64,000 nt of DNA from an uncultured bacterium. Its GTDB lineage: Bacteria; Acidobacteriota; Thermoanaerobaculia; Thermoanaerobaculales; Thermoanaerobaculaceae. The position numbers and the translations under genes were made by a program. Location: NCBI GenBank assembly GCA_937924755.1, contig CALEVZ010000031.1:1-64000 (forward strand), in the 5' to 3' direction. How positions within the stretch are numbered: the first letter of the stretch is position 1; each line of letters starts with the position of its first letter. The notes beneath the pieces were generated by a model. It did not search any database. It had not been told where the DNA came from and saw only the letters and a program-made list of their open reading frames with translations. Of the stretch, positions 1-64,000 are shown in pieces.

Positions 1-314
1 GGCCGGGGGTGTCCCCACACTAGGGCCAGGTAAGTCTTCTCCACCTCCCCGGCCTGCCAGCGCCGCAAAAGCTCCCGGTGGGCCTCGCAGCCCCGGGCCA
101 GGAGCACCACCCCCGTGGTGCCCCGATCCAGCCGGTGAAGAAGGAAGGTGTCTTCGGGGTCGATCCCCCACCCCCGCACCTCGTCCGCAGGCAGGGTGGC
201 CAGCAGCCGACGCGTGGCCCCTTGAGGGTCGGAGCGCCGGGTGGCCAGGCTCACCCCCGGCGGCTTGGCGATGGCCAGCAGCCGATGATCGACGTAGAGG
301 AGCGGCCCCTTCAC
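1..314 (-). CDS. RluA-family pseudouridine synthase (C-terminal end missing at window edge)
   Basis: The protein reads VKGPLLYVDHRLLAIAKPPG and then carries HRLDRGTTGVVLLARG, the RluA/RluC signature with its catalytic Asp (HRLD). The family converts specific uridines in rRNA or tRNA to pseudouridine. No S4 domain precedes the catalytic domain in the visible part, which fits the RluA/TruC branch. The gene runs off the left edge, so its C-terminus is not seen. I chose GTG at 312-314. The frame stays open further upstream but offers no better start codon, and no clear ribosome site precedes it, so the true start is uncertain. The RNA target cannot be told from the sequence. Confidence 0.85.
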   Translation of the reverse strand, partial: MKGPLLYVDHRLLAIAKPPGVSLATRRSDPQGATRRLLATLPADEVRGWGIDPEDTFLLHRLDRGTTGVVLLARGCEAHRELLRRWQAGEVEKTYLALVWGHPR

Positions 315-417
315 GCCGCCACCGCGATGTCCGAGAGGGAAACGGCCGGGCGGAGCCGCCAGCGCACCGTCCCCGCCGCCGCGCGAGGTGAGCGGAAAGC
401 GGGGGCCGCCGGAGAAC

Positions 418-732
418 TCACCCCTGCCGGCCACCTTGGAGTTTCGCCTGGACGCTCGCCACCTTGTCGGCCATGGCCTGGGGCCGGTCGGTGCGGGTGC
501 CCACCTTGATCACGGTGTGGATGCGCGGCACCCCCATGGCGTGCAGGGTTTCGTGGCAGCGCCTGATGGCCGCGAAGACCGCCTCCCACTCCCCCTCCAC
601 GTTGGTGCCGTTGGCGTGCAGCTCGTACGCGAGCCCCGCCTCGGCGAGGATGCGCTCGCAGGCCGCCACATAGGGCGACAGCGACAACCCTGCCCCCAGC
701 GGTACGATGGTGAACTCAAGGATCACGTGCAT
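418..732 (-). CDS. MTH1187/YkoF-type thiamine-binding-fold protein (DUF77)
   Basis: This is a 104-residue protein beginning MHVILEFTIVPLGAGLSLSP, with GTNVEGEWEAVFAAIRRCHE and IHTVIKVGTRTD. These are the hallmarks of the MTH1187 family (DUF77), small ferredoxin-like proteins that form tetramers; some relatives bind thiamine or related pyrimidines. The whole domain is present and close to usual family length. Two ATG codons are adjacent (733-735 and 730-732). A GGAAG ribosome site sits five bases before the second, so I start at 732. It follows a broken secreted-protein gene on the same strand and precedes the pseudouridine synthase. Cellular role is unknown. Confidence 0.85.
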   Translation of the reverse strand: MHVILEFTIVPLGAGLSLSPYVAACERILAEAGLAYELHANGTNVEGEWEAVFAAIRRCHETLHAMGVPRIHTVIKVGTRTDRPQAMADKVASVQAKLQGGRQG

Positions 733-854
733 CATGACTTCCACTGTATCGAGGCGGTCGGGACCGGTCAACCGAGCGGGCCGCCGCGGAACTGCTGGCC
801 CGAGCCGCCCCGCTCGGCTGGGGGGGGCGGGGGTCTTACCGCGAGACAAAAGTT

Positions 855-2130
855 TCACCGCTCCGGCGTTGGCGAGGTGGAAGCTCCTGGTTGATCCTCG
901 GTGTCGCCGGTCAGGGACAGCAGCTCCTCCCACAGGGCGTGCACCAGCCCGCGCTGGCCCCCCTCCCGCTCCTGGAGCCACCAGACGGCGTCCTCGGTCA
1001 CCGCCACGCGAAGGAACTCGTCGCCCCCCGTTACCGTCCAGCAGCGGGGCGGGGCGTCGTCAGCGGGAAGCAGGATCAGCGCCCGGTGGGGCTGCACGGA
1101 GGCGGTGGTGACCACCAGGTCGCGGTCGCGGGCGTGTACCTGGCCCACCACCCGGGTGCGCCCGGTGACAAACACCCGGCTGCGGGAGGGACGGCGGGTG
1201 GCATCCGCGGTGGCATCACTGGCGGTGCTGCGCACCTCCCGTGCGGTGTCTTCCTCCAGCTTGCCCATGGCTTCTTCGTCGTCCTCCTCGCTGACCAGGC
1301 GAACCGGCAGCACCTCGCGCCGCAGGATGCGGCCGGAGGGGCCGGCGAGCCACACCCCGGCGCTGGACAGGCCGACCAGCCAGAGGCGGCCGTCGCTGGG
1401 GGTGGCGATCCCCATCGCCCACTCGCCGGGGTTCGGGAAGGCCGGATCCGAGCGGCGGGGGTCGACGCGGGCGAGGGCCTGCTGGCGGGAGCCGTCCAGC
1501 TCGGCGCGCAGCCAGAGGGGCGGTTCCTCCCCCTCCTTGAAGAGCTTCGGGAGGGCGGTCCCCGGCCGCGCGGGGGGGCGCTGCGGCCAGGGGCACCACA
1601 TCACCTCCCCGAAGCGGAACGCCACTGACGGGCTGTGGGTCTGCTGGGTGAAGGTCGCCGTCATCACCCCGGAAGCGTACACGGCGAACCCCTGGCGGCC
1701 GATCAGGGCGGCGTAGGCCCCCTCCTCCCCCAGAGCCAGGGTGGGGTGCGCGCCCCAGGCGGGGAGGGCGGGGGCTTGAGGCGGTACTCGGCGAAGATCT
1801 TCCCCCCTTTGATGAGCTTCAGCGGCAGGCGCTGGTCCTCTTCGGGGAGGAGAACGCCCAGGGTCTTGCCGTTTCCGGCCAGGCGCGCGTTGCCCGGCAG
1901 GGGGAACTCGAACCTCGCTGGCCGGATCAGCCCCGCCGGCACGGGCGGGCACTCCAGCGAGCCGGCGCTGCTCGCCCGCACCCGCGCTGCCTGGGAGCGA
2001 ACCACCTGCACCGACAGGGGGGGGCGGGGAAGGTCGGGCGCCGCCCGGGGGATCGCCCCCGGCGACGGAGAAGGGGTGGGGCTGCCAACCCGGCGAACAG
2101 GCAGGTAAGCAGTGGGGCGAGAACCGTCAT
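855..2130 (-). pseudogene. secreted protein of unknown function, reading frame broken twice
   Basis: A well-placed start (ATG 2128-2130, GGAG ribosome site) opens a signal peptide, MTVLAPLLTCLFAGLAA. The frame must then shift near 2075-2090 (a C/G-rich run) to continue as a proline-rich linker and a domain with the segments FEFPLPGNARLAGNGKT and LIKGGKIFAEYRL. It must shift again near 1745-1780 (another G/C run) to continue as ALGEEGAYAALIGRQGFAVY and onward to the TGA at 855. Each piece lacks a good start of its own but is protein-like, so this was or is one gene of about 420 codons. The two breaks lie in homopolymer-rich tracts, so assembly error is as likely as real decay. I do not recognise the family; the composition suggests an extracellular beta-rich protein. 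Confidence 0.6.
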
Positions 2131-2206
2131 CGAAGGCTCCTTCCTCCCGGGCAGCGGGGGGGCCAGCGGCGGCGCCACCACCGGCGACGCAAAGGTTCTT
2201 CGAGAT

Positions 2207-2413
2207 TTAACAGATACTGTAGTGCCGCTCGTGGCTCCGCCCGGTGGGCGAGTCGTCACTGCAGAAGTACTCGTCGCAGGACACCGTCGCCGTACACTGG
2301 TCGTACGTGGTCACGCACGCCCGGTAGGTGCCCTGGCCGCCGGGGAGACAGACGGCCCCCATCCCCCGGGCCAGGAAAGCCAGGCACGCCACCAGAAGGA
2401 CTTTTCGTACCAT
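2207..2413 (-). CDS. small cysteine-rich secreted protein
   Basis: This 68-residue protein starts at ATG 2411-2413, preceded by an AAGGAAG ribosome site. An N-terminal hydrophobic segment (MVRKVLLVACLAFLARGMGA) looks like a signal peptide with cleavage after GMGA. The mature part is only about 48 residues and holds six cysteines, spaced through CLPGG, RACVTTYDQC, VSCDEYFC and a C-terminal IC. That could give three disulfides in the periplasm or outside the cell. No family is recognised. The next gene on this strand is the broken secreted protein, 76 bases away, so the two may be expressed together. Possible roles include a small exported binding or structural protein; none is supported by homology I can see. 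Confidence 0.6.
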   Translation of the reverse strand: MVRKVLLVACLAFLARGMGAVCLPGGQGTYRACVTTYDQCTATVSCDEYFCSDDSPTGRSHERHYSIC

Positions 2414-2557
2414 CGCTGTTCTTCCTTTTCTATCCCGTCCCGCTGCCACGGCCGAGGCCTCGTGGGGCGGGATCTACCATCCTTTTTTGTCAAGCGTGCC
2501 CGCTCGCGAACACCGCCCGGCGAGCGGCCGGGCCCGCCGGTGGTACTCTGAAGAATC

Positions 2558-3775
2558 ATGGATCCACTGGTTCTGGTGGTGTTCCTGCTGGTCTACGCCG
2601 GCATGATGCTGGGCGGTCTGCCCGGGCTGGCGCTGGACCGTGCGGGGGTGGCGGTGTTGGGGGCCATCGTGCTGGTGGCGGCCGGCCGGCTGTCGCCCGA
2701 GGAGGCGGTGCTGGCGGTGGATGTGCCCACCATGGCGCTGCTGTTCGGGTTGATGGTGGTGTCGGCGCAGCTGCGCCTGGGGGGGCTGTACACCCGCCTG
2801 ACCCGCCGGCTGGCGGCAGCGCCCCTGTCGCCGCCGGCGCTGCTGGCGGCGCTCGTTGGCGTGGCCGGGGGGCTGTCGGCGGTGCTGGCCAACGACATCG
2901 TGTGTCTGGCCATGGCGCCGGTGCTGGTGGAGGGGTGTGCCCGGCGCGGTCTCGACCCGCTGCCGTTCCTGCTGGCCCTGGCCTGCGCCGCCAATGTGGG
3001 CTCCGCCGCCACCTTGATCGGCAACCCGCAAAACATGCTCATCGGGCAGAAGCTGCATCTCTCCTTCGGGGATTACCTGGTGGACGCCGCCGTGCCCGCC
3101 CTGGCGGGGCTCGTCGCGGTGTTCCTGCTGATCCGCTGGCAGGTGGGCGACCGCTGGCTCAAGCACACCCCCATCCCGGTAGTGCAGGCTCCGGCCTTCA
3201 ACCGTTGGCAGTCGGGGAAGGGGGTGGTGGTGGTGGTGGTGGTCATGGCCTGCTTTCTCCTGGCGCCGTGGCCGCGGGAGGTGGTGGCCCTGGCGGCCGC
3301 CGGGGTGTTGCTGCTGTCCCGCCGCATGGCCTCCCGCGCCATGCTGGGGCTGGTGGACTGGAACCTGCTGGCGCTGTTTGCCGGCCTGTTCGTGGTCAAC
3401 CACGCCGTCGCCGAGTCCGGGGTGCTGGCCGCCGCCAGCAGCGCCACCCGCGCCGCCGGGGTGGACCTTGCTCACCCGGGCTGGCTGTTCGCCGGCACCG
3501 CGGTGTTGTCCAACCTGGTCTCCAACGTTCCCGCCGTGATGCTGCTCCTGCCCGAGGCCACCCACCCCCTGGCCGGTCCCATTCTGGCGCTGTCGTCGAC
3601 GCTGGCCGGCAACCTCATCCTGGTGGGCTCCATCGCCAACCTCATCGTCGCCGACCAGGCCGCCCCGCTGGGCGTCACCATCGGCTGGCGCGAGCACGCC
3701 CGCGTCGGCGTCCCGGTCACCCTCGCCACCCTGGCCATCGCCGCGGCGTGGTTGGGGCTTCGAGCAACTTGCTAG
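2558..3775 (+). CDS. ArsB/NhaD (CitT-like) superfamily inner-membrane permease
   Basis: This 405-residue protein has about ten hydrophobic segments. The repeated inverted-topology signature of the ion-transporter superfamily is present: ANDIVCLAMAPVLVEG with SAATLIGNPQNMLIG in the first half, and LSNLVSNVPAVMLLLP with AGNLILVGSIANLIV in the second. Such carriers move arsenite, Na+/H+, or di/tricarboxylates; the substrate cannot be fixed from this sequence. A (GGT)n-like run at 3222-3245 encodes a string of valines in a membrane helix. The last about 26 codons are partly duplicated at 5185-5254, so the 3' end appears to have been rearranged. The gene stands alone on the plus strand, with minus-strand genes on both sides. 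Confidence 0.85.
   Translation: MDPLVLVVFLLVYAGMMLGGLPGLALDRAGVAVLGAIVLVAAGRLSPEEAVLAVDVPTMALLFGLMVVSAQLRLGGLYTRLTRRLAAAPLSPPALLAALVGVAGGLSAVLANDIVCLAMAPVLVEGCARRGLDPLPFLLALACAANVGSAATLIGNPQNMLIGQKLHLSFGDYLVDAAVPALAGLVAVFLLIRWQVGDRWLKHTPIPVVQAPAFNRWQSGKGVVVVVVVMACFLLAPWPREVVALAAAGVLLLSRRMASRAMLGLVDWNLLALFAGLFVVNHAVAESGVLAAASSATRAAGVDLAHPGWLFAGTAVLSNLVSNVPAVMLLLPEATHPLAGPILALSSTLAGNLILVGSIANLIVADQAAPLGVTIGWREHARVGVPVTLATLAIAAAWLGLRATC
3697..3751 (+). repeat. direct repeat copy 1 (3' end of the permease gene)
   Basis: The 32 bases at 3697-3728 and 14 bases at 3738-3751 are identical to 5185-5230. They are separated here by nine extra bases (3729-3737, coding for three residues) that the downstream copy lacks. 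The left boundary of identity is sharp in both copies. Confidence 0.8.
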
Positions 3776-3895
3776 CCACTCATTGATCGGCGAGCCGCGG
3801 CTCCGGAAGCCGCCGTCGGCCGCCATCGACCGTTCCGCTCTCGGGAAGCCGAATGCCGGATGTGACCTAGGAGATCGAACTGTCGCAGCGCTTCC

Positions 3896-4327
3896 TTAAT
3901 TCACCCACATGTGGCAAACGAGCCCGCCAGCCGCCGCCACGGCGATGGCGAGGTCGGAACCGGGTGCTCCCTGGCCCAGCCAGAAGGCAGTCGCCCATGG
4001 CGGAGCGCCGAAAAGGTTCCGACCTCCCATCAGCCCGAAAAGAAGCGCGATCCCGGCCACGAGGGGGAGGAAAACGCGAGGTCGTCGCCGGAGTCCGTCG
4101 GCCAGCGCCCACGCTGTCACCGGTGCGAGAAGCAGCTGCACCACGTTCACCAGCCAGTCTCCGCGGATCCCGGCGCCATGCGCGATCATGACGGCGACGG
4201 CGGCAGCCGGCACCAAGGTCGCAAGTCCTAGCAGTGTCCCCATCTTTCCCCTCCTCAGCGCAAGGAACCAGATCCCGCCGATCGCCAGGGCTGTAAAGAC
4301 GATCAAGGTGTTGACAGCTGCCGTCAC
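3896..4327 (-). CDS. small integral membrane protein, unknown function
   Basis: This 143-residue protein has four or five predicted membrane helices: TLIVFTALAIGGIWFLAL, LLGLATLVPAAAVAVMIA, VVQLLLAPVTAWALADGL, VFLPLVAGIALLFGLMGG and IAVAAAGGLVCHMW. GTG at 4325-4327 is chosen because a GGGAGG ribosome site lies about nine bases upstream. No catalytic or transport motif is visible. It lies between the two direct repeats described at 3697 and 5185 and directly follows the disrupted secreted-protein gene on the same strand, 16 bases away. The two may form one transcription unit acquired together. No family assignment. Confidence 0.6.
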   Translation of the reverse strand: MTAAVNTLIVFTALAIGGIWFLALRRGKMGTLLGLATLVPAAAVAVMIAHGAGIRGDWLVNVVQLLLAPVTAWALADGLRRRPRVFLPLVAGIALLFGLMGGRNLFGAPPWATAFWLGQGAPGSDLAIAVAAAGGLVCHMWVN

Positions 4328-4343
4328 CGCAGGGCGCCTCCCA

Positions 4344-4832
4344 CTACTTCGAGTAGTTGTCGCAGATGTTCTTCTGTTCGGTGAGGTTGGAGAAGAGGAG
4401 GAGCGCTGATCCTCCCAGGCCGGTACAGGCCAACCCGCCGCTTTGCAAACACGTGACGCCGTTAGCCAGCATCAGCAGGAACAATCCGGCCGCTCGGGCA
4501 GTCGCCCAGTTGCAACGTCTGCCTGCCCACGACTGTTCTGAAAGAAGTACCTGCTCGAAGTGGCCGTCGGGGGGCACCTCTTCGATTAAACCCACGTCGA
4601 GACCAAGAAAACCGTACTGCTGGCCGGCCGCGGGCGAGAAAGAAAGCGGCATGCTCTGCACGGTGGCGAGGAGGTCCCCTGCGGTCTGAATGACACTGCC
4701 TTCGACCACCACCATGAAATATGTCGGACCCACCGCCGGCGCCATTGTCCGTACAACCGCGCCGCTGCCCGCCGTCTCGGCGGAGAGCGTACCGTCGGGC
4801 AAGGCCCACGACCCCTGTCCCGTCTCGCTCAT
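4344..4832 (-). CDS. C-terminal part of a disrupted exported protein
   Basis: This is a 162-codon frame starting at ATG 4830-4832. The start overlaps the TGA of the preceding frame as ATGA, with no independent ribosome site of strength. Content is beta-rich (SGAVVRTMAPAVGPTYFMVV, SPAAGQQYGFLGLDVG) and ends in a hydrophobic stretch around AAGLFLLMLANGVTCL followed by three further cysteines. It reads naturally as a continuation of the frame at 4829-5103. Either this is one protein interrupted by a frameshift, or it is translated by stop-start coupling. No family is recognised. It sits inside the region bracketed by the two direct repeats. Confidence 0.45.
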   Translation of the reverse strand: MSETGQGSWALPDGTLSAETAGSGAVVRTMAPAVGPTYFMVVVEGSVIQTAGDLLATVQSMPLSFSPAAGQQYGFLGLDVGLIEEVPPDGHFEQVLLSEQSWAGRRCNWATARAAGLFLLMLANGVTCLQSGGLACTGLGGSALLLFSNLTEQKNICDNYSK

Positions 4833-5103
4833 GATTCCGGAGATGTACCGGTTTTAGAGGTGAGATTCCATACGATCCAGGCGGTGCCGAGTTCAACGTT
4901 CACGCGCAGAAGCGATCGTGCGCTGGCGAATTGGTTTCCCTCAAAGAAGAGAGGAATTGTGAGGATCTGCGGATCACCGGGAGGCCCTGCCAAAACGTGA
5001 GTGCCGGTCGCCGCAAACGCGAGCAGGAGAATCGCGGCGAGGACCGAAGGCCCCTGAAGGTTGTTGTTCGTCCGAGACGTTCTCCTTTTCTGTTGGCACG
5101 CAT
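4829..5103 (-). pseudogene. N-terminal part of the same exported protein, frame broken in an A-run
   Basis: A strong AGGAGG ribosome site precedes ATG 5101-5103, which reads MRANRKGERL. After the AAAA run near 5081-5090 the sensible frame shifts: one extra A would join MRANRKRRTSRTNNN to a clear signal sequence, SVLAAILLLAFAATGTHVLA. A beta-rich segment then follows (ILTIPLFFEGNQFASARSLL, VELGTAWIVWNLTS) up to the TGA at 4829, which overlaps the next start as ATGA. I read this as the beginning of the protein continued at 4344-4832. The break could be a sequencing indel or real decay. Function unknown. Confidence 0.45.
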
Positions 5104-5184
5104 GGTTGACCTCCTGAGAGCGCGATCGTACCCCCCCCGGAATGTCACGCCCTCGAAAGTGAGACCGGAAAGCCAACCCAGCGG

Positions 5185-5230
5185 CGCCCGCGTCGGCGTC
5201 CCGGTCACCCTCGCCATCGCCGCGGCGTGG
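5185..5230 (+). repeat. direct repeat copy 2
   Basis: These 46 bases match 3697-3751 apart from a nine-base gap. The copy lies 1,488 bases downstream of the first, in the same orientation. Confidence 0.8.
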
Positions 5231-5254
5231 CTGGCCCTGCGCGTCAGCCTGTGA
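5185..5254 (+). pseudogene. orphan 3' end of a permease gene
   Basis: In the frame ending at TGA 5252-5254 this encodes ARVGVPVTLAIAAAWLALRV plus two residues, closely matching the last residues of the permease (ARVGVPVTLATLAIAAAWLG). Nothing upstream of 5185 resembles the rest of the permease. It is therefore a displaced or duplicated gene tail, not an expressed protein. Confidence 0.65.
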
Positions 5255-5321
5255 GGGACCCGATCGACCGGGCTTTCGGTGTCGAGGGTCACCGCGCGGT
5301 GGCGCCCGTACGCCAAGGGGC

Positions 5322-5349
5322 TTGACAACGGCGAAAACAGCCCTAGATT
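5322..5349 (+). promoter_or_regulatory. sigma-70-type promoter for the kamA operon leader
   Basis: A perfect -35 box TTGACA (5322-5327) and a -10 box TAGATT (5344-5349) are separated by 16 bases. Transcription would start near 5356. Confidence 0.65.
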
Positions 5350-5424
5350 GTGCGCCGTGGAGATGGAGTTCCCCGCCGATCGCCCTCCGAGTATTTTGCC
5401 GGGCGACATTTCCGGTGCCGCCAG

Positions 5425-5452
5425 GACGCCGAGGCCGGGCCTCGGCGTCTTT
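5425..5452 (+). terminator. terminator/attenuator-like hairpin in the kamA leader
   Basis: An 11-base-pair perfect stem (5425-5435 with 5439-5449) closes a three-base loop and is followed by TTT. It lies about 75-95 bases after the predicted transcription start and well before the first gene, so it could end a short RNA or act as an attenuator. Confidence 0.5.
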
Positions 5453-5687
5453 GCATGTGGGACCCCCCCCGCCCCCCTCCGGAACGACGGTGCGCACGCC
5501 CGAGTGACCGACGCCCCGCCGCTTCCCTCCGGAGCCTCCCGCTAGCGGACAGGCCGATGATCCCCGAGGCCCTCGTGGCCCAACCGGCGGGCGCTCCGCG
5601 GAGCAAGCCCCAGCACCAGCCCAAGGACCAAACACTTAGGTTTCGCGCCGTCGTCCCCCCTCGAGACCCACAGGAGGACCTCACCCC

Positions 5688-6854
5688 GTGTCGCTGAACG
5701 CTCTCGTTGAAGATACCGACTCGCTTGTCGATGCCGCCCGAGAGGCGGTGTGCCGCATTTTCGGCGAAACCTACGACCCGCAGCGCTGGGGAGACTGGCA
5801 CTGGCAGTCCCGCCACCGGCTGACGCGCCTGACTCACTTTGAACAACTTTTGCAGCTCACCCCCGCCGAGCGGCGGGGTCTGGAGCTGGCGCCGGGCAAG
5901 TTCGCCGTCTCCGTGACCCCCCACTTTGCCGCCCTCATGAATCCCCACGACCCCGACTGCCCCATCCGTCGCCAGGTGGTGCCTCGCCAGGAGGAGCTGG
6001 TTGTGGGGGAGGGCGACATGGTGGACCCCTGCGGCGAGGACCATCACTCCCCGCTGCCGGGGCTGGTCCATCGCTACCCCGATCGCGTCCTGCTTCTGGC
6101 CCTGGACACCTGCGCGGCGTACTGCCGCTACTGCACCCGCTCGCGGCTGGTGGCGCAGGGCCATCTGGAGCCGCTGGCGCGCCGGTTGGATCGCATCGTC
6201 TCCTACCTTGAGGAGCACACCGAGGTGCGCGACGTGTTGCTGTCGGGAGGGGATCCGCTGCTGTTCAGCGACGAGCGGCTCGATGCCTTGCTGGCGCGCC
6301 TGCGTCGCATTCCCCACCTCGAGTTTTTGCGCATCGGCAGCCGCGTACCGTGCTTCCTGCCGCAGCGCATCACGCCGGAGCTGGTGGCGCTGCTGCGCCG
6401 CCACCGGGTGTGGCTGTCGCTGCACTTCAGCCACCCCCGCGAGCTCACGCGCGAGGTGGCGGCGGCCTGCGATCTGCTGGCCGACGGGGGCATACCCTTG
6501 GGCAGCCAGACGGTGCTGCTGCGCGGCGTCAACGACGCCGCCGCCACGCTGAAGGCGCTCTTTCACGGCCTGCTCAAGATGCGCGTGCGCCCCTACTACC
6601 TCTATCAGTGCGATCCGGTGGTGGGCACCTCGCATCTGCGCACCTCGGTGGCGACGGGGCTGCAGATCGTCTCCCAGCTGCGTGGGCACACCACCGGGTA
6701 CGCGGTGCCGACCTACGTGGTGGATGCCCCGGGGGGCGGCGGCAAGATCCCCTTGCAACCCGAAACCGTGAGCGCCTGCGAAGACGGGGTGTGGACGCTG
6801 GTCAACTGGGAGGGGAAGCGCTTCACCTATCAGGATCCGGCCTACGATGTCTGA
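5688..6854 (+). CDS. kamA: lysine 2,3-aminomutase (KamA-type radical SAM/PLP enzyme)
   Basis: This 388-residue enzyme starts at GTG with AGGAGG ten bases upstream. The radical SAM cluster is C142-x3-C146-x2-C149 (TCAAYCRYCTRSR), and the PLP lysine is K353 in DAPGGGGKIP. D309 (QCD) and D346 correspond to the two aspartates that hold the side-chain amine in Clostridium lysine 2,3-aminomutase (D293, D330), and R151 matches R134. This favours conversion of L-lysine to beta-lysine. The TRSR motif and lack of FRRHF argue against EpmB. It overlaps the next gene by eight bases and heads a four-gene operon with two ATP-grasp ligases and an acetyltransferase, which suggests that its product is built into a small peptide or acylated solute. 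Confidence 0.88.
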   Translation: MSLNALVEDTDSLVDAAREAVCRIFGETYDPQRWGDWHWQSRHRLTRLTHFEQLLQLTPAERRGLELAPGKFAVSVTPHFAALMNPHDPDCPIRRQVVPRQEELVVGEGDMVDPCGEDHHSPLPGLVHRYPDRVLLLALDTCAAYCRYCTRSRLVAQGHLEPLARRLDRIVSYLEEHTEVRDVLLSGGDPLLFSDERLDALLARLRRIPHLEFLRIGSRVPCFLPQRITPELVALLRRHRVWLSLHFSHPRELTREVAAACDLLADGGIPLGSQTVLLRGVNDAAATLKALFHGLLKMRVRPYYLYQCDPVVGTSHLRTSVATGLQIVSQLRGHTTGYAVPTYVVDAPGGGGKIPLQPETVSACEDGVWTLVNWEGKRFTYQDPAYDV

Positions 6855-7884
6855 CCACGGTCGCGGTACTGCCACCGGCAGCGGCCAGCCGGGGCGGCCG
6901 CTGCGCATCGGGCTGGCCTACGACCTCAAAGACGACTACCTGGCGGCGGGGTACTCGGCGCTCGACGTCATGGAGTTCGACGACGAGGACGTGATCGAGG
7001 CTCTGGGCGGCGCCTTGTCCGAGCTGGGGCACGCGGTGGAACGTCTGGGCCGAGGCCAGGAGGTGGCGCGGCGGCTGGTGGCCGGGGAGCGCTGGGATCT
7101 GGTCGTCTCCATTGCCGAGGGGCTTGCGGGGCGGTCGCGGGAGGCGCAGGTGCCGGCGCTGTGCGAGCTGTTCGGCCAGCCCTACACCTTTTCCGACCCC
7201 CTGACGTGCGCCGTGACTCTCGACAAGGCCGTCGCCAAACGGATCGTGCGCGACCACGGTCTGCCCACGGCGCCCTTCGAGGTCATTCGCAGCAGTGATG
7301 ACCTGTCGCGCCTGTCGGCTCTGGCCCCCCCGCTGTTCCTCAAGCCCCTGGCCGAGGGGTCCTCCAAGGGGATTAGCGGTGGCTCGCTGGTGCGGGAGCC
7401 CGGGGAGGCGATGGACCGCTGCCGGGAACTCCTGGCGGCCCTGGGCCAGCCGGTGCTGGCGGAGGTGTTCTTGCCCGGCCGCGAGGTGACCGTGGGGGTG
7501 GTGGGCAACGGCCGCGGCATGCGGGTGGTGGCGGTCATGGAGGTGGTGTTCACCGACAGCGCCGAGGCGCCGGCCTACACCACCCTCAACAAAGCGGAGT
7601 ACGAGCGGCGGGTGGCCTACCGCCTGCTGGACGGCGACCCCTTCGCCGAGCAGGCCAGGACCCTGGCGCTGGCGGCGGCGCAGGCCCTCGAGTGCCGCGA
7701 TGTGGCGCGGGTGGACCTGCGCGCCGATGGAAACGCTACCCTGCACTTTCTCGAGGTCAATCCCCTGCCCGGCCTGCACCCGGTGCGGTCGGACCTGCCC
7801 ATCATGGCCCGGCTGGCCGGGTTGTCGTACCGGGAGCTGGTGGACGAGATCCTCACCGCCGCCCGGCGGAGGTACGGGCTGTGA
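6847..7884 (+). CDS. D-Ala-D-Ala ligase-like ATP-grasp enzyme 1
   Basis: This 345-residue protein has the D-Ala-D-Ala ligase fold order: an N-terminal substrate domain (LRIGLAYDLKDD), ATP-grasp signatures PLFLKPLAEGSSKGISG and EVFLPGREVTVGVVG, and metal-binding VARVDLR with FLEVNPLPGLHP near the C-terminus. The N-terminal LAYDLKDDYLAAGYSALDV is unlike classical Ddl. The chromosomal cell-wall neighbours (mur/fts) are absent, so a peptide-forming ligase acting on another amino acid is more likely than cell-wall synthesis. Its start overlaps kamA by eight bases, and its TGA overlaps the next GTG. A role joining beta-lysine to a carboxylate is inferred from this context alone. Confidence 0.85.
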   Translation: MSDHGRGTATGSGQPGRPLRIGLAYDLKDDYLAAGYSALDVMEFDDEDVIEALGGALSELGHAVERLGRGQEVARRLVAGERWDLVVSIAEGLAGRSREAQVPALCELFGQPYTFSDPLTCAVTLDKAVAKRIVRDHGLPTAPFEVIRSSDDLSRLSALAPPLFLKPLAEGSSKGISGGSLVREPGEAMDRCRELLAALGQPVLAEVFLPGREVTVGVVGNGRGMRVVAVMEVVFTDSAEAPAYTTLNKAEYERRVAYRLLDGDPFAEQARTLALAAAQALECRDVARVDLRADGNATLHFLEVNPLPGLHPVRSDLPIMARLAGLSYRELVDEILTAARRRYGL

Positions 7885-8915
7885 GTTCGCCGCTGCAGTC
7901 GGTCACCCGGGTGGTGATCGCCTACCCCGAGCTGGCCAGCGACGCCGACCCCTCCACCCGGGACGTCCTCGACCAGTTGGCCATGGTGGAGGCAGCGGTG
8001 GCAGCCCTGGGTCTGCCCTGCTCGTCGGAGATGGTACCCGGAGGCCGGGCTTGGCAACTGGCCGAGGTCATCCCGCCCGGGGCGGTGGTGTTCAACCTCC
8101 TGGAGGCCCCGCCGGGGCTGCCCCTGCGCCACGCCGCCGCCACCGCGGTACTGGAGCTCTTAGGGGTGCCGTTTACGGGGTGCTCCGCGGCCGCCATGTG
8201 GCTCACCACCGACAAGCTGGCCACGCGCGCCGTGCTGGCCGCCGCCGGCCTGCCAGTGGCCCCGGGTGGGCGGGTGGATCCCCGGAGGCCGGAGCTCCCG
8301 CGGGGGGTGGAGTTTCCAGTGATCGTCAAGCTGGTCTGGGAGGACGCCTCGGTGGGTCTGGAGGGCAACCCCATCTGCTGCAGCCAGGGGGAGCTCGCGA
8401 ATCGGTTGGGCTGGCTGGCGGGCCGCTTTCCCGGGCAGCCGGTGATGGTAGAGGAGTTCCTCCCCGGCCGGGAGTTCAACGTGGCGGTCCTGGAGGGGCG
8501 CGAGGGCCCGGAGGTGCTGCCCGTGGCCGAGATGACCTTCCCGGACATCCCCCCAGAGGTGCCCCCCATCGTCGGGTACGAGGCCAAGTGGCTGCCCGGC
8601 ACCCCCGCCGACCTGCACACCGCCCGGCGCTTCCCCACCCAAGAGGAGGACGGCGAGCTGCTTCCTCGCCTGCGTACCCTAGTGCTGGCGGCCTGGGAGG
8701 TGTGCGGCTTGACCGGGTACGCCCGGGTGGACCTGCGCCTCGACGCCCGCGGTGAGCCGCACATCCTGGAGGTGAACGCCAATCCCTGTCTGGATCCCCA
8801 AGTGGGGTTCATGGTGGCCGCCGGTCGGGCGGGGCTCGATCCCCCGGCGGTTGTGCAGGCGCTGCTGGAGGCGGCGATGCGGCGCCACTGGGCGTGGGGA
8901 GCGGCCGTGGCATGA
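7881..8915 (+). CDS. ATP-grasp enzyme 2 (divergent D-Ala-D-Ala ligase-like)
   Basis: This 344-residue protein starts at GTG 7881-7883, which overlaps the previous stop as GTGA. ATP-grasp elements are visible: KLATRAVLAAAGLPVAPGG, FPVIVKLVWEDASVGLEG, VEEFLPGREFNVAVLEG, YARVDLRLDARGEPHILEVN and ANPCLDPQVGF. The C-terminal Asn-Pro metal motif is NANPCLDP, where the first ligase has NPLPGLHP. The two are paralogous but clearly diverged, so each probably adds a different residue. It carries a distinctive insertion, VGYEAKWLPGTPADLHTARR. The stop overlaps the next ATG as ATGA, giving strict translational coupling across the operon. Confidence 0.85.
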   Translation: MSSPLQSVTRVVIAYPELASDADPSTRDVLDQLAMVEAAVAALGLPCSSEMVPGGRAWQLAEVIPPGAVVFNLLEAPPGLPLRHAAATAVLELLGVPFTGCSAAAMWLTTDKLATRAVLAAAGLPVAPGGRVDPRRPELPRGVEFPVIVKLVWEDASVGLEGNPICCSQGELANRLGWLAGRFPGQPVMVEEFLPGREFNVAVLEGREGPEVLPVAEMTFPDIPPEVPPIVGYEAKWLPGTPADLHTARRFPTQEEDGELLPRLRTLVLAAWEVCGLTGYARVDLRLDARGEPHILEVNANPCLDPQVGFMVAAGRAGLDPPAVVQALLEAAMRRHWAWGAAVA

Positions 8916-9422
8916 AGCTGCGCCGCGACCTGCTCCCTTCCGACCGCGCTCCCCTGGCCCGGACGCTGGAGGCCACCGGCTTTTTCAACCCCGAGGAGCT
9001 GGCCCTGGCCCTGGAGCTGGTGGACGACCGGCTGGCCCACGGCGAGGCCAGCCACTATCGCTTTCTCGTTGCCGAGGTGGACGGGGAGGTGGCCGGCTAC
9101 ACCTGCTGGGGCCCCATCCCCGGGACGGTGGAGTCGGCGGACCTGTACTGGATCGCTGTGCACCCCCGCCACCAGGGCCGCGGCGTGGGGAGGGCGCTGC
9201 TGGCCGCCGCCGAGGAGGGAATGCGGCGCCAGGGGCGGCGCCGCTGCTGGATCGAGACCGCCACCCGCCCCCAGTACGCCCCCACCCGGGCCTTTTACCT
9301 GGCCTGCGGTTACACCCTGGTGGCTGAACTGCCCGAGTACTACGCCCCGGGGGACGGCAAGGCCATCTTCTGCAGGGTCTTGGACGACATCCCCGGGCGG
9401 CGCGACGGCGCTGGCGAGAGCC

Positions 9423-9433
<11 letters not shown>
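8912..9433 (+). CDS. GNAT-family N-acetyltransferase
   Basis: This 173-residue protein starts at ATG 8912, overlapping the upstream TGA. The acetyl-CoA pyrophosphate loop is RHQGRGVGRALL, preceded by the beta-strand DLYWIAVHP and followed by TRAFYLACGYTLVAE, all typical GNAT features. It is shorter than the beta-lysine acetyltransferase AblB and is not obviously that protein. In this operon it most likely caps an amine on the ATP-grasp product, by analogy with acetylated osmolyte peptides. Its 3' end overlaps the convergent aceE gene by 11 bases. Confidence 0.85.
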
Positions 9434-12140
<2,707 letters not shown>

Positions 12141-12154
12141 GGGTGACTCCTTCC

Positions 12155-12174
12155 GGCGAGGCGGAGGCCTCGCC
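12155..12174 (-). promoter_or_regulatory. hairpin in the aceE 5' leader
   Basis: An eight-base-pair perfect stem (12155-12162 with 12167-12174) and four-base loop end three bases before the aceE ribosome site. It could be an operator or a translation-control stem; no pyruvate-responsive regulator is seen nearby. Confidence 0.35.
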
Positions 12175-12314
12175 CCGTGCCATAACAGCTCGCCGAGGGA
12201 TGCTGTTCCGCACCCGGGGTGGTGTTGGTCTCGTCTGACGTGGCAGCGCCGCCACGGATGGTGAGTCTGAAGACTGACAGCTGGACGGAACGGATGGGCG
12301 AATGAAACACCAGG

Positions 12315-12350
12315 CCCGGCGGCGGGCGCCGGTGGGAGCCCGCCGCCGGG
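12315..12350 (-). terminator. stem-loop downstream of the thioredoxin gene
   Basis: A perfect 12-base-pair GC-rich stem (12315-12326 with 12339-12350) closes a 12-base loop, 14 bases past the thioredoxin stop. The following U tract is weak (CTGGTGTTTC), so termination efficiency is uncertain. Confidence 0.5.
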
Positions 12351-12363
12351 TGCGAGGCCCGTG

Positions 12364-12750
12364 TCAGGCCTGGGCGGCGGCCTGGCGGGCGGCGATCTCG
12401 GCGTGGACCTTCGCCATGTCCAGGCCCTTGGCCTGGGCCACCAGGTCGTCCAGGGCCTCGCCGGGCAACATGCCGGGCTGGGCGTAGAGCAGCACCTTGT
12501 CCCGGAACACCGCTAGGGTGGGGATGGAGCGCACCTGGAAGGCGGCCGCCAGCTCCGGCTGGTCCTCGGTGTCACAGGTGGCGAAGGTGACCTCCGGGTG
12601 GCGGGCGGCGGCGGCGGCAAAAATGGGCTTGAAGGCGCGGCAGGGCCCGCACCAGTCGGCCCAGAAGTCGATCAGGACGATGTCGTTGTTCTCGATCACC
12701 TGGTTGAAGTTGTCCCTGGTCAGGACGACCATGTTGGGGGCGTTGGCCAT
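12364..12750 (-). CDS. trxA: thioredoxin
   Basis: This 128-residue protein has the thioredoxin fold and the active site DFWADWCGPCRAFKP, followed by the cis-proline segment VRSIPTLAVFRD. It reduces protein disulfides in the cytoplasm. I start at ATG 12748-12750 (MANAPNMVVL) because a GGGAG ribosome site lies eight bases before it; upstream in-frame ATGs lack one. A C-terminal extension of about 20 residues after the usual domain (ending ARQAAAQA) is longer than in E. coli TrxA. A textbook promoter lies upstream at 12798-12826. Confidence 0.92.
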   Translation of the reverse strand: MANAPNMVVLTRDNFNQVIENNDIVLIDFWADWCGPCRAFKPIFAAAAARHPEVTFATCDTEDQPELAAAFQVRSIPTLAVFRDKVLLYAQPGMLPGEALDDLVAQAKGLDMAKVHAEIAARQAAAQA

Positions 12751-12797
12751 GTTCACTCTCCCTGGGGCGACAAAATTTTCTTTCATCGCCATAAAGT

Positions 12798-12826
12798 AAT
12801 ATAAGTCGACGAGGCGCCCCTGTCAA
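12798..12826 (-). promoter_or_regulatory. strong sigma-70 promoter for the thioredoxin gene
   Basis: On the minus strand, TTGACA (12826-12821) and TATATT (12803-12798) are separated by exactly 17 bases. This is near-consensus and points at the thioredoxin start about 45 bases further on. Confidence 0.8.
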
Positions 12827-12870
12827 CTCCCCGCGGAATAGAGGGGCAACCCAGGTCCCTGAAGGAAGCA

Positions 12871-13269
12871 ATGGACGCCAACCGCCAGTGGGTGTTGTGG
12901 GACGGCCAGTGCGGCCTGTGCCGGGCGGCGGCCGACTGGGTGCGGCGGCGCGACCGCGGGGGGCGACTGGCGGTGGTGGCGTGGCAGCAGGCGCCCTCGC
13001 CGCCCATGACGCCGGCCCTGGAGGCGGCCTGCCGGCAGGCGGTGCAGGTGGTGACCCGCGACGGCAGGGTCCTGGCCGGGGCGGAGGCGGTGGTGTTCGT
13101 GCTGGGGGAGGTGGGGTGGCGCCGGTCGGCGCGCCTGCTGAGCCGGCCCCCCTTTCGTTGGGTGCTGGGGTGGGGGTACCGCCGGGTGGCCCGCCATCGC
13201 GGCGCGCTCTCCCGTCTTCTGGGGCTGCCGGCCGCCTGCCGGGTGAACGAGGAATCCGAGAATGTGTAA
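12871..13269 (+). CDS. DCC-family thiol-disulfide oxidoreductase-like protein (DUF393)
   Basis: This 132-residue protein begins MDANRQWVLWDGQCGLCRAA. The DGxCxxC motif right at the N-terminus defines the DCC/DUF393 family, and FRWVLGWGYRRVARHRGAL near the C-terminus fits it. Family members are predicted thiol-disulfide oxidoreductases of unclear substrate. It is divergent from the thioredoxin gene, and its stop precedes the cysteine-desulfurase-like start by 88 bases. The neighbourhood (thioredoxin, DCC, PLP sulfur enzyme) suggests sulfur or redox chemistry, but this is inference. Confidence 0.85.
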   Translation: MDANRQWVLWDGQCGLCRAAADWVRRRDRGGRLAVVAWQQAPSPPMTPALEAACRQAVQVVTRDGRVLAGAEAVVFVLGEVGWRRSARLLSRPPFRWVLGWGYRRVARHRGALSRLLGLPAACRVNEESENV

Positions 13270-13357
13270 CAGGGCACGTGAGCTATCATCGCCGCCGGCG
13301 GTGGGCAGGCGGCCCGGGGTGGTGGAAGAGGCCGGCCGGCACCGCAGGGAGACCGGC

Positions 13358-14536
13358 ATGGAGTCGATCATCTACCTGGACAACGCCGCCACGTCTTTTC
13401 CCAAGCCCGCCGAGGTACACGATTTCATGAGCTCCTTCTACCGCCACTACGGGGTCAACCCGGGGCGTACCGGCGCCGACATGGCCCTCAAGGCCGAGGA
13501 ATTGATCCACTCCACCCGCACCCGCCTGTCGGCCTTCTTCAACCCCAGCCTGGCCGCGGCGGGGGGGAAGAAGGATCCCAACCGGCTGGTCTTTGCCGCC
13601 AACGCCACCGGCGCCTTGAACCTCATCCTCCAGGGCACCGTTCGCCCCGGGGATCACCTTGTCACTACCTGGACCGAGCACAACTCCGTCATTCGCCCGG
13701 TGAACCACCTGGTGCAGCGAGGGGCGGAGGCCACCTTCGTGCGCCCCGACGGCGAGGGGTACGTGGACCCGGAGGCCATCCGCGCCGCCCTGCGCCCCAA
13801 CACCCGGTTGGTGATCGTCAACCACGCCTCCAACGTCACCGGGGTGGTGCAGGACATCCCGGCCATTGGCGCCGTGTGCCGGCAAGCGGGGGTGCCTTTG
13901 GCCCTGGACACCGCCCAGACCGCCGGGGTGCTACCCATCGACATGGCCGCCTGGGGGGTGAGCTTCGTGGCCTTCACCGGCCACAAGGGGCTGTTCGGCC
14001 CCACCGGCACCGGCGGGGTGTGCGTGGCCGACGAGGCCGAGATTGCGAGCTCCATCTGGGGGGGCACCGGGGTGCGCTCCGCCAACCCCTACCACCTGGA
14101 GGAGTTCCCCTACCGCCTGGAGGCGGGCACACTGAACCTCATGGGGATCGCCGGCCTGGCGGCGGGGCAGGATTTTCTCGAGCGGGAGGGGATCGAGAAC
14201 ATTTACCGGCACGAGATGGCCCTGTTGGCCCTCCTGCAGGAGGGGCTGTCGGATATTCCCGGGGTGCGGCTGCATGGCACCCGGCGGCTGGACCGACGGG
14301 TGGCCACCCTCTCCATCACGGTGGACAACTACGATCCCTCGGATGTCGGCACGCTCCTGGATGTAGACCACAACATTCTGGTGCGAACGGGGTTGCAGTG
14401 CGCACCGCTGATCCACCAGCACATGGGCACGGCGCCGCGGGGCACGGTGCGCTTTTCCCTGGGCCCCTTCAACACCCGTGAGCACGTGGAAGCGGCCGTC
14501 CGGGCGGTGGCAGCCATCGCCGCCTCCCGCAACTGA
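13358..14536 (+). CDS. cysteine-desulfurase-family PLP enzyme
   Basis: This 392-residue class V aminotransferase-fold protein begins MESIIYLDNAATSFPKPAEV. The PLP lysine is in FTGHKGLFGPTGTGG and a late active-site-like cysteine is in LVRTGLQCAPLIHQH. The sequence resembles the stand-alone cysteine desulfurase-like group more than IscS or SufS. It probably takes sulfur from cysteine or a related thiol; the acceptor is unknown, and no isc/suf genes are nearby. ATG 13358-13360 is preceded by AGGGAG. The open frame extends upstream to 13262, but that part overlaps the DCC gene's end and looks non-coding. Confidence 0.88.
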   Translation: MESIIYLDNAATSFPKPAEVHDFMSSFYRHYGVNPGRTGADMALKAEELIHSTRTRLSAFFNPSLAAAGGKKDPNRLVFAANATGALNLILQGTVRPGDHLVTTWTEHNSVIRPVNHLVQRGAEATFVRPDGEGYVDPEAIRAALRPNTRLVIVNHASNVTGVVQDIPAIGAVCRQAGVPLALDTAQTAGVLPIDMAAWGVSFVAFTGHKGLFGPTGTGGVCVADEAEIASSIWGGTGVRSANPYHLEEFPYRLEAGTLNLMGIAGLAAGQDFLEREGIENIYRHEMALLALLQEGLSDIPGVRLHGTRRLDRRVATLSITVDNYDPSDVGTLLDVDHNILVRTGLQCAPLIHQHMGTAPRGTVRFSLGPFNTREHVEAAVRAVAAIAASRN

Positions 14537-14744
14537 GCCCGAAAACCGCGGTCGGCTTCTCGAGGCCGGATTTCGCCGCGCTGGCGAGCGTACTCTGGGA
14601 CTCGAGCGCTGCGCCGTACGCTAACGAGTAGGGCTCGCGCCCGAAGCCCTACGTGCGCCCGCCATCATCGGTATCTCGGGCCTCTCGTCACGAACCCAAC
14701 CGCGGCTTTCGGGCTGAGCGGCGCCAGTCGGCGATAATATCCCC

Positions 14745-15602
14745 ATGTTCGCACGCAAGCGCAGTGGCGCGGTGGTCTGTCCCTCCTGCGGCAAGCTGGT
14801 GGGGGTCAACGACGAGCGATGCCTGTCCTGCGGCCGCTGGCGGCCCGGGATGTGGGGGTACGCTCCGCTCGTACGGCTGCTGGGGTCGGGCGCCGGTCTG
14901 GCGCCCACCGTCATCGGCGGCTGCATTGCCCTCTACGCCGCGGCTCTGCTCATCGACCCCGCCGGCATCCAGATGCGCGGTGTGCTGTCCCTGTTGTCGC
15001 CCTCCTCCCAGAGCCTGTTTCTGCTGGGGGCCTCGGGGGCAGTGCCGGTGGTGGGGTTCGGGCGCTGGTGGACGGTGCTGTCGGCGGCGTGGCTGCACGG
15101 GGGGCTGCTGCACATCGCCTTCAACATGCTGTGGTTGCGCACCCTGCTGCCGGCCATGGTGGAGGCCTTCGGCCCCGGGCGCACGGTGATGATCTACACC
15201 GCCGCCGCCGCGGCAGGCTTTACCGCCAGCTCCCTGGCGGGGGCGTACCTGCCTTTCCTGCCGTCCTTCCTGCGCGGGGCGTACCTCACCATTGGCGCCT
15301 CCGCGCCGCTGTTCGGGCTTTTGGGGGCGCTGGTGTGGTACGGCCACCGGGTGGGCCACTCGCTAGTCGGGCGGCAGGCGCTGCAGTGGGCGATCATGCT
15401 GGCAGTGATGGGGTTCCTCATCCCCGGGGTGGATACTTGGGCTCATCTGGGAGGATTCGCCGGCGGCGTCCTGGGCGCCACCCTCACCCGCCCCCTGGAG
15501 GGGGAGCGGCCCCGCCACGTGCTGGGGGGGCTGCTGTGCCTGCTGGCCACCGCGGCGGCGGTGGCGGCCTCGGTGCTCACGGCCGCCGGCCGGATGGGGT
15601 GA
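14745..15602 (+). CDS. rhomboid-family intramembrane protease with N-terminal zinc ribbon
   Basis: This 285-residue protein opens with two CxxC pairs (CPSCGKL and CLSCGRW, residues about 11-30), a likely zinc ribbon in the cytoplasm. Six or seven membrane helices follow. Rhomboid motifs are WLHGGLLHIAFNMLWL in the second helix region, the serine loop ASAPLFGLLGALV and the histidine helix TWAHLGGFAGGVLGA. The usual GxSG is GASA here, so the residue after the serine is Ala, not Gly. The Ser-His dyad is kept, so it may still be active. It cleaves membrane proteins within the bilayer; its substrate is unknown. Confidence 0.85.
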   Translation: MFARKRSGAVVCPSCGKLVGVNDERCLSCGRWRPGMWGYAPLVRLLGSGAGLAPTVIGGCIALYAAALLIDPAGIQMRGVLSLLSPSSQSLFLLGASGAVPVVGFGRWWTVLSAAWLHGGLLHIAFNMLWLRTLLPAMVEAFGPGRTVMIYTAAAAAGFTASSLAGAYLPFLPSFLRGAYLTIGASAPLFGLLGALVWYGHRVGHSLVGRQALQWAIMLAVMGFLIPGVDTWAHLGGFAGGVLGATLTRPLEGERPRHVLGGLLCLLATAAAVAASVLTAAGRMG

Positions 15603-15647
15603 GCGGGGGCTTCCCGCGCCGCCCGCCGCACCGCCCGTGGTAGCCTC

Positions 15648-16397
15648 ATGGAGATGCGCGTGTACCTGTCCCGTTGGGTGTGCATGGAGGTCGAGACCAA
15701 CCTCGCGCGCCTGGCCGCCGAGGCCGCCGAGGCGTGCGCGGCGGGGGCGCAGCTGGTGGTGTTCCCCGAGAGTTTCCTGCACGGCTACACCCGCCAGGTG
15801 GACCCCGAACGGGTGCGGGCCTGCTTTGCCGGGGTGTCAGGGCGCGCCCCCGAGGTGGTCTTCGTCTTCGGGTCCTTCTCCGAGCAGCGGCGCAACCGCA
15901 TGACGGTGTGGCAAGGGGGAAGGGAGCTGGCCCGCTACGACAAGGTGCACCTGTTCGCCCCCAACGGCGAGTGCGAGCTGTGGGAGGAGGGGGACCGCTA
16001 CGTGGCGGTGCGCGCCGCGGGCCACACCATGGGGTTGCTCAACTGCAACGACGTGCGCTTTCCCGAGCAGGCCCGGGCGCTGTGCCTGCAGGCCCACTGC
16101 GACCTGCTGGTGGCGGTGGCCTGGTGGCCCTGGCGCCGCGACCACGTCTGGCGCACCCTGCTGCGGGCGCGGGCCATCGAAAACGCCGCCTGGGTGGTGG
16201 GCTGCTGCGTGGCCGCCTCGGAGTACCCCGGCGAGCTCTTCGCCGGGGCCGGCAACTACGTCTTCGATCCCCACGGAGAGCCGGTCCGCACGGGCGACGA
16301 CCGGGTGTACGAGCTCGTCTTCTGGCGCATCGGTCCACCGGTCGTGGACCCGCGGGTCGGGTGGCGGGAGATCTCGCGGCTCGAGATCTTGCCCTAG
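15648..16397 (+). CDS. nitrilase-superfamily carbon-nitrogen hydrolase
   Basis: This 249-residue protein has the Glu-Lys-Cys triad of the family: Glu in VVFPESFLHGY, Lys in RYDKVHLFAPNGEC, and Cys in LLNCNDVRFPEQAR. RARAIENAAWVVGCC near the C-terminus is also typical. Such enzymes hydrolyse amides, carbamoyl groups or nitriles. The length is slightly short but complete. ATG codons at 15648 and 15654 are both possible, and neither has a strong ribosome site. It does not form an obvious operon, and its substrate is not predictable. Confidence 0.85.
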   Translation: MEMRVYLSRWVCMEVETNLARLAAEAAEACAAGAQLVVFPESFLHGYTRQVDPERVRACFAGVSGRAPEVVFVFGSFSEQRRNRMTVWQGGRELARYDKVHLFAPNGECELWEEGDRYVAVRAAGHTMGLLNCNDVRFPEQARALCLQAHCDLLVAVAWWPWRRDHVWRTLLRARAIENAAWVVGCCVAASEYPGELFAGAGNYVFDPHGEPVRTGDDRVYELVFWRIGPPVVDPRVGWREISRLEILP

Positions 16398-16406
16398 GGG
16401 GAAGGT

Positions 16407-17189
16407 TCACCAGTTCTCTCCGGCTTCATACCCCAGACTGGCGAGGAGAGTGGGGGCGGTTTCCTGGAACGCCCGCAGGAGGCGCGGGGTGAACTGCTGG
16501 CGCCAATCACCCAGGACACCACGCCGGAAGGTGGGGCCATACCGGTGGTACACGACAGAGGCAAGGAGGCCGACGGCCACCTCGGGAATCCTGCCGTAGC
16601 CGAGGTGGGAAGCGATGGCGCGAATCTCGTGGTGCTGGGCGGTGCGGCTGCCGCCCCCGCGTGGTCCCACCAGCGCCTCGTAGCTGGTGGTGTAGGCGGA
16701 GGGACAGCTGCGCCACCCCTGGTAGAGGGCGAAGAAGGTGGCGACGTCGGGCAGGAAGCGCCCGGGGCCCAGGTGGACCCCGCGGATCACCGGCTCGGCG
16801 GCTTCCTCGAACCCCCTCACGTGGTCGCGGAAGTAGGAGTGCAGCGCGTGATTTGGAAAACGCCGGATGTGGTGGACGAGGGAGACCACATAGGCGCGCG
16901 GGTCGCGCACCATGTGCACGACCCTGGCGCCGGCCGCGCCCACGGCGGCGGCAATGGCGGGAGTGTGGGGGATGTGTCCGACCACGAACCGACCGCGGGC
17001 GCCGGCAAGAGCATCGGCGAGCTCTTCGCCGCTGGTCTGTTCGTTGCGGGGCAGCTCAGCGGCGAAGCGAAGGGGTGGCGCGAAGCGCAGCAAATCCCGC
17101 ACCAGGTGCGTGCCGCACTTGGGGATGGCGGTCAGCAGCACAGGGGCGTCACCCAGGCGCCGCAGCCAGAGGTGGAGGAGCAGACGCAC
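16407..17189 (-). CDS. sulfotransferase-family protein
   Basis: This protein of about 260 residues carries the PAPS 5'-phosphosulfate loop LLTAIPKCGTHLVRDLL near its N-terminus and the 3'-phosphate motif VVHMVRDPRAYVVSLVHHIR in the middle. These identify a P-loop sulfotransferase that moves sulfate from PAPS to a hydroxyl or amine. The start is uncertain; I use GTG 17187-17189, but a TTG 15 bases upstream is possible. It lies 62 bases after the S46 peptidase on the same strand and may share its transcript. No PAPS-forming genes are in the window. Confidence 0.8.
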   Translation of the reverse strand: MRLLLHLWLRRLGDAPVLLTAIPKCGTHLVRDLLRFAPPLRFAAELPRNEQTSGEELADALAGARGRFVVGHIPHTPAIAAAVGAAGARVVHMVRDPRAYVVSLVHHIRRFPNHALHSYFRDHVRGFEEAAEPVIRGVHLGPGRFLPDVATFFALYQGWRSCPSAYTTSYEALVGPRGGGSRTAQHHEIRAIASHLGYGRIPEVAVGLLASVVYHRYGPTFRRGVLGDWRQQFTPRLLRAFQETAPTLLASLGYEAGENW

Positions 17190-17251
17190 GGCGCGGCGGT
17201 GCAAGAAGGCGGCTGTACGCCCGGGCAAGTTCCTTGCGCCTCTCGCGAGGC

Positions 17252-19423
17252 TCACCGCGGTGTCGCCGGGGGCAGGCCCAGCTCGGCCAGCAGCGGACTG
17301 GCGGCCACGCCGTGCAGGGTTTCCATCACCCAGAAGATGTAGCGCACATCCACACTCACGTTGCGGGCCACTTCCGGGTTGTAGCCGAAGTCGTTGGCCA
17401 CGTTTTCCCACACCCGGTCGAAATTGACCCCGACCAGCTCGCCCCGGCCGTTGAGCACCGGTGAACCGGAGTTGCCCCCGGTGGTGTCCAGGTCGGCCAG
17501 GAAGTTCACCGGCACGTCGCCGAGGCGCGGGTCGGCCCAGCGACTGCCGCCGGCAGCCGCGGCGGCCTTTCGGAGCGCCTGCGGGGCGGCAAAGGGCTCC
17601 TCGCCGGTGTGCTTCTCCAGCAGGCCGGCCAGGCGGGTGGCCGGCTCTAGCCATACCGCGTCGCGGGGGGAGTAGCCCTTCAGGTGGCCCCAGGTGAAGC
17701 GCAGGGAGCCGTTGGCATCCGGCGCCACCGGCACCCCCATGTAGGAGTTGGCCGCCCGGATCCACTGCGGGCGGGCACGGTAGGCGGTCCCCGCCCAGCG
17801 GTGCTCCCGCTCCTCCAGGGCGCGCAGCTCCCCATCCAGGGCGACGGCCAGACGCAGCAGGGGGTCGTTGCGCGCCGTCAGGGCGGCGCGGTCGCCGTCG
17901 AACATGGCCAGCCGCTGGCCGAGGTCGGTGACCTTGGTGGCGGCCAAGAGACCCTCCACCTGGCGGGTGATGGCGGGCCGGGCGCGGTCCTGCCCCACGA
18001 AGGCCTCCACCGCCGGGCTGCGCTGGCCTTCCGGCAGGGCGGCGAGGCGGTGGAGCAGGTCGGCCAGGAGCGCGGCGTCACCGGCCGGGTCAAAGCGCTT
18101 TTGAGCGTTCTCCAGCTCTGTTCGCAGGCGTTCCCGGTTGCGCTCCATGTAGGCGGGCTGGCGCTCCAGATCCGGCTTGGCCTTCTCCTCCGTCCAGCGC
18201 GCCAGGGTCAGCGCCCAGGCCAGCGCCCGGGGTCCGTAGCGGGGCACGCTGGCCAGCAGGAAGTCGCGCTCGAAGGTGGCCAGCTTCTCCGCCACCATGG
18301 CTTCCAGGGTGGCGTAGGCCTCCACCGCGCCTGCGTACCCCTTTTGCTGCCTGGCCCAGGCCTGCACCTCGGCGTCGAAGTTCTTCTTCGCTTCAAGGAT
18401 GCGGCCGCGGGCCAGCCCGGCCAGCTGGCCGCGGGCGTTCTTCTCGCCGTTGGCCAGGTCCCGCAGCGCCGGAGCCAGGGCAATGCGGGCCGCCTCGCTA
18501 CGTTCGGCGGCGGCGGAGAGGATCTTGATCCAGTCCCGGAATACCGCCGCCCGGGCGGGGAAGAAACGCTCCGCCCGCTCGGCCATCTCCGGGGCGGTGA
18601 GCTCCCGGAAGGTTCGCCCGGGGTAGCCCACCGCCATCACGAAGCTACCCGGCTGCACCCCGGTAGTGGCGACGCGGAAGAACTGCCTGGGCCGGTACGG
18701 CTGATTCTCCGGCGCGAAGGGTGCGGGCTGGTTGTCCCCCCCGGCCCACACCCGCAGCAGCGCCACGTCGCCGGTGTGGCGGGGCCAGGACCAGTTGTCC
18801 ACTTCCCCTCCGTAGTTGCCGACGCTCTCCGGCGGTGCCCACACCAGCCGCACGTCGGGAAACTCCAGACTTTCCTCCAGGGTGAAGCGCAGACCGCCGT
18901 GATAGGCAGCCACCCGGCAGCGACGGTTCGGTGTCGCTTCGCAGGCGGCCACCAACTCTTTTTCCTTCTTTTCAAGCGCCCGGTAGCGGACCAGGTCGTC
19001 GGCCCCGGCCGGCACCGCCGCCAGCATCTCCCGGGTGACGTCGGTGAACCGGTGGGGGATGCGCACCCGCAGCCCCTCCCCGGGCAGCTCCGCTTCCCGG
19101 GTGGGAGCGAGAAACCCCTCCGCCAGCAGGTTGCGGTCGGGCCGGGAGTGTCGCTGGATGACCCCCAGGGCACAGTGGTGGTTGGTGATGAGCAGTCCCT
19201 CAGCCGACACGAAGCCGGCGGAGCAGCCGCCGAAATCCACCGCGGCTTCCAAAAGTCCCCCTTCACCGGGGTACCACAGGGCCCGCGGCGGGATCTCGAG
19301 CCCCGCCTCCGCCAGCATCTCGGCGTCCAGGTGGAGGATCTGCTCGGGCGTCCACTTGCCCTCGGCGGCCAGGCAAGGGGCGGCCAGGAGGATGGTTGCG
19401 GCAATGTTGATCAATCTTCTCAT
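17252..19423 (-). CDS. S46-family dipeptidyl peptidase (DPP11-like)
   Basis: This 723-residue protein starts at ATG 19421-19423 with a signal peptide (MRRLINIAATILLAAPCLAA). It is the usual S46 length. The His motif is TNHHC (about 82), the Asp region VGNYGGEVDNWSWPRHTGD, and the Ser TGGNSGSPVLN (S652). Eighteen residues after the serine lies Arg670 (NFDRVWE), the position of Arg673 in Porphyromonas DPP11. There Arg gives preference for Asp/Glu at P1, while DPP7 has Gly. It would release dipeptides from oligopeptides in the periplasm. With the M14 peptidase at 23.5-25.2 kb it suggests peptide scavenging. Confidence 0.92.
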   Translation of the reverse strand: MRRLINIAATILLAAPCLAAEGKWTPEQILHLDAEMLAEAGLEIPPRALWYPGEGGLLEAAVDFGGCSAGFVSAEGLLITNHHCALGVIQRHSRPDRNLLAEGFLAPTREAELPGEGLRVRIPHRFTDVTREMLAAVPAGADDLVRYRALEKKEKELVAACEATPNRRCRVAAYHGGLRFTLEESLEFPDVRLVWAPPESVGNYGGEVDNWSWPRHTGDVALLRVWAGGDNQPAPFAPENQPYRPRQFFRVATTGVQPGSFVMAVGYPGRTFRELTAPEMAERAERFFPARAAVFRDWIKILSAAAERSEAARIALAPALRDLANGEKNARGQLAGLARGRILEAKKNFDAEVQAWARQQKGYAGAVEAYATLEAMVAEKLATFERDFLLASVPRYGPRALAWALTLARWTEEKAKPDLERQPAYMERNRERLRTELENAQKRFDPAGDAALLADLLHRLAALPEGQRSPAVEAFVGQDRARPAITRQVEGLLAATKVTDLGQRLAMFDGDRAALTARNDPLLRLAVALDGELRALEEREHRWAGTAYRARPQWIRAANSYMGVPVAPDANGSLRFTWGHLKGYSPRDAVWLEPATRLAGLLEKHTGEEPFAAPQALRKAAAAAGGSRWADPRLGDVPVNFLADLDTTGGNSGSPVLNGRGELVGVNFDRVWENVANDFGYNPEVARNVSVDVRYIFWVMETLHGVAASPLLAELGLPPATPR

Positions 19424-19555
19424 GGGCGAAAGTGTAGCGAGTCCGGGACGCCGCGGCAGGGGGCGCGGGAGGTCGTGCCGCTGGTGGATTAAGCGGCCAA
19501 GGGCCGGTAGAATTTCCCCCCCGGCCGGAAGGCCCGGGGCGGCGGGGATGACCTC

Positions 19556-20482
19556 ATGACCCACACACCACGCATCCACGAAGTGGGGCTGCGGGACGGC
19601 CTGCAGGTGGAGAAGACCGTCGTGCCCCTGGAGGAGAAGCTGCGCTGGGCCGAGGGGCTTATGGCCTCGGGGGTGGATGTGGTGCAGCTGGGCTCCTTCG
19701 TCAACCCGGAGAAGGTGCCGCAGATGGCGGACACCGACGCGCTGGTGCGCCGGGTGCGGGAGCTGCCCGGCCGCCCCCCGGGGGTGCGGCTGTCGGCTCT
19801 GGTGCTCAACGAAAAGGGCCTGGAGCGGGCGCTGGCCTGTGGGGTGGAGCTGGTGTGCATGGGGGTGTCGGCCTCGGAAACCCACAGCCGCAAGAACACC
19901 GGCATGACCCCCGCCGAGGCCCAGGCCCGCATCGTGCCCATGGCCCGGCGGGCCCTGGCGGAGGGGCTGGCGGTGCAGGCCTCGGTGCAGTCGGCGTTCG
20001 GTTGCGGCTTTGAAGGCGCGATTCCCCGGCAGCGGGTGTTGGAGCTGGTGAAAGCCTACCTGGACGCCGGCGTACGGCAGGTGAGCCTGGCGGACACCGC
20101 CGGGCACGCCCACCCCCTGCAGGTGGAGGAGCTGTACGGGGCCATCCGCCAGCTGGAGCCCGAGGTGGAGCTGGCCTGCCACTTCCACAACACCTACGGC
20201 CTGGGGTTGGCCAACTGCGTGGCCGCCTGGCGGGCGGGGGTAGTGTCCTTCGAGGCGGCGTTCGGCGGTCTGGGCGGCTGCCCCTTCACCCGCGTGCCGG
20301 CGGGTAACGTGTGCACCGAGGATCTGGTGCACTCTTTCCAGCGCATGGGGGTGCGGGGGGATATCGACCTCGAGCGGCTGCTGGAGGTGGCGCGCCAGGT
20401 GCAGACGTTTTTGGGCCGGGAGCTGCCCGGCCTGGTGCTAAAGGCAGGTTCCATCGCCGCCTTCGCCGGGGCTCAACGCTAA
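19556..20482 (+). CDS. HMG-CoA lyase-like enzyme, possibly (R)-citramalyl-CoA lyase
   Basis: This 308-residue TIM-barrel protein has the HMG-CoA lyase pattern: VGLRDGLQVEKTVVP with the catalytic Arg-Asp, VQASVQSAFGCGFEG, the metal-binding HFHNTYGLGLANC, and the signature GGLGGCPFTRVPAGN containing the flexible-loop Cys. It is first in a four-gene operon with a class III CoA transferase and two aconitase-superfamily subunits. That set matches the citramalate module of Chloroflexus, in which an HMG-CoA-lyase-like enzyme splits citramalyl-CoA to pyruvate and acetyl-CoA. True HMG-CoA lyase of leucine breakdown remains possible, but no methylcrotonyl-CoA carboxylase is nearby. Confidence 0.85.
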   Translation: MTHTPRIHEVGLRDGLQVEKTVVPLEEKLRWAEGLMASGVDVVQLGSFVNPEKVPQMADTDALVRRVRELPGRPPGVRLSALVLNEKGLERALACGVELVCMGVSASETHSRKNTGMTPAEAQARIVPMARRALAEGLAVQASVQSAFGCGFEGAIPRQRVLELVKAYLDAGVRQVSLADTAGHAHPLQVEELYGAIRQLEPEVELACHFHNTYGLGLANCVAAWRAGVVSFEAAFGGLGGCPFTRVPAGNVCTEDLVHSFQRMGVRGDIDLERLLEVARQVQTFLGRELPGLVLKAGSIAAFAGAQR

Positions 20483-20495
20483 ATGGGAGTTGGAC

Positions 20496-21689
20496 ATGCG
20501 ACTGCTCGAAAACATCCGCGTCCTCGACCTCACCAACGTCCTCTCGGGACCCTTCGCCACTCTCCACCTGGCCCTCCTGGGTGCCGAGGTGATCAAGATC
20601 GAAAACCCCGGCGGTGGTGACCTGGCGCGCCAGCTGGGCAACGTCAAGGCGTTGAACAAACAGCTCATGGGTACCAGCTTCCTGGCGCAAAACGCCAACA
20701 AGAAGTCCCTCACCCTGAACCTCAAGTTGGAGGAGGGCAAGGAGGTGTTTCGCCGGTTGGTGGCCACCGGTGACGTGGTGGTCGAGAACTTCCGGCCCAA
20801 GGTCATGGAGCGGCTCGGCTTCTCCTACGAGGCGCTGTGCCAGATCCGACCGGACATCATCTACTGCGCCATCTCGGGGTTCGGTCAAACCGGCCCCGAC
20901 GCCTTCAAGCCCGCCTACGACCAGATCATCCAGGGGTTGTCGGGGGTCATGGCCATTAACGGGGACGAGCGCCTAAACCCCCTGCGCTGCGGCTTTCCCG
21001 TGTGCGACACGGTGGGGGGGCTCAATGCCGCCTTCGCCATCATGGCGGCGCTGTTCCACCGCCAGCGCACCGGCGAGGGGCAGTTCATCGACGTCGCCCT
21101 GCTGGATTCGATCATGCCGCTGATGGGGTGGGTGGCGGCCAACCTGCTCATCGGCGGCCAGCAGCCGGTGCTCATGGGCAACGACAACTTCACCGCCGCC
21201 CCCTCGGGCACCTTCCGCACCGCCGACGGGTACATCAACATCGCCGCCAACCAGCAGAAACAGTGGGAGGACCTGGCGGACGAGCTGGGCCTCGGCGAGC
21301 TCAAGAGCGACCCCCGCTTCGCCGAGCGGGACACCCGCAAGGCCAACCGTCGGGAGCTCACCCCCCTGCTGGAGGCCAGACTCACCGAAAAGCCTACCGC
21401 CCACTGGGTGGAGGTGCTCAACGCCAAGGGGATCCCCAGCGGGGAGATCCTCTCCCTGGAGGCGGCTCTTTCCCAGCCGCAGGCCCGGCACCGGCAGGTA
21501 ATCGCCACGGTGCACGAGCCGGGGATTGGCGAGATCAGGCTGTTCAACCTCACCGCCAAGTTCTCCCGCACCCCCGGGGCCATCGAAAGCCCTCCGCCCC
21601 GGCTGTCGGACCACACCGAGGCCATCCTCGGGGAGCTGGGGTACAGCGGGGAGGACATCGCCGCCCTACGGGAGAAGGGCGTGATCTGA
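20496..21689 (+). CDS. class III (CaiB/BaiF) CoA transferase, possibly succinyl-CoA:citramalate type
   Basis: This 397-residue family III CoA transferase begins MRLLENIRVLDLTNVLSGPF and has LLGAEVIKIENPGGGD. The catalytic Asp is in GQFIDVALLDSIMPLMG. ATG 20496 is favoured by GGGAG six bases upstream; an in-frame TTG lies at 20490. It would move CoA between dicarboxylic acids. Placed between an HMG-CoA-lyase-like gene and aconitase-like subunits, it plausibly activates citramalate with succinyl-CoA as donor. The acid it uses cannot be decided from the sequence alone. Confidence 0.85.
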   Translation: MRLLENIRVLDLTNVLSGPFATLHLALLGAEVIKIENPGGGDLARQLGNVKALNKQLMGTSFLAQNANKKSLTLNLKLEEGKEVFRRLVATGDVVVENFRPKVMERLGFSYEALCQIRPDIIYCAISGFGQTGPDAFKPAYDQIIQGLSGVMAINGDERLNPLRCGFPVCDTVGGLNAAFAIMAALFHRQRTGEGQFIDVALLDSIMPLMGWVAANLLIGGQQPVLMGNDNFTAAPSGTFRTADGYINIAANQQKQWEDLADELGLGELKSDPRFAERDTRKANRRELTPLLEARLTEKPTAHWVEVLNAKGIPSGEILSLEAALSQPQARHRQVIATVHEPGIGEIRLFNLTAKFSRTPGAIESPPPRLSDHTEAILGELGYSGEDIAALREKGVI

Positions 21690-21719
21690 CCCCGCCCGGG
21701 CGGGGGAAAGGAGTGTTCG

Positions 21720-23015
21720 ATGGGTTTTACCTTGGTGGAAAAGATTCTGGGCCGGGCGACGGGGCAGAGGGACGTGCGCGCCGGTGACGTGGTGGAGCCG
21801 CGGGTGAGTATGGCCATGTCCCACGAAAACGCTGCCCTGGTCCTCAACCAATTTCAGGAGATCTTCACCGGCACGGGGCTGGAGCCACGGGTGTGGGACC
21901 GGGAGCGGATCGCCATCATCTTCGACCACCGGGTGCCGGCGGAAAGCTCCAAGACCGCCACCAACCAGAAAAAGGTGCGGGAGTTCGTGGCAGCCCAGGG
22001 GATCACCCGCTTCCATGACATCCGCGGCGACGAGGGGGGCATCTGCCACCAGATCCTCCCCGAGAACGGCTACGTGCGCCCCGCCTGGGTGGTGGTGGGC
22101 ACCGACAGCCACACCACCTCCCACGGCGCCCTGGGGGCCTTTTCCTTCGGCATCGGGGCGACGGAGATGGCGGCGGTGTGGGCCCTGGGGCGAGCCCTGA
22201 ATGTCACCGTCCCGGGCACCATCAAGGTTGTCGTGGAGGGTGAACTTCGCCCGGGTGTGGCGCCCAAGGATCTCATCCTCCACCTCATCGGCCGGCTGAC
22301 CGCGCAGGGGGCCAACTTCAAGGTGATCGAGTTTCACGGTGAGACCATCCGCCGCATGTCCACCTCCGGGCGACTCACCCTCTGCAACATGACCGTGGAG
22401 GCGGGGGCTACCTCGGGAATCGTTCCGCCGGATGAGGAGACCCTGCGCTACCTGCGGGAGGAGGCGGGGGTGAGCGAAATTCCGGAGGACACCCTGCTGA
22501 GCCCCGACGCCGACGCCCACTATCAGGAGGAGCTCGCCGTGGATGCCTCCACTCTTGAACCCCAGGTGGCCTGCCCCCACAGCGTGGACAACGTCAAGCC
22601 GGTGAGTGCGGTGGCGGGAACAAGGGTGCACCAGATCGTCATCGGCTCCTGCACCAATGGCCGCCTGGACGACCTGGAGGCGGCGGCGGCCATCCTGCGC
22701 GGTCGCAAGGTGGCGGCGGGCACCCGCATGCTGGTCTTCCCCGCCTCCTTCAGGGTGTACATGGCGGCGCTGGAGCGCGGTTATGTTGGGGATTTGCTGC
22801 GCGCCGGGGCGGTGGTGATGAACCCCGGGTGCGGGCCGTGCCTGGGGGTCCACCAGGGGGCGCTGGGGGACGGGGAAGTGGCGCTCGCCACCACCAACCG
22901 CAACTTCAAGGGGCGTATGGGCAACCCCAAATCGGAGGTGTACCTGTGCTCGCCTGCCGTGGCGGCAGCCTCTGCCCTCACCGGCGCCATCACCGATCCG
23001 CGGGAGGTGAACTGA
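21720..23015 (+). CDS. aconitase-superfamily dehydratase, large subunit (LeuC-like)
   Basis: This 431-residue protein has the 4Fe-4S cysteines of the family in VIGSCTNGRLDDLE and MNPGCGPCLG (plus CPHSVDNV), with WVVVGTDSHTTSHGALGAFS and GEGGICHQ-like GDEGGICHQIL near the N-terminus. It matches the archaeal/Thermus-type 3-isopropylmalate or homoaconitate dehydratase large subunit. With the small subunit that follows, it would hydrate or isomerise a dicarboxylic acid. Leucine genes leuA and leuB are not adjacent, while CoA-transferase and lyase genes are, so hydration of mesaconate or citraconate to citramalate fits better. It has a good AAAGGAG ribosome site. Confidence 0.88.
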   Translation: MGFTLVEKILGRATGQRDVRAGDVVEPRVSMAMSHENAALVLNQFQEIFTGTGLEPRVWDRERIAIIFDHRVPAESSKTATNQKKVREFVAAQGITRFHDIRGDEGGICHQILPENGYVRPAWVVVGTDSHTTSHGALGAFSFGIGATEMAAVWALGRALNVTVPGTIKVVVEGELRPGVAPKDLILHLIGRLTAQGANFKVIEFHGETIRRMSTSGRLTLCNMTVEAGATSGIVPPDEETLRYLREEAGVSEIPEDTLLSPDADAHYQEELAVDASTLEPQVACPHSVDNVKPVSAVAGTRVHQIVIGSCTNGRLDDLEAAAAILRGRKVAAGTRMLVFPASFRVYMAALERGYVGDLLRAGAVVMNPGCGPCLGVHQGALGDGEVALATTNRNFKGRMGNPKSEVYLCSPAVAAASALTGAITDPREVN

Positions 23016-23016
23016 T

Positions 23017-23520
23017 ATGGGCAAGGTGGTTCTGCAACTGGGCGACGACATCTCCACCGATATCATCTACCCCGGCCGCTTCATGGCCACGGTTCTGCCC
23101 ACCGAGACCCCTCAGCACGCCTTCGCCGACCACCCGGAGTTCAACCAGCGGCTGCGGGCGGGGGAAATCCAGTCTGGGAGCATCATATTGGCGGGCCACA
23201 ACTTCGGCTGTGGCTCTTCGCGGGAGCAGGCCGCCTCCTGCCTCAAAGGGTACGGCCTGGTGGTGGTGGCCCGCAGCTTTGCCCGCATCTTCCTGCAGAA
23301 CGCCGTCAACCTGGGGTTGTCGGTGGTGATCTGCCCGACCGTCGAGGCCAGCGAGGGGGACGAACTGGAGATCAGCGCCACTGCGGTGGTCAACCGCAGC
23401 AGCGGCCAGAGCTACCCCGTCACCCCCCTGCCGCCGGCGCAGCAGGCCATCATCGACGCCGGGGGTCTGATCCCCTACGCCCGCGCCAAGCTGGTGGAGC
23501 GCCGCGCCGCCGCCCGGTAG
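23017..23520 (+). CDS. aconitase-superfamily dehydratase, small subunit (LeuD-like)
   Basis: This 167-residue swivel-domain subunit contains LGDDISTDIIYPGRF and GHNFGCGSSREQAASCLKGY. The latter is the loop carrying the substrate-binding Ser/Arg of LeuD and aconitase. It begins one base after the large-subunit stop, so the pair is certainly co-made. Substrate-specificity residues in the YPGRF loop differ from bacterial LeuD (which usually has DTDQIIPKRF), consistent with another substrate. It ends eight bases from the convergent M14 peptidase stop. Confidence 0.88.
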   Translation: MGKVVLQLGDDISTDIIYPGRFMATVLPTETPQHAFADHPEFNQRLRAGEIQSGSIILAGHNFGCGSSREQAASCLKGYGLVVVARSFARIFLQNAVNLGLSVVICPTVEASEGDELEISATAVVNRSSGQSYPVTPLPPAQQAIIDAGGLIPYARAKLVERRAAAR

Positions 23521-23528
23521 GGCTGCGC

Positions 23529-25151
23529 TTAAGGGGTGAGCACGACCATGGGTACGGGGGGGCGGCGCTCCACCCGCAGCACGGGGTACACCCCCGGTTG
23601 AAAGGTCCACTGCCGGACCAGCGCGCGGTTGAACGCCCCCCAGGCGGCCAAACCGTCACTGGAGGAGGGCTCCAGCAGCAGAGGGATCAACCGCGCCAGC
23701 GGCTGTCGCAGATCCACGTACACCGCCCCGGCGGGCAGCTGCACGGCGGTCCGCTCCCAGCTGCCGGCGAGGGTCACCAGGGCGTGCCCTTGGAAGAGCT
23801 GGGGGGAGACGTCCACCTTCTCCAGGGCGAAGCGCTCGCCCGCCACCTCGGCCGGAGCCAGCAGGCGCTCGGCGGCGATGCCGTGGGCCAACAGCGTGTC
23901 CCCCGCCTCGGCGAAGCCCGGCAGGAGCACGTAGCCGGCGGGTAGTGGGATGGTGCGGGTGGGGACGGCCCGCGCCAGGTAGGGCACGATGTAATCGCGG
24001 GCCACCTCGGTCGGACGCATGCGGTACTCCCCCAGCCACGGGGCACGCGCCCGTTCCTCCGCGGTGGTGGCCACCTTGACGTGCTCGAACCCCGGCACGG
24101 TGACGTCCAAAAGCCGCTCCAGCCGCCACGCGGAGACGAACCCCTGGGCGCCGTACCCCTCCCGGGTGGCGGCGTCCACCCGGCGGACCAGGGCGAGGAT
24201 CTCGCTCGCATGGGCGCCCGAGAACTCCAGGATGGCCTTGATGAAGGCAAAGGAGGACAGCACTCGGGTGCGGAAGTCGGCCAAGGAGTAGTTCTCGTCC
24301 AGAATGGCCAGGCGGTTGCGCAGGCCCACGTAGTTGGTGCCGTAGCGCACCTCGATGCTGTCGTTGACCCAGCCTTGCTGGGGGAACTCGGCGTTGGCGA
24401 AGTTGCCGTAGGGGATGCTCAGCCATCCCGCTTCCTTGAGCCGGGCGGCGACGGCGGGGAACAGCCGGCCCCACATGAAGTCGGCGATTTCTTTGGGTCC
24501 GTTGGGGTTGCTGCCGGTGGCATAGGTCACGGGGGCGCGGTGGTAGGAGCCGTTGGTGGTGTGCATGTCCACCACCAATACCGGGTCCCACTGGTTGAGC
24601 AGGCGCACCAGCCCCCGCACTTCGGGGCTTTCCAGCTTGGTAAAGTCGCGGTTGAGGTCCAGAAACTGCCCGTTGTGCCGGACACCGGCCAGCTCCGGCC
24701 CGTTGTCGCGGCGGTTGCGGCCGAACTGTTCGTTGCCGTCGGTGTTGAAAATGGGGATCACCAGGATCACCTGGTGGTCCAGCAGATAGGCCAGCCGCCC
24801 CGAGCCCACCTCGCGGATGAGCATCTGGGTGGCCTCCTTGCCTTCCACCTCGCCGGCGTGGATGTTGGCCATGATCAGCACCGCCGGCTTGCCCGTGGAG
24901 GCGAGCTGAGCGGGGGTGGTCACCCGCTCCCGGGAGAGGATTACCAGTGGCACCTCCCGCCCCTCGGGGGAGCGGGCGAGGGTGGCCAGGGTGACCAGCT
25001 CCGAGGAGGCCGCCACGGCCTGCACCAGCTCCACCACCTCGCGGTAGCTGGAGGTGCGAGTGAAGTTGCTAGACTCGGCCACCGTCAACGGCTCGGCGGC
25101 CACCGCGCCGCTGGCCGCGGCGATGAGAACTTCGCCCAGGAACAGGATCAT
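23529..25151 (-). CDS. M14-family zinc carboxypeptidase, exported
   Basis: This 540-residue protein starts at ATG 25149-25151 with a signal-like N-terminus (MILFLGEVLIAAASGAVAAE). The zinc motif HxxE is in MANIHAGEVEGKEATQ and the third zinc His follows in VDMHTTNGSYHRAP. The substrate-binding region IPIFNTDGNEQFGRNRRDNG and a possible proton-donor Glu in AILDENYSLADFRTR are also present. It would trim C-terminal residues from peptides in the periplasm or outside. A C-terminal beta-rich domain of about 150 residues extends beyond the catalytic core. The upstream SDR gene ends 86 bases before this start. Confidence 0.88.
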   Translation of the reverse strand: MILFLGEVLIAAASGAVAAEPLTVAESSNFTRTSSYREVVELVQAVAASSELVTLATLARSPEGREVPLVILSRERVTTPAQLASTGKPAVLIMANIHAGEVEGKEATQMLIREVGSGRLAYLLDHQVILVIPIFNTDGNEQFGRNRRDNGPELAGVRHNGQFLDLNRDFTKLESPEVRGLVRLLNQWDPVLVVDMHTTNGSYHRAPVTYATGSNPNGPKEIADFMWGRLFPAVAARLKEAGWLSIPYGNFANAEFPQQGWVNDSIEVRYGTNYVGLRNRLAILDENYSLADFRTRVLSSFAFIKAILEFSGAHASEILALVRRVDAATREGYGAQGFVSAWRLERLLDVTVPGFEHVKVATTAEERARAPWLGEYRMRPTEVARDYIVPYLARAVPTRTIPLPAGYVLLPGFAEAGDTLLAHGIAAERLLAPAEVAGERFALEKVDVSPQLFQGHALVTLAGSWERTAVQLPAGAVYVDLRQPLARLIPLLLEPSSSDGLAAWGAFNRALVRQWTFQPGVYPVLRVERRPPVPMVVLTP

Positions 25152-25237
25152 GAGAACTCCTCCCCCACCGGCGGGGCCGGCGGCGCAAGAGTAGCAGCCT
25201 CGACCCGGAGGCCGCCGTGGCCGTCCTGGGGCGGCTT

Positions 25238-25990
25238 TCAGGAACGTTCCTGCCCCTCCAAGATGTCCAGCTCGACGAAGAGATCGGGATGGGCAAGGGT
25301 GAACCCCCGCTGGGGCAGCAGGCGGGGGACCACCCGCTTGGAGCCCGGGTCGGGCCGGTCGGGCAGCTGGGGGTCGGCCAGGTAGCCCCGCTGGACGGCG
25401 AAGTCGATAATCTCGCGCCACCGCCGCGGGCGCCCATCGGAGATCACCAGCCTCTCGCCGGGGGAAAAGTGCTCCAGCACGAACCGACACCCCCGCGCCA
25501 GGTCCTCCCCGTGCACCAGGTTGACCAACTTGCCGGCGTTGGCGATGCGGCGGCGCCGCAGCCAGTTGAGGGGGTTGCGCCCCGGGCCGTAGATGCCGGC
25601 GGCGTGCAGGATGGTGGCGCCCCGTTCGCGCCACCTTTCCTCGGCGAGGGCGCGGGGGTTGTCCGGCAGGATGGACGAGCGGTCATCCACCACGCCGGTC
25701 TGGGCCACCAGGGCCCCGGTGGTGCCGAGGCACACCAGGCGGGGCGACAGGGTTAGCAGGAAATTCGCCAGGCTTGTCTCCTCGCTGGCGCCCGAGAGGG
25801 GAAACGCCACCAGCACGCCGTCCGGGGCAAAGCTGCGCACAGCGAGCCAGGTGTCTGGCTGCGTGGAATCGAACTGCGCCCAGCCCGGCTGATGGGCGCG
25901 GGTGGCTGATCGGCTAGTGCGCAGCGTCTCGTCGCCGGAGAAGCTGAAAAACTGTCCTGTGTAGCCGCAGCCCAAAAAGGCGATTCGCAC
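25238..25990 (-). CDS. extended short-chain dehydrogenase/epimerase-like protein
   Basis: This protein of about 250 residues starts at GTG 25988-25990. The N-terminal Rossmann motif is IAFLGCGYTGQFFSFSG, and there is an atypical catalytic region around GIYGPGRNPLNWLRRRR. VNLVHGEDLARGCRFVLEHF and RLVISDGRPRRWREIIDFA are typical of NAD(P)-dependent epimerase/dehydratase relatives such as YeeZ. The reaction is unknown. It is the first gene of a short minus-strand pair with the M14 peptidase, and the tRNA-Val genes diverge upstream. Confidence 0.8.
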   Translation of the reverse strand: MRIAFLGCGYTGQFFSFSGDETLRTSRSATRAHQPGWAQFDSTQPDTWLAVRSFAPDGVLVAFPLSGASEETSLANFLLTLSPRLVCLGTTGALVAQTGVVDDRSSILPDNPRALAEERWRERGATILHAAGIYGPGRNPLNWLRRRRIANAGKLVNLVHGEDLARGCRFVLEHFSPGERLVISDGRPRRWREIIDFAVQRGYLADPQLPDRPDPGSKRVVPRLLPQRGFTLAHPDLFVELDILEGQERS

Positions 25991-26160
25991 AGCTGCTCTC
26001 CATTCTCCGACCTTGACGGCCGGGTGCCAACCAGGGTAGAGTACGGGCTCCCCGCGGGTGCGGGGGATGTTCTTTGTCAAGGTGCCGGGGACGAGGACGG
26101 GCTCGGGAAGGTGCAAGCGCCTCCGCCTGGGGGAGGACGCCCGTCGGCAGCCCGTGGAGC

Positions 26161-26238
26161 AGGCGCGTAGCTCAGCTTGGTTAGAGCGCTACCTTGACAC
26201 GGTAGAGGTCAGCGGTTCGAGTCCGCTCGCGCCTACCA
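26161..26238 (+). tRNA. tRNA-Val (GAC)
   Basis: A complete cloverleaf: acceptor AGGCGCG pairs with CGCGCCT, the anticodon stem CTACC/GGTAG encloses loop TTGACAC (anticodon GAC), and the T loop is GGTTCGAGTCC. CCA is encoded. Confidence 0.95.
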
Positions 26239-26266
26239 TGTTGCGCTCCACATCGAGAGAAAATAC

Positions 26267-26342
26267 AGGCGCGTAGCTCAGTTGGTAGAGCGCATCCCTC
26301 ACACGGATGAGGTCTGCGGTTCGAGCCCGCACGCGCCTACCA
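26267..26342 (+). tRNA. tRNA-Val (CAC)
   Basis: A complete cloverleaf with the same acceptor stem as the preceding tRNA. The anticodon stem CATCC/GGATG encloses loop CTCACAC (anticodon CAC), and CCA is encoded. It lies 28 bases after the first tRNA and shares its terminator. Confidence 0.95.
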
Positions 26343-26365
26343 TTTCTCTCTGTCGCTAAAAGCTG

Positions 26366-26396
26366 ACCGTCCCCGCCCACCGAGGACGGTTTTTTT
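26366..26396 (+). terminator. intrinsic terminator of the tRNA-Val pair
   Basis: A seven-base-pair stem (26366-26372 with 26384-26390) is followed by seven Ts (26390-26396). It is the clearest intrinsic terminator in the window. Confidence 0.85.
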
Positions 26397-26438
26397 GTTG
26401 CTGGCGGGCAGTTCCCTCAAGATGGCCGCCGCGGGCGA

Positions 26439-26465
26439 GGTGAGGCGCCGGGGGATTTCCTCACC
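26439..26465 (+). promoter_or_regulatory. hairpin in the thrS leader
   Basis: A seven-base-pair perfect stem (26439-26445 with 26459-26465) ends just upstream of the thrS ribosome site. It could serve translational autocontrol as known for other thrS genes; this is inference from position only. Confidence 0.35.
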
Positions 26466-26480
26466 ACGGAAGCGAGAGCG

Positions 26481-28424
26481 ATGAGTGACGACATCCGCGT
26501 ACAGTTGCCCGACGGCAGTGAGTGGGCCTTCCCGCCGGGGACCACCCCGCTGGAGGTGGCCCGGGCCATCGGCGAACGCCTGGCCGCCGCCGCGGTGGCG
26601 GGGTGGCTGGATGGGGAGATCGTCGATCTGCGCGCCCCCATCCCGCGCAGCGGACGTTTTCGCATTCTCACCGCGGCGGACCGCGAAGCCGGCGAGGTGA
26701 TTCGCCACTCCGCCGAGCACGTGCTGGCCGACGCCGTGGAGCGCCTGTTCCCCGGCACCATCATCGACGCCGGTCGCCAGGACCACAGTGAGAAGTTCCA
26801 GTACGACTTCCGCTTCCCCCGCGGCTTCACCCCCGAGGATCTGCGGCGCATCGAGGAGGAGATGGCCCGCATTGTCGCCGAGGGTCGCCCCTTCACCCGC
26901 GAGGTGGTGAGCCGCGCCCAGGCCGAGGAGATCTTCCGCCGTCGCGGCGAGGAGATCAAGCTCATCCGCCTGCAGGACATCCCCGAGGATGAGGAGATCA
27001 CCGTCTTTCGCCACGGCGAGTTCGTCGATCTCTGCCGCGGCCCCCACGTGCAACGCACCGACCAGATCGGCGCCTTCAAGCTCATCGAGACTTCCGGCGC
27101 GTACTTCAAGGGGGACGAGCGCAACGAGATGCTGCAGCGCATCTACGGCACCGCCTTCGCCACCCGGCAGGAGCTGGAGGACTACTTCGCCCGCCTGGAG
27201 GAGGCCCGCCGGCGCGACCATCGCCGCCTCGGTCGCGAGCTGGACCTCTTTTCCTTCTCGCCCCTGGCCCCGGCCTCGCCCTTCTTTCACCCTCGCGGCG
27301 CCATCGTCTACAACCAGCTGGTGGCCCTGATGCGGGAACTGTACCGGGAGTACGGCTACCAGGAGGTGATCACTCCGCAGCTGTTCGATGTGGAGCTGTG
27401 GCGCCGCTCGGGGCACTACGACGCCTACCGCGAGAACATGTTCTTCTCCGAGGTGGACGAGCGCGAGTACTCCATCAAGCCGATGAATTGCCCCTCCCAC
27501 TGCCTGATTTTCGGCACCCGGCCGCACTCCTACCGGGAGCTGCCGGTGCGGCTGGCGGACTTCGGCCGGTTGCACCGCTACGAGCGCTCCGGGGTAGTGC
27601 AGGGGCTCACCCGGGTGCGCACCTTCGCCCAGGACGACGCCCACATCTACTGCACCCCAGAGCAGATCGGCCAGGAGATCGACGCCCTGTTCGACCTCAT
27701 GTTCCGGGTCTATAAGCTGTTCGCCTTCTCCAACGTGCATATTTACCTCTCCACCAAGCCGGAAAAGGCCATCGGCGATGACGCCCTGTGGCAGCTGGCC
27801 GAGCGGCAGCTGGAGGAGTGCCTACTGGCCCGCGGCGTGGCCTACACCGTGAATCCAGGGGACGGGGCGTTTTACGGGCCCAAGATCGACTTCGTCGTTC
27901 ACGACGCCATCGGGCGGGAGTGGCAGCTGGGCACCATCCAGTTGGACTTCAACCTGCCCGAGCGCTTCGAACTGACCTACGTGGCCGAGGACGGTAGCGA
28001 GCGCCGCCCGGTGATGATCCACCGCGCCGTGCTGGGCTCCATCGAGCGCTTCTTTGGCGTGATGCTGGAGCACTTTGCCGGCGACCTGCCGCTGTGGCTG
28101 GCGCCGGAGCAGGCGCGGGTGCTGCCGGTGTCCGATCGCTTCCTGCAGCCAGCCAAGGCAGTGGCGGCAGCGCTGGCCGCGGCGGGGGTGCGCGCCGAGG
28201 TGGATGAGCGGTCAGAAAAGCTGGGGGCCAAGATCCGCGACGGCGAGCTGGCCAAGGTGCCGGTGCTGCTGATCGTCGGGCAACGGGAGGCGGACAGCGG
28301 GGGCGCCAGCGTGCGGGTGCGCCGGCGGGGGGATGTGGGTCCGCGCTCGCTGGACGCCGTCGTGGCAACCCTCACCGCTGCGATGACTACCCGCTCCCTG
28401 GACCCCTGGCCGGAGGCCTCGTGA
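26481..28424 (+). CDS. thrS: threonyl-tRNA synthetase
   Basis: This 647-residue class II synthetase has the full domain order: N-terminal TGS domain ([20 protein letters not shown]), second N-terminal editing domain ([18 protein letters not shown]), catalytic core and C-terminal anticodon-binding domain. Core motifs are [15 protein letters not shown] with a zinc-binding Cys, [15 protein letters not shown] and [16 protein letters not shown]. It charges tRNA-Thr and clears Ser-tRNA-Thr. ATG 26481 follows GAAGCGAGAGCG. In most bacteria infC would come next, but the following 106 bases hold no infC and the next gene is rpmI. Confidence 0.97.
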
Positions 28425-28504
28425 GGGCGAGAATTCGGGACGTGGGAAGGGGAGGGCGCGTGCCCGCGGGGGTGGGTGCCCGCAGCGCGGAGGAGACCAG
28501 AAGG

Positions 28505-28522
28505 GGCGGGAGCCTTCCCGCC
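28505..28522 (+). promoter_or_regulatory. hairpin before the rpmI ribosome site
   Basis: A seven-base-pair perfect stem (28505-28511 with 28516-28522) and four-base loop abut the AGGAGG site at 28523-28528. This is the usual place for L20-mediated control in rpmI-rplT operons, but the L20-binding features cannot be confirmed by eye. Confidence 0.4.
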
Positions 28523-28533
28523 AGGAGGGCATG

Positions 28534-28734
28534 ATGCCGAAGATGAAGACCCTGAAGGCGGCTGCCAAGCGCTTCAAGCGCACCGCCAGCGGCAAGCTGA
28601 AGCGCGGCTTCGCTTACCACAGCCACATCTTGACCAAGAAGAGTGCCAAGCGGAAGCGGCACCTGCGCCAGGACACCCTGGTGTCGGCGGCGGATCAGAG
28701 CAACGTGGAGCGCATGCTCCCGTACGGGAAGTAG
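28534..28734 (+). CDS. rpmI: 50S ribosomal protein L35
   Basis: This 66-residue basic protein begins [20 protein letters not shown] and continues [20 protein letters not shown], the standard L35 sequence. Two ATGs are adjacent (28531, 28534). AGGAGG ends two bases before the first and five before the second, and L35 normally begins MPKMK, so I take the second. It is followed 15 bases later by rplT. Confidence 0.95.
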
Positions 28735-28749
28735 GGAGGGAAGCAGGCC

Positions 28750-29118
28750 ATGCGCGTCAAACGTGGTTCCAACCGGGTGCAGCGGCGCAAGAAGATATTG
28801 AAGCTGGCAAAGGGCTATTATCTCACCAAGCACAACGCCTATCGCATCGCGAAGCTGCAGGTGGAGCGTTCCCTCCAGTACGCCTACCGGGATCGGCGGC
28901 AGCGCAAGCGCCAGATGCGTGCTCTGTGGATCGTGCGCATCAACGCCGCGGTGCGCCGGCACGAGCTGTCCTACTCCCAGTTCATCGCTGGCCTCAAGGC
29001 GGCGGGCTCGACCCTCGACCGCAAGGTGCTGGCGGATCTGGCGGTTCGCGATCCTCAGGGGTTCGGGGACGTGGTGGCGCTGGCGCGCAAGGGGCTCGCC
29101 AAGCTCGCCGTGGCGTAA
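28750..29118 (+). CDS. rplT: 50S ribosomal protein L20
   Basis: This 122-residue protein starts [20 protein letters not shown], with [20 protein letters not shown] and [20 protein letters not shown], the conserved L20 core. It binds 23S rRNA early in assembly and in many bacteria represses its own operon. The length is normal. The stop (TAA 29116-29118) is directly followed by the pheS ATG with no gap. Confidence 0.96.
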
Positions 29119-30147
29119 ATGACTGCTCCACAGTTGCAGGCCGTTCGCGCCGAGTTCGACGCCGAACTCGCCGCGGCGGGGAGAGACCCCGCGCGGGTGG
29201 AGGAGGTGCGCATCCGCTTCGCCGGGCGGCGCTCGGGGGTGCTGCGCGAGCTGGAAGAGCGGCTGAAAGGATTGCCGCGGGAGGAGAAGCCCGCCTACGG
29301 CAAGGCCCTCAACGAGCTCAAGCAGTACATCAGCGAACGTTTGGAGCAGGCGCGCAGGGGCGTCGGGCCGGCTCGGGAGGAGATATTCCTGGATGTGACC
29401 CTGCCGGGGCGGGCGCCGCGTTTGGGATCGGTGCATCCGGTGACGCTGGTGCGGCGGGAGATCGAGGAGATCTTTCTGCGCATGGGGTACTCGGTGGCCG
29501 ACGGTCCAGAGGTGGAGGACGACTGGCACAACTTCGAGGCCCTCAACATCCCCCCTTTTCACCCGGCCCGGGACACCCAGGACACCTTTTACCTCCCGGG
29601 GGGGCTGCTGCTGCGCACCCACACCTCGCCGGTGCAGATCCGCGCCATGGAGACCATGGAGCTGCCTCTCCGCCTCATCATCCCCGGGCGGGTGTACCGG
29701 AGGGATTCGGATCTGCGGCACTCCCCGATGTTTCACCAGGTGGAGGGGCTGGTGGTGGGGGAGGGGATCACCTTTGCCCACCTCAGGGCCACCCTGGAAG
29801 CGTTCGTCCACGTGCTCTTCGACCCGGCCCTCAAGGTGCGGCTGCGGCCCAGCTTCTTCCCCTTCACCGAACCCTCCGCCGAGGTGGACATCACCTGCAT
29901 CCTCTGCCGGGGGCAGGGGTGCGCCATGTGCTCGGGGTCGGGGTGGATCGAAATCCTCGGGGCCGGCATGGTGGATCCTAGGGTGCTGCGCGCCTGTCGC
30001 ATCGATCCCCAGCGCTACAGCGGCTTTGCCTTCGGCTGCGGCCTCGACCGGGTGGCCCTGCTGAAGTACGGCCTGCCCGACCTCCGCTTGCTCTTCTCCG
30101 GCGACGAGCGCTTCCTGCGCCAGTTCGGCAGTGAAGGTGCCCTGTGA
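29119..30147 (+). CDS. pheS: phenylalanyl-tRNA synthetase alpha subunit
   Basis: This 342-residue class II synthetase subunit has an N-terminal coiled coil (about 1-85), then the catalytic core with GSVHPVTLVRREIEEIFLRM, RTHTSPVQIRAME, FHQVEGLVVGEGITFAHL and the C-terminal FGCGLDRVALLKYGLPDLRL. It forms an alpha2-beta2 enzyme with PheT. Its TGA overlaps the pheT GTG as GTGA, ensuring coupled synthesis. Confidence 0.97.
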   Translation: MTAPQLQAVRAEFDAELAAAGRDPARVEEVRIRFAGRRSGVLRELEERLKGLPREEKPAYGKALNELKQYISERLEQARRGVGPAREEIFLDVTLPGRAPRLGSVHPVTLVRREIEEIFLRMGYSVADGPEVEDDWHNFEALNIPPFHPARDTQDTFYLPGGLLLRTHTSPVQIRAMETMELPLRLIIPGRVYRRDSDLRHSPMFHQVEGLVVGEGITFAHLRATLEAFVHVLFDPALKVRLRPSFFPFTEPSAEVDITCILCRGQGCAMCSGSGWIEILGAGMVDPRVLRACRIDPQRYSGFAFGCGLDRVALLKYGLPDLRLLFSGDERFLRQFGSEGAL

Positions 30148-32201
30148 GGTTCCTGCTCTCGTGGCTGCGCGAACACCTGAGCGAGTGCCGGCTCGAGGCG
30201 GCGGAGCTGGCGGCGCGGCTTACCGCGGTGGGGTTCAACGTGGAGCTGCGCGAGCCGGCGGATGGGGAGGGCAAGCCCGGCGACGAGGTGTGGGAGGTGG
30301 ACGTCACCACCAACCGCCCCGACGCCATGAATCACCGCGGCCTGGCGCGGGAGGCGGCGGCGGTGGGGGCGGGGGAGCTGCGCCCGCTCGACCTGTCGGT
30401 CACCGAGGAGGGGACAGCGGCGGGGGAGCTGGCCCGGGTGAGGGTGGAAGACGGCGAGGGGTGCCCGCGTTACTGCGCCCGGGTGGTGCGGGGGGTGCGG
30501 GTGGGCCCCTCCCCGGCCTGGCTGGCGGCGCGCCTGAGCGCTTGCGGCGTGCGCCCCATCAACAACGTGGTGGACGCCACTAACTACGTGTTGCTGGACC
30601 TCGGCCAGCCGCTGCACGCCTTCGATCTGGACCTCCTGGAGGGACGGGAGGTGCGGGTGCGGGCGGCCCGGCCGGGGGAAACCCTGCGGACGTTGGACGG
30701 CGTGGAGCGGGTGCTGGAAGCCGGCGACGTGGTGATCGCCGATGCCCGGCGCCCGGTGGCCCTGGCCGGCATCATGGGGGGGGCCGAGACGGAAATCACT
30801 GCATCCACGCGCGACGTGTTGCTGGAGTCGGCCACTTTCCACCCCCTGCGGGTGCGGCGCACCGCCCACCGCCTGGGCCTGAAGACCGAGGCCTCCCATC
30901 GCTTCGAGCGGGGCGCCGATCGCGCCATGGCGCGCACCGCCGTGGATGCCTGCGCCGCCCTCATCTCCCGCATCGCCGGCGGTGAGGTGGCGCCGGGCAT
31001 GCTGGACTCGGCCCCCCAGCCACCGGCGCCCGCCGTCATCGCCTTTTCCCTGCAGCGCCTGAACGCCTTCGCCGGCTGCCAGGTGCCGCCGGAGTTCGTG
31101 ATCCCGCTGCTGACGCGGCTGGAGCTGGCACCCCGGCGCGATGGCGACCTGGTGAGTTGTACGGTGCCCACCTTTCGCACCGATCTGGAGCTGCCCGAGG
31201 ACCTCTACGAGGAGGTGCTTCGCCACTGGGGGTACGAGCGGGTGCCAGCGGTGCTGCCCGCCGCCGACCGGGGGCCCGGGCGTCGCCTGGGCTCCTGGCC
31301 GCTGGTGGAACGGGCGCGCCGGGCGTTGGCGGCGGTGGGGGTGGCGGAGGCGATTACTTACTCCTTCACTGACCCCGGACTGGAAGCGGCGACGGCCTCC
31401 TCACCGCTGGCGGGGCGAGGGGACCCGGTGCCCCTCCTCAATCCCCTGTCTGCCCGTTCCTCGGTGCTGCGCCGCTCCCTCCTGGCGGGTCTGGTGGAGG
31501 CCGCCGCGGGTAACTTGCGGCGGGGTGCCGGCGCGGTGTTGTTGGGTGAGGTGGGGCGGGCCTTCTTCGGCACGCCGGGTGGGGTGCGCGAAGAGGAGCG
31601 GGCGGCCGTGGTGCTGGCCGGCGAGGTGGGCAGCTGGGATGGCCGGCGGAACGCCGACTTTCTGGATCTCAAGGGCTTGGTGGAAGGGTTCCTGTCCGGC
31701 CTGGGCTTGCCTCCGGCGCGCTGGCGGCCGGGCAGCTGCGCCCTCCTGGAGAGCGGTCAGGGGGCGGAGGTGATGCTGGGCGGAAGGGTGATCGCGGTGG
31801 CCGGGCGGCTCGCCGAGGCGATCGGCGAGCGGCTGGACATCGCCCAGCCCCTGTGGGTAGCCGAGGTGGATCTGGCGGCGGTCGCGGGGGAGGGCACTGC
31901 GACCTTCCGCCCGCTGCCGCGCTTTCCGGCGGTGGTCGCCGACCTCACCGTCCGGCACCGTGTCGACCTCACCTACGATCAACTGGTGGGGGCGCTGATG
32001 GCCGCCGCCCCGGAGTGGCTCGAGGGTGTGGCGCCAGTGGTGCAGTACCGGGGCGAAGGGGTGGCGGCGGGGGAGGTGAAGACCACCTTACGCCTCACCT
32101 ATAGACACGGCGAGCGTTCCCTCTCCCAGGAGGAGGTGAACGCTGCCCACTTCGCCGCCATGGAGCGGCTGGCCGCCGAGCTGGGCGTTCGTTTCGATTA
32201 G
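30144..32201 (+). CDS. pheT: phenylalanyl-tRNA synthetase beta subunit, short form
   Basis: This 685-residue subunit has the B3/B4 editing domain (GVRPINNVVDATNYVLLDLG), the B5 domain (LPEDLYEEVLRHWGYERVP) and the C-terminal anticodon-recognition fold (LPRFPAVVADLTVRH). The usual length is about 790-800 residues. The N-terminal tRNA-binding OB-fold (EMAP-like) domain is absent: after about 40 residues the chain passes straight to EVDVTTNRPDAMNHRGLARE. This short form is known in several phyla. Its start overlaps pheS. Confidence 0.95.
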   Translation: MRFLLSWLREHLSECRLEAAELAARLTAVGFNVELREPADGEGKPGDEVWEVDVTTNRPDAMNHRGLAREAAAVGAGELRPLDLSVTEEGTAAGELARVRVEDGEGCPRYCARVVRGVRVGPSPAWLAARLSACGVRPINNVVDATNYVLLDLGQPLHAFDLDLLEGREVRVRAARPGETLRTLDGVERVLEAGDVVIADARRPVALAGIMGGAETEITASTRDVLLESATFHPLRVRRTAHRLGLKTEASHRFERGADRAMARTAVDACAALISRIAGGEVAPGMLDSAPQPPAPAVIAFSLQRLNAFAGCQVPPEFVIPLLTRLELAPRRDGDLVSCTVPTFRTDLELPEDLYEEVLRHWGYERVPAVLPAADRGPGRRLGSWPLVERARRALAAVGVAEAITYSFTDPGLEAATASSPLAGRGDPVPLLNPLSARSSVLRRSLLAGLVEAAAGNLRRGAGAVLLGEVGRAFFGTPGGVREEERAAVVLAGEVGSWDGRRNADFLDLKGLVEGFLSGLGLPPARWRPGSCALLESGQGAEVMLGGRVIAVAGRLAEAIGERLDIAQPLWVAEVDLAAVAGEGTATFRPLPRFPAVVADLTVRHRVDLTYDQLVGALMAAAPEWLEGVAPVVQYRGEGVAAGEVKTTLRLTYRHGERSLSQEEVNAAHFAAMERLAAELGVRFD

Positions 32202-32211
32202 GGAGTGCCCC

Positions 32212-32439
32212 ATGGACGTGTACAACGCACTGGAAAGCCGCGTCGAGCGCCTGATTGCGGCGTACCGGCAGCTCAAACAGCGGGTGGCCGAGCTGGAGGC
32301 GGAGAACGCCGCTTTTCGCACCGGCGAGGCGAATCTGCAGGCCCTCCAACAGCGGGTGGCCGACCTGGAGGCGGAGCGCGAAGAGGTGCGGGGCAGGCTG
32401 GAGCGCCTCCTGGCTGCCCTGCAACAGCTGGAAGTGTAA
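32212..32439 (+). CDS. ZapB-like coiled-coil protein
   Basis: This 75-residue protein is almost wholly a heptad-repeat coiled coil (RVERLIAAYRQLKQRVAELE, LQALQQRVADLEAEREEVRG). Its composition and length resemble the cell-division factor ZapB, which bridges ZapA and the chromosome. It lies ten bases after pheT. A ZapA homologue is encoded at 53.6 kb, so both partners would be present; in many acidobacterial genomes such coiled coils sit next to pheT or zapA. The assignment rests on length and coiled-coil pattern, not on specific motifs. Confidence 0.6.
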   Translation: MDVYNALESRVERLIAAYRQLKQRVAELEAENAAFRTGEANLQALQQRVADLEAEREEVRGRLERLLAALQQLEV

Positions 32440-32560
32440 GGCCTGGGGGACCAGACCACCCCCCACGGGCGCCGGGGAACGCCCCTGCCGTCCCCGGCTA
32501 GCCCTGCCGGAAAGGGTGAGGTCGCCCTTCCCGGGGAGAGGGGAAAGGAGGAGCTAACCT

Positions 32561-33202
32561 TTGCGTGTCCCACGCCCCCTAGACGCGGTGGAGATCCGGG
32601 TGTTGGGGTCGCTGCTGGAGAAGGAGCAGCTCACCCCAGAGGTCTATCCCCTGACGCCTCATCAGTTGCTGGCCGCCTGCAACCAGAAGACCAGCCGTGA
32701 GCCGGTCATGACCCTGGGCGAAAGCGAGGTCTCCTCGGCCCTGGAGCGCCTGCGCGAGCATGCTCTGGTGTGGCGCTCCAACGGCGCCCGGGTGGAGCGC
32801 TGGGAGCACTCCCTGGATCGTCGCTGGGAGCTGGAGCCGGCCAGCAAGGCGGTGATGAGCGTTCTCTTGCTGCGCGGCGCGCAGACGCCGGGAGAGCTGC
32901 GGCAGCGCTGTGGGCGCATGTATGAATTCGCTTCGCCGGCCGCCGTCGAGGCGGTTCTGCGGCGCTTGGCGGCGGCGGAGGCTCCCCTGGTGGCCGAGCT
33001 GCCGCTGCAGCCGGGACAGAAGGAGAGCCGCTGGATTCACCTGGTGGGAGAGGGAGCGGAGACGGCACGCGCGGCGGCGGGTGGCGCTCCCGCCCCCTAC
33101 CCGGGTGGCTGGGAAGCCCGTCTGGCTGCCCTGGAGGCCCGCGTCGCCGAGCTGGAAAGGCTGGTGCAATTCCTCTCCGGCGGGTTCGAGAGGCGGGGCT
33201 GA
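32561..33202 (+). CDS. yceH: YceH/DUF480 family winged-helix protein
   Basis: This 213-residue protein starts at TTG 32561-32563 with GGAGGAG eight bases upstream. DAVEIRVLGSLLEKEQLTPEVYPLT, LLAACNQKTSREPVM and LRGAQTPGELRQRCGRMYEF are the DUF480 hallmarks, with two tandem winged-helix domains. A short C-terminal coiled coil (EARLAALEARVAELERLVQF) is common in the family. No enzymatic role is known. It closes the pheT-side gene block and converges on recD2. Confidence 0.9.
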   Translation: MRVPRPLDAVEIRVLGSLLEKEQLTPEVYPLTPHQLLAACNQKTSREPVMTLGESEVSSALERLREHALVWRSNGARVERWEHSLDRRWELEPASKAVMSVLLLRGAQTPGELRQRCGRMYEFASPAAVEAVLRRLAAAEAPLVAELPLQPGQKESRWIHLVGEGAETARAAAGGAPAPYPGGWEARLAALEARVAELERLVQFLSGGFERRG

Positions 33203-33228
33203 AGGGGGCCGGGAGGTGCCACCGCCTC

Positions 33229-35508
33229 CTACGAGGGGTAAGGTGCCGGGGGATCGGGCTCGGCCACCGGGGCAAGGGGAAGTTGGCTGGGGTGGCGTTC
33301 CCGGGCTGGGAAGGCAGCTGCGAGACGCTCCTTCAAGGTGGTGATGCGCTGTCGCGCCTCCACCGTGCGCACGGCGATGGCCAACGCCTTGCGCGTCCCC
33401 ACCAGCACCACCAGGCGGCGCCCCCGGGTCATGGCGGTGTACAGCAAGTTGCGCTGTAGCAAAGCGTAGTGCTGGGTGTGGATGGGCACGACCACGGCCG
33501 GGTACTCGCCCCCCTGAGCCTTGTGCACGGTCACCGCGTAGGCGGGCAGGAGTTCGTCCAGCTCTCCGAAGTGATAGTCAACGTCGCGATCCTCGAAGCG
33601 CACCGTGAGCGTCTGCTCCAGCTGGTCGACCGCGGTGATGCGGCCAATGTCGCCGTTGAAGACCTCTTTCTCGTAATTGTTGACGGTCTGCATCACCCGG
33701 TCGCCGACGCGGTAGATCCAGCCAAAGCGGGAGACTCCGGCTGCCGCCGGGTTCAATGCCGCCTGCAGGGCCTGGTTGAGGTTGCGCGCCCCCAGCTCCC
33801 CCCGCTGCATGGGGGCGAGCACCTGGACGTCGCGCAGGGGATCTAGTTGGAAACGCCGGGGGATGGCCTCGGCCACCAGGCGCAGGATCAGCTCCACGCC
33901 CTTGGCCGGCTCCTCGGCGCGCACGAAAAAGCAGTCGTGCTGCCGGTCGCTGTCGCCGCGGCCGCGGGGGAACTCCGGCATCTGGCCGCTGTTGACCCGG
34001 TGGGCGTTGCTGATGATGGCGCTGCGGGCGGCCTGGCGGAAGACTTGGGCAAGGCGGCAAACCGGCACCACCTCCGCCTCGATGAGGTCGCGCAGCACGC
34101 AGCCGGGCCCCACTGACGGCAGCTGGTCGACATCTCCCACCAGGATCAGCGCTCCGTGGCGGGGGATGGCCCCTAGCAGCGACGCCGCCAGGGGCAAATC
34201 CAGCATGGAGCACTCGTCGATGATGAACACGTCTCCTTTTAGGGGGTTTTCCCGGCCGTGCAGGAAACCGCCGGTGCCCGGGTCGAACTCCAGCAGGCGG
34301 TGGACGGTGCGCGCCTCGCGGCCGGTGGCCTCGGACAGGCGCTTGGCCGCCCGCCCGGTGGGGGCGGCGAGCACTACCCGCAGGCTCTTGGCCGCCATCA
34401 CCTGGACGATGGCGTTCACCAGGGTGGTCTTGCCGACGCCGGGACCGCCGGTGAGGACCATGACCTTGGCCGTGACCGCCAGGGTGAGGGCCTGGCGCTG
34501 CTCGGTGGCGAGCTCCAGGCCGAGGCGTCGTTCGACCCAGGGAATCGCCCTGCTTACGTCGATGGGCGGGCAGGGGTGAGGGCCGCCGACCAGGCGGGCC
34601 AGACTCGAAGCCACGCTGGCTTCCGCTTCATCGAGCCAGGTCAGGTACACCAGGCGGCGCCCCTGGGCATCCTCCCGGCGCACCAGGCGGCGCTCCTCCA
34701 CGCCGTGCTCGAGGGCGCGTTCGACGATGTCGGCGGGGATTTCCAGCAGCTGGGCGGCGCGCGCTACCAGGTCGGCTTCGGGGTAAGCGCAGTGCCCCTG
34801 CTCGGTGAGTTCCAGCAGCACATGCTCCACCCCGGCGCGGGCGCGTTCCTCGGAATGAGGGTCGAAACCGAGCCGCAGTGCTAGGGCGTCGGCGGTTTTG
34901 AAACCGATGCCGCGAATGTCGCGAGCCAGGACGTAGGGATCCCGCTGCACGGTGGCGATGGCGTTCTCGCCGTAGGTTTTGAAGATGCGAAAGGCGCGTG
35001 CGGTGCCGAGACCGTGGGTGTGGAGGAAGAGCATGATCTCGTGGACGATCTTTTTCTCCCGCCACGCCACCTCCAGCAGGGCGCGGCGCTTGGGACCGAT
35101 CCCCTCCACGTCTTCGAGCTTTTCGGGTTCGGACTCGATGACCTCGAAGACGCGGGCGCCGAAGGCTCGCACCAGGCGCCCCGCCAGCTCGGGCCCGACG
35201 CCGCGCACGGCGCCGGAGGCAAGGTAGGTTTCGATCCCTAGGGGTGAGGTGGGGGAGGCCAGGCGCAGGGTGGTGGCGCGGAGCTGCTGACCGTGCCTGC
35301 GGTCGATGACCCATTCGCCCACCGCTTCCAGATGCTCCCCCGGGGTGACGGAAGGCGCGGTTCCCACCACTGTGATCGGCGCCCCAGGGCCGCGCAGGCG
35401 CACCCGTAGGACGCAAAACCCGCTCTCCGGATTGTGGTACCTCACCCGCTCCACGACACCGCGCACCGTGTCACGCTGTCCCTGTTCGCCGGCGTTCTCG
35501 TCAGGCAC
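33229..35508 (-). CDS. recD2: RecD2-type SF1B DNA helicase
   Basis: This 759-residue protein starts at GTG 35506-35508. It has the RecD2 layout: an N-terminal OB-like domain (GVVERVRYHNPESGFCVLRV), helix-hairpin-helix repeats (about 95-210, GVGPELAGRLV, VEGIGPKRR, IRGIGFKTADAL), Walker A at 353-361 (GGPGVGKTT), Walker B IIDECSMLD, and C-terminal VTVHKAQGGEYPAV with LYTAMTRGRRLVVLVG. It unwinds DNA 5'-3' independently of RecBC and is linked to repair and replication-fork stability. It is divergent from the FHA phosphatase gene. Confidence 0.95.
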   Translation of the reverse strand: MPDENAGEQGQRDTVRGVVERVRYHNPESGFCVLRVRLRGPGAPITVVGTAPSVTPGEHLEAVGEWVIDRRHGQQLRATTLRLASPTSPLGIETYLASGAVRGVGPELAGRLVRAFGARVFEVIESEPEKLEDVEGIGPKRRALLEVAWREKKIVHEIMLFLHTHGLGTARAFRIFKTYGENAIATVQRDPYVLARDIRGIGFKTADALALRLGFDPHSEERARAGVEHVLLELTEQGHCAYPEADLVARAAQLLEIPADIVERALEHGVEERRLVRREDAQGRRLVYLTWLDEAEASVASSLARLVGGPHPCPPIDVSRAIPWVERRLGLELATEQRQALTLAVTAKVMVLTGGPGVGKTTLVNAIVQVMAAKSLRVVLAAPTGRAAKRLSEATGREARTVHRLLEFDPGTGGFLHGRENPLKGDVFIIDECSMLDLPLAASLLGAIPRHGALILVGDVDQLPSVGPGCVLRDLIEAEVVPVCRLAQVFRQAARSAIISNAHRVNSGQMPEFPRGRGDSDRQHDCFFVRAEEPAKGVELILRLVAEAIPRRFQLDPLRDVQVLAPMQRGELGARNLNQALQAALNPAAAGVSRFGWIYRVGDRVMQTVNNYEKEVFNGDIGRITAVDQLEQTLTVRFEDRDVDYHFGELDELLPAYAVTVHKAQGGEYPAVVVPIHTQHYALLQRNLLYTAMTRGRRLVVLVGTRKALAIAVRTVEARQRITTLKERLAAAFPARERHPSQLPLAPVAEPDPPAPYPS

Positions 35509-35605
35509 GGCGGGATAGTAACCTCGACGGCATTGCCTGAGGAGGAAGGAGCCGAGGCGAACGGGACTTGCTCGCCGCGAGGGCCGCTGCCATACTCGCC
35601 GCCCC

Positions 35606-37270
35606 ATGATCAGGCTTCGCGTCGCCGTTCTTGGCTCTGCCCCCTTCGAACGCCAGTTCGACCAAGACGAGGTGATCATCGGGCGCTCCTCCCGCGCCCA
35701 TTTGCTCCTCGCCGATCGCGCCCTGTCGCGGGAACACGCCCGTCTCTTCCGGCGGGACGGTGCCTGGTTCGTGGAGGATCTGGGCTCGCGAAACGGAACG
35801 ACCTGCGGCGGCCAGCGCATCGAAGGTGCACGTCGGCTGGCCGAGGGCGACCATCTCGGGCTCGGGGGGAGCACGCTCGCTGTGCTGGCGGTGGGCGGCC
35901 AGGCGGTGGCGTTGATGCCGGAGGAACGCGACCTGGGGCAGCACACGGTGTTCCTGTCGGCGTCCCAGATGCTGCGGGAGAGCGACGTGGCCAGCCTTCG
36001 ACTGGGGGAGGACGACGCCGCCACCCTGCGCCGGCATGTGGAGCGGCTCAAGCTTCTCAACGAGGTGCAACAGGCGCTCTCCCGGTCCATCACCCGCGAG
36101 GAGCTGCTGGAGCTCATCCTGGACCGGGCCTTCTCCCACCTCAAGCCCGAGCAGGCGGCGATCTTCCTGAAGGCGGACGCAGGTGGGGAGTTCGTACGCG
36201 CCGCCAGTCGGGTCCTCAACCCTGGGGTGCCGGAGTTGCAGGTGTCGCGCTCGCTGGTGCGCGAGGTGGTGAACCGGGGTCTGGCCGCGCTGGTGCTCGA
36301 CGCCCGGACCGATGCCCGTTTTTCGGAAGCGGCAAGCCTGATGAACGTGGGCTTGCGCTCGATCCTGGCGGCGCCGTTGATGGACCCGGAGGGCGCGGTG
36401 GGGATGATCGTCCTCGGCACCCGGGTGGCGTTGCGGCAGTACAGCGAGGACGACGCCCAGCTCATGGTGACCCTCGGCTCGGCGGCGGCCATGCGCCTGC
36501 GCAACATCGCCCTGGCCGAGGAAGCGGCGGAAAGGCGCAGGCTGGAGTCCGAGGTGGCGCTGGCACGGCGCATCCAGGTGGCGTTGCTGCCCGAAACGCT
36601 GCCCCCTTTGGCGGGGTGGGAGGTGCACGCCGGCAACGTACCTTCGCGCGTGGTCTCGGGAGACTACTACGTCGTCATGCCGCGGCCCGGCGGTGACGGC
36701 GCCGTCTTCATGGTGGCCGACGTTTCCGGCAAGGGGATTGCGGCCTCGCTGCTCACCGCCTCGCTCGAGGCGTTGGCGGCCGGCCCGATCGAGGATGGCC
36801 TGCCACCCGACGAGGTCTGCGAGCGCGTCTCGCGCCGGCTCTTTCAGCGCACCCCCCCGGAGAAGTACGCCACGGCCTTCGTCGCGTCGGTGGAGGGGTC
36901 ATCCGGGGTGATGCGCTACGCCAACGCCGGGCATAACCCGGCGCTGCTCGTGCGGGCGTCCGGGGAGACCCAGTGGCTGGGAGCCACCGGGGTGCCGTTG
37001 GGCCTGCTGTCCCAGGCTTGCTACGAGCCCGCAGCGGTGCAGCTCGCCCCGGGTGACCTGGTGGTGCTGTACACCGACGGCATCACCGAGGCGATGAACC
37101 CGGCCGAGGAGGAGTACGGCGGCGCCCGTCTCGAGGCCGTTTGCCGCCGCCACCGCGGCGCTGCGTTGCCTGACCTGCAGGCGGCCGTCGAGCGCGACCT
37201 CGACGCCTTCGCCGCCGGCGTGCCGTACGCCGACGACCGCACCATCGTCATGCTCCGTCGCTGCAGGTGA
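35606..37270 (+). CDS. FHA-GAF-SpoIIE (PPM) serine phosphatase
   Basis: This 554-residue cytosolic signalling protein has an FHA domain (about 20-95: IIGRSSRAHLLLADRALSRE, LGSRNGT) that would bind phospho-threonine. A GAF domain (about 150-300) follows, then a SpoIIE/RsbU PP2C domain (about 315-554) with metal-binding VVSGDYYVV, FMVADVSGKGIAAS, ANAGHNPALL and LYTDGITEAMNP. Such proteins dephosphorylate anti-sigma-factor antagonists or other Ser/Thr phosphoproteins. The FHA domain suggests input from a Ser/Thr kinase such as the one at 45-48 kb. No STAS or anti-sigma gene is adjacent. Confidence 0.92.
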   Translation: MIRLRVAVLGSAPFERQFDQDEVIIGRSSRAHLLLADRALSREHARLFRRDGAWFVEDLGSRNGTTCGGQRIEGARRLAEGDHLGLGGSTLAVLAVGGQAVALMPEERDLGQHTVFLSASQMLRESDVASLRLGEDDAATLRRHVERLKLLNEVQQALSRSITREELLELILDRAFSHLKPEQAAIFLKADAGGEFVRAASRVLNPGVPELQVSRSLVREVVNRGLAALVLDARTDARFSEAASLMNVGLRSILAAPLMDPEGAVGMIVLGTRVALRQYSEDDAQLMVTLGSAAAMRLRNIALAEEAAERRRLESEVALARRIQVALLPETLPPLAGWEVHAGNVPSRVVSGDYYVVMPRPGGDGAVFMVADVSGKGIAASLLTASLEALAAGPIEDGLPPDEVCERVSRRLFQRTPPEKYATAFVASVEGSSGVMRYANAGHNPALLVRASGETQWLGATGVPLGLLSQACYEPAAVQLAPGDLVVLYTDGITEAMNPAEEEYGGARLEAVCRRHRGAALPDLQAAVERDLDAFAAGVPYADDRTIVMLRRCR

Positions 37271-37286
37271 ATTTCGAAGGGAGGCG

Positions 37287-37784
37287 TCAACCGTCTCGGT
37301 CGCCCGGCCGGTCACCACCCTCGCCGGGCGAGATCGGGCGCTCCTGCCAGTCGCTGTAGTCCGGGATTTCCCGCTGGTACGGCGCGGCCAGCAGCGGCGA
37401 CGAGATGAGGTAGTCGGCGGTCGCCCGGTTGCAGGCCACGGGGAGGTTCCATACCACCGAAATTCGCAGCAGCGCCCTGACGTCCGGGTCATGGGGAAGC
37501 GGCTTGAGGGGGTCCCAGAAGAACACCAGCAGATCGATCTCGCCCTCGGCGATGAGCGCGCCCAGCTGCTGGTCGCCGCCCAAGGGCCCGCTCTTGAGAC
37601 GACGAACGTCAAGGCCCAGCTCCCTCTCGAGCAGGCGGCCGGTCGTGCCGGTGGCCAGGAGGCGGTGCCGGGCGAGCGTCGCCACGTTGTAGCGGGCCCA
37701 GGCCACGAGGTCGTGCTTGCAGTTGTCGTGGGCGACCAGGGCGATGGTCTTGACGGCGGTCCCTCCGGGTCCAGTGTGATCCAT
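37287..37784 (-). CDS. mgsA: methylglyoxal synthase
   Basis: This 165-residue protein matches MgsA throughout: [20 protein letters not shown], the phosphate-binding [10 protein letters not shown], the catalytic-Asp region [17 protein letters not shown], and [20 protein letters not shown]. It turns dihydroxyacetone phosphate into methylglyoxal, a bypass of lower glycolysis under phosphate limitation. The C-terminal 20 residues are a polar extension. ATG 37782-37784 is chosen though its ribosome site is weak. It may follow the acyltransferase gene in the same transcript (30-base gap). Confidence 0.95.
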
Positions 37785-37814
37785 AGTTGACGCCCAGGAG
37801 CACGATCGGGACGG

Positions 37815-39593
37815 CTATCCCACCAGAGCCTGGGTGCTGGCCGCGCCGCGGCCATGGTAGGCGAGGAAGGAGCACATGCCCTCGCTGCCCAGGTAACGAC
37901 CGAGGACGCGGGGATCGGTGCGGGTCAGGTCCACCAGCACCAAAGCGTCGAGGACGTTGGAGAAATCCGGATCGACGTTGAGGCCCAGTACCTGCGCTCC
38001 CAGCTTGAGATACTGCCGCAGCAGCACCGGAATCCCCTTCTGATCCACCTCCAGATGGGCGACCAGCGAGCTCACCTGTTCGATGTCCGCCAGGTTCGCG
38101 GCGGTTCGGCGGTACTTGAAAGGCACGCGGAACGGCCGGCGCGGTCGCACGAAACGGGCGAGCTCGGGGTGCCGCAGGTGCCGTAGCAGGAAGGTGGCGA
38201 TCACCGTGCGCGAGAGCAGCTGGTACTCGGCGCTGATGCTCACCGGCCCCATCAGGAAGCGATACTGCGGGTGGCGCACGACGAACTCGCCGATCCCCCG
38301 CCACAGCAGCAGCAGTGCCGAGAAAGACCGCTGGTACTCGGGCCGGATGAACGAGCGCCCCAGCTCCAACGCCGGGCCCAGGCGGGAGAAGAGTTCATCC
38401 TTGAAGCGGAAGAGGGTCGAGGTATAGAGCGCCGGCAGGCCACCGGAGGCGAGCAGCCGATCGGTGAGCCCCATCCGGTACGCGCCGACCAGTTCCTGTC
38501 TGGCGCGGTTGAAGATGAAGAGGTGGAGATAGGCGAGATCGAACTTGTCGAGGTCGATCTCCTTGCCGGTGCCCTCCCCGGCGCGGCGGAACGTTTCCTC
38601 GCGGCGGACGCCGATCTCCCGCAGGAGGTGGGGGATACGTGCCGCCTCCGCCCACAGCACCGCCAGGTCGCCGCTGGATGCCAGGAGATTCTCGGCGGGC
38701 AGGCGCTCGACCTCGGCCCGCAGGAAGTCGGGCGGCTGCGCCGGGGCCAGCGGGGTGTCACTGGCGCTGCTGTAGGGCAGGACGGCAGCGCGACGTTGTC
38801 GCAGGAGCAGGGTGCGTTCCCGTAGCTGGTTCGCCACCGTGCGGTCGTCGCTGGCGGGGAGCTGGGAGGCGGCCAGCGGTTCGCCGATACTCATGCGGAT
38901 GGTCTTGCCCCGCTTGTTGAGGAGCTGTCGCGGCAGCAGCGCGGTGCGCAGCATGGGGTGCAGCAGCCCCAGCACCTGGAAGGCGGCCCCGTTGGTGCCG
39001 TGGAAGAAGACGGGAAGGATCCTGGCGTCGGTGTGGCGGATTAGGCGCACGACGGTTTCACGCCAGCGGGGTTCGTCGATGCGCAGCCGGCGGGGGTGAA
39101 TGTGGGCGACTTCGCCGGAGGGGAACGCCGCCAGGGTGCCCCCCTGGCGCAACCAGGCGAGGGCGGAGCGCAGCCCGCGCACGTTGGCGGCCACCGAGGA
39201 GGGGCGCTCGAAGGGATCGAGGGGGATGAGGATGGGGGCCAACTCGGGGAGGGTGGTAAGGGCGCCGTTGGCGAGCAGCTTGACGTCCGGCCGCACGCTG
39301 CGCAGCACCAATGCCAGTACCATCCCCTCAACCCCACCGAAGGGGTGGTTGGCCACTACGACCAGGGGGCCGCTGGTGGGTATCCTGGCCACGTCGGCGG
39401 AGCTCACCGACCAGTTGACCCGCAGCAGCTGCAGGGCGGAGCGCAGGAAGGCGTCGGGGTTTTCTCGTTCGCCCACCTGCTCATACAGTTCGGCCAGCCG
39501 CCTCAAGCCCAGCAGGGCGCCCAGAGGCCCGCTGGCCATCTGCCATAGGTCCAGATGGTTGCCTCGGGGGGTGGGAGTCGGGTGTGACAGCAT
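37815..39593 (-). CDS. two-domain acyltransferase, OlsF-like ornithine-lipid synthase
   Basis: This 592-residue fusion has an N-terminal PlsC-type lysophospholipid acyltransferase domain (VVVANHPFGGVEGMVLALVL with the NHxxxxxE-type motif, FPSGEVAHIHPRR). The C-terminal N-acyltransferase domain of the OlsB/hemolysin type includes KEIDLDKFDLAYLHLFIFNR, SFIRPEYQRSFSALLLLWRG and MGPVSISAEYQ. This pairing is that of OlsF, which makes phosphate-free ornithine lipids in two acylation steps. ATG 39591-39593 has GGGAGG upstream. It lies 20 bases after a radical SAM gene, with which it is probably co-expressed. The acyl-accepting amino acid could differ from ornithine. Confidence 0.8.
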   Translation of the reverse strand: MLSHPTPTPRGNHLDLWQMASGPLGALLGLRRLAELYEQVGERENPDAFLRSALQLLRVNWSVSSADVARIPTSGPLVVVANHPFGGVEGMVLALVLRSVRPDVKLLANGALTTLPELAPILIPLDPFERPSSVAANVRGLRSALAWLRQGGTLAAFPSGEVAHIHPRRLRIDEPRWRETVVRLIRHTDARILPVFFHGTNGAAFQVLGLLHPMLRTALLPRQLLNKRGKTIRMSIGEPLAASQLPASDDRTVANQLRERTLLLRQRRAAVLPYSSASDTPLAPAQPPDFLRAEVERLPAENLLASSGDLAVLWAEAARIPHLLREIGVRREETFRRAGEGTGKEIDLDKFDLAYLHLFIFNRARQELVGAYRMGLTDRLLASGGLPALYTSTLFRFKDELFSRLGPALELGRSFIRPEYQRSFSALLLLWRGIGEFVVRHPQYRFLMGPVSISAEYQLLSRTVIATFLLRHLRHPELARFVRPRRPFRVPFKYRRTAANLADIEQVSSLVAHLEVDQKGIPVLLRQYLKLGAQVLGLNVDPDFSNVLDALVLVDLTRTDPRVLGRYLGSEGMCSFLAYHGRGAASTQALVG

Positions 39594-39613
39594 CGGTGGG
39601 CGCCTCCCTGACC

Positions 39614-40735
39614 TCAAAACTTACCAAGACGGTGTGAAGACCGTGCGAAGGCAAGAAAAACGGGGAGGGTGCGGAGGATATCGGCCGTGTAGATGGCGTT
39701 GGGAATCACCTCGCACTCCGCCCAGCAGCCGGGGCAGGCCTCCACCCAGCGCCGCCCCGCTGCGGCCGCCGGGGATTGCCACAGCTCGCGAGGCGAAGTG
39801 ATTGTCACGTTGCCAATCAAGGTGCCGTTGAACTGGCACACCGGCACACTGCCGTCGGGGAGCACGCGCAGGTGGCTGCGCAGGGCCACGCAGCGCGGCC
39901 TGAACGAGGGGACTGGATCCCCCCGGAGGCGAGGGAGCAACCCGCGCAGGTAGTAAGTCTTGCCGACCTTCAGCAGGGCGTCTCCGGTGAGCTGAGTGCG
40001 CCGGACCTCGCCCTGGATCAGGGTGACCACGTCCGCCCGGGCGAGCTCGGGATGCAAAGGGTATCCGGAGGAGGGGTGAGGGGGGCTGTTCCGGCCCGCC
40101 TGGGCACCGAGACTGTAGGTGGCCGACTCGGCGTAGGCCAGCACCGTGGCCACTTCCACCCCCATGGCGGCGAAGCGCGCCTGCAGCGCCGCGGCGTCAG
40201 CCAGGGAGCGCTCGGAGATGACGGTGTGATTCACGCTGACGCGAAAACCCTGCCGTTGGCCCAGGCGCGCCAGACGTCTGACCGTATCTTCCGCCTGCGC
40301 GAAGCTTACCGCTTCCCCTCGGTTGGCGTCGTGTTCCTCCGGCAGCCCATCGAGAGAGACGAGAAACCGCAGCGCCCGGGGACGGGGGAAGGTGGCGGCA
40401 AACGCTTCCGTTGCCTCCGGGAAAGAGCCGTTGGTGGTAATGTGGAGGACGAGGGGCCGTGATGCCTCCTCGATGGCGCGGGCCACGGCGGAAAGGTCGT
40501 CCCGCAGGAACGGCTCGCCTCCGCTGAGGCGAACCACCTCCAGACGCCCCAGGGCGGCGAAGACGCGGTGCACGTCGTCGGGCGACATCTCCTTTTTGCG
40601 CGGCAGTCGCCACGAATCGCACATGCGGCAACGGGCGTTGCAGCGCATGGTGACCAGGTAGGTGCACCAGGAGGGTCTCGGCACCCCTCCGAGGCGGTTG
40701 GCGGCCAGCGCGGCGAGGAAGCGAAAGACCCGCAT
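39614..40735 (-). CDS. radical SAM protein with SPASM-like C-terminal cluster region
   Basis: This 373-residue protein has the canonical C32-x3-C36-x2-C39 cluster (MRCNARCRMCDSW), VVRLSGGEPFLRDDL and LHITTNGSFPE. The C-terminal region carries cysteines in FRPRCVALRSHLRVLPDGSV, VPVCQFNG and EACPGCWAECE, typical of SPASM/Twitch auxiliary clusters. It resembles MoaA/SPASM proteins that modify peptides, sugars or nucleosides. No ribosomal peptide precursor is visible nearby. Its 3' end lies 20 bases before the OlsF-like gene, suggesting a lipid-linked role. It diverges from a glycosyltransferase across an inverted-repeat-rich region. Confidence 0.85.
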   Translation of the reverse strand: MRVFRFLAALAANRLGGVPRPSWCTYLVTMRCNARCRMCDSWRLPRKKEMSPDDVHRVFAALGRLEVVRLSGGEPFLRDDLSAVARAIEEASRPLVLHITTNGSFPEATEAFAATFPRPRALRFLVSLDGLPEEHDANRGEAVSFAQAEDTVRRLARLGQRQGFRVSVNHTVISERSLADAAALQARFAAMGVEVATVLAYAESATYSLGAQAGRNSPPHPSSGYPLHPELARADVVTLIQGEVRRTQLTGDALLKVGKTYYLRGLLPRLRGDPVPSFRPRCVALRSHLRVLPDGSVPVCQFNGTLIGNVTITSPRELWQSPAAAAGRRWVEACPGCWAECEVIPNAIYTADILRTLPVFLAFARSSHRLGKF

Positions 40736-40754
40736 TACCCACTTCTCGCTTGAA

Positions 40755-40820
40755 CCTGTGAAGAGGCCATGAAGGCAACTTCATGCGCTCTTCGCTCTGC
40801 CACCACCGCCTCTTCACAGG
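40755..40820. promoter_or_regulatory. nested inverted repeats between divergent genes
   Basis: A perfect 13-base inverted repeat (40755-40767 with 40808-40820, CCTGTGAAGAGGC) flanks a second perfect seven-base hairpin (40768-40774 with 40779-40785). They lie between the divergent radical SAM and glycosyltransferase genes, where a shared operator would be expected. Confidence 0.5.
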
Positions 40821-40843
40821 ATCTTTTCAAGGTGCGGGCAAGC

Positions 40844-40860
40844 GGCGAGAACGTCTCGCC
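40844..40860 (+). promoter_or_regulatory. inverted repeat abutting the glycosyltransferase ribosome site
   Basis: A perfect seven-base inverted repeat with a three-base centre (40844-40850, 40854-40860) is followed directly by the GGAGG site. It could block translation as a hairpin or serve as an operator. Confidence 0.4.
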
Positions 40861-40871
40861 GTGGAGGTGCC

Positions 40872-42011
40872 ATGGCCAGGATCTGCTACGGAGTCGCGGG
40901 CGAGGGACGGGGGCACGCCACGCGGGTGCGAACCATGGTGGAGATGCTCCGAAGAGAGCACGCGGTGACGATCTTTGCGTCCCATGATGCCTTTGATCTG
41001 CTGCATGCGGCCTACCACGGCACCGAGGTCGAAGTTCTGAGAATTCCCGGATTACGCCACGGGTACGGACGTGGGGGACGGCTGAGCCACGCCTTTACGG
41101 CGGTAACGGCGCTGCCCTTTCTCCTGCGTTTGGGAACCGTGTTGGGCTGGGTCACCGAGGCCGTAGCGTTGCGCCGGCCCGATCTGGTCATCACCGACTT
41201 CGAGCCCCTCCTGCCGCGGGCCGCCCGGCGCCTGCAGGTACCCTTCATCAGCCTGGATCATCAACGCTTCCTGGTGGAGTGCGACCTCTCGGATCTGCCC
41301 CCCAGGTTGTACCGCGCCGCTCGCTTTATGTCCCACTTCGTGCGCGCGTTCTACAGCGGTCAAGAACTCACGGTGATCTCCTCCTTCTACGTTCTCCCGG
41401 TGAAAGCCACGGCTCACCCGGTGCTGCAGGTGGGAGTGCTGCTGCGCCCCGAGCTGGAGCGCGCCAGCGTGAGCCATGAAGAGCACTTGGTGGCGTACTT
41501 CCGGCGGGGAGCACCGCCACGGTTGCTCGAGGTACTGGCGGCCAGCGGGCGGGTTGTCAGGGTATACGGTGCCGGCAGCCGTCCGAGCCGGGGGTCTTTG
41601 CAGTTTCGCCCCATCGGCGAGGCCGGTTTCATTGCCGATTTGGCGTCGGCAGCGGCGCTGATTACCACTGCCGGAAACCAGGTGGTAGGCGAGGCGGTGG
41701 CGCTGGGCAAGCCGGTGCTGGCGTTGCCCGAAACCGGCAACATGGAGCAGGAGATCAACGCCCATTTCGTGGCGAGGTGTGGCGCCGGGCGTGCGGTTCC
41801 CTTCGACCGGCTGGATGCCGCCTGTCTGAAGTCCTTCCTCGAAGAGCTCCCGGAACTGCGGGCCGGCCTTTCCCGCCTGCCTGGCAAGGGGAACGAGGCG
41901 GCGCTGGCGGCGGTGGAAAGGCACCTGCCAGGCCAGCGGCGAATCCACCGCGGCGGCGCCGTGGCTCGGCGGTTGTTGCCGCAGCCGGTGGCGGCGGTGG
42001 GCACACGCTGA
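40872..42011 (+). CDS. GT-B glycosyltransferase, MJ1255/VC2487-like
   Basis: This 379-residue protein begins MARICYGVAGEGRGHATRVR, the glycine-rich N-terminal loop of MurG-like GT-B enzymes. It ends in the donor-binding segment ALITTAGNQVVGEAVALGKPVLALPETGNMEQEINAHFV. The pattern matches the MJ1255/VC2487 group of predicted glycosyltransferases. It probably glycosylates a lipid or envelope acceptor. Context (OlsF-like acyltransferase, radical SAM enzyme, exporter) suggests modification of a membrane lipid. Its start follows a hairpin and a GGAGG site, and the LysE-like gene follows 13 bases downstream. Confidence 0.85.
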   Translation: MARICYGVAGEGRGHATRVRTMVEMLRREHAVTIFASHDAFDLLHAAYHGTEVEVLRIPGLRHGYGRGGRLSHAFTAVTALPFLLRLGTVLGWVTEAVALRRPDLVITDFEPLLPRAARRLQVPFISLDHQRFLVECDLSDLPPRLYRAARFMSHFVRAFYSGQELTVISSFYVLPVKATAHPVLQVGVLLRPELERASVSHEEHLVAYFRRGAPPRLLEVLAASGRVVRVYGAGSRPSRGSLQFRPIGEAGFIADLASAAALITTAGNQVVGEAVALGKPVLALPETGNMEQEINAHFVARCGAGRAVPFDRLDAACLKSFLEELPELRAGLSRLPGKGNEAALAAVERHLPGQRRIHRGGAVARRLLPQPVAAVGTR

Positions 42012-42024
42012 GCCCGACCAGTTC

Positions 42025-42645
42025 ATGGTTTCGACGCCTTTGAGCACGCTCCTCGGGGTGTGGGCCGTGACCTCGCTGTCGCGCCTTCCCCCCGGCGCCC
42101 TGTCGCTGGCGGCGGTGCGGACCGCCCAGGAGAAGGGGTTGCGAGCGGCGTTGGTGTTCCTGGCCGGAGCCTTCGTGGCGGAAGTGACGGTGACCGTCGC
42201 CGTTCTGGCCGGGTTGGCCAGACTGCCCGCCGGGCTCCTGCCGCGCGAGGGCGCGGCCAGTGCGGCGTTGAGCCTGGGTCTGGCGGTGGCGGGGGTGGTG
42301 GTGCTGTGGCCGTCGCCCCGGCCCCGGGGTGGCCGTCATTCCTGGCTGGGGGGTGCGACGGCCGTCGCCGGCTTCGTGCTCGCCCTGACCGCCCCCGGCC
42401 TGTGGAGCTGGTGGGCGACTGTGGGGGTGGTCATCCTCACGACCGGGGTACCGCCGGCCGGCGTGGTGGTGGTCGGCACAGCCCTCGCCGCCGGCCTGGC
42501 GACCAGTCACGTCCTCCTACTCGCCGGCATTCGCGCCTTCGCCGTCAGGATGCCTCCCTTCCCGGACCATCTCCGGCTGCGTCTGGGCGCGGTGCTGCTG
42601 GCGATCGCCGGACTCGTGGCGATTCTAGCTCTGAGGCCTGCCTAG
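42025..42645 (+). CDS. LysE/RhtB-like membrane exporter
   Basis: This 206-residue protein has six hydrophobic segments, an early SLSRLPPGALSLAAVRTAQEKG motif (the LysE family has a P-G-P-x region here), and ALTAPGLWSWWATVGVVILT in the second half. Family members export amino acids or related metabolites. Length and topology fit. It is co-directional with and close to the glycosyltransferase. Its last 21 bases overlap the convergent PstS-OmpA gene. Confidence 0.7.
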   Translation: MVSTPLSTLLGVWAVTSLSRLPPGALSLAAVRTAQEKGLRAALVFLAGAFVAEVTVTVAVLAGLARLPAGLLPREGAASAALSLGLAVAGVVVLWPSPRPRGGRHSWLGGATAVAGFVLALTAPGLWSWWATVGVVILTTGVPPAGVVVVGTALAAGLATSHVLLLAGIRAFAVRMPPFPDHLRLRLGAVLLAIAGLVAILALRPA

Positions 42646-43872
42646 GGGCACGAGGGTGACGTCGACGCGGCGATTGGCGGCGCGACCGGTCGGGGACTCG
42701 TTGGTGGCCACCGGCTCCTCGGCGGCGCGGCTCTCGACGGTGAGGGCACCCGGGGCCACCCCCAGCTCCCGCAGGTAGGCCGCCACAGCGTTGGCCCGAG
42801 CCCGGGAGACGGCCTGATTGGCGGCGGCAGGGCCCTGGGCGTCGGCATGCCCGACCACGATGGCGCGGAAAGCGCCGGTGGACAGGCGCTCGGCGACCGC
42901 CCGCAGGGTGGCGCGCGCCTCGTCGGAAAGCGTAGTCGCCCCGGCAGGAAAGGTGATGCGGTAGGTAGTGGAAGTCCGCGGGCCGGCCTGGGGTGAGGGA
43001 GGGGAGGCCTCCGCAAGCCCAACCGGTGCGTCGGAGGGAACGAAGCCGTGTGCCGAGACGATCTGTCTGCCCTGGTCGGAGAGGGCGAAACGCAGGAACT
43101 CCCGGGTTGCACCCGCGGGTTCGCCCAGGGTGTAGAAGAGGAGCGGCCGGTAGAGCGGATAGGAACCGGTCCGAATCGATTCGAGGGAAGGCTGAACCGC
43201 CGCCTGGCCAGCGGAGGGAGCCACCGGGAGAACTTTCACCCGGGCGTCCACCCAACCGAGCCCCACATAGGCCACGGCGGCGGGATCGCTGGCGACGGCG
43301 GCGAGAATGTCGTTATTATCCTCGAGGTACTGGGTGTCGGCCGCGAACTCCTCGGCTCCCCTGGCGTCGCCCCGGCGCAGCGCCTTCTCCTTGAAGAAGG
43401 CGTGGGTGCCCGAATAGCTGGGTCGGGAGATTCGCCGCACCGGTCGATTCTCTCCCCCCACCTCGCTCCAGCGCTGCTTCTTCCCCGTGAACAGGTCGGA
43501 GATCTCGGCCACGGTGAGAGCGTTCACCGGGTTGCTGGGGTGGACGATGACCGCCACCCCGTCGTACCCCAAAAGAAACTCCTTGAGCATGACCCCCCGC
43601 GTTGCGGCCTGATTTAGCTCCTTGGCGCTGGCGGGACGGGAGGAGGCGCCGAGGTCCGCCGAGCCGTCCAGCAACCCGACGAAGGCGGTGCCCGAGCCGA
43701 GTGCTTCGACGATGACCCTGGTTCCCGGGTGGAGCGCCTGAAAGGCCGCGCCGAGGTCGGGCGCGAGAGCCCCGCCGATGGTGTCGGACCCCTTGATGCG
43801 GACCGTGTCGGCCGCAGCGGCGGCGACCGCCACGAGCGCGGCGGCGAGGCATGCCTGACGCCAGCGACGCAT
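42625..43872 (-). CDS. PstS-like phosphate-binding domain fused to an OmpA domain
   Basis: This 415-residue exported protein starts at ATG 43870-43872 (GGGGGAA upstream) with signal peptide MRRWRQACLAAALVAVAAAA. Residues about 22-270 are a PstS-type periplasmic binding protein (TVRIKGSDTIGGALAPDLGA, SSRPASAKEL, PSYSGTHAFFKEK). Residues about 300-410 are an OmpA-like peptidoglycan-binding domain (VGHADAQGPAAANQAVSRAR). A phosphate-binding domain tethered to peptidoglycan points to a sensing or scavenging role at the wall and not to the ABC transporter; no pstCAB genes are present. It follows the DUF4388/TonB-C gene. Confidence 0.85.
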   Translation of the reverse strand: MRRWRQACLAAALVAVAAAAADTVRIKGSDTIGGALAPDLGAAFQALHPGTRVIVEALGSGTAFVGLLDGSADLGASSRPASAKELNQAATRGVMLKEFLLGYDGVAVIVHPSNPVNALTVAEISDLFTGKKQRWSEVGGENRPVRRISRPSYSGTHAFFKEKALRRGDARGAEEFAADTQYLEDNNDILAAVASDPAAVAYVGLGWVDARVKVLPVAPSAGQAAVQPSLESIRTGSYPLYRPLLFYTLGEPAGATREFLRFALSDQGRQIVSAHGFVPSDAPVGLAEASPPSPQAGPRTSTTYRITFPAGATTLSDEARATLRAVAERLSTGAFRAIVVGHADAQGPAAANQAVSRARANAVAAYLRELGVAPGALTVESRAAEEPVATNESPTGRAANRRVDVTLVPLGRPQS

Positions 43873-43898
43873 AAAGGTTCCCCCTTTCCAAGCCTCGG

Positions 43899-44801
43899 TC
43901 ACTGGAAGGACACCGGCCAATTGATCCACACCGGCACGGGCTGGCCGCCACGAGTCGCGGGAGTGAAGCGGTAGGTCCGCACCGCCTTGAGGGCGGCTTC
44001 CTCAAACGGCGCGAGATCGAGGCGCGACTGGTAGACCTGCGCGTCATGAACGCCACCGTCAATGCCGATGAGGATGCGACACACGATTGTCGGCCGGAGG
44101 GCCAGGTCGGGGAGCGGCGAAAGGGGAGGTTTGCCCTCACGCAGCATCGGCCGCGTGTCGTCGGGTTGCGTGAGCTCGCTGGCTTCCAGCGCGCCGCTCG
44201 GCGGTGCAACGCTTCCGCTTGCCGCGCCGGCGTGCTTTTCCACTGCGGAGCGCTGGGCAAGGGCGAAGTAGCCGCCCACCGCGGCAATGACGGCGAGGCC
44301 CGCCACCACCGCGGCGAGGGGTAGCCGCCGCGAGGTAGCGGCGGCCCGGGGCCTCGGCGCCGGCCGCGCCGGAAGGGGCGCCGTTGGCATGGCGGCTTGC
44401 CCGGGAAGCAGGGAGATGCGGGTGGCTGGTGCAGCCGCCGGCGCAGCTGCAGTCCGCACCTGGGCGGGGGGCGTCGCCAGCGCCAGCGGCAGCCTGCCCT
44501 CATCCTGAAGCCGCATGGCTTCCAGGGCGAGGTTTTCCCACTTTTCGTGCACCGTGCGCCGCGGAGCCTTCAACCCTGTCTCCACCTGAAAGAACACCTC
44601 GCCGGCTCCGACCAGGGCGAAAAAAGCCTCGCGGCCCTCGAGAGCCCCGTAGGCGGCGTGAACGACGGCGCCGTCCGCCAGATACAGCACGCCGCTGCCC
44701 GCCGCGCCCGCCACCGTGATGCGGCAGGCGTTGCGGGCCAGCAAGTTGGCTTGCACCAGGTCGATCAGCGAAAGGTCGGACGAGTTGCCGGTAATCGGCA
44801 T
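43899..44801 (-). CDS. DUF4388 protein with membrane helix and TonB-like C-terminal domain
   Basis: This 300-residue protein starts at ATG 44799-44801 behind a GAGGAGG site. An N-terminal DUF4388-type domain (about 1-100: LSLIDLVQANLLARNACRIT, GVLYLADGAVVHAAYGALEG) is followed by an Ala/Pro-rich linker, one membrane helix (about 159-182) and a C-terminal TonB-like domain (about 225-300, with AALKAVRTYRFTPATRGGQP). The DUF4388 part would be cytoplasmic and the TonB-like part periplasmic. That suggests signal transfer across the inner membrane to an envelope partner such as the adjacent PstS-OmpA protein. Confidence 0.8.
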   Translation of the reverse strand: MPITGNSSDLSLIDLVQANLLARNACRITVAGAAGSGVLYLADGAVVHAAYGALEGREAFFALVGAGEVFFQVETGLKAPRRTVHEKWENLALEAMRLQDEGRLPLALATPPAQVRTAAAPAAAPATRISLLPGQAAMPTAPLPARPAPRPRAAATSRRLPLAAVVAGLAVIAAVGGYFALAQRSAVEKHAGAASGSVAPPSGALEASELTQPDDTRPMLREGKPPLSPLPDLALRPTIVCRILIGIDGGVHDAQVYQSRLDLAPFEEAALKAVRTYRFTPATRGGQPVPVWINWPVSFQ

Positions 44802-44820
44802 CACCCACCTCCTCACTGGC

Positions 44821-44843
44821 GCTACGACCCAGCTGGTCGCAGC
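44821..44843 (-). promoter_or_regulatory. imperfect inverted repeat upstream of the DUF4388 gene
   Basis: Nine-base arms (44821-44829, 44835-44843) match at eight positions around a five-base centre, 20-42 bases before the start codon. This is a candidate operator or leader hairpin. Confidence 0.35.
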
Positions 44844-44975
44844 TCCTTGACAAGCCTTCCTGTCGTCGGTGAATGTCTCGTGAAGACGGCGTGATGACAG
44901 GGCGGGGCAGCGAGGCGGCATCGCAGAGGGCCGCCGCACCCGCGATCGGTCTTTTCCTCCACGCACCGCGGAGTG

Positions 44976-47900
44976 TCACGCCGGCTCACGCAAGGCGACG
45001 ATCGAGGGGTCCAGGGCGATCTGGAGAGCGCGGCCGCGGCCGTCTTCCATGAGCCGCTCGAGCTCGGCCTCGCCAAGGGCGGCTCCCAGGAGCGCGATGC
45101 AGCTTTCACGCGCGGGCGCTTCGGCGGCCGGGAGGGGGGTGCCGACAGTGCGGCGCACGCCCTCGGCGGCGCCGAGAAGTCTGGCGGCGTCCGTCGCGCG
45201 CCCTGTCGCGGCGGCGGTGCGCGCCAGGCCGTCGAGGACGCTCGCCATCCGCCAGCGGTCCCCGAGATCGTGGTGGATGCGCAACGCCTCCTTGAGCAGC
45301 GCGAGGGCGCGCCCGCAATCGCCGCCCTCCAGGGCGACGCGGCCAAGGATATCGAGCGACCACGCCATGCCCTCGCGGTAGCCCGCCTGGCGCGAAGCCT
45401 CGAGGCTTTCCTTGCCGAGCTTCTCGGCCTGCGCGAGTTCCCCCCCGTGGTAGGCCGCAGCGCCAAGGTTGAGAAGCGACCAGACGATCCCCTCCAGATC
45501 CCCGAGACGGCGAAAGGTTGCCAGGCTGTCGAGGCAGGCACGGACGGGCTCGCGTTTTCCCGCGAGCCATGACGCGAAGGCGATGTAGTTCTGCGAGCGT
45601 GCCACGCCCCGCTCATCGCCGAGGGCGCTGAAGATGGCGAGGCTCGCCTGATGGTGCGCAATCGCCTCGTCGTAGCGCCCCTTCTCGCGGCAGACCGATC
45701 CGAGAAACTGCTGCGCCCACGCCATCCGCTGCTCATCGCCCATCCGCCGAGCGAGATCGACGCAGCTCTCCAGGAGATCCCAGGCCCGAGGGTAGTCGCA
45801 CTGCAAGAACGCGAGCACCCCCGCTCCGAGCAACACCTTGTCACGGGCGGCGGGAGAAGCCGCTTCGCCATGCGCGAGGGCGGCCTCCAGCCACCGGCGT
45901 CCCTCGCGATAGTGGCCGCGCAGGTACCAGAACCACCAAAGCTCGCCGGCCAGCGAAACGCCGTCGCCGGGATCGGGGGCGGTCATGAGACGAACCAGCG
46001 CCTCCCGCAGGTTGTCGTGGTCGAGATCGAGCCGCTCAAGCCACTCTGCCTGTCCCTGTGCGGCGAGCTGCGGGGCGGCGCGGCGGGCCAGTTCGAAAAA
46101 CCACTCCGCGTGGCGATCGCGAACACGGCCTTCCTCGCCGCTCTCCGCCAGGCGCTCGAGCCCGAACTCGCGAAGCACCTCGAGCATTCGGAAGCGCGCC
46201 TGGCCCGCCCCGTCGCGGACAGCCACGAGCAGGCTCTTGTCAAACAGCGATGCGACCCCGTCCAGGACACTGATCGCCAACCCTTCCTCACACACACTCT
46301 CCGCGGCCTCCAGCGAGAAGCTGCCGGAAAACACGGCAAGCCGGCGAAAGAGGCGCCGCTCCGCTTCCTCGAGGAGACCGTAGCTCCACCCGATCGCGTC
46401 ACGCATCGTCCTTTGCCGCGCCGGAAGGTCGCGGGCTCCGGTGGTGAGGATCGAGAGGCGCTTCCCGAGCCGATTGAGGAGCGCCTCCGGCGGAAGGATC
46501 TTCACCCGCGCCGCGGCGAGTTCGATGGCGAGCGGCAGCCCGTCCAGCCGGGCGCAGATCTCGGCAATGTGCCGAGCGTTATCGGCAGTGAGCGCGAAGC
46601 CGGGCAGGACGGCCGCCGCGCGGGCCACAAACAGCCCCACTGAAGCACACCGCGCAAGATCCTCCGGCGCGGGCAACGCCGCGAAATCCTGGACTGTTTC
46701 GAGAGGTGGCACCACGATCTCGTACTCTTCGCGGAGGTGGAGCCTTTCTCGGCTGGTCACCAGAACCTTCACCCCCCCTGCCGCCGACAGCACATCCGCG
46801 ACCACCGTCGCCCCCGTCACCAGCTGCTCGAAGTTGTCGAGCACCAGCAGCAACCTCCGGTTGCAAAGCGCATTGGCAAGTCCCTGCACCGGTGTGGCGA
46901 CGCCTCCCTCGGCCACGCCGAGGGCGCTCGCCACGGCGGACGGCACGAGGGACGGATCGTGAATTGCAGCGAGCGGCACCCAACAGGCGGTGACGCCGGT
47001 TTCCGCCTCGAAGCGCTCCGCGATGGCAACCGCCAGGCGGGTCTTGCCGACGCCTCCCGGTCCGGTCAGCGTGACGAGCCTCGCGTCGCCGCAGAGCTTT
47101 GACACGGCACGCCTCACGGTGTCCTCGCGCCCCACCAGCGGCGTGCTTTGCGGCGGCAGCGCCGCGTGGGGCGGAGGCTTGAGGGGGATCCCGTCGGACG
47201 GCAGCGCGGGCGACCAGTCGGAGAACGCGAACGACCCGGTGCGGCTGGGCCGAGAGATGAGCCGGACCCGCGCCAGCTCCGCTTTGATCTCCCGCGCGGA
47301 GCTCGGTCGCTTTTCACGGTTTTTGCACAAGCAGCGAGACGCGACGCGCCAGAGCTCCCACGCAATTCCTTCCGCGGCGCTGTCCGCGAAAGGCGGGGGC
47401 TCATCGGAGAGGATTCGCTGGATCACCTCCGGCAGCGTTCGCCCGGCAAAGGGCTGACGACCCGCAGCCATCTCGTAGATCATGACGCCCAGACTCCAGA
47501 CATCGGACCTCGCATCCAGCGGCTGACCCGTGAGCAGCTCCGGTGCCATGTAGGGAGGTGTGCCGAGCGGCCCGTCGGGGTGGGAGCCCTCGTCCCTCGG
47601 TAGAGGCTCCGTCGCCGAGCCTGGGGCCGTGACCTCGTCCGGCGCGGGCGACCTTGCGCCATGGGTCACGACCCTCCGATGGGCGGATGTGAGCTGCCGG
47701 GCGATGCCGAAGTCGAGGACCTTGACGTAGCCATCACTGCGCAGCATCACGTTCTCCGGTTTGATGTCGCCGTGCACGATGCCGTGCTCGTGAGCCACCG
47801 CCAGGGCAGAGGCTACCTGCAGCACGATCGCGACGGTGTCGGCGGGCGGCAAAGCCACATTTCCCATTCGATGGCGCAGGGTTTCGCCGTCGACGAACTC

Positions 47901-48212
47901 CATGGCGATAAAAGGCAGCCCCTCCACGTTCCCGATGTCATAAACCGTCAAGATGTTGGGGTGGTTGAGCGCGGACGCCGCCCGCGCCTCCCGGGTGAGC
48001 AGCGCCGCGGCGTCGGGGATGTTGGAAAGCCGCTCGGCAAGGACCTTGAGCGCAACATTGCGGGCCAGCTCCCGATCATAGGCGAGATACACCTCGCCCA
48101 TCCCGCCCGCTCCCAAAAGCCGCCGTATCGTGTACCTACCGAGAATTCGCCCCGGCGCCATCTGGTTGGCAGAGATACGCTTAGAACCGGGGAGTGGAGG
48201 CTGGTCGCTCAC
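44976..48212 (-). CDS. Ser/Thr protein kinase fused to an NTPase module and TPR repeats
   Basis: This 1078-residue cytosolic protein starts with a Hanks-type kinase (about 25-310: GAGGMGEVYLAYD, VALKVL, HGDIKPENVML, DFGIARQ, GTPPYMAPELL). The catalytic loop has HGD in place of HRD. A STAND/NB-ARC-like ATPase follows (about 375-640: LTGPGGVGKTRLAVAIAERF, LVLDNFEQLV, LPLAIELAAARVKIL). Tetratricopeptide-like repeats cover about 690-1050. It lacks the DNA-binding output domain found in related LuxR/BTAD regulators, so output must be phosphorylation or protein contact. GTG 48210-48212 has a weak ribosome site; ATG 48161 is an alternative. Confidence 0.9.
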   Translation of the reverse strand: MSDQPPLPGSKRISANQMAPGRILGRYTIRRLLGAGGMGEVYLAYDRELARNVALKVLAERLSNIPDAAALLTREARAASALNHPNILTVYDIGNVEGLPFIAMEFVDGETLRHRMGNVALPPADTVAIVLQVASALAVAHEHGIVHGDIKPENVMLRSDGYVKVLDFGIARQLTSAHRRVVTHGARSPAPDEVTAPGSATEPLPRDEGSHPDGPLGTPPYMAPELLTGQPLDARSDVWSLGVMIYEMAAGRQPFAGRTLPEVIQRILSDEPPPFADSAAEGIAWELWRVASRCLCKNREKRPSSAREIKAELARVRLISRPSRTGSFAFSDWSPALPSDGIPLKPPPHAALPPQSTPLVGREDTVRRAVSKLCGDARLVTLTGPGGVGKTRLAVAIAERFEAETGVTACWVPLAAIHDPSLVPSAVASALGVAEGGVATPVQGLANALCNRRLLLVLDNFEQLVTGATVVADVLSAAGGVKVLVTSRERLHLREEYEIVVPPLETVQDFAALPAPEDLARCASVGLFVARAAAVLPGFALTADNARHIAEICARLDGLPLAIELAAARVKILPPEALLNRLGKRLSILTTGARDLPARQRTMRDAIGWSYGLLEEAERRLFRRLAVFSGSFSLEAAESVCEEGLAISVLDGVASLFDKSLLVAVRDGAGQARFRMLEVLREFGLERLAESGEEGRVRDRHAEWFFELARRAAPQLAAQGQAEWLERLDLDHDNLREALVRLMTAPDPGDGVSLAGELWWFWYLRGHYREGRRWLEAALAHGEAASPAARDKVLLGAGVLAFLQCDYPRAWDLLESCVDLARRMGDEQRMAWAQQFLGSVCREKGRYDEAIAHHQASLAIFSALGDERGVARSQNYIAFASWLAGKREPVRACLDSLATFRRLGDLEGIVWSLLNLGAAAYHGGELAQAEKLGKESLEASRQAGYREGMAWSLDILGRVALEGGDCGRALALLKEALRIHHDLGDRWRMASVLDGLARTAAATGRATDAARLLGAAEGVRRTVGTPLPAAEAPARESCIALLGAALGEAELERLMEDGRGRALQIALDPSIVALREPA

Positions 48213-48802
48213 GCCGAAATGCTGACAGAGAGAAGAACGGGCATTCGGGCGTCAGGGCAGCGGTCGCCTGAGGCAGCCCGCGGCAGGGGAGGGACTGGAA
48301 CACCTGGGTGACGCACGAAGGTTGACATGGCGAGTCCTTTCCGGCCTCTCGACGGCGGGCCCCGGGGGGTCGAGGGCGTGCTTACCCGGGGTTTTGGGAC
48401 GAGAGGTTTCCAGCAACGCAATGATGGCCCACCGCTTTGATTGTTGCCAGTCACATGGGGACTGAGGAAAAACCCTCGCGCGTACCCACGGCGACGCCTC
48501 CACCCGCCAAACCTCTCTCTTTCGTCGACCCGCGAAATGTGGGCGGTGAGAAAAGCGGGTTAGGTGACCTCTTGACAGTGGGCCGCACGCTTCTTTGCCT
48601 GTGGGATGCTCACTGACGACCTGCAGCGTCCCGCCCACCTGCTGCAACATTTTTGTCGCCCATCTCCAAGGGGTTTGGGTATGCGCTCCTTGGGCTGCCA
48701 CACGATCCGTTTCATCGCTCCCACCTGCGGCCCGGTGGGGTCGAGGAAAAGGCCTGCGCCCGGGGGTGGTGGAGCGGGCCACGGCGTCGGGCACGAGGTC
48801 GG
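48213..48802. other. 590-base intergenic region without a supported gene
   Basis: Open frames exist on both strands but none has a ribosome site, recognisable motif or normal composition. A TTGACA at 48572-48577 lacks a fitting -10 box. The stretch includes several AT-richer islands unlike neighbouring genes and could be a decayed gene. Confidence 0.5.
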
Positions 48803-49420
48803 CTACTCCTTGGCGCGGAATTTGATGGTCTTGGCGCGGAATTTGATGGTGCAGCCTAGCGCCTTGGTCTGTTGCAGCGGGGGAACCCGTCCGGCCGCGA
48901 TGGCTGCCAGCGCGTCCTTTAGGTAAGTCTTGGTTACCCCCGCAGGATTTTCTGCGTTGTCGTCCACCGCCCCTCGGTAGACGAGCTTGCCGGCCGCGTC
49001 GAACAGGAAGACCTCCGGGGTTTTGGTGGCCCCGAATGCGCGTGCCACGTCGGAGGTGGCGTCCACGACGTACGGCACTTCGAGCCCGAGTTTGGCGGCC
49101 CTGGTTTGCATGTTCTCGTAACTGTCCTCCTCATACCTCGCCGGGTCATTGGAGTTGATGAAGATCGCGCCGATGCCTTCCTTCTGAAAAGAGTTGGCCA
49201 GCTCGGTGAGGCGTTCTTCCCAGGCTTTCACATACGGGCAATGGTTGCAAGTGAACACGACGAGCGTGCCCTTGGTGCCCTTGATTTGGGCAATCGACAC
49301 CTGGTTGCCGTCCACGTTTTTCATCTTCACGTCGGCCATCGGGATACTGTCGCCCAGGTCGAGCACCGTTGGTGACGTCAACGCGGCAGAGAACATCAGC
49401 ATCGTGAGGGTTCCTTTCAT
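48803..49420 (-). CDS. exported thioredoxin-like (redoxin) protein
   Basis: This 205-residue protein starts at ATG 49418-49420 behind AAGGAGG, with a short hydrophobic N-terminus (MKGTLTMLMFSAALTSP). The redoxin fold carries the CxxC-type site LVVFTCNHCPYVKAWEERL, then FINSNDPARYEEDSYENM and TPEVFLFDAAGKLVYRGAVD. It resembles AhpC/TSA-like thioredoxins with the CNHCPYV active site. The C-terminus carries a 21-base tandem duplication repeating TIKFRAK. It is the second gene of a pair with a TlpA-like protein, separated by 11 bases. Confidence 0.85.
   Translation of the reverse strand: MKGTLTMLMFSAALTSPTVLDLGDSIPMADVKMKNVDGNQVSIAQIKGTKGTLVVFTCNHCPYVKAWEERLTELANSFQKEGIGAIFINSNDPARYEEDSYENMQTRAAKLGLEVPYVVDATSDVARAFGATKTPEVFLFDAAGKLVYRGAVDDNAENPAGVTKTYLKDALAAIAAGRVPPLQQTKALGCTIKFRAKTIKFRAKE
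48810..48851 (-). repeat. 21-base tandem duplication in a gene 3' end
   Basis: Two adjacent 21-base units (48810-48830 and 48831-48851) differ at one base. They encode TIKFRAK twice at the C-terminus of the redoxin. Confidence 0.9.
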
Positions 49421-49431
49421 TGTTGTCCTCC

Positions 49432-50004
49432 TTAAGCACTTCGGGCGGCGGCAAGCGGGGCTGGGCACTTCTCGGGACCCTTTTCGCCGAGAAGCGGCTC
49501 CACCACCTTTCGGAACTCCTCGTAGGTGGCAGCGCCTGGCCAGAAACCACGCCTCTGCCCGTTTTGCCCGAGCACCAGCGTGGCCGGCAGCGAGCCGCTC
49601 CACGCAGGATCGAAAGCCTCAATGAACGCCTCGAGGCTGCCGGTGGTGGAGAACGCGGGGAAGTCGACCCCTTGGCCGGCCAAAAACGTGCGCGCTTGCT
49701 CGCGCCACGCCTGTAGGTCGGCCGAAATGAGCACCAGTTCGAGGCCGTGCGGCGCAAATTCGCGATAAAGCCGCATGAGATCGGGAAACTCCTCCTGGCA
49801 CGGCAGGCATAGACTCGACCACGCCTGGGCGAGCACCACCTTGCCGTGTTTGGACATCAACAGCTCCTTGATCTGCTCGGGTGCAAGCGGCGTAAAAGCG
49901 GGTGTGACGACCAACGGGTGCGACGCCGATGTGGGGGCCTCGCCGTCAGTACATCCTTCAACCGCCGGGGCACGGGCGCTGAGGGTGGGGTGCGCATCCC
50001 TCAT
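49432..50004 (-). CDS. TlpA-like thiol-disulfide protein
   Basis: This protein of about 190 residues has a thioredoxin fold with active site VLAQAWSSLCLPCQEEFPDL and the cis-proline region SLPATLVLGQNGQ. CLPC replaces the usual CxPC of TlpA/ResA. It probably works on disulfides outside the cytoplasm, but no signal peptide is evident from the chosen start (ATG 50002-50004). An in-frame TTG at 50022 adds only MPCKKA. The N-terminal 35 residues (SARAPAVEGCTDGEAP) look like an exported-protein linker, so the true start or an N-terminal frame error may be missed. It precedes the second redoxin gene. Confidence 0.75.
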   Translation of the reverse strand: MRDAHPTLSARAPAVEGCTDGEAPTSASHPLVVTPAFTPLAPEQIKELLMSKHGKVVLAQAWSSLCLPCQEEFPDLMRLYREFAPHGLELVLISADLQAWREQARTFLAGQGVDFPAFSTTGSLEAFIEAFDPAWSGSLPATLVLGQNGQRRGFWPGAATYEEFRKVVEPLLGEKGPEKCPAPLAAARSA

Positions 50005-50022
50005 CGCCTTTTTACAAGGCAA

Positions 50023-50397
50023 CGAGCGACCAAATTATTCCCATCCCATGGCCGCTTTTCGCCGCCGTCCGGTCAACTCCGCGCAGTTCTCTCGTTGGCG
50101 GCCGCCCGCGGGGGCAGGAATCCGCAGGGGAGCGCGTCGATGCCCCGAAGGCGTGCCCGTGCCCCTGCTCGCATTTAGGGAGAGGCGCTTGCCGCAGCCC
50201 GGTCGGCGGCGGCGCGGCCCGGGGGACGAACGACGTTCGATCGACTGCCGGGCCGACTCGAAACCCCGAGGGGGGGGCAGGGGTGGGGGTACGAAACGAG
50301 GGGCGGCCGGCTTTGCCCACGGCGCAAATGGGGCGCGAATTGGCCACTTTCACGACCTTAACACCCCGGAGGCGCCCCGTAAGTTCTTGAAGGTAAA
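50023..50397. other. 375-base intergenic region
   Basis: No coding frame with a start signal or recognisable motif is visible, and no known RNA signature was found. It separates the TlpA-like gene from tRNA-Ala. Confidence 0.5.
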
Positions 50398-50473
50398 TGG
50401 TGGAGCCGAAGGGGATCGAACCCTCGACCTCTAGAGTGCGATTCTAGCGCTCTCCCAGCTGAGCTACGGCCCC
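50398..50473 (-). tRNA. tRNA-Ala (CGC)
   Basis: A complete cloverleaf on the minus strand: acceptor GGGGCCG pairs with CGGCTCC, the anticodon stem CTAGA/TCTAG encloses loop ATCGCAC (anticodon CGC), the T loop is GGTTCGATCC, and CCA is encoded. A TATGAT -10-like box lies just upstream (50490-50495 on the plus strand). Confidence 0.95.
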
Positions 50474-50555
50474 AACCGCGACGGCGAGAATCATACCACG
50501 GCCGTCCGGAGGCTGGGCCGGGTGGGTGATAGCATGCGGCTGGGAGGAGCAGAGA

Positions 50556-51833
50556 TTGGCGCGGTTCAACCCGTGTGAGTTGGAGATTGAACTGTTCTGC
50601 CGAGGTCTACGGATCGATTCATCGTGCATGCTGGCGGAGGACGCGCGGGGTTTCCGCCGCACCCGCGCCGGACTGGGGTCGGGGCTGGAGCTGGTGATTC
50701 CCGGTGACCTCAAGGACGTGTGGTGCAACGTCCCAGTGGAAGAAGAATTTGTGGCGATGTCTCCGCTGTTGTTAAAAAAAGAGGCGGGCCAATACCTGGT
50801 GGTGGACCGACGCAGCGACGAGGCTTACCCGGTGCACCTGCCGCCGGAGCCCGACTGGTACGCCCGCACCACGTCCCGGGGCACGCCCATGTCCTCCATC
50901 GGGGTGCTACAGGGAACGTATTTGGGGATTTATATTTCCGAAACCTGTCGGTTCTGGGATCCGGGCAACGACCGGCACTGCAAGTTTTGCACATCCGGGT
51001 TGAACGTGGGCAAAGCCGAGGTGCTGCGCAAGCGAGTGGACGAGGTGGTGGAGGTGGCGCAGGCGGCCAAGGAAGAGTCGGGGGTAACCTTCGTTCACTT
51101 CAACGCCGGCTACCAGCGGGAGGATCGCCCGGAAGCTTCGGCGGTGCACGGGCTGAACCTGGCGGCACCCTATGTCAAGGCGATCCGGGAGCAGGTCGGG
51201 GGGTTCATCGGCGTGCAGGTGGCTCCGGTGCTCGCCCATGACTTCTGGAAGTACGACTGGCTCATCGCCCTGGGTGCGGACCACTTCTCCTTCTGCTACG
51301 AGTTCCACAACCCCGAGTACTTCGAGAGATTCTGTCCCGGCAAGTGCCACGCCCTGGGCCAGCGGGCGTTCTTCGAGGCCATGGAGTACACCGCCTCCAA
51401 ACTGGGGAGGGGGGCAGTTTCCGGCGAGATCATCGCCGGTTTGGAGCCCATCCAGGACACCCTGGCGGCCATCGATTACATCACCTCGGTGGGGGCCTTC
51501 CCCACGGTGTGCATCTTCAGGCCGCTGAAGGGATCTCTACTGGAAGGGTTTCCCTCGCCCGATCCCGATGACATGCGGCGGGTATTTGCCCATGTGTGGG
51601 AGGCCATGGTCCGCCACGGGATTCCTTCCGAGGTGATCCCCAACATTCAGGTTTCCCTGGTGGTCAACCCCGGAGATACCGCCTACCTGGGAACGCGGGA
51701 CCTGCGCTTTCGCCTCTACCGCGCCAGGATGGCAGCCATGCGGCTGCTGGCAAAGCCGGTTGTCGCCAGAAAGATGAAGCCCCGGCCGGTAGCCGTTTCG
51801 GCGACCGAGCCGCCGGGCCCCCGCGGTCGTTGA
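50556..51833 (+). CDS. radical SAM-like protein with CX10CX2C motif
   Basis: This 425-residue protein starts at TTG 50556-50558, where GGAGGAG lies six bases upstream; an in-frame GTG at 50526 has none. A TIM-barrel-like radical SAM pattern is evident (VTFVHFNAGYQRE, GAVSGEIIAGLEPIQDTLAA, VGAFPTVCIFRPL). The presumed cluster cysteines are spaced unusually: C131-x10-C142-x2-C145 (ETCRFWDPGNDRHCKFC). About 130 residues precede it, including LEIELFCRGLRIDSSC. I do not recognise a characterised family. It stands alone, divergent from tRNA-Ala and convergent with the DUF4097 gene. Confidence 0.75.
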   Translation: MARFNPCELEIELFCRGLRIDSSCMLAEDARGFRRTRAGLGSGLELVIPGDLKDVWCNVPVEEEFVAMSPLLLKKEAGQYLVVDRRSDEAYPVHLPPEPDWYARTTSRGTPMSSIGVLQGTYLGIYISETCRFWDPGNDRHCKFCTSGLNVGKAEVLRKRVDEVVEVAQAAKEESGVTFVHFNAGYQREDRPEASAVHGLNLAAPYVKAIREQVGGFIGVQVAPVLAHDFWKYDWLIALGADHFSFCYEFHNPEYFERFCPGKCHALGQRAFFEAMEYTASKLGRGAVSGEIIAGLEPIQDTLAAIDYITSVGAFPTVCIFRPLKGSLLEGFPSPDPDDMRRVFAHVWEAMVRHGIPSEVIPNIQVSLVVNPGDTAYLGTRDLRFRLYRARMAAMRLLAKPVVARKMKPRPVAVSATEPPGPRGR

Positions 51834-51875
51834 GCGTCCTCCGGTGGCGGTTGTTCGCGCCCAAGCGATCCCGGA

Positions 51876-52838
51876 TCAGGACAGATCGATCCGACCCGAG
51901 GTGGTGGTGATGGTGAGAAGTGGCTTGCGACCGAAGAGGACGAAACGGCCGCCTTCCTGGCTGGCTTCGCCCCCGTAGGAAGAGCGGATTTCTCCGCGGG
52001 AGCTGGCCAAGGTGCCGCCCGGCTCGGCGCCGGGCGGCAACATCACGCTCACCCGACCGGAGGAGGTGGTTACGCGAATTTCGTCGCCCACCGCCAGCGA
52101 GTCGAACTGCAGCGTCACGTTTCCCGAAGTGGTGGCGACTCCAGCCGGGCCAGCGAGGGCGTGCAGGCGCACGCTCCCTGAACCGTTGTCGCACCGCGCC
52201 AGTCGAGCCCCGCCGGCGAGCGCCACGTTGCCGGAGGCAGAGCGGGCGAGAAACTCCTCCAACGGTCGGCTGGCGCGCACCTCGAGGCTGCCGGAGGTGC
52301 TGCGCAGCTCCACGCGGGGTGCCCAGCCGGCAAAAAAGACATCGCCCGAGGCGGTTCGCAGGCGCAGCGGGCGGGCATCGGGAAACTCTCCCTCCACGCG
52401 CAGGTTGCCGGAGCTGGTGGTGAGGTCCGGTAGCGCTCGGAAGGGCAGAACGACCTCCAGGCGGGCCCGCGAGGCGACGACGCCGCGCAACAGACCGAAG
52501 CGGCGAGCCTCCGGCACGGTCAGGCGAAAGGCGTCGGCGCCGTCCTCGATCTGCGGTCGGTGGGCCTCGATCCAGGCCAGCGCCTGGGCCTCTTTTAGGG
52601 CACCAGCGGCCAGTTCGGCGTTGATGCGGATTTCCGGAACGTCGGCGGCGCGCACGAAGAGGTCCAGCGGTCCGGCGTCGATGAGGACGAGGCGGCCGGG
52701 GTCCGTCCGGAAGGTCTGCTGGATGAGCTCTCGCCGTTCGGCGGCGAGCAGGGTGGTTGCCATCAGCAGGCCAGCCACGGCCAGCCGTAATGATCGCTTC
52801 GTGCCCCTACCCCTGTCAGCTTCGCCACTCGCGCCCAT
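51876..52838 (-). CDS. exported DUF4097-type beta-strand-repeat protein
   Basis: This 320-residue protein has an N-terminal signal-like segment (SLRLAVAGLLMATTLLAAER). Repeated short beta units follow: LTTSSGNLRVEGEF, LRTASGDVFFAGW, LRSTSGSLEVRA, ARSASGNVALAGG, VATTSGNVTLQFD, VTTSSGRVSVML and TTTSGRIDLS. The recurring T/A-S-SG-x-V/L pattern is that of DUF4097 putative adhesin or beta-solenoid proteins. It is probably periplasmic or surface exposed. Function in the family is unclear; some lie next to PspC or RsbW-like regulators, but none are here. Confidence 0.85.
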   Translation of the reverse strand: MGASGEADRGRGTKRSLRLAVAGLLMATTLLAAERRELIQQTFRTDPGRLVLIDAGPLDLFVRAADVPEIRINAELAAGALKEAQALAWIEAHRPQIEDGADAFRLTVPEARRFGLLRGVVASRARLEVVLPFRALPDLTTSSGNLRVEGEFPDARPLRLRTASGDVFFAGWAPRVELRSTSGSLEVRASRPLEEFLARSASGNVALAGGARLARCDNGSGSVRLHALAGPAGVATTSGNVTLQFDSLAVGDEIRVTTSSGRVSVMLPPGAEPGGTLASSRGEIRSSYGGEASQEGGRFVLFGRKPLLTITTTSGRIDLS

Positions 52839-52941
52839 GGAAGTGCACCCGTCCCGGCGACCATCCTAGTGGTTCCCCGGCCGGTGGGCAACCTCTCGGC
52901 GGCACGACCGGCGCTGTGAGGGGCGAGAATCGAACTCGGCC

Positions 52942-52970
52942 TTGACAGTCCCTCCACCGCAGGCTACCTT
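52942..52970 (+). promoter_or_regulatory. promoter of tRNA-Gly
   Basis: TTGACA (52942-52947) and TACCTT (52965-52970) are 17 bases apart. The predicted start is about 15 bases before the tRNA. Confidence 0.6.
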
Positions 52971-52992
52971 TTCCTAGCTGGGTAGGCCGTGA

Positions 52993-53068
52993 GCGGGCAT
53001 AACTCAGCTGGTAGAGTGTCAGCTTCCCAAGCTGAAAGTCGCGGGTTCGAATCCCGTTGCCCGCTCCA
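52993..53068 (+). tRNA. tRNA-Gly (CCC)
   Basis: A complete cloverleaf: acceptor GCGGGCA pairs with TGCCCGC, the anticodon stem TCAGC/GCTGA encloses loop TTCCCAA (anticodon CCC), the T loop is GGTTCGAATCC, and CCA is encoded. Confidence 0.95.
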
Positions 53069-53085
53069 GCACTCCCGACAGCTCC

Positions 53086-53475
53086 ATGACGGCTTTTGGC
53101 AAAGTCTCCCTCTCTCGCTCCTCCGATGCTCGCCCGGGCGAGTTGACCGTGATTGCTCGCGACACGGTCCTCAGTGGGGAACTGAGCGGAAACACCCCAG
53201 TGCGCGTGGAAGGGAAGGTGGTGGGCAAGCTCACCCTCGGCGCCGCGCTGGAGGTGGCGCCAGGCGCCACGGTGGAGGCCGAGGTGAGCGCCACGCGGGT
53301 GGTCATTTCGGGCACGGTGGTGGGCAACCTCTCGGCCAACGAGTTGGTGTCGATCGAATCTTCCGGCCACCTGCGCGGGGATGTGACATGCACCGCCCTG
53401 CAGGTGGTGGAGGGTGCGATCCTGGAGGGTAGGGTGACGATGCGTCAGGACTCCCGGGCCGCCAAATCCTCCTGA
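53086..53475 (+). CDS. bactofilin-family cytoskeletal protein
   Basis: This 129-residue protein is made of short beta-helix repeats: GELTVIARDTVLSGELSGN, TPVRVEGKVVGKLTLGAAL, VEVAPGATVEAEVSATRVVI, GTVVGNLSANELVSIESSG and HLRGDVTCTALQVVEGAILEG. This is the bactofilin domain, which polymerises into membrane-associated filaments that guide cell shape or division. It is about the usual core length with short disordered tails. It begins 17 bases after tRNA-Gly and is followed by zapA, so it may be read from the same promoter. Confidence 0.92.
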   Translation: MTAFGKVSLSRSSDARPGELTVIARDTVLSGELSGNTPVRVEGKVVGKLTLGAALEVAPGATVEAEVSATRVVISGTVVGNLSANELVSIESSGHLRGDVTCTALQVVEGAILEGRVTMRQDSRAAKSS

Positions 53476-53565
53476 CCGGCCCTTGAGGCCAACAGACATC
53501 TGCTTTTCTCGCAGTGGTTTTTTCTTGCGTTGACGAACGTTGTATACTGACCCGGAGAGGTGCGA

Positions 53566-53865
53566 ATGGCGGCAAGCACCCGTGCATCGGTGGAGGTTTT
53601 CGGTCGACGCTACGAGCTGCGTAGCACGCAGTCGAGCGAGCACTTGCAGGAGCTCGCCAGCTTCGTGGATCGGCGCATGCGAGAGCTCGCCGAAGTTTCC
53701 CCGCACGTCGACACCGCCAAGCTGGCGGTGCTGACAGCTCTCAACATCGCGGATGAGCTGTTTCGAGAACAGAGGACGGAACCAGGTACACGAACGGAGA
53801 GAGTTCGGCAAAGGCTGGAAGGGCTGATAGCGCGGCTGGACGAGGCCATTGACGAGGCCCCGTGA
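53566..53865 (+). CDS. zapA: cell division protein ZapA
   Basis: This 99-residue protein starts at ATG 53566 (GGAGAGG upstream). Its N-terminal segment ASVEVFGRRYELRSTQSSEH has the beta-strand pattern of ZapA, then LQELASFVDRRMRELAEVSP, KLAVLTALNIADELFREQ and a C-terminal coiled coil. It crosslinks FtsZ filaments at midcell. It sits directly upstream of a probable 6S RNA, a gene order conserved in many bacteria, and of rny. The possible ZapB partner is at 32.2 kb. Confidence 0.9.
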   Translation: MAASTRASVEVFGRRYELRSTQSSEHLQELASFVDRRMRELAEVSPHVDTAKLAVLTALNIADELFREQRTEPGTRTERVRQRLEGLIARLDEAIDEAP

Positions 53866-53888
53866 GGTGAAGGGAAGGAAACGAAAGG

Positions 53889-54067
53889 AGGCCCCTGCGC
53901 GGTTAGTGATGAGCGAAACTATTGGTGAACCAACACCTATTTGTCGGGAGCCGGGTCTTGCCGGGCGGAGCGAGCCCTCCGGCGAGCGAAGCACGGCGGG
54001 TAGGTTCCCACCTGTGGAGAACAGGTTCAAATAGGATTGCTCACACGGCCGAGGGCGGGGGCCTTTT
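53889..54067 (+). ncRNA. ssrS: probable 6S RNA
   Basis: A region of about 180 bases lies between zapA and rny, with no gene. Its ends form a ten-base-pair closing stem (53889-53898 with 54055-54064), followed by a short T run. Internal pairing is extensive: CTATT/AATAG flanks, and a hairpin ACCTGT/ACAGGT near 54010-54025. A long GC-rich rod-like middle is possible. Size, rod shape with a central open region, and location after zapA match 6S RNA, which binds housekeeping RNA polymerase. The call is by structure and context; a covariance-model search was not possible. Confidence 0.7.
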
Positions 54068-54132
54068 CCCCTTCTCTTCACCGGTAAGACTCTTCGCCGT
54101 GGTGTACCCCATGTTCCTTGAAAGGGGAGCCC

Positions 54133-55701
54133 ATGGCCACAACCATTGTGCTGGCCGCATTGGCGGCGGGCGTAGTGACGGTTGCGGTGATTCTGTTGCT
54201 GGGCCGTCGTGCCCGTGCCGACATCGCCCGGTTACAAGCGGAGTCCGAGAGCTCGGCTCGCCGGCTGCTGGCGGTGGCCGAGCAGGAGGCAGAGCGGCGG
54301 CTGAAGGACGCGGCCCTGGAGGCGCGCGAGAAGCTTCTGGCAGCGCGCAGTGAGTTCGAACGTGAAACCCATCAGTACCGGCAGGAACTTCTCCTGCAGG
54401 AGCGCCGCCTTGAGCAACGGGAGGCGGCTCTCGTCCTCAAGCAGGAGGAACTGGCGGCACAGGAGCGCGCGCTGGCCGACCTGCGGCGGGCATTGGATGA
54501 GCGAGACGTCGGCATCTCCCTTCGCGAGGACGAGATCGCTGGTCTCATCGCCGAGCAGCGCCAGCAGTTGCAGCGGATCGCTGGCCTTACTGCGGAGCAG
54601 GCCAAGGCGGAACTGGTGCGCGAGATGGAGAACCAGGCGCGCATGGATGCGGCGAAACTGATCAAGCGCATCGAAGAAGAGGCCCTCCAGGAGGGCACCA
54701 ATCGGGCCAAACGGATCATTTCCCTCGCCATTCAACGGGTGGCCTCGGACCACGTGGTGGAAAGCACCGTCTCGGTGGTGGATCTGCCCAGCGACGAGAT
54801 GAAGGGCCGCATCATCGGGCGGGAAGGCCGCAACATCCGCGCCCTGGAGACCGCCACCGGGGTGGATCTGATCGTCGACGATACGCCGGGGGCGGTACTG
54901 CTTTCCTGCTTCGATCCGATTCGCCGGGAGGTGGCTCGCCTGGCGCTGGAGCGGCTCATGCAGGACGGTCGCATCCATCCCGGCCGAATCGAGGAGATCG
55001 TGGCGAAGGTGCGGGCCGAGCTGGATGAGAAAATCTTCCGCGACGGCGAGGCGGCAGCCATCGAGCTGGGGTTCCCCGATGTCCACCCCGAGCTGCTCAG
55101 GCTTTTGGGCCGCCTGCAGTACCGCTCGTCGTACGGGCAGAACGTCTTGAGCCATTCCAAAGAGGTTGCCCAGCTGGCCGGCTACATGGCCACCGAACTA
55201 CGGGTCAACGCGCGCGTCGCCCGGCGCGCCGGCCTGCTCCACGACGTGGGCAAGGCGGTGGATCGGGAGTTGGAGGGGACCCACCTATCCCTGGGCCGCG
55301 AGCTCCTGCGCAAGTACGGCGAGTCCGAGGAGGTCATTCACGCCATGGAGTGCCATCACGGGGACCACGATCCGCGCACCGTGGAGGCGGTGTTGGTGAC
55401 GGCCGCCGACGCGCTCTCGGCGGCGCGTCCCGGGGCTCGCCGCGAGATTCTGGAGAGTTACCTCAAGCGGCTGGAGAGCCTGGAAGCCATCGCCGCCGAT
55501 TTCAAGGGGGTGCAGAAGGCGTTTGCCATCCAGGCCGGTCGCGAGCTGCGCATCATCGTGGAGTCGGACCACGTGTCCGACGAGGAGGCGATTTGGATGT
55601 CCCGGGATATCGCCAGACGCATCGAGAATGAGCTTACCTATCCCGGTCAGATCAAGGTGACCGTCATCCGCGAGACGCGCGCGGTGGAATTCGCACGCTG
55701 A
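54133..55701 (+). CDS. rny: ribonuclease Y
   Basis: This 522-residue protein starts at ATG 54133 (GGGGAG upstream). It has the RNase Y layout: an N-terminal membrane anchor ([20 protein letters not shown]), a long coiled coil (about 30-200), a KH domain ([20 protein letters not shown]) and an HD domain ([26 protein letters not shown]). The C-terminal [20 protein letters not shown] is conserved too. It starts mRNA decay from the membrane. Placement after zapA and 6S RNA is typical of several phyla. Confidence 0.97.
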
Positions 55702-55735
55702 ACCGGTCGGGCGTTGGGATCGGGAGGTGGAAAAC

Positions 55736-56230
55736 ATGGCGCGACAGGAATTCACCGCAGCGGCACCGGGCATGGGGCTGATGCGCTCCATAACCTGGGG
55801 GGTCATCAACGGGATCATCGCTCTGTGCGGCATCGTATGGCTGATCATGGGGCTTGCCAAAACGGGCGGCAAGGACATCTTCGTCGGCCTGACGTGGATC
55901 GTCGTCGGGGGGGTGAACCTGGTCTCCTGGTACCGCCTGCGTCAGCCCTTGGTGATCATCGAAGACGACGCGGTGGTGTGGCGCAGCGGGATGCGCATGC
56001 GCCGCCACGCCCTGGCGGACCTCGCTCTCTCCCCCGACCCGTTCGACGTCACGGTGCTCCGGCTGCAAACCCGGGGCGGCAGGTTTCTCCGCCTTCCGCG
56101 CGACGGGGTGGCCAAGGCTGCCGAGCTGGAGGGTTTGCTCCAAGCGCGCCTGCAACGCAAAGAAAGCGCGGTTTCGACACCGGCGCCAGCCGACACCACG
56201 TCCGACCCCACGGCCGGGCCGGCGAGCTGA
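55736..56230 (+). CDS. membrane protein with PH-like domain, unknown function
   Basis: This 164-residue protein starts at ATG 55736 with GGGAGG upstream. It has two adjacent membrane helices (GVINGIIALCGIVWLIMGLA, DIFVGLTWIVVGGVNLVSWY), then a cytosolic beta-rich domain (PLVIIEDDAVVWRSGMRMRR, VLRLQTRGGRFLRLP) that resembles bacterial PH-like domains, and a disordered tail. It follows rny by 34 bases and could share its transcript. No characterised homologue is recognised. Confidence 0.7.
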   Translation: MARQEFTAAAPGMGLMRSITWGVINGIIALCGIVWLIMGLAKTGGKDIFVGLTWIVVGGVNLVSWYRLRQPLVIIEDDAVVWRSGMRMRRHALADLALSPDPFDVTVLRLQTRGGRFLRLPRDGVAKAAELEGLLQARLQRKESAVSTPAPADTTSDPTAGPAS

Positions 56231-56271
56231 AAGCCGGGGAGTGACCATGGACCAACGGCGCCGACCGCGGC

Positions 56272-56300
56272 TTGACGGCAGTGGGGGCGAAGTCTAAAAT
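56272..56300 (+). promoter_or_regulatory. promoter of the TetR gene
   Basis: TTGACG (56272-56277) and TAAAAT (56295-56300) are separated by 17 bases. The transcription start near 56307 falls inside the palindrome at 56304-56321. Confidence 0.75.
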
Positions 56301-56303
56301 AAT

Positions 56304-56321
56304 AACGAACGATCGGTAGGT
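56304..56321 (+). promoter_or_regulatory. candidate TetR operator
   Basis: An 18-base imperfect palindrome is centred on CGATCG (56310-56315), with matching positions on both arms. It overlaps the predicted transcription start and part of the weak ribosome site. Such placement is typical of autorepression. Confidence 0.5.
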
Positions 56322-56325
56322 TTAC

Positions 56326-56952
56326 ATGAACCAACAACTCCGTTCCCAGCGCAGTCGCGAGCAAATCCTGGAAGCGGCGCTGACTCTCTTCTCTCAGCGC
56401 GGGTTTCGTGCCACCAGCGTGCGCGACATCGCCACCACGGCGGGGGTGTCCACCGGCAGCGTCTACCATCACTTCGCCGACAAGGAGGCGATCTACCGAA
56501 CGTTGCTGGACCAATACTGGCAGGCCATCGACGATCCCGACTTGCCGTTCAATCGAGCGTTGGCCAGCGGGACCTTCCCGGAGAACCTGGAGGCCCTCGG
56601 TCATGCATCCCGGCAGCTGGTGGAGACCTACCGCCGCTACGTGGCCCTGGTGTACGTGGATGTGGTGGAGTTCGAGGGTCTGCACATCCGCAAGTTCTAC
56701 GCCGACATGCCCCGGCGTTTCGCCGAGTTCATGCAGCGCTACGGACGGGCGGAGGAGCTGACGCGGCGTCTACGCCCGGGGATTTCCCCCGTCCTGGCGG
56801 TGATGATGGCCAGCCGCTTCTTCCTCAACTACTTTGCCGTGGAAATCCTGTTCGGGGTGCCCAACCACTTTGGCGAGGACACCGATACGGTCATTCGGGA
56901 GACTGCCGAGATCCTGCGCTATGGTATGCTGAGAGTCGAACCGCAGCGCTGA
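56326..56952 (+). CDS. TetR/AcrR-family transcriptional regulator
   Basis: This 208-residue protein has the N-terminal TetR helix-turn-helix (REQILEAALTLFSQRGFRAT, VRDIATTAGVSTGSVYHHFA, DKEAIYRTLLDQYW). The ligand domain contains ASRQLVETYRRYVALVYVDV and SPVLAVMMASRFFLNYFAVE, resembling regulators of fatty-acid or drug-response genes. The start is only about 19 bases after the predicted transcription start, and the operator overlaps the promoter. It therefore probably represses itself. No obvious target gene adjoins it. Confidence 0.92.
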   Translation: MNQQLRSQRSREQILEAALTLFSQRGFRATSVRDIATTAGVSTGSVYHHFADKEAIYRTLLDQYWQAIDDPDLPFNRALASGTFPENLEALGHASRQLVETYRRYVALVYVDVVEFEGLHIRKFYADMPRRFAEFMQRYGRAEELTRRLRPGISPVLAVMMASRFFLNYFAVEILFGVPNHFGEDTDTVIRETAEILRYGMLRVEPQR

Positions 56953-56980
56953 GCACAGGTATTTGTGGTGGCAAATGTTC

Positions 56981-57268
56981 CTAATCCCCGCCAGGCATAC
57001 CGAGGGAAAAGGTGCCGTCGGCTTCCCGTCGGGCGAGACAGCGGAACGCCACCAGTGTCGTGGTGCGTTCAACCCCCTCGAGCGCAGCGATTTCGCCGGT
57101 GACCAGCTCCTCCAGGCGCTCGTTGCGCGCCGTCCGTAGGATGGCGACCAGGTCGAAGGCGCCGGCAACGGAGTACAGCTTTTCGATCCCCTCCCGGGCC
57201 AGCAGGGCGTCCTCGACGCGGCGCATCTGGCCCGGCTTGACGTTGATGAGGACCACGGCTTCCAGCAT
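56981..57268 (-). CDS. stand-alone Lrp/AsnC ligand-binding (RAM) domain protein
   Basis: This 95-residue protein starts at ATG 57266-57268. It consists only of the RAM fold of Lrp/AsnC regulators (LEAVVLINVKPGQMRRVEDA, LYSVAGAFDLVAILRTARNE, VERTTTLVAFRCL), with no helix-turn-helix. Such stand-alone proteins bind amino acids or effectors and form octamers, sometimes partnering full-length Lrp proteins. It is immediately downstream of the PIN-PhoH gene on the same strand (26-base gap). Confidence 0.85.
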   Translation of the reverse strand: MLEAVVLINVKPGQMRRVEDALLAREGIEKLYSVAGAFDLVAILRTARNERLEELVTGEIAALEGVERTTTLVAFRCLARREADGTFSLGMPGGD

Positions 57269-57294
57269 GGTGCGCCCGCCTCTCCTCGATGGGA

Positions 57295-58788
57295 TTACAG
57301 CTCGTCGGCCTTGGTGGAGATGGGACCACGATAGTTCCGCCGCAGTCGCACCTGCGCAACCACCGGGCCGAAGCCTCGATAGGCCTGCTTGATCCGGGTC
57401 AAAGCGTTGGATTTCCAGTCCACGTAGGGGTTGTCGATTTGCACCGGGTCGAGGCAGCCGGCGAGGACGACCTTGGAGGAAGCGCAGAAGCGGCTCATGA
57501 GGGTTTTCGCCAGGTGCCGATCGCCGTTCTGGAGCTCGTCCACGAGCACCAGGGAGTTCTCGATATCCAGGCCGCGTAGCAGCGATGTGGACAGCAAAGT
57601 GAGACGTCCGGTCGCCTCCAGCTGGCCCTGAAAGTCGTGGCCGTTGGCCAGGGAAACGCCGCGAATCGCCTGGAAAAACGGTTCCAGCCACGGAGAGAGC
57701 TTCTCGTTGTGGTCCCCCGGCAGGAACCCCATTTCGAACCGGGAGGACGAATACTCCGGACGCAACAGGATGAGCCCACCTTCGAAGGTGCCGCCGTTTT
57801 CTCCCAGCGGCTGGGAACGGCGGTGCAGCTTCATGGCGGTCGGCTGTCCACAAAGCAGGTATAGGGCGGCAATGACCATCAGCCGGGTCTTGCCCGAACC
57901 CGCCGGTCCGTCCAGCACGAGGAGCTGAATGGAGGGGTCGAGGAGGAACTCCATGGCGAGAATCTGCCGCGGATCGGCCGGGGTGAACGACAGGATGGTG
58001 CGGGCAACCCAGGTGGAGCGACGCGAATCCCAGTACTGCGCGTGACGCAGCTCTCTGGCCACGCCGCCATCAAGATCGACGCGGGCGAGCACCTCGACCG
58101 CTCCGGCGCGCAGAACCAGCCCTTGGTTCCACTGCGGGTCGGGCAGCTGCTCGGCGAGCGCCGCCAGGGGCAAGAACCGCTCGCCCGGTTCCCCAGAGGC
58201 CGAAAACCTCTCCACGAGCTCTAGTGGGACCTCGAGCTCGGCGACTCCGTCGTAAACGTCAGCCAGACTGGCGAGGTCGAGCTTTCCGTAGCGCAGGGGC
58301 TCGGCCAGCAGGCCGACGGCGTCGCAGCGCAGCAGCATATTGGAATCCTCGGAGATAACCACCAACCGGTAGCGCCCGTTGCCGTTGCCTAAGGCTTGCA
58401 AACGGCGTACCGCCTCGATGATCGCTCCGTCACCATCGCCGTCGCCGGGGCATGAGTTCCCCGGCGGCTCCCAGGCCAGCACCCCACCCCCCGGGGTGGG
58501 GGGGAACGCCTCCAGAGGGGCTTCCCCTGCGAGCAGACGGTGGATGTCATGGTGAATCACCGACAGGGTGCGATAGCCGAGGATCTTGCGCGTGGCAGTG
58601 CGCGCTGCCATGCGCACCCCCTCAGACTTAGCCCGGCTCGACTGCAGTCGGCCGAGCTCGTCGAGCACCTGCCGCAGCAGGATAACGACATTGCCCGGCT
58701 GCAGGAGCCGGTCGAGGACATCGGGGTTTTCCACGATGGCACTGGTGTCCGGAATGTAGATGTGGGCGGGGACCATGTCGTGAGTCAA
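57295..58788 (-). CDS. PIN domain-PhoH ATPase fusion (PhoH2-like)
   Basis: This 497-residue protein has an N-terminal PIN nuclease domain (YIPDTSAIVENPDVLDRLLQ, LVVISEDSNMLLRCDAVGL, with acidic residues at the expected places). A C-terminal PhoH-type ATPase follows, with Walker A LDGPAGSGKTRLMVIAALYL, Walker B SLVLVDELQNGDRHLAKTLM and VVLAGCLDPVQIDNPYVD. PhoH2 proteins couple helicase and RNase activity in RNA turnover and stress. An alternative start lies at the fifth codon (MVPAHIYI). The gene follows the cyclase-like protein on the minus strand, 40 bases away. Confidence 0.9.
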   Translation of the reverse strand: MTHDMVPAHIYIPDTSAIVENPDVLDRLLQPGNVVILLRQVLDELGRLQSSRAKSEGVRMAARTATRKILGYRTLSVIHHDIHRLLAGEAPLEAFPPTPGGGVLAWEPPGNSCPGDGDGDGAIIEAVRRLQALGNGNGRYRLVVISEDSNMLLRCDAVGLLAEPLRYGKLDLASLADVYDGVAELEVPLELVERFSASGEPGERFLPLAALAEQLPDPQWNQGLVLRAGAVEVLARVDLDGGVARELRHAQYWDSRRSTWVARTILSFTPADPRQILAMEFLLDPSIQLLVLDGPAGSGKTRLMVIAALYLLCGQPTAMKLHRRSQPLGENGGTFEGGLILLRPEYSSSRFEMGFLPGDHNEKLSPWLEPFFQAIRGVSLANGHDFQGQLEATGRLTLLSTSLLRGLDIENSLVLVDELQNGDRHLAKTLMSRFCASSKVVLAGCLDPVQIDNPYVDWKSNALTRIKQAYRGFGPVVAQVRLRRNYRGPISTKADEL

Positions 58789-58828
58789 TCTACCACGTCC
58801 ATCCTGCGCAGTGATCCCGGTGGGCCGG

Positions 58829-61156
58829 CTACCCCAGGGCGTGGTGAGGCGACGCCAGCAAGGAGGCGAAGTAGCCGGACCGGCTGCGCAGCGATGCCAG
58901 CGGGATGGTCATGCCGGCGCTCCCACGGCTTAAACCCTGGTAGAGAGTCGCCAGCTCGTCCCGGCGGCGGAAAAGCCACGCCTCCACGGGTTCATCTACC
59001 GACGCCTTGGCAAGGGGCAAGGGGTGCGCGTTCAGGACAGCGTCCCGTTCCCGGCTGTAGATGCCCACGTACCAGCGGCGCAGCGCGTAGTCGTCGAGGG
59101 CGCTGACGACGCAGAGATCCGGAGGGATAGCGACGCCCTCCGCTGCCTGCAGGTGGAAGCCGGTTTCTTCCACGCGGCCCGCCAGTCGGTGCAGGGTCTG
59201 CACCAGGGAGCCACCTGGTTTTAGCGGCTCGCTATCCGAGGGGGGCTGATCCAGCACCACCATTTCCACCAGCGGACCCGGGTCGATCCCCTTGAGGCGG
59301 GCGCTACCCAGCAGCCGCAAGCCGATCCATGGCTTCTCCGGCTGCGCTGCGTCGAAGGGCAAGAGCAACCACTGCAGGCCGTAGGCTTCGGTGCGCCGCA
59401 ACGGGGTCTCGACGAGTTCCGTCTCGAGATCGGCGAGAAACGACTCGGTGACCACGCCGCCGAGGTTGATCAACTCGCCGTTTTCGGCCAGAAAGGCGGC
59501 GTAGGGGCGCTCACGGGCGTGCTCGGGCAGGCGCGACTCGTGCCGGACCGGTTCCAGAAACTCCAGCACGCGGTTGATGTCGTACCCGGCAGCAAGGAGA
59601 AAATCAGTGATGTCGTCGACTTCCTTGGTGGTCTTGCCGGTGGTGAGGCGCGCCAGCTCGACGAGGGCGTGCCCGAAGAACTCGAAGTGGGGGCGGGTTT
59701 CCTTGCCCGTGCCCATGGGGACCAGGTGGTAAGTACCAACGTTGGCGGCGAGCCGGAGGCCGCGGTCGAAGGGAAACCCCTGTCGACGCAGACGCTCGTA
59801 GAGGATCCTCAGCTCGGCGGCGGCCAGGAGGACGGGACGGGCCGAGCGCGCCGAGTAGAACGCTCCATCCCCCAGGAACTTCTCGAACTTGAGCCGATGT
59901 CGGGCGCGGATCTCTTCGACCTGCTGAAGAAATTTCGTCATCGACAGCAGCGCCTGTTGCTCCCACTGTCTTCCCCGTCGCCGTTGTTCCTCCAGCTGTT
60001 GGGTGAAATCGGCCAGGTCGTACAGCAGCCCGTAACGCCTCACCGCCGAGTCGGTGACCCCGGGGTGGGTGAAATCCAGCGGGCGAGTGGCGGGCGAGAG
60101 CGTAAAAAACTGCGTCCCCAGACGCGTGACGATGCGCTCATTCTGCGCGGCCACGGGAAAGATGGCACGCCGCAGGGCTGCCACCACCTCAAAGCGCGTG
60201 AGCAGGCCCTCGAGTCGCTGCAGGATCTGCACTTCCAGGGCAATGAGAGACGGCGCCTCGGGGTGTTGCCAGTGGGAGAGCAGGGTCAAAGCCCCCGAAT
60301 GCAGGAGCAATCGAGCAGGTGCAAGGGTTTCCAGGTCCTTTTCCAGCAGGCTCAAGGCGGCGCGGAAATTGTGATCTCGCGCCATCAGTCGCTCCAACCG
60401 GGGAGCCACCTCTTGCAGCAGCCGCACGAACTGCTGGCGGGAGAGGCGCAGCGAGCGTTCCACGTACGCCGCCAGGCCCGTGAAGGAATCGCCGACCTCG
60501 TCGAAGGCCCACGGCAGCAAGTCCCGGCGCAGCAGTTCGGCCACGGCCAGGGGATCGCCGCCCGGTGCAAGTAACCCGCGCCGCTCCAGGCGGGCCACAG
60601 CCTCAACCTCGGCCCGCCGGCAGATCTCGGCCAGCCGCTCGCCGATGGTGAGCCGGATGACTTCGACCTCCTCGCGTTTCCCCTGTGGAACCCTGGAGGC
60701 CACGTCACGGATCACCTGGGCGATGGCGGCGGTGGCCTCCCGCGTGATTACCAACCACAGCAGCTCCGGCAGCCGCTGTCCGTGGTCGTGGGTGAGCGCA
60801 TTCTCCAGCGACTGGGAGAACCCCTCCGCAAAGGCCCGCCGCTGTTCCACCAGGCCGACCTTGTCGAAACGCTCCTCGCGCAGGAGGGCAACACGGTACT
60901 CCGCCTCGGTTGACACCAGGCGCCCCAGTTGACGGCAGAAAGCTTCCCACTCCCGCGACACCCGCAGGGGAAACCCCAGCGCCACCGGTCGCACCTCATC
61001 GTCGCCAAACAGCCAGTAGGGGTGGGGCAAACGGTCGGCGAGGGTGCCCCAGGCCTCTCGCCATCCCCCGGCTCGCTGCTGCGCGGTGAGAAAGCCGCCG
61101 CGGCGGCGGCTCGATTCCAGCAGGTGCTCGATGGTGGTGGGCTCCGCTCCGTGCAT
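58829..61156 (-). CDS. large protein with divergent class III nucleotidyl cyclase-like domain
   Basis: This 775-residue protein starts at ATG 61154-61156. The N-terminal half (1-370) is helical and unrecognised. Residues about 374-505 fit a class III cyclase core: LLYDLADFT aligns with the first metal-Asp motif (D380), KFEKFLGDGAFYSAR with the second (D430), and FEFFGHALVELARLTTG with the G-x-x-VN-x-AARL motif. The spacing between them is also plausible. The C-terminal 270 residues include PilZ-like or receiver-like beta segments I cannot assign. It could make a cyclic nucleotide or be a catalytically dead sensor. No known family name is recognised; it precedes the PIN-PhoH gene. Confidence 0.7.
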   Translation of the reverse strand: MHGAEPTTIEHLLESSRRRGGFLTAQQRAGGWREAWGTLADRLPHPYWLFGDDEVRPVALGFPLRVSREWEAFCRQLGRLVSTEAEYRVALLREERFDKVGLVEQRRAFAEGFSQSLENALTHDHGQRLPELLWLVITREATAAIAQVIRDVASRVPQGKREEVEVIRLTIGERLAEICRRAEVEAVARLERRGLLAPGGDPLAVAELLRRDLLPWAFDEVGDSFTGLAAYVERSLRLSRQQFVRLLQEVAPRLERLMARDHNFRAALSLLEKDLETLAPARLLLHSGALTLLSHWQHPEAPSLIALEVQILQRLEGLLTRFEVVAALRRAIFPVAAQNERIVTRLGTQFFTLSPATRPLDFTHPGVTDSAVRRYGLLYDLADFTQQLEEQRRRGRQWEQQALLSMTKFLQQVEEIRARHRLKFEKFLGDGAFYSARSARPVLLAAAELRILYERLRRQGFPFDRGLRLAANVGTYHLVPMGTGKETRPHFEFFGHALVELARLTTGKTTKEVDDITDFLLAAGYDINRVLEFLEPVRHESRLPEHARERPYAAFLAENGELINLGGVVTESFLADLETELVETPLRRTEAYGLQWLLLPFDAAQPEKPWIGLRLLGSARLKGIDPGPLVEMVVLDQPPSDSEPLKPGGSLVQTLHRLAGRVEETGFHLQAAEGVAIPPDLCVVSALDDYALRRWYVGIYSRERDAVLNAHPLPLAKASVDEPVEAWLFRRRDELATLYQGLSRGSAGMTIPLASLRSRSGYFASLLASPHHALG

Positions 61157-61270
61157 CCCCGGATATTGTACGCTGACGCCCTCACCCGCAGACCTCCCGG
61201 TATCGCGCAAACCTTTGATATTAGCCTTGTTCGGCCGCCACACGAGGAGGAATCCTGGCCGGCGCAGCGC

Positions 61271-62800
61271 CTACGCCGAACGCCGGTGCTCCAAGGTACG
61301 GTAGGCGATGGCCTCGGCCAAGTGGCGGGGCAGCAGGCCATCGGAGCCATCCAGATCGGCAATGGTGCGGGCAACCTTGAGAACGCGGTTGACGCCGCGC
61401 GCCGACAGGGCCAGTCGATCCATCGCGGTTTCCAGCAGACGAGTCCCCTCACGGTCAAGAGCGCAATGGCGACGGAGGTCAGCGGGGGTCATGTCGGCGT
61501 TGGTGCGCCGCCTGCCACCGCCGAAACGCTGGAGCTGGACCCCTCGCGCCGCGGTGACTCGCCTCGCCACCGCCGCGGAGCCCTCTCGCGGCGCCGAAGA
61601 GGCGAGGTCACGGTAGGGGACAGCGGGGACTTCCAGTTGCAGATCGATGCGATCCAACAGGGGCCCGGAAAGGCGGGCGCGGTAACGAGCTATCTCCCGG
61701 GGGGAACACCGGCACTCCCGCCGGGCGTCGCCTAGAAACCCACAGGGGCAGGGGTTGGCCGCAGCCACCAGCTGGAAGCGAGCCGGGAAGGTGAGGCTGG
61801 CGGCCGCACGGGTGAGGACCACCTGCCCCGACTCCAGGGGCTGACGCAGCATCTCGAGGACATCCCGGCGGAACTCCGTGATCTCGTCCAGGAACAGCAC
61901 GCCGTTGTGGGCCAACGACACCTCGCCGGGGCGAGGGATCGACCCCCCTCCCACCAGGCCGGCGGTGGAGATGGAGTGGTGCGGCGCGCGGAAGGGCCGC
62001 CGCCAGATGAGCCCCTGGGGTCGCTCGACGCCGACGGCCACCGAATAGATCTTGGTGGTGGCCAGCGCTTCCTCTTCGGTCAAAGGTGGGAGTATCCCGG
62101 GCAGGCGCTGCGCCAGCATCGTCTTGCCGGTACCGGGGGGGCCGAGGAGCAAGAGGTTGTGGCCGCCGCTGGCGGCGATCTCCAGGGCGCGCTTCGCCTG
62201 CTCCTGGCCGGCGACATCGGCCAGGTCCAGGTCGCCGAATCGGGGTGGGGAGGGATGGTGGCCATCGCGCCCCACCACCGGGGTGATCAGGCATTCTCCC
62301 CGCAGGTGTGCCACCAGCTGGGAGAGCGCGACGATGGGGTACACCCGGGCACCGCGAACGACCACCGCTTCCGACAGGTTGTCGGCCGGAACCACTAGCG
62401 CGGCGCCCGTCTTGGTGGCCGCTTCGGCAATCGGCAAGATGCCGCGAACCGGCCGCACCCCGCCGTCGAGGGACAGCTCTCCCACCAACCACAGGCCGGA
62501 GGTGGCCTCCTGGGGCAGCAGGCCGGCGGCGGTCAGAACGCCGGCGGCGATGGGTAGGTCGAGGAGAGATCCCTCCTTGCGCTCCTCGGCGGGGGAGAGG
62601 TTAACGACAATCGACCGGGCGTCGAGGGTGGCTCCCAGCTGCCGGATGGCGGTGAGCACTCGTTCCCGCGCCTCGCGCACGGCGGTGTCCGGCAAGCCCA
62701 CCACAGCCAGAAGTGGAATTCCCTGGTGGGCTTCCACTTCCACTTGAACAGGCAGGGCCTCCACGCCGCGGGGCACGGCCGATGAGACTTTGGCGATCAT
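61271..62800 (-). CDS. comM: ComM/YifB-type Mg-chelatase-like AAA+ ATPase
   Basis: This 509-residue protein starts at ATG 62798-62800 (GGGAGG upstream). An N-terminal Lon-like domain (VQVEVEAHQGIPLLAVVGLP, SIVVNLSPAEERKEGSLLDL) precedes the AAA+ core with Walker A LLLLGPPGTGKTMLAQRLPG, LFLDEITEFRRDVLEMLRQP and VAAANPCPCGFLGD with zinc-type cysteines. ComM drives branch migration during natural transformation. No other competence gene is present here. Confidence 0.95.
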   Translation of the reverse strand: MIAKVSSAVPRGVEALPVQVEVEAHQGIPLLAVVGLPDTAVREARERVLTAIRQLGATLDARSIVVNLSPAEERKEGSLLDLPIAAGVLTAAGLLPQEATSGLWLVGELSLDGGVRPVRGILPIAEAATKTGAALVVPADNLSEAVVVRGARVYPIVALSQLVAHLRGECLITPVVGRDGHHPSPPRFGDLDLADVAGQEQAKRALEIAASGGHNLLLLGPPGTGKTMLAQRLPGILPPLTEEEALATTKIYSVAVGVERPQGLIWRRPFRAPHHSISTAGLVGGGSIPRPGEVSLAHNGVLFLDEITEFRRDVLEMLRQPLESGQVVLTRAAASLTFPARFQLVAAANPCPCGFLGDARRECRCSPREIARYRARLSGPLLDRIDLQLEVPAVPYRDLASSAPREGSAAVARRVTAARGVQLQRFGGGRRRTNADMTPADLRRHCALDREGTRLLETAMDRLALSARGVNRVLKVARTIADLDGSDGLLPRHLAEAIAYRTLEHRRSA

Positions 62801-62883
62801 GACCGACCTCCCGGGGGGAGGTGGCGGAACGGGATACTTCAAGTATGGGGTGCCCTGCCGCGGTCGTCAAGCTATACTGGGCT

Positions 62884-63072
62884 GTGAGCGATCGCCCTTC
62901 GCCCCCGCCCGGTCAGGTCTCCCCCCAGCCTTCCCTGGACGAACTGAAGGCCATGCTGGAGAGACAGCTGGATCGTCAGCTCGGGCCGCCAAGCCTGGGG
63001 TGCTGGCCGTTGCTAGTTGCTCTGTTGGGGATCGTGTTGGGGTTGGTGTTACTGATGCTACTCCTGCGCTGA
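62884..63072 (+). CDS. small tail-anchored membrane protein
   Basis: This protein of about 62 residues starts at GTG 62884. It has a proline-rich N-terminus, a short amphipathic helix (LDELKAMLERQLDRQL) and one C-terminal membrane helix (CWPLLVALLGIVLGLVLLML). The start is about six bases after a TATACT -10-like box, so it may be leaderless; an upstream GTG at 62821 would extend it into the comM leader. It is divergent from comM. Function unknown, and the call is tentative because the frame is short. Confidence 0.5.
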   Translation: MSDRPSPPPGQVSPQPSLDELKAMLERQLDRQLGPPSLGCWPLLVALLGIVLGLVLLMLLLR

Positions 63073-63140
63073 GTCCGCCGGCTGGCGCTCACTCCTGTGC
63101 CGTGCCTACGCCCCGGGCTGCCTACGACGCTGTCACCTCA

Positions 63141-63605
63141 TTAATTGGGGCGCGGGGGGATTACGTTTTCCTGCTGCAACATCAGCACCTGGCGTCCCAC
63201 CTGCTGGAGCCGCTGCGCTCCGCTCGCTGGGGGGGAGTAGCCCCGTTCGCCTGCCAGGGCCAGAAGCAGGGCGGTCAGAGCCAGCGCTGCCCCGCCGGCC
63301 ACGAGCGCGCCGCCAAGGCGGTCGACCCAGCCCAGGCGGATTTTCTCCAGACCGAGACGGAGCCCGCGTCCCGCGATCAGGACCACCACGGCGGCCGACG
63401 CTGCCGCCAGCACCGCACCCCCGGCCTTGGCTCCCGGCGGGGGATCACCGCCGCCGGCCACCAGGGCGGCGGTTGCAGGCCCGGCCCAGCGACCGGCGAA
63501 GCCGGCAGCGGCGAGGGCAAAGATCCAGGCGGCGAGGCGAACGGCCCCCCAGAACCCTCCCGCCAGCGCGCACCCGATCACGACCACGGCGATGAGGATG
63601 TCCAC
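63141..63605 (-). CDS. CvpA-like membrane protein
   Basis: This 154-residue protein starts at GTG 63603-63605. Hydrophobic segments are DILIAVVVIGCALAGGFWGA, LAAWIFALAAAGFAGRWAGP, AGGAVLAAASAAVVVLIAGR and LGGALVAGGAALALTALLLA. The N-terminal pattern (short acidic start, then GGFWGAVR) and the central RLGWVDRLGGALVAG match the CvpA/colicin V production family. Its role is not well defined. Confidence 0.75.
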   Translation of the reverse strand: MDILIAVVVIGCALAGGFWGAVRLAAWIFALAAAGFAGRWAGPATAALVAGGGDPPPGAKAGGAVLAAASAAVVVLIAGRGLRLGLEKIRLGWVDRLGGALVAGGAALALTALLLALAGERGYSPPASGAQRLQQVGRQVLMLQQENVIPPRPN

Positions 63606-63726
63606 CAAGCAATGGTAACGCACTGCTATGGCCCACTTGCTCGCTCGGGAAGCAACGGACGAGTGCCCTTGTTGATCGGGCCGGAACGTCGTCCGAGGCC
63701 CTCGCGTTCTCGGTGGAGGTGTTGTC

Positions 63727-64000
63727 ATGTCGGTCCTGCCCGACCCACTGCACCCGGCGGTGGTGCACTTTCCCATCGCTCTGACCTTCGTAGCTCTCCT
63801 TTTCGAAGCGCTGTCGAGGACGGGGCGCTGGCGGAGCCTCGAGGGCGCCGCTGTGTTCCTCGTGGTACTGGCGGCGATGGGCTCCGTGCCGGCGTTCGTA
63901 ACTGGGAAGCTGGCCCACGAAGAGGCGGTGGTGTCCCCCGAGGTGCGGCAGCTGCTGGAGCAACACGAGTCCCTCGGGGTGTCGGTGATGGTTGGGTTGC
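63727..64000 (+). CDS. DUF2231 membrane protein (3' end beyond window)
   Basis: The frame starts at ATG 63727 (MSVLPDPLHPAVVHFPIALT). HPAVVHFPIAL with flanking hydrophobic helices (VFLVVLAAMGSVPAFVTG) is the hallmark of DUF2231, predicted haem-linked or quinone-linked membrane proteins. At least two helices are visible before the window ends. The C-terminus is missing. It diverges from the CvpA-like gene. Confidence 0.85.
   Translation, partial: MSVLPDPLHPAVVHFPIALTFVALLFEALSRTGRWRSLEGAAVFLVVLAAMGSVPAFVTGKLAHEEAVVSPEVRQLLEQHESLGVSVMVGL

Follow-up and report, generated by a model that had tools for sequence, protein, structure and literature searches.

A protein of 775 residues, P0001, encoded on the minus strand of the window (the whole 64,000-nucleotide stretch of DNA that was analysed), contains a strongly diverged class III cyclase homology domain (CHD), as judged from its predicted structure and from sequence profiles. 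It is a diverged homologue of the class III cyclases and probably founds an unannotated subfamily. The function that we consider rather likely is that of a soluble class III nucleotidyl cyclase, belonging to this diverged and unnamed subfamily, which would form a cyclic nucleotide (cNMP). The original prediction, made from three short motifs, had offered either a new cyclase subfamily or a nucleotide-binding sensor. The strict conservation of the catalytic positions favours the first of these, while the loss of the transition-state asparagine leaves the sensor a certain weight.

The gene and its sequence motifs

The gene is a single open frame from an ATG to a stop codon, with exactly the boundaries that had been proposed (Table 1). 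An in-frame GTG at 61243 is an alternative start that would give a protein of 804 residues; the alignments of the homologues start near residue 1–10. The three motifs, LLYDLADFT (residues 377–385), KFLGDG (426–431) and FEFFGHALVELARL (491–504), are all present in P0001 with the order and spacing first described. Among 20,000 shuffled versions of P0001, none had the same triple in this order and spacing; because the pattern searched for (a regular expression) was derived from P0001 itself and has no match in ordinary CHDs, this result is weak when taken alone.

The rest of the protein had been called unrecognised, and the searches agree with that description. P0001 has no match in Pfam or NCBIfam and no meaningful match by sequence in the PDB, where the sole profile match, a torsin-interacting protein (E = 0.27), was rejected as unrelated. 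Nothing of note came from the PHROGs and PADLOC searches. As for the family, 24 homologues lack any cyclase match in Pfam or NCBIfam, and none of 25 members reached the PF00211 cut-off in the Pfam search, a cut-off that is the detection threshold of one library and does not define the enzyme class.

Fold of the cyclase domain

The AlphaFold2 model of P0001, for which a 79-row alignment (A2) was used as input, has a mean pLDDT of 89.4. It comprises, in this order, a strand (371–381), two helices, a hairpin (423–428/431–436), a helix (439–458), two strands (467–481 and 490–494), and another helix (496–505), which is the class III order of secondary structure according to DSSP. The comparison of the model with the PDB by Foldseek gave 85 matches at E ≤ 0.001, and the best 50 of the 85 are all class III cyclases. 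The top match is CyaB (E = 1.3e-6, probability 1.00), and CyaC and Cya2 were also matched. The cyclase core that the original prediction called for is therefore found in the predicted structure. In addition, D380 ends β-1 and D430 lies in the turn of the β-2/β-3 hairpin, which are the canonical metal positions of class III cyclases; that both face one site, as had been anticipated, is deduced from the topology and the alignment.

Profile–profile alignment, proposed at the outset as a check, leads to the same domain. With residues 345–650 of the P0001 family as query and 29 ordinary CHDs as target (one from its own genome, the others from relatives), hhalign gave a probability of 95.6, P = 1.1e-8 and a score of 64.3. 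By comparison, the best of 100 column-shuffled profiles scored 23.4 (P = 0.019) and the reversed profile 19.4. The N- and C-terminal parts of P0001 had no match to the ordinary CHDs in hhalign.

Outside this core, the N-terminal helical domain contains the conserved segments LPxPxxIFxxDE...GFP and FWLxHS. It has no fold match in the PDB at E ≤ 0.001, and 14-3-3 and similar helical bundles were discarded as weak look-alikes (E ≥ 0.27). The C-terminal 135 residues are absent from the shorter members of the family, of about 670 residues. Two features were added to the first description of the protein: the absence of the usual transition-state asparagine, and an insert of about 60 residues after the third motif, located between α-4 and the late strands and upstream of a G.L.NEG segment.

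Table 1. Position in the window of the P0001 gene, its domains, its active-site codons and the adjacent downstream gene.
Feature	Position	Strand	Basis
Complete P0001 ORF, 775 residues plus stop	58829..61156	-	Open frame and alignment starts of homologues
N-terminal all-helical domain, residues 1–345	60122..61156	-	AlphaFold2, pLDDT 92.8, pTM 0.91
Predicted cyclase homology domain with insert, residues 371–635	59252..60046	-	Foldseek against PDB class III cyclases; hhalign probability 95.6 against canonical CHDs
Family-specific insert, ~residues 506–565, ~60 residues, three to four helices	59462..59641	-	DSSP of the model
C-terminal extension, residues 640–775, in part of the family only	58832..59239	-	Shorter homologues end near 640–675
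D380, metal aspartate 1	60017..60019	-	79/79; aligned with the LFAD/LFLD aspartate
K426, base-specifying lysine position (K-x-x-G-D)	59879..59881	-	79/79; profile alignments
D430, metal aspartate 2	59867..59869	-	79/79; profile alignments
E492, at the second base site, where Asp or Thr is usual	59681..59683	-	79/79 Glu; Thr in the P0003 family
V499, transition-state Asn position, Asn lost	59660..59662	-	V in 75, I in 3 and T in 1 of the 79; Asn in the P0003 family
R503, transition-state Arg	59648..59650	-	79/79
K622 of the LKG motif, presumed phosphate-binding Lys	59291..59293	-	78/79, the other row a gap; inferred from position
PIN_4 plus PhoH fusion protein gene, directly downstream, ~40 bp gap	57295-58788	-	

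Conservation of the active site

Conservation was counted in 79 homologous sequences, in all of which D380, E425, K426, G429, D430, G431, E492, G495, E500, R503, G507 and K508 are invariant. The claim that both metal aspartates are kept thus stands for D380 and D430; it does not extend to the other aspartate of LLYDLADFT, D383, which is not a metal position and is replaced among the homologues (D, E, N, A, S or R). Out of seven canonical class III positions, five are kept in P0001, one is altered (to Glu) and one is lost (the Asn). In class III cyclases the base-specifying pair is Lys/Asp or Lys/Thr for ATP and Glu/Cys for GTP; the corresponding pair in P0001 is Lys426/Glu492, both residues being invariant. 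E500 and the loop with the TGK motif (TGK508) are specific to the family and have no counterpart in ordinary CHDs, and it may be guessed that they substitute for the function of the lost asparagine. This loss need not be fatal to activity, because Ma1120, which has Ala at the transition-state Asn site, is an active adenylyl cyclase, whose activity is reduced or abolished when Asn is introduced at that site (PMC4215837). A diverged homologue (L031:2407-4098) carries GGG for GDG, and with it the loss of the second metal aspartate, and lacks the TGK motif; it is possibly a degenerate member.

Distribution and a related family

Homologues of P0001 with a frame free of internal stops were found in 47 of the 60 relatives searched, at one locus per genome save for one homologue split over two contigs. 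Every genome of the same order has one, and so do all those of the same family except one (74% complete). When the phylum as a whole was sampled, 18 of 297 gave a match at the threshold. Seventeen of them lie within the class, and the exception (G259), a weak match (E = 7e-4), was set aside on reading its sequence, which is that of an ordinary membrane cyclase that also has an HD domain. The 80 named homologue loci, among them loci of Thermoanaerobaculum, Candidatus Sulfomarinibacter and many MAGs, belong to the Acidobacteriota, class Thermoanaerobaculia, in which the window's genome would also be placed by its kinship with them. The protein has been retained across most of this class.

Searched with a profile, the phylum yielded a single protein outside the class that matches both domains of P0001, named P0003 here (G262, C45). 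Its family is found in 14 genomes (G262 and 13 relatives), all from one family of another class. Aligned to each other by hhalign, the P0001 and P0003 families match in the N-terminal domain with P = 1.8e-12 and in the CHD with P = 4.2e-11, and the P0003 family matches ordinary CHDs with P = 2.6e-20. Both families have the same N-terminal domain, a CHD, and the G.L.NEG segment after the insert, which is shorter in the P0003 family. Unlike P0001, the P0003 family has a near-canonical CHD in which the Thr and the Asn are present, and P0003 is detected by PF00211 (37.8 bits, for a cut-off of 21.9). In a tree of the CHD core the members of the P0001 family group together (support 100/100); their branch is very long and is not joined to the P0003 family. 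The program warns of long-branch effects, and the placement of the two families is unsafe. For this reason, their common descent rests on the profile matches in both domains and on the G.L.NEG segment. It is possible that the CHD core was swapped.

Genomic context

In the window's family, the P0001 gene is located after comM and before the PIN-PhoH gene, on the same strand. At seven loci (L060:4809-5903 and six more) a cNMP_binding/DUF4388 gene is divergent from the homologue, at a distance of 40–180 bp; this neighbour is confined to one subgroup, a neighbouring family of the same order. Distant members have a purC-like gene (SAICAR synthase, by reading) downstream on the same strand at 28 loci (e.g., L115 and L107), with gaps of about 10–300 bp, and at one further locus the purC-like gene is on the other strand. 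Other lineages have comM/phoH or a gene read as rsgA. Most of the neighbours of the homologues are housekeeping genes, and a single functional partner deduced from the neighbourhood was rejected, since the neighbours (purC, comM/phoH, rsgA-like) differ by lineage.

The genome that carries P0001 encodes nine cNMP-binding domains, which are therefore candidate receivers for a cyclic nucleotide, and one ordinary class III cyclase, its only PF00211-positive protein. This cyclase (L041, G000:C31:69641-70174) lies about 8.5 kb upstream of the P0001 gene on the same strand and contig, outside the window. Its architecture appears to be FHA-GAF-CHD, the FHA and GAF domains being assigned by reading of the sequence. 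The same spacing between the homologue and the ordinary cyclase, about 9–11 kb, is found in several relatives.

Proposed function and alternatives

As a cyclase, P0001 would work as a head-to-tail pair of chains, in which one chain would hold two metal ions with its D380 and D430 and the other would read the base with its K426 and E492, ATP being a more likely substrate than GTP. The triphosphate would be held by R503 and K622, and a 3′,5′-cyclic nucleotide would be formed although the usual transition-state Asn is missing, as it is in Ma1120. Dimerisation or signal input would be the role of the N-terminal helical domain. The targets of the product would be cNMP-binding proteins, and in one subgroup the gene of such a protein is adjacent to that of the homologue. 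A bolder version, which we regard as improbable, is that of a class-wide and vertically kept subfamily of cyclases whose active site has been rebuilt (Lys/Glu, no Asn, Glu500 and the TGK loop) and whose messenger would be other than plain cAMP, with the adjacent cNMP-binding/DUF4388 protein as its sensor.

The transition-state Asn is lost in every aligned homologue, and P0001 might accordingly be a pseudo-cyclase, a sensor or scaffold to which nucleotide and metal bind, which signals the state of its CHD through the helical domain and makes no cNMP. The conserved extra helices around the site would suit such a role, as would the metal-site loss in L031 and the stable linkage to housekeeping, not signalling, genes in most lineages. 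However, pseudo-enzymes usually lose their metal ligands first, and in this family both metal aspartates, the base pair and the Arg are invariant in 79 sequences; moreover, class III cyclases can be active without this Asn. A pseudo-cyclase is for these reasons unlikely, although it has to be taken seriously.

The peculiar base site raises another alternative. GGDEF and Cas10 domains are related folds that changed product, and P0001 could likewise be a nucleotidyl transferase of class III fold that makes a cyclic dinucleotide, a linear oligonucleotide, cCMP or cUMP. This would fit with the non-canonical K/E pair and with the invariant E500 and TGK motif, absent from ordinary CHDs. On the contrary, the layout of K-x-x-G-D, Arg and LKG that is kept in P0001 is that of a mononucleotide cyclase. 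Moreover, its sequence lacks the GG(D/E)EF motif of the GGDEF diguanylate cyclases, with KFLGDG instead, and the Pycsar cyclase PycC (PADLOC) does not match P0001 and matches only the related P0003, via its CHD. A different product of this kind is consequently improbable as well. Finally, the idea that three short motifs resemble those of cyclases by chance in an unrelated protein, for which the lack of family-library and PDB sequence matches could speak, is hardly credible and is refuted by the fold match, the profile–profile match, the related family above the PF00211 cut-off and the invariant catalytic residues.

If P0001 is indeed a class III nucleotidyl cyclase, its family would add an unannotated subfamily to the largest class of cyclic-nucleotide enzymes, and the Thermoanaerobaculia would gain a candidate core second-messenger enzyme. 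The family would also be a natural test of change in the class III active site (no Asn, Glu at the base site) with the other catalytic residues fixed, and the P0003 family, which keeps the Thr and the Asn, would let this change be dissected residue by residue.

Comparison with known systems

The DUF2652 proteins (PF10851) of mycobacteria and Proteobacteria are predicted cyclases with a Lys-Glu pair and no Asn (PMC4886424). They resemble P0001 in the Lys-Glu base pair, the two metal aspartates, the Arg that is kept and the aliphatic residue in place of the Asn, and differ from it in being short single-domain proteins. P0001 was rejected as a member of this group: the PF10851 profile has no match in the P0001 family, and hhalign with three DUF2652 sequences gave P = 0.12. 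In the absence of a profile match to these three sequences, the likeness in residues is probably convergent. A Thermoanaerobaculia genome (G050) carries a DUF2652 frame (L189) that continues into an apparent methyltransferase domain.

With the class III cyclases (PF00211; CyaB of Pseudomonas aeruginosa, CyaC, Cya2, Ma1120), P0001 has in common the two metal aspartates, the Lys of K-x-x-G-D, the Arg and the terminal LKG. It differs from them in Val in place of Asn, Glu at the second base site, the insert of about 60 residues after α-4, the invariant E500 and TGK508, a similarity below Pfam detection, and a new N-terminal domain.
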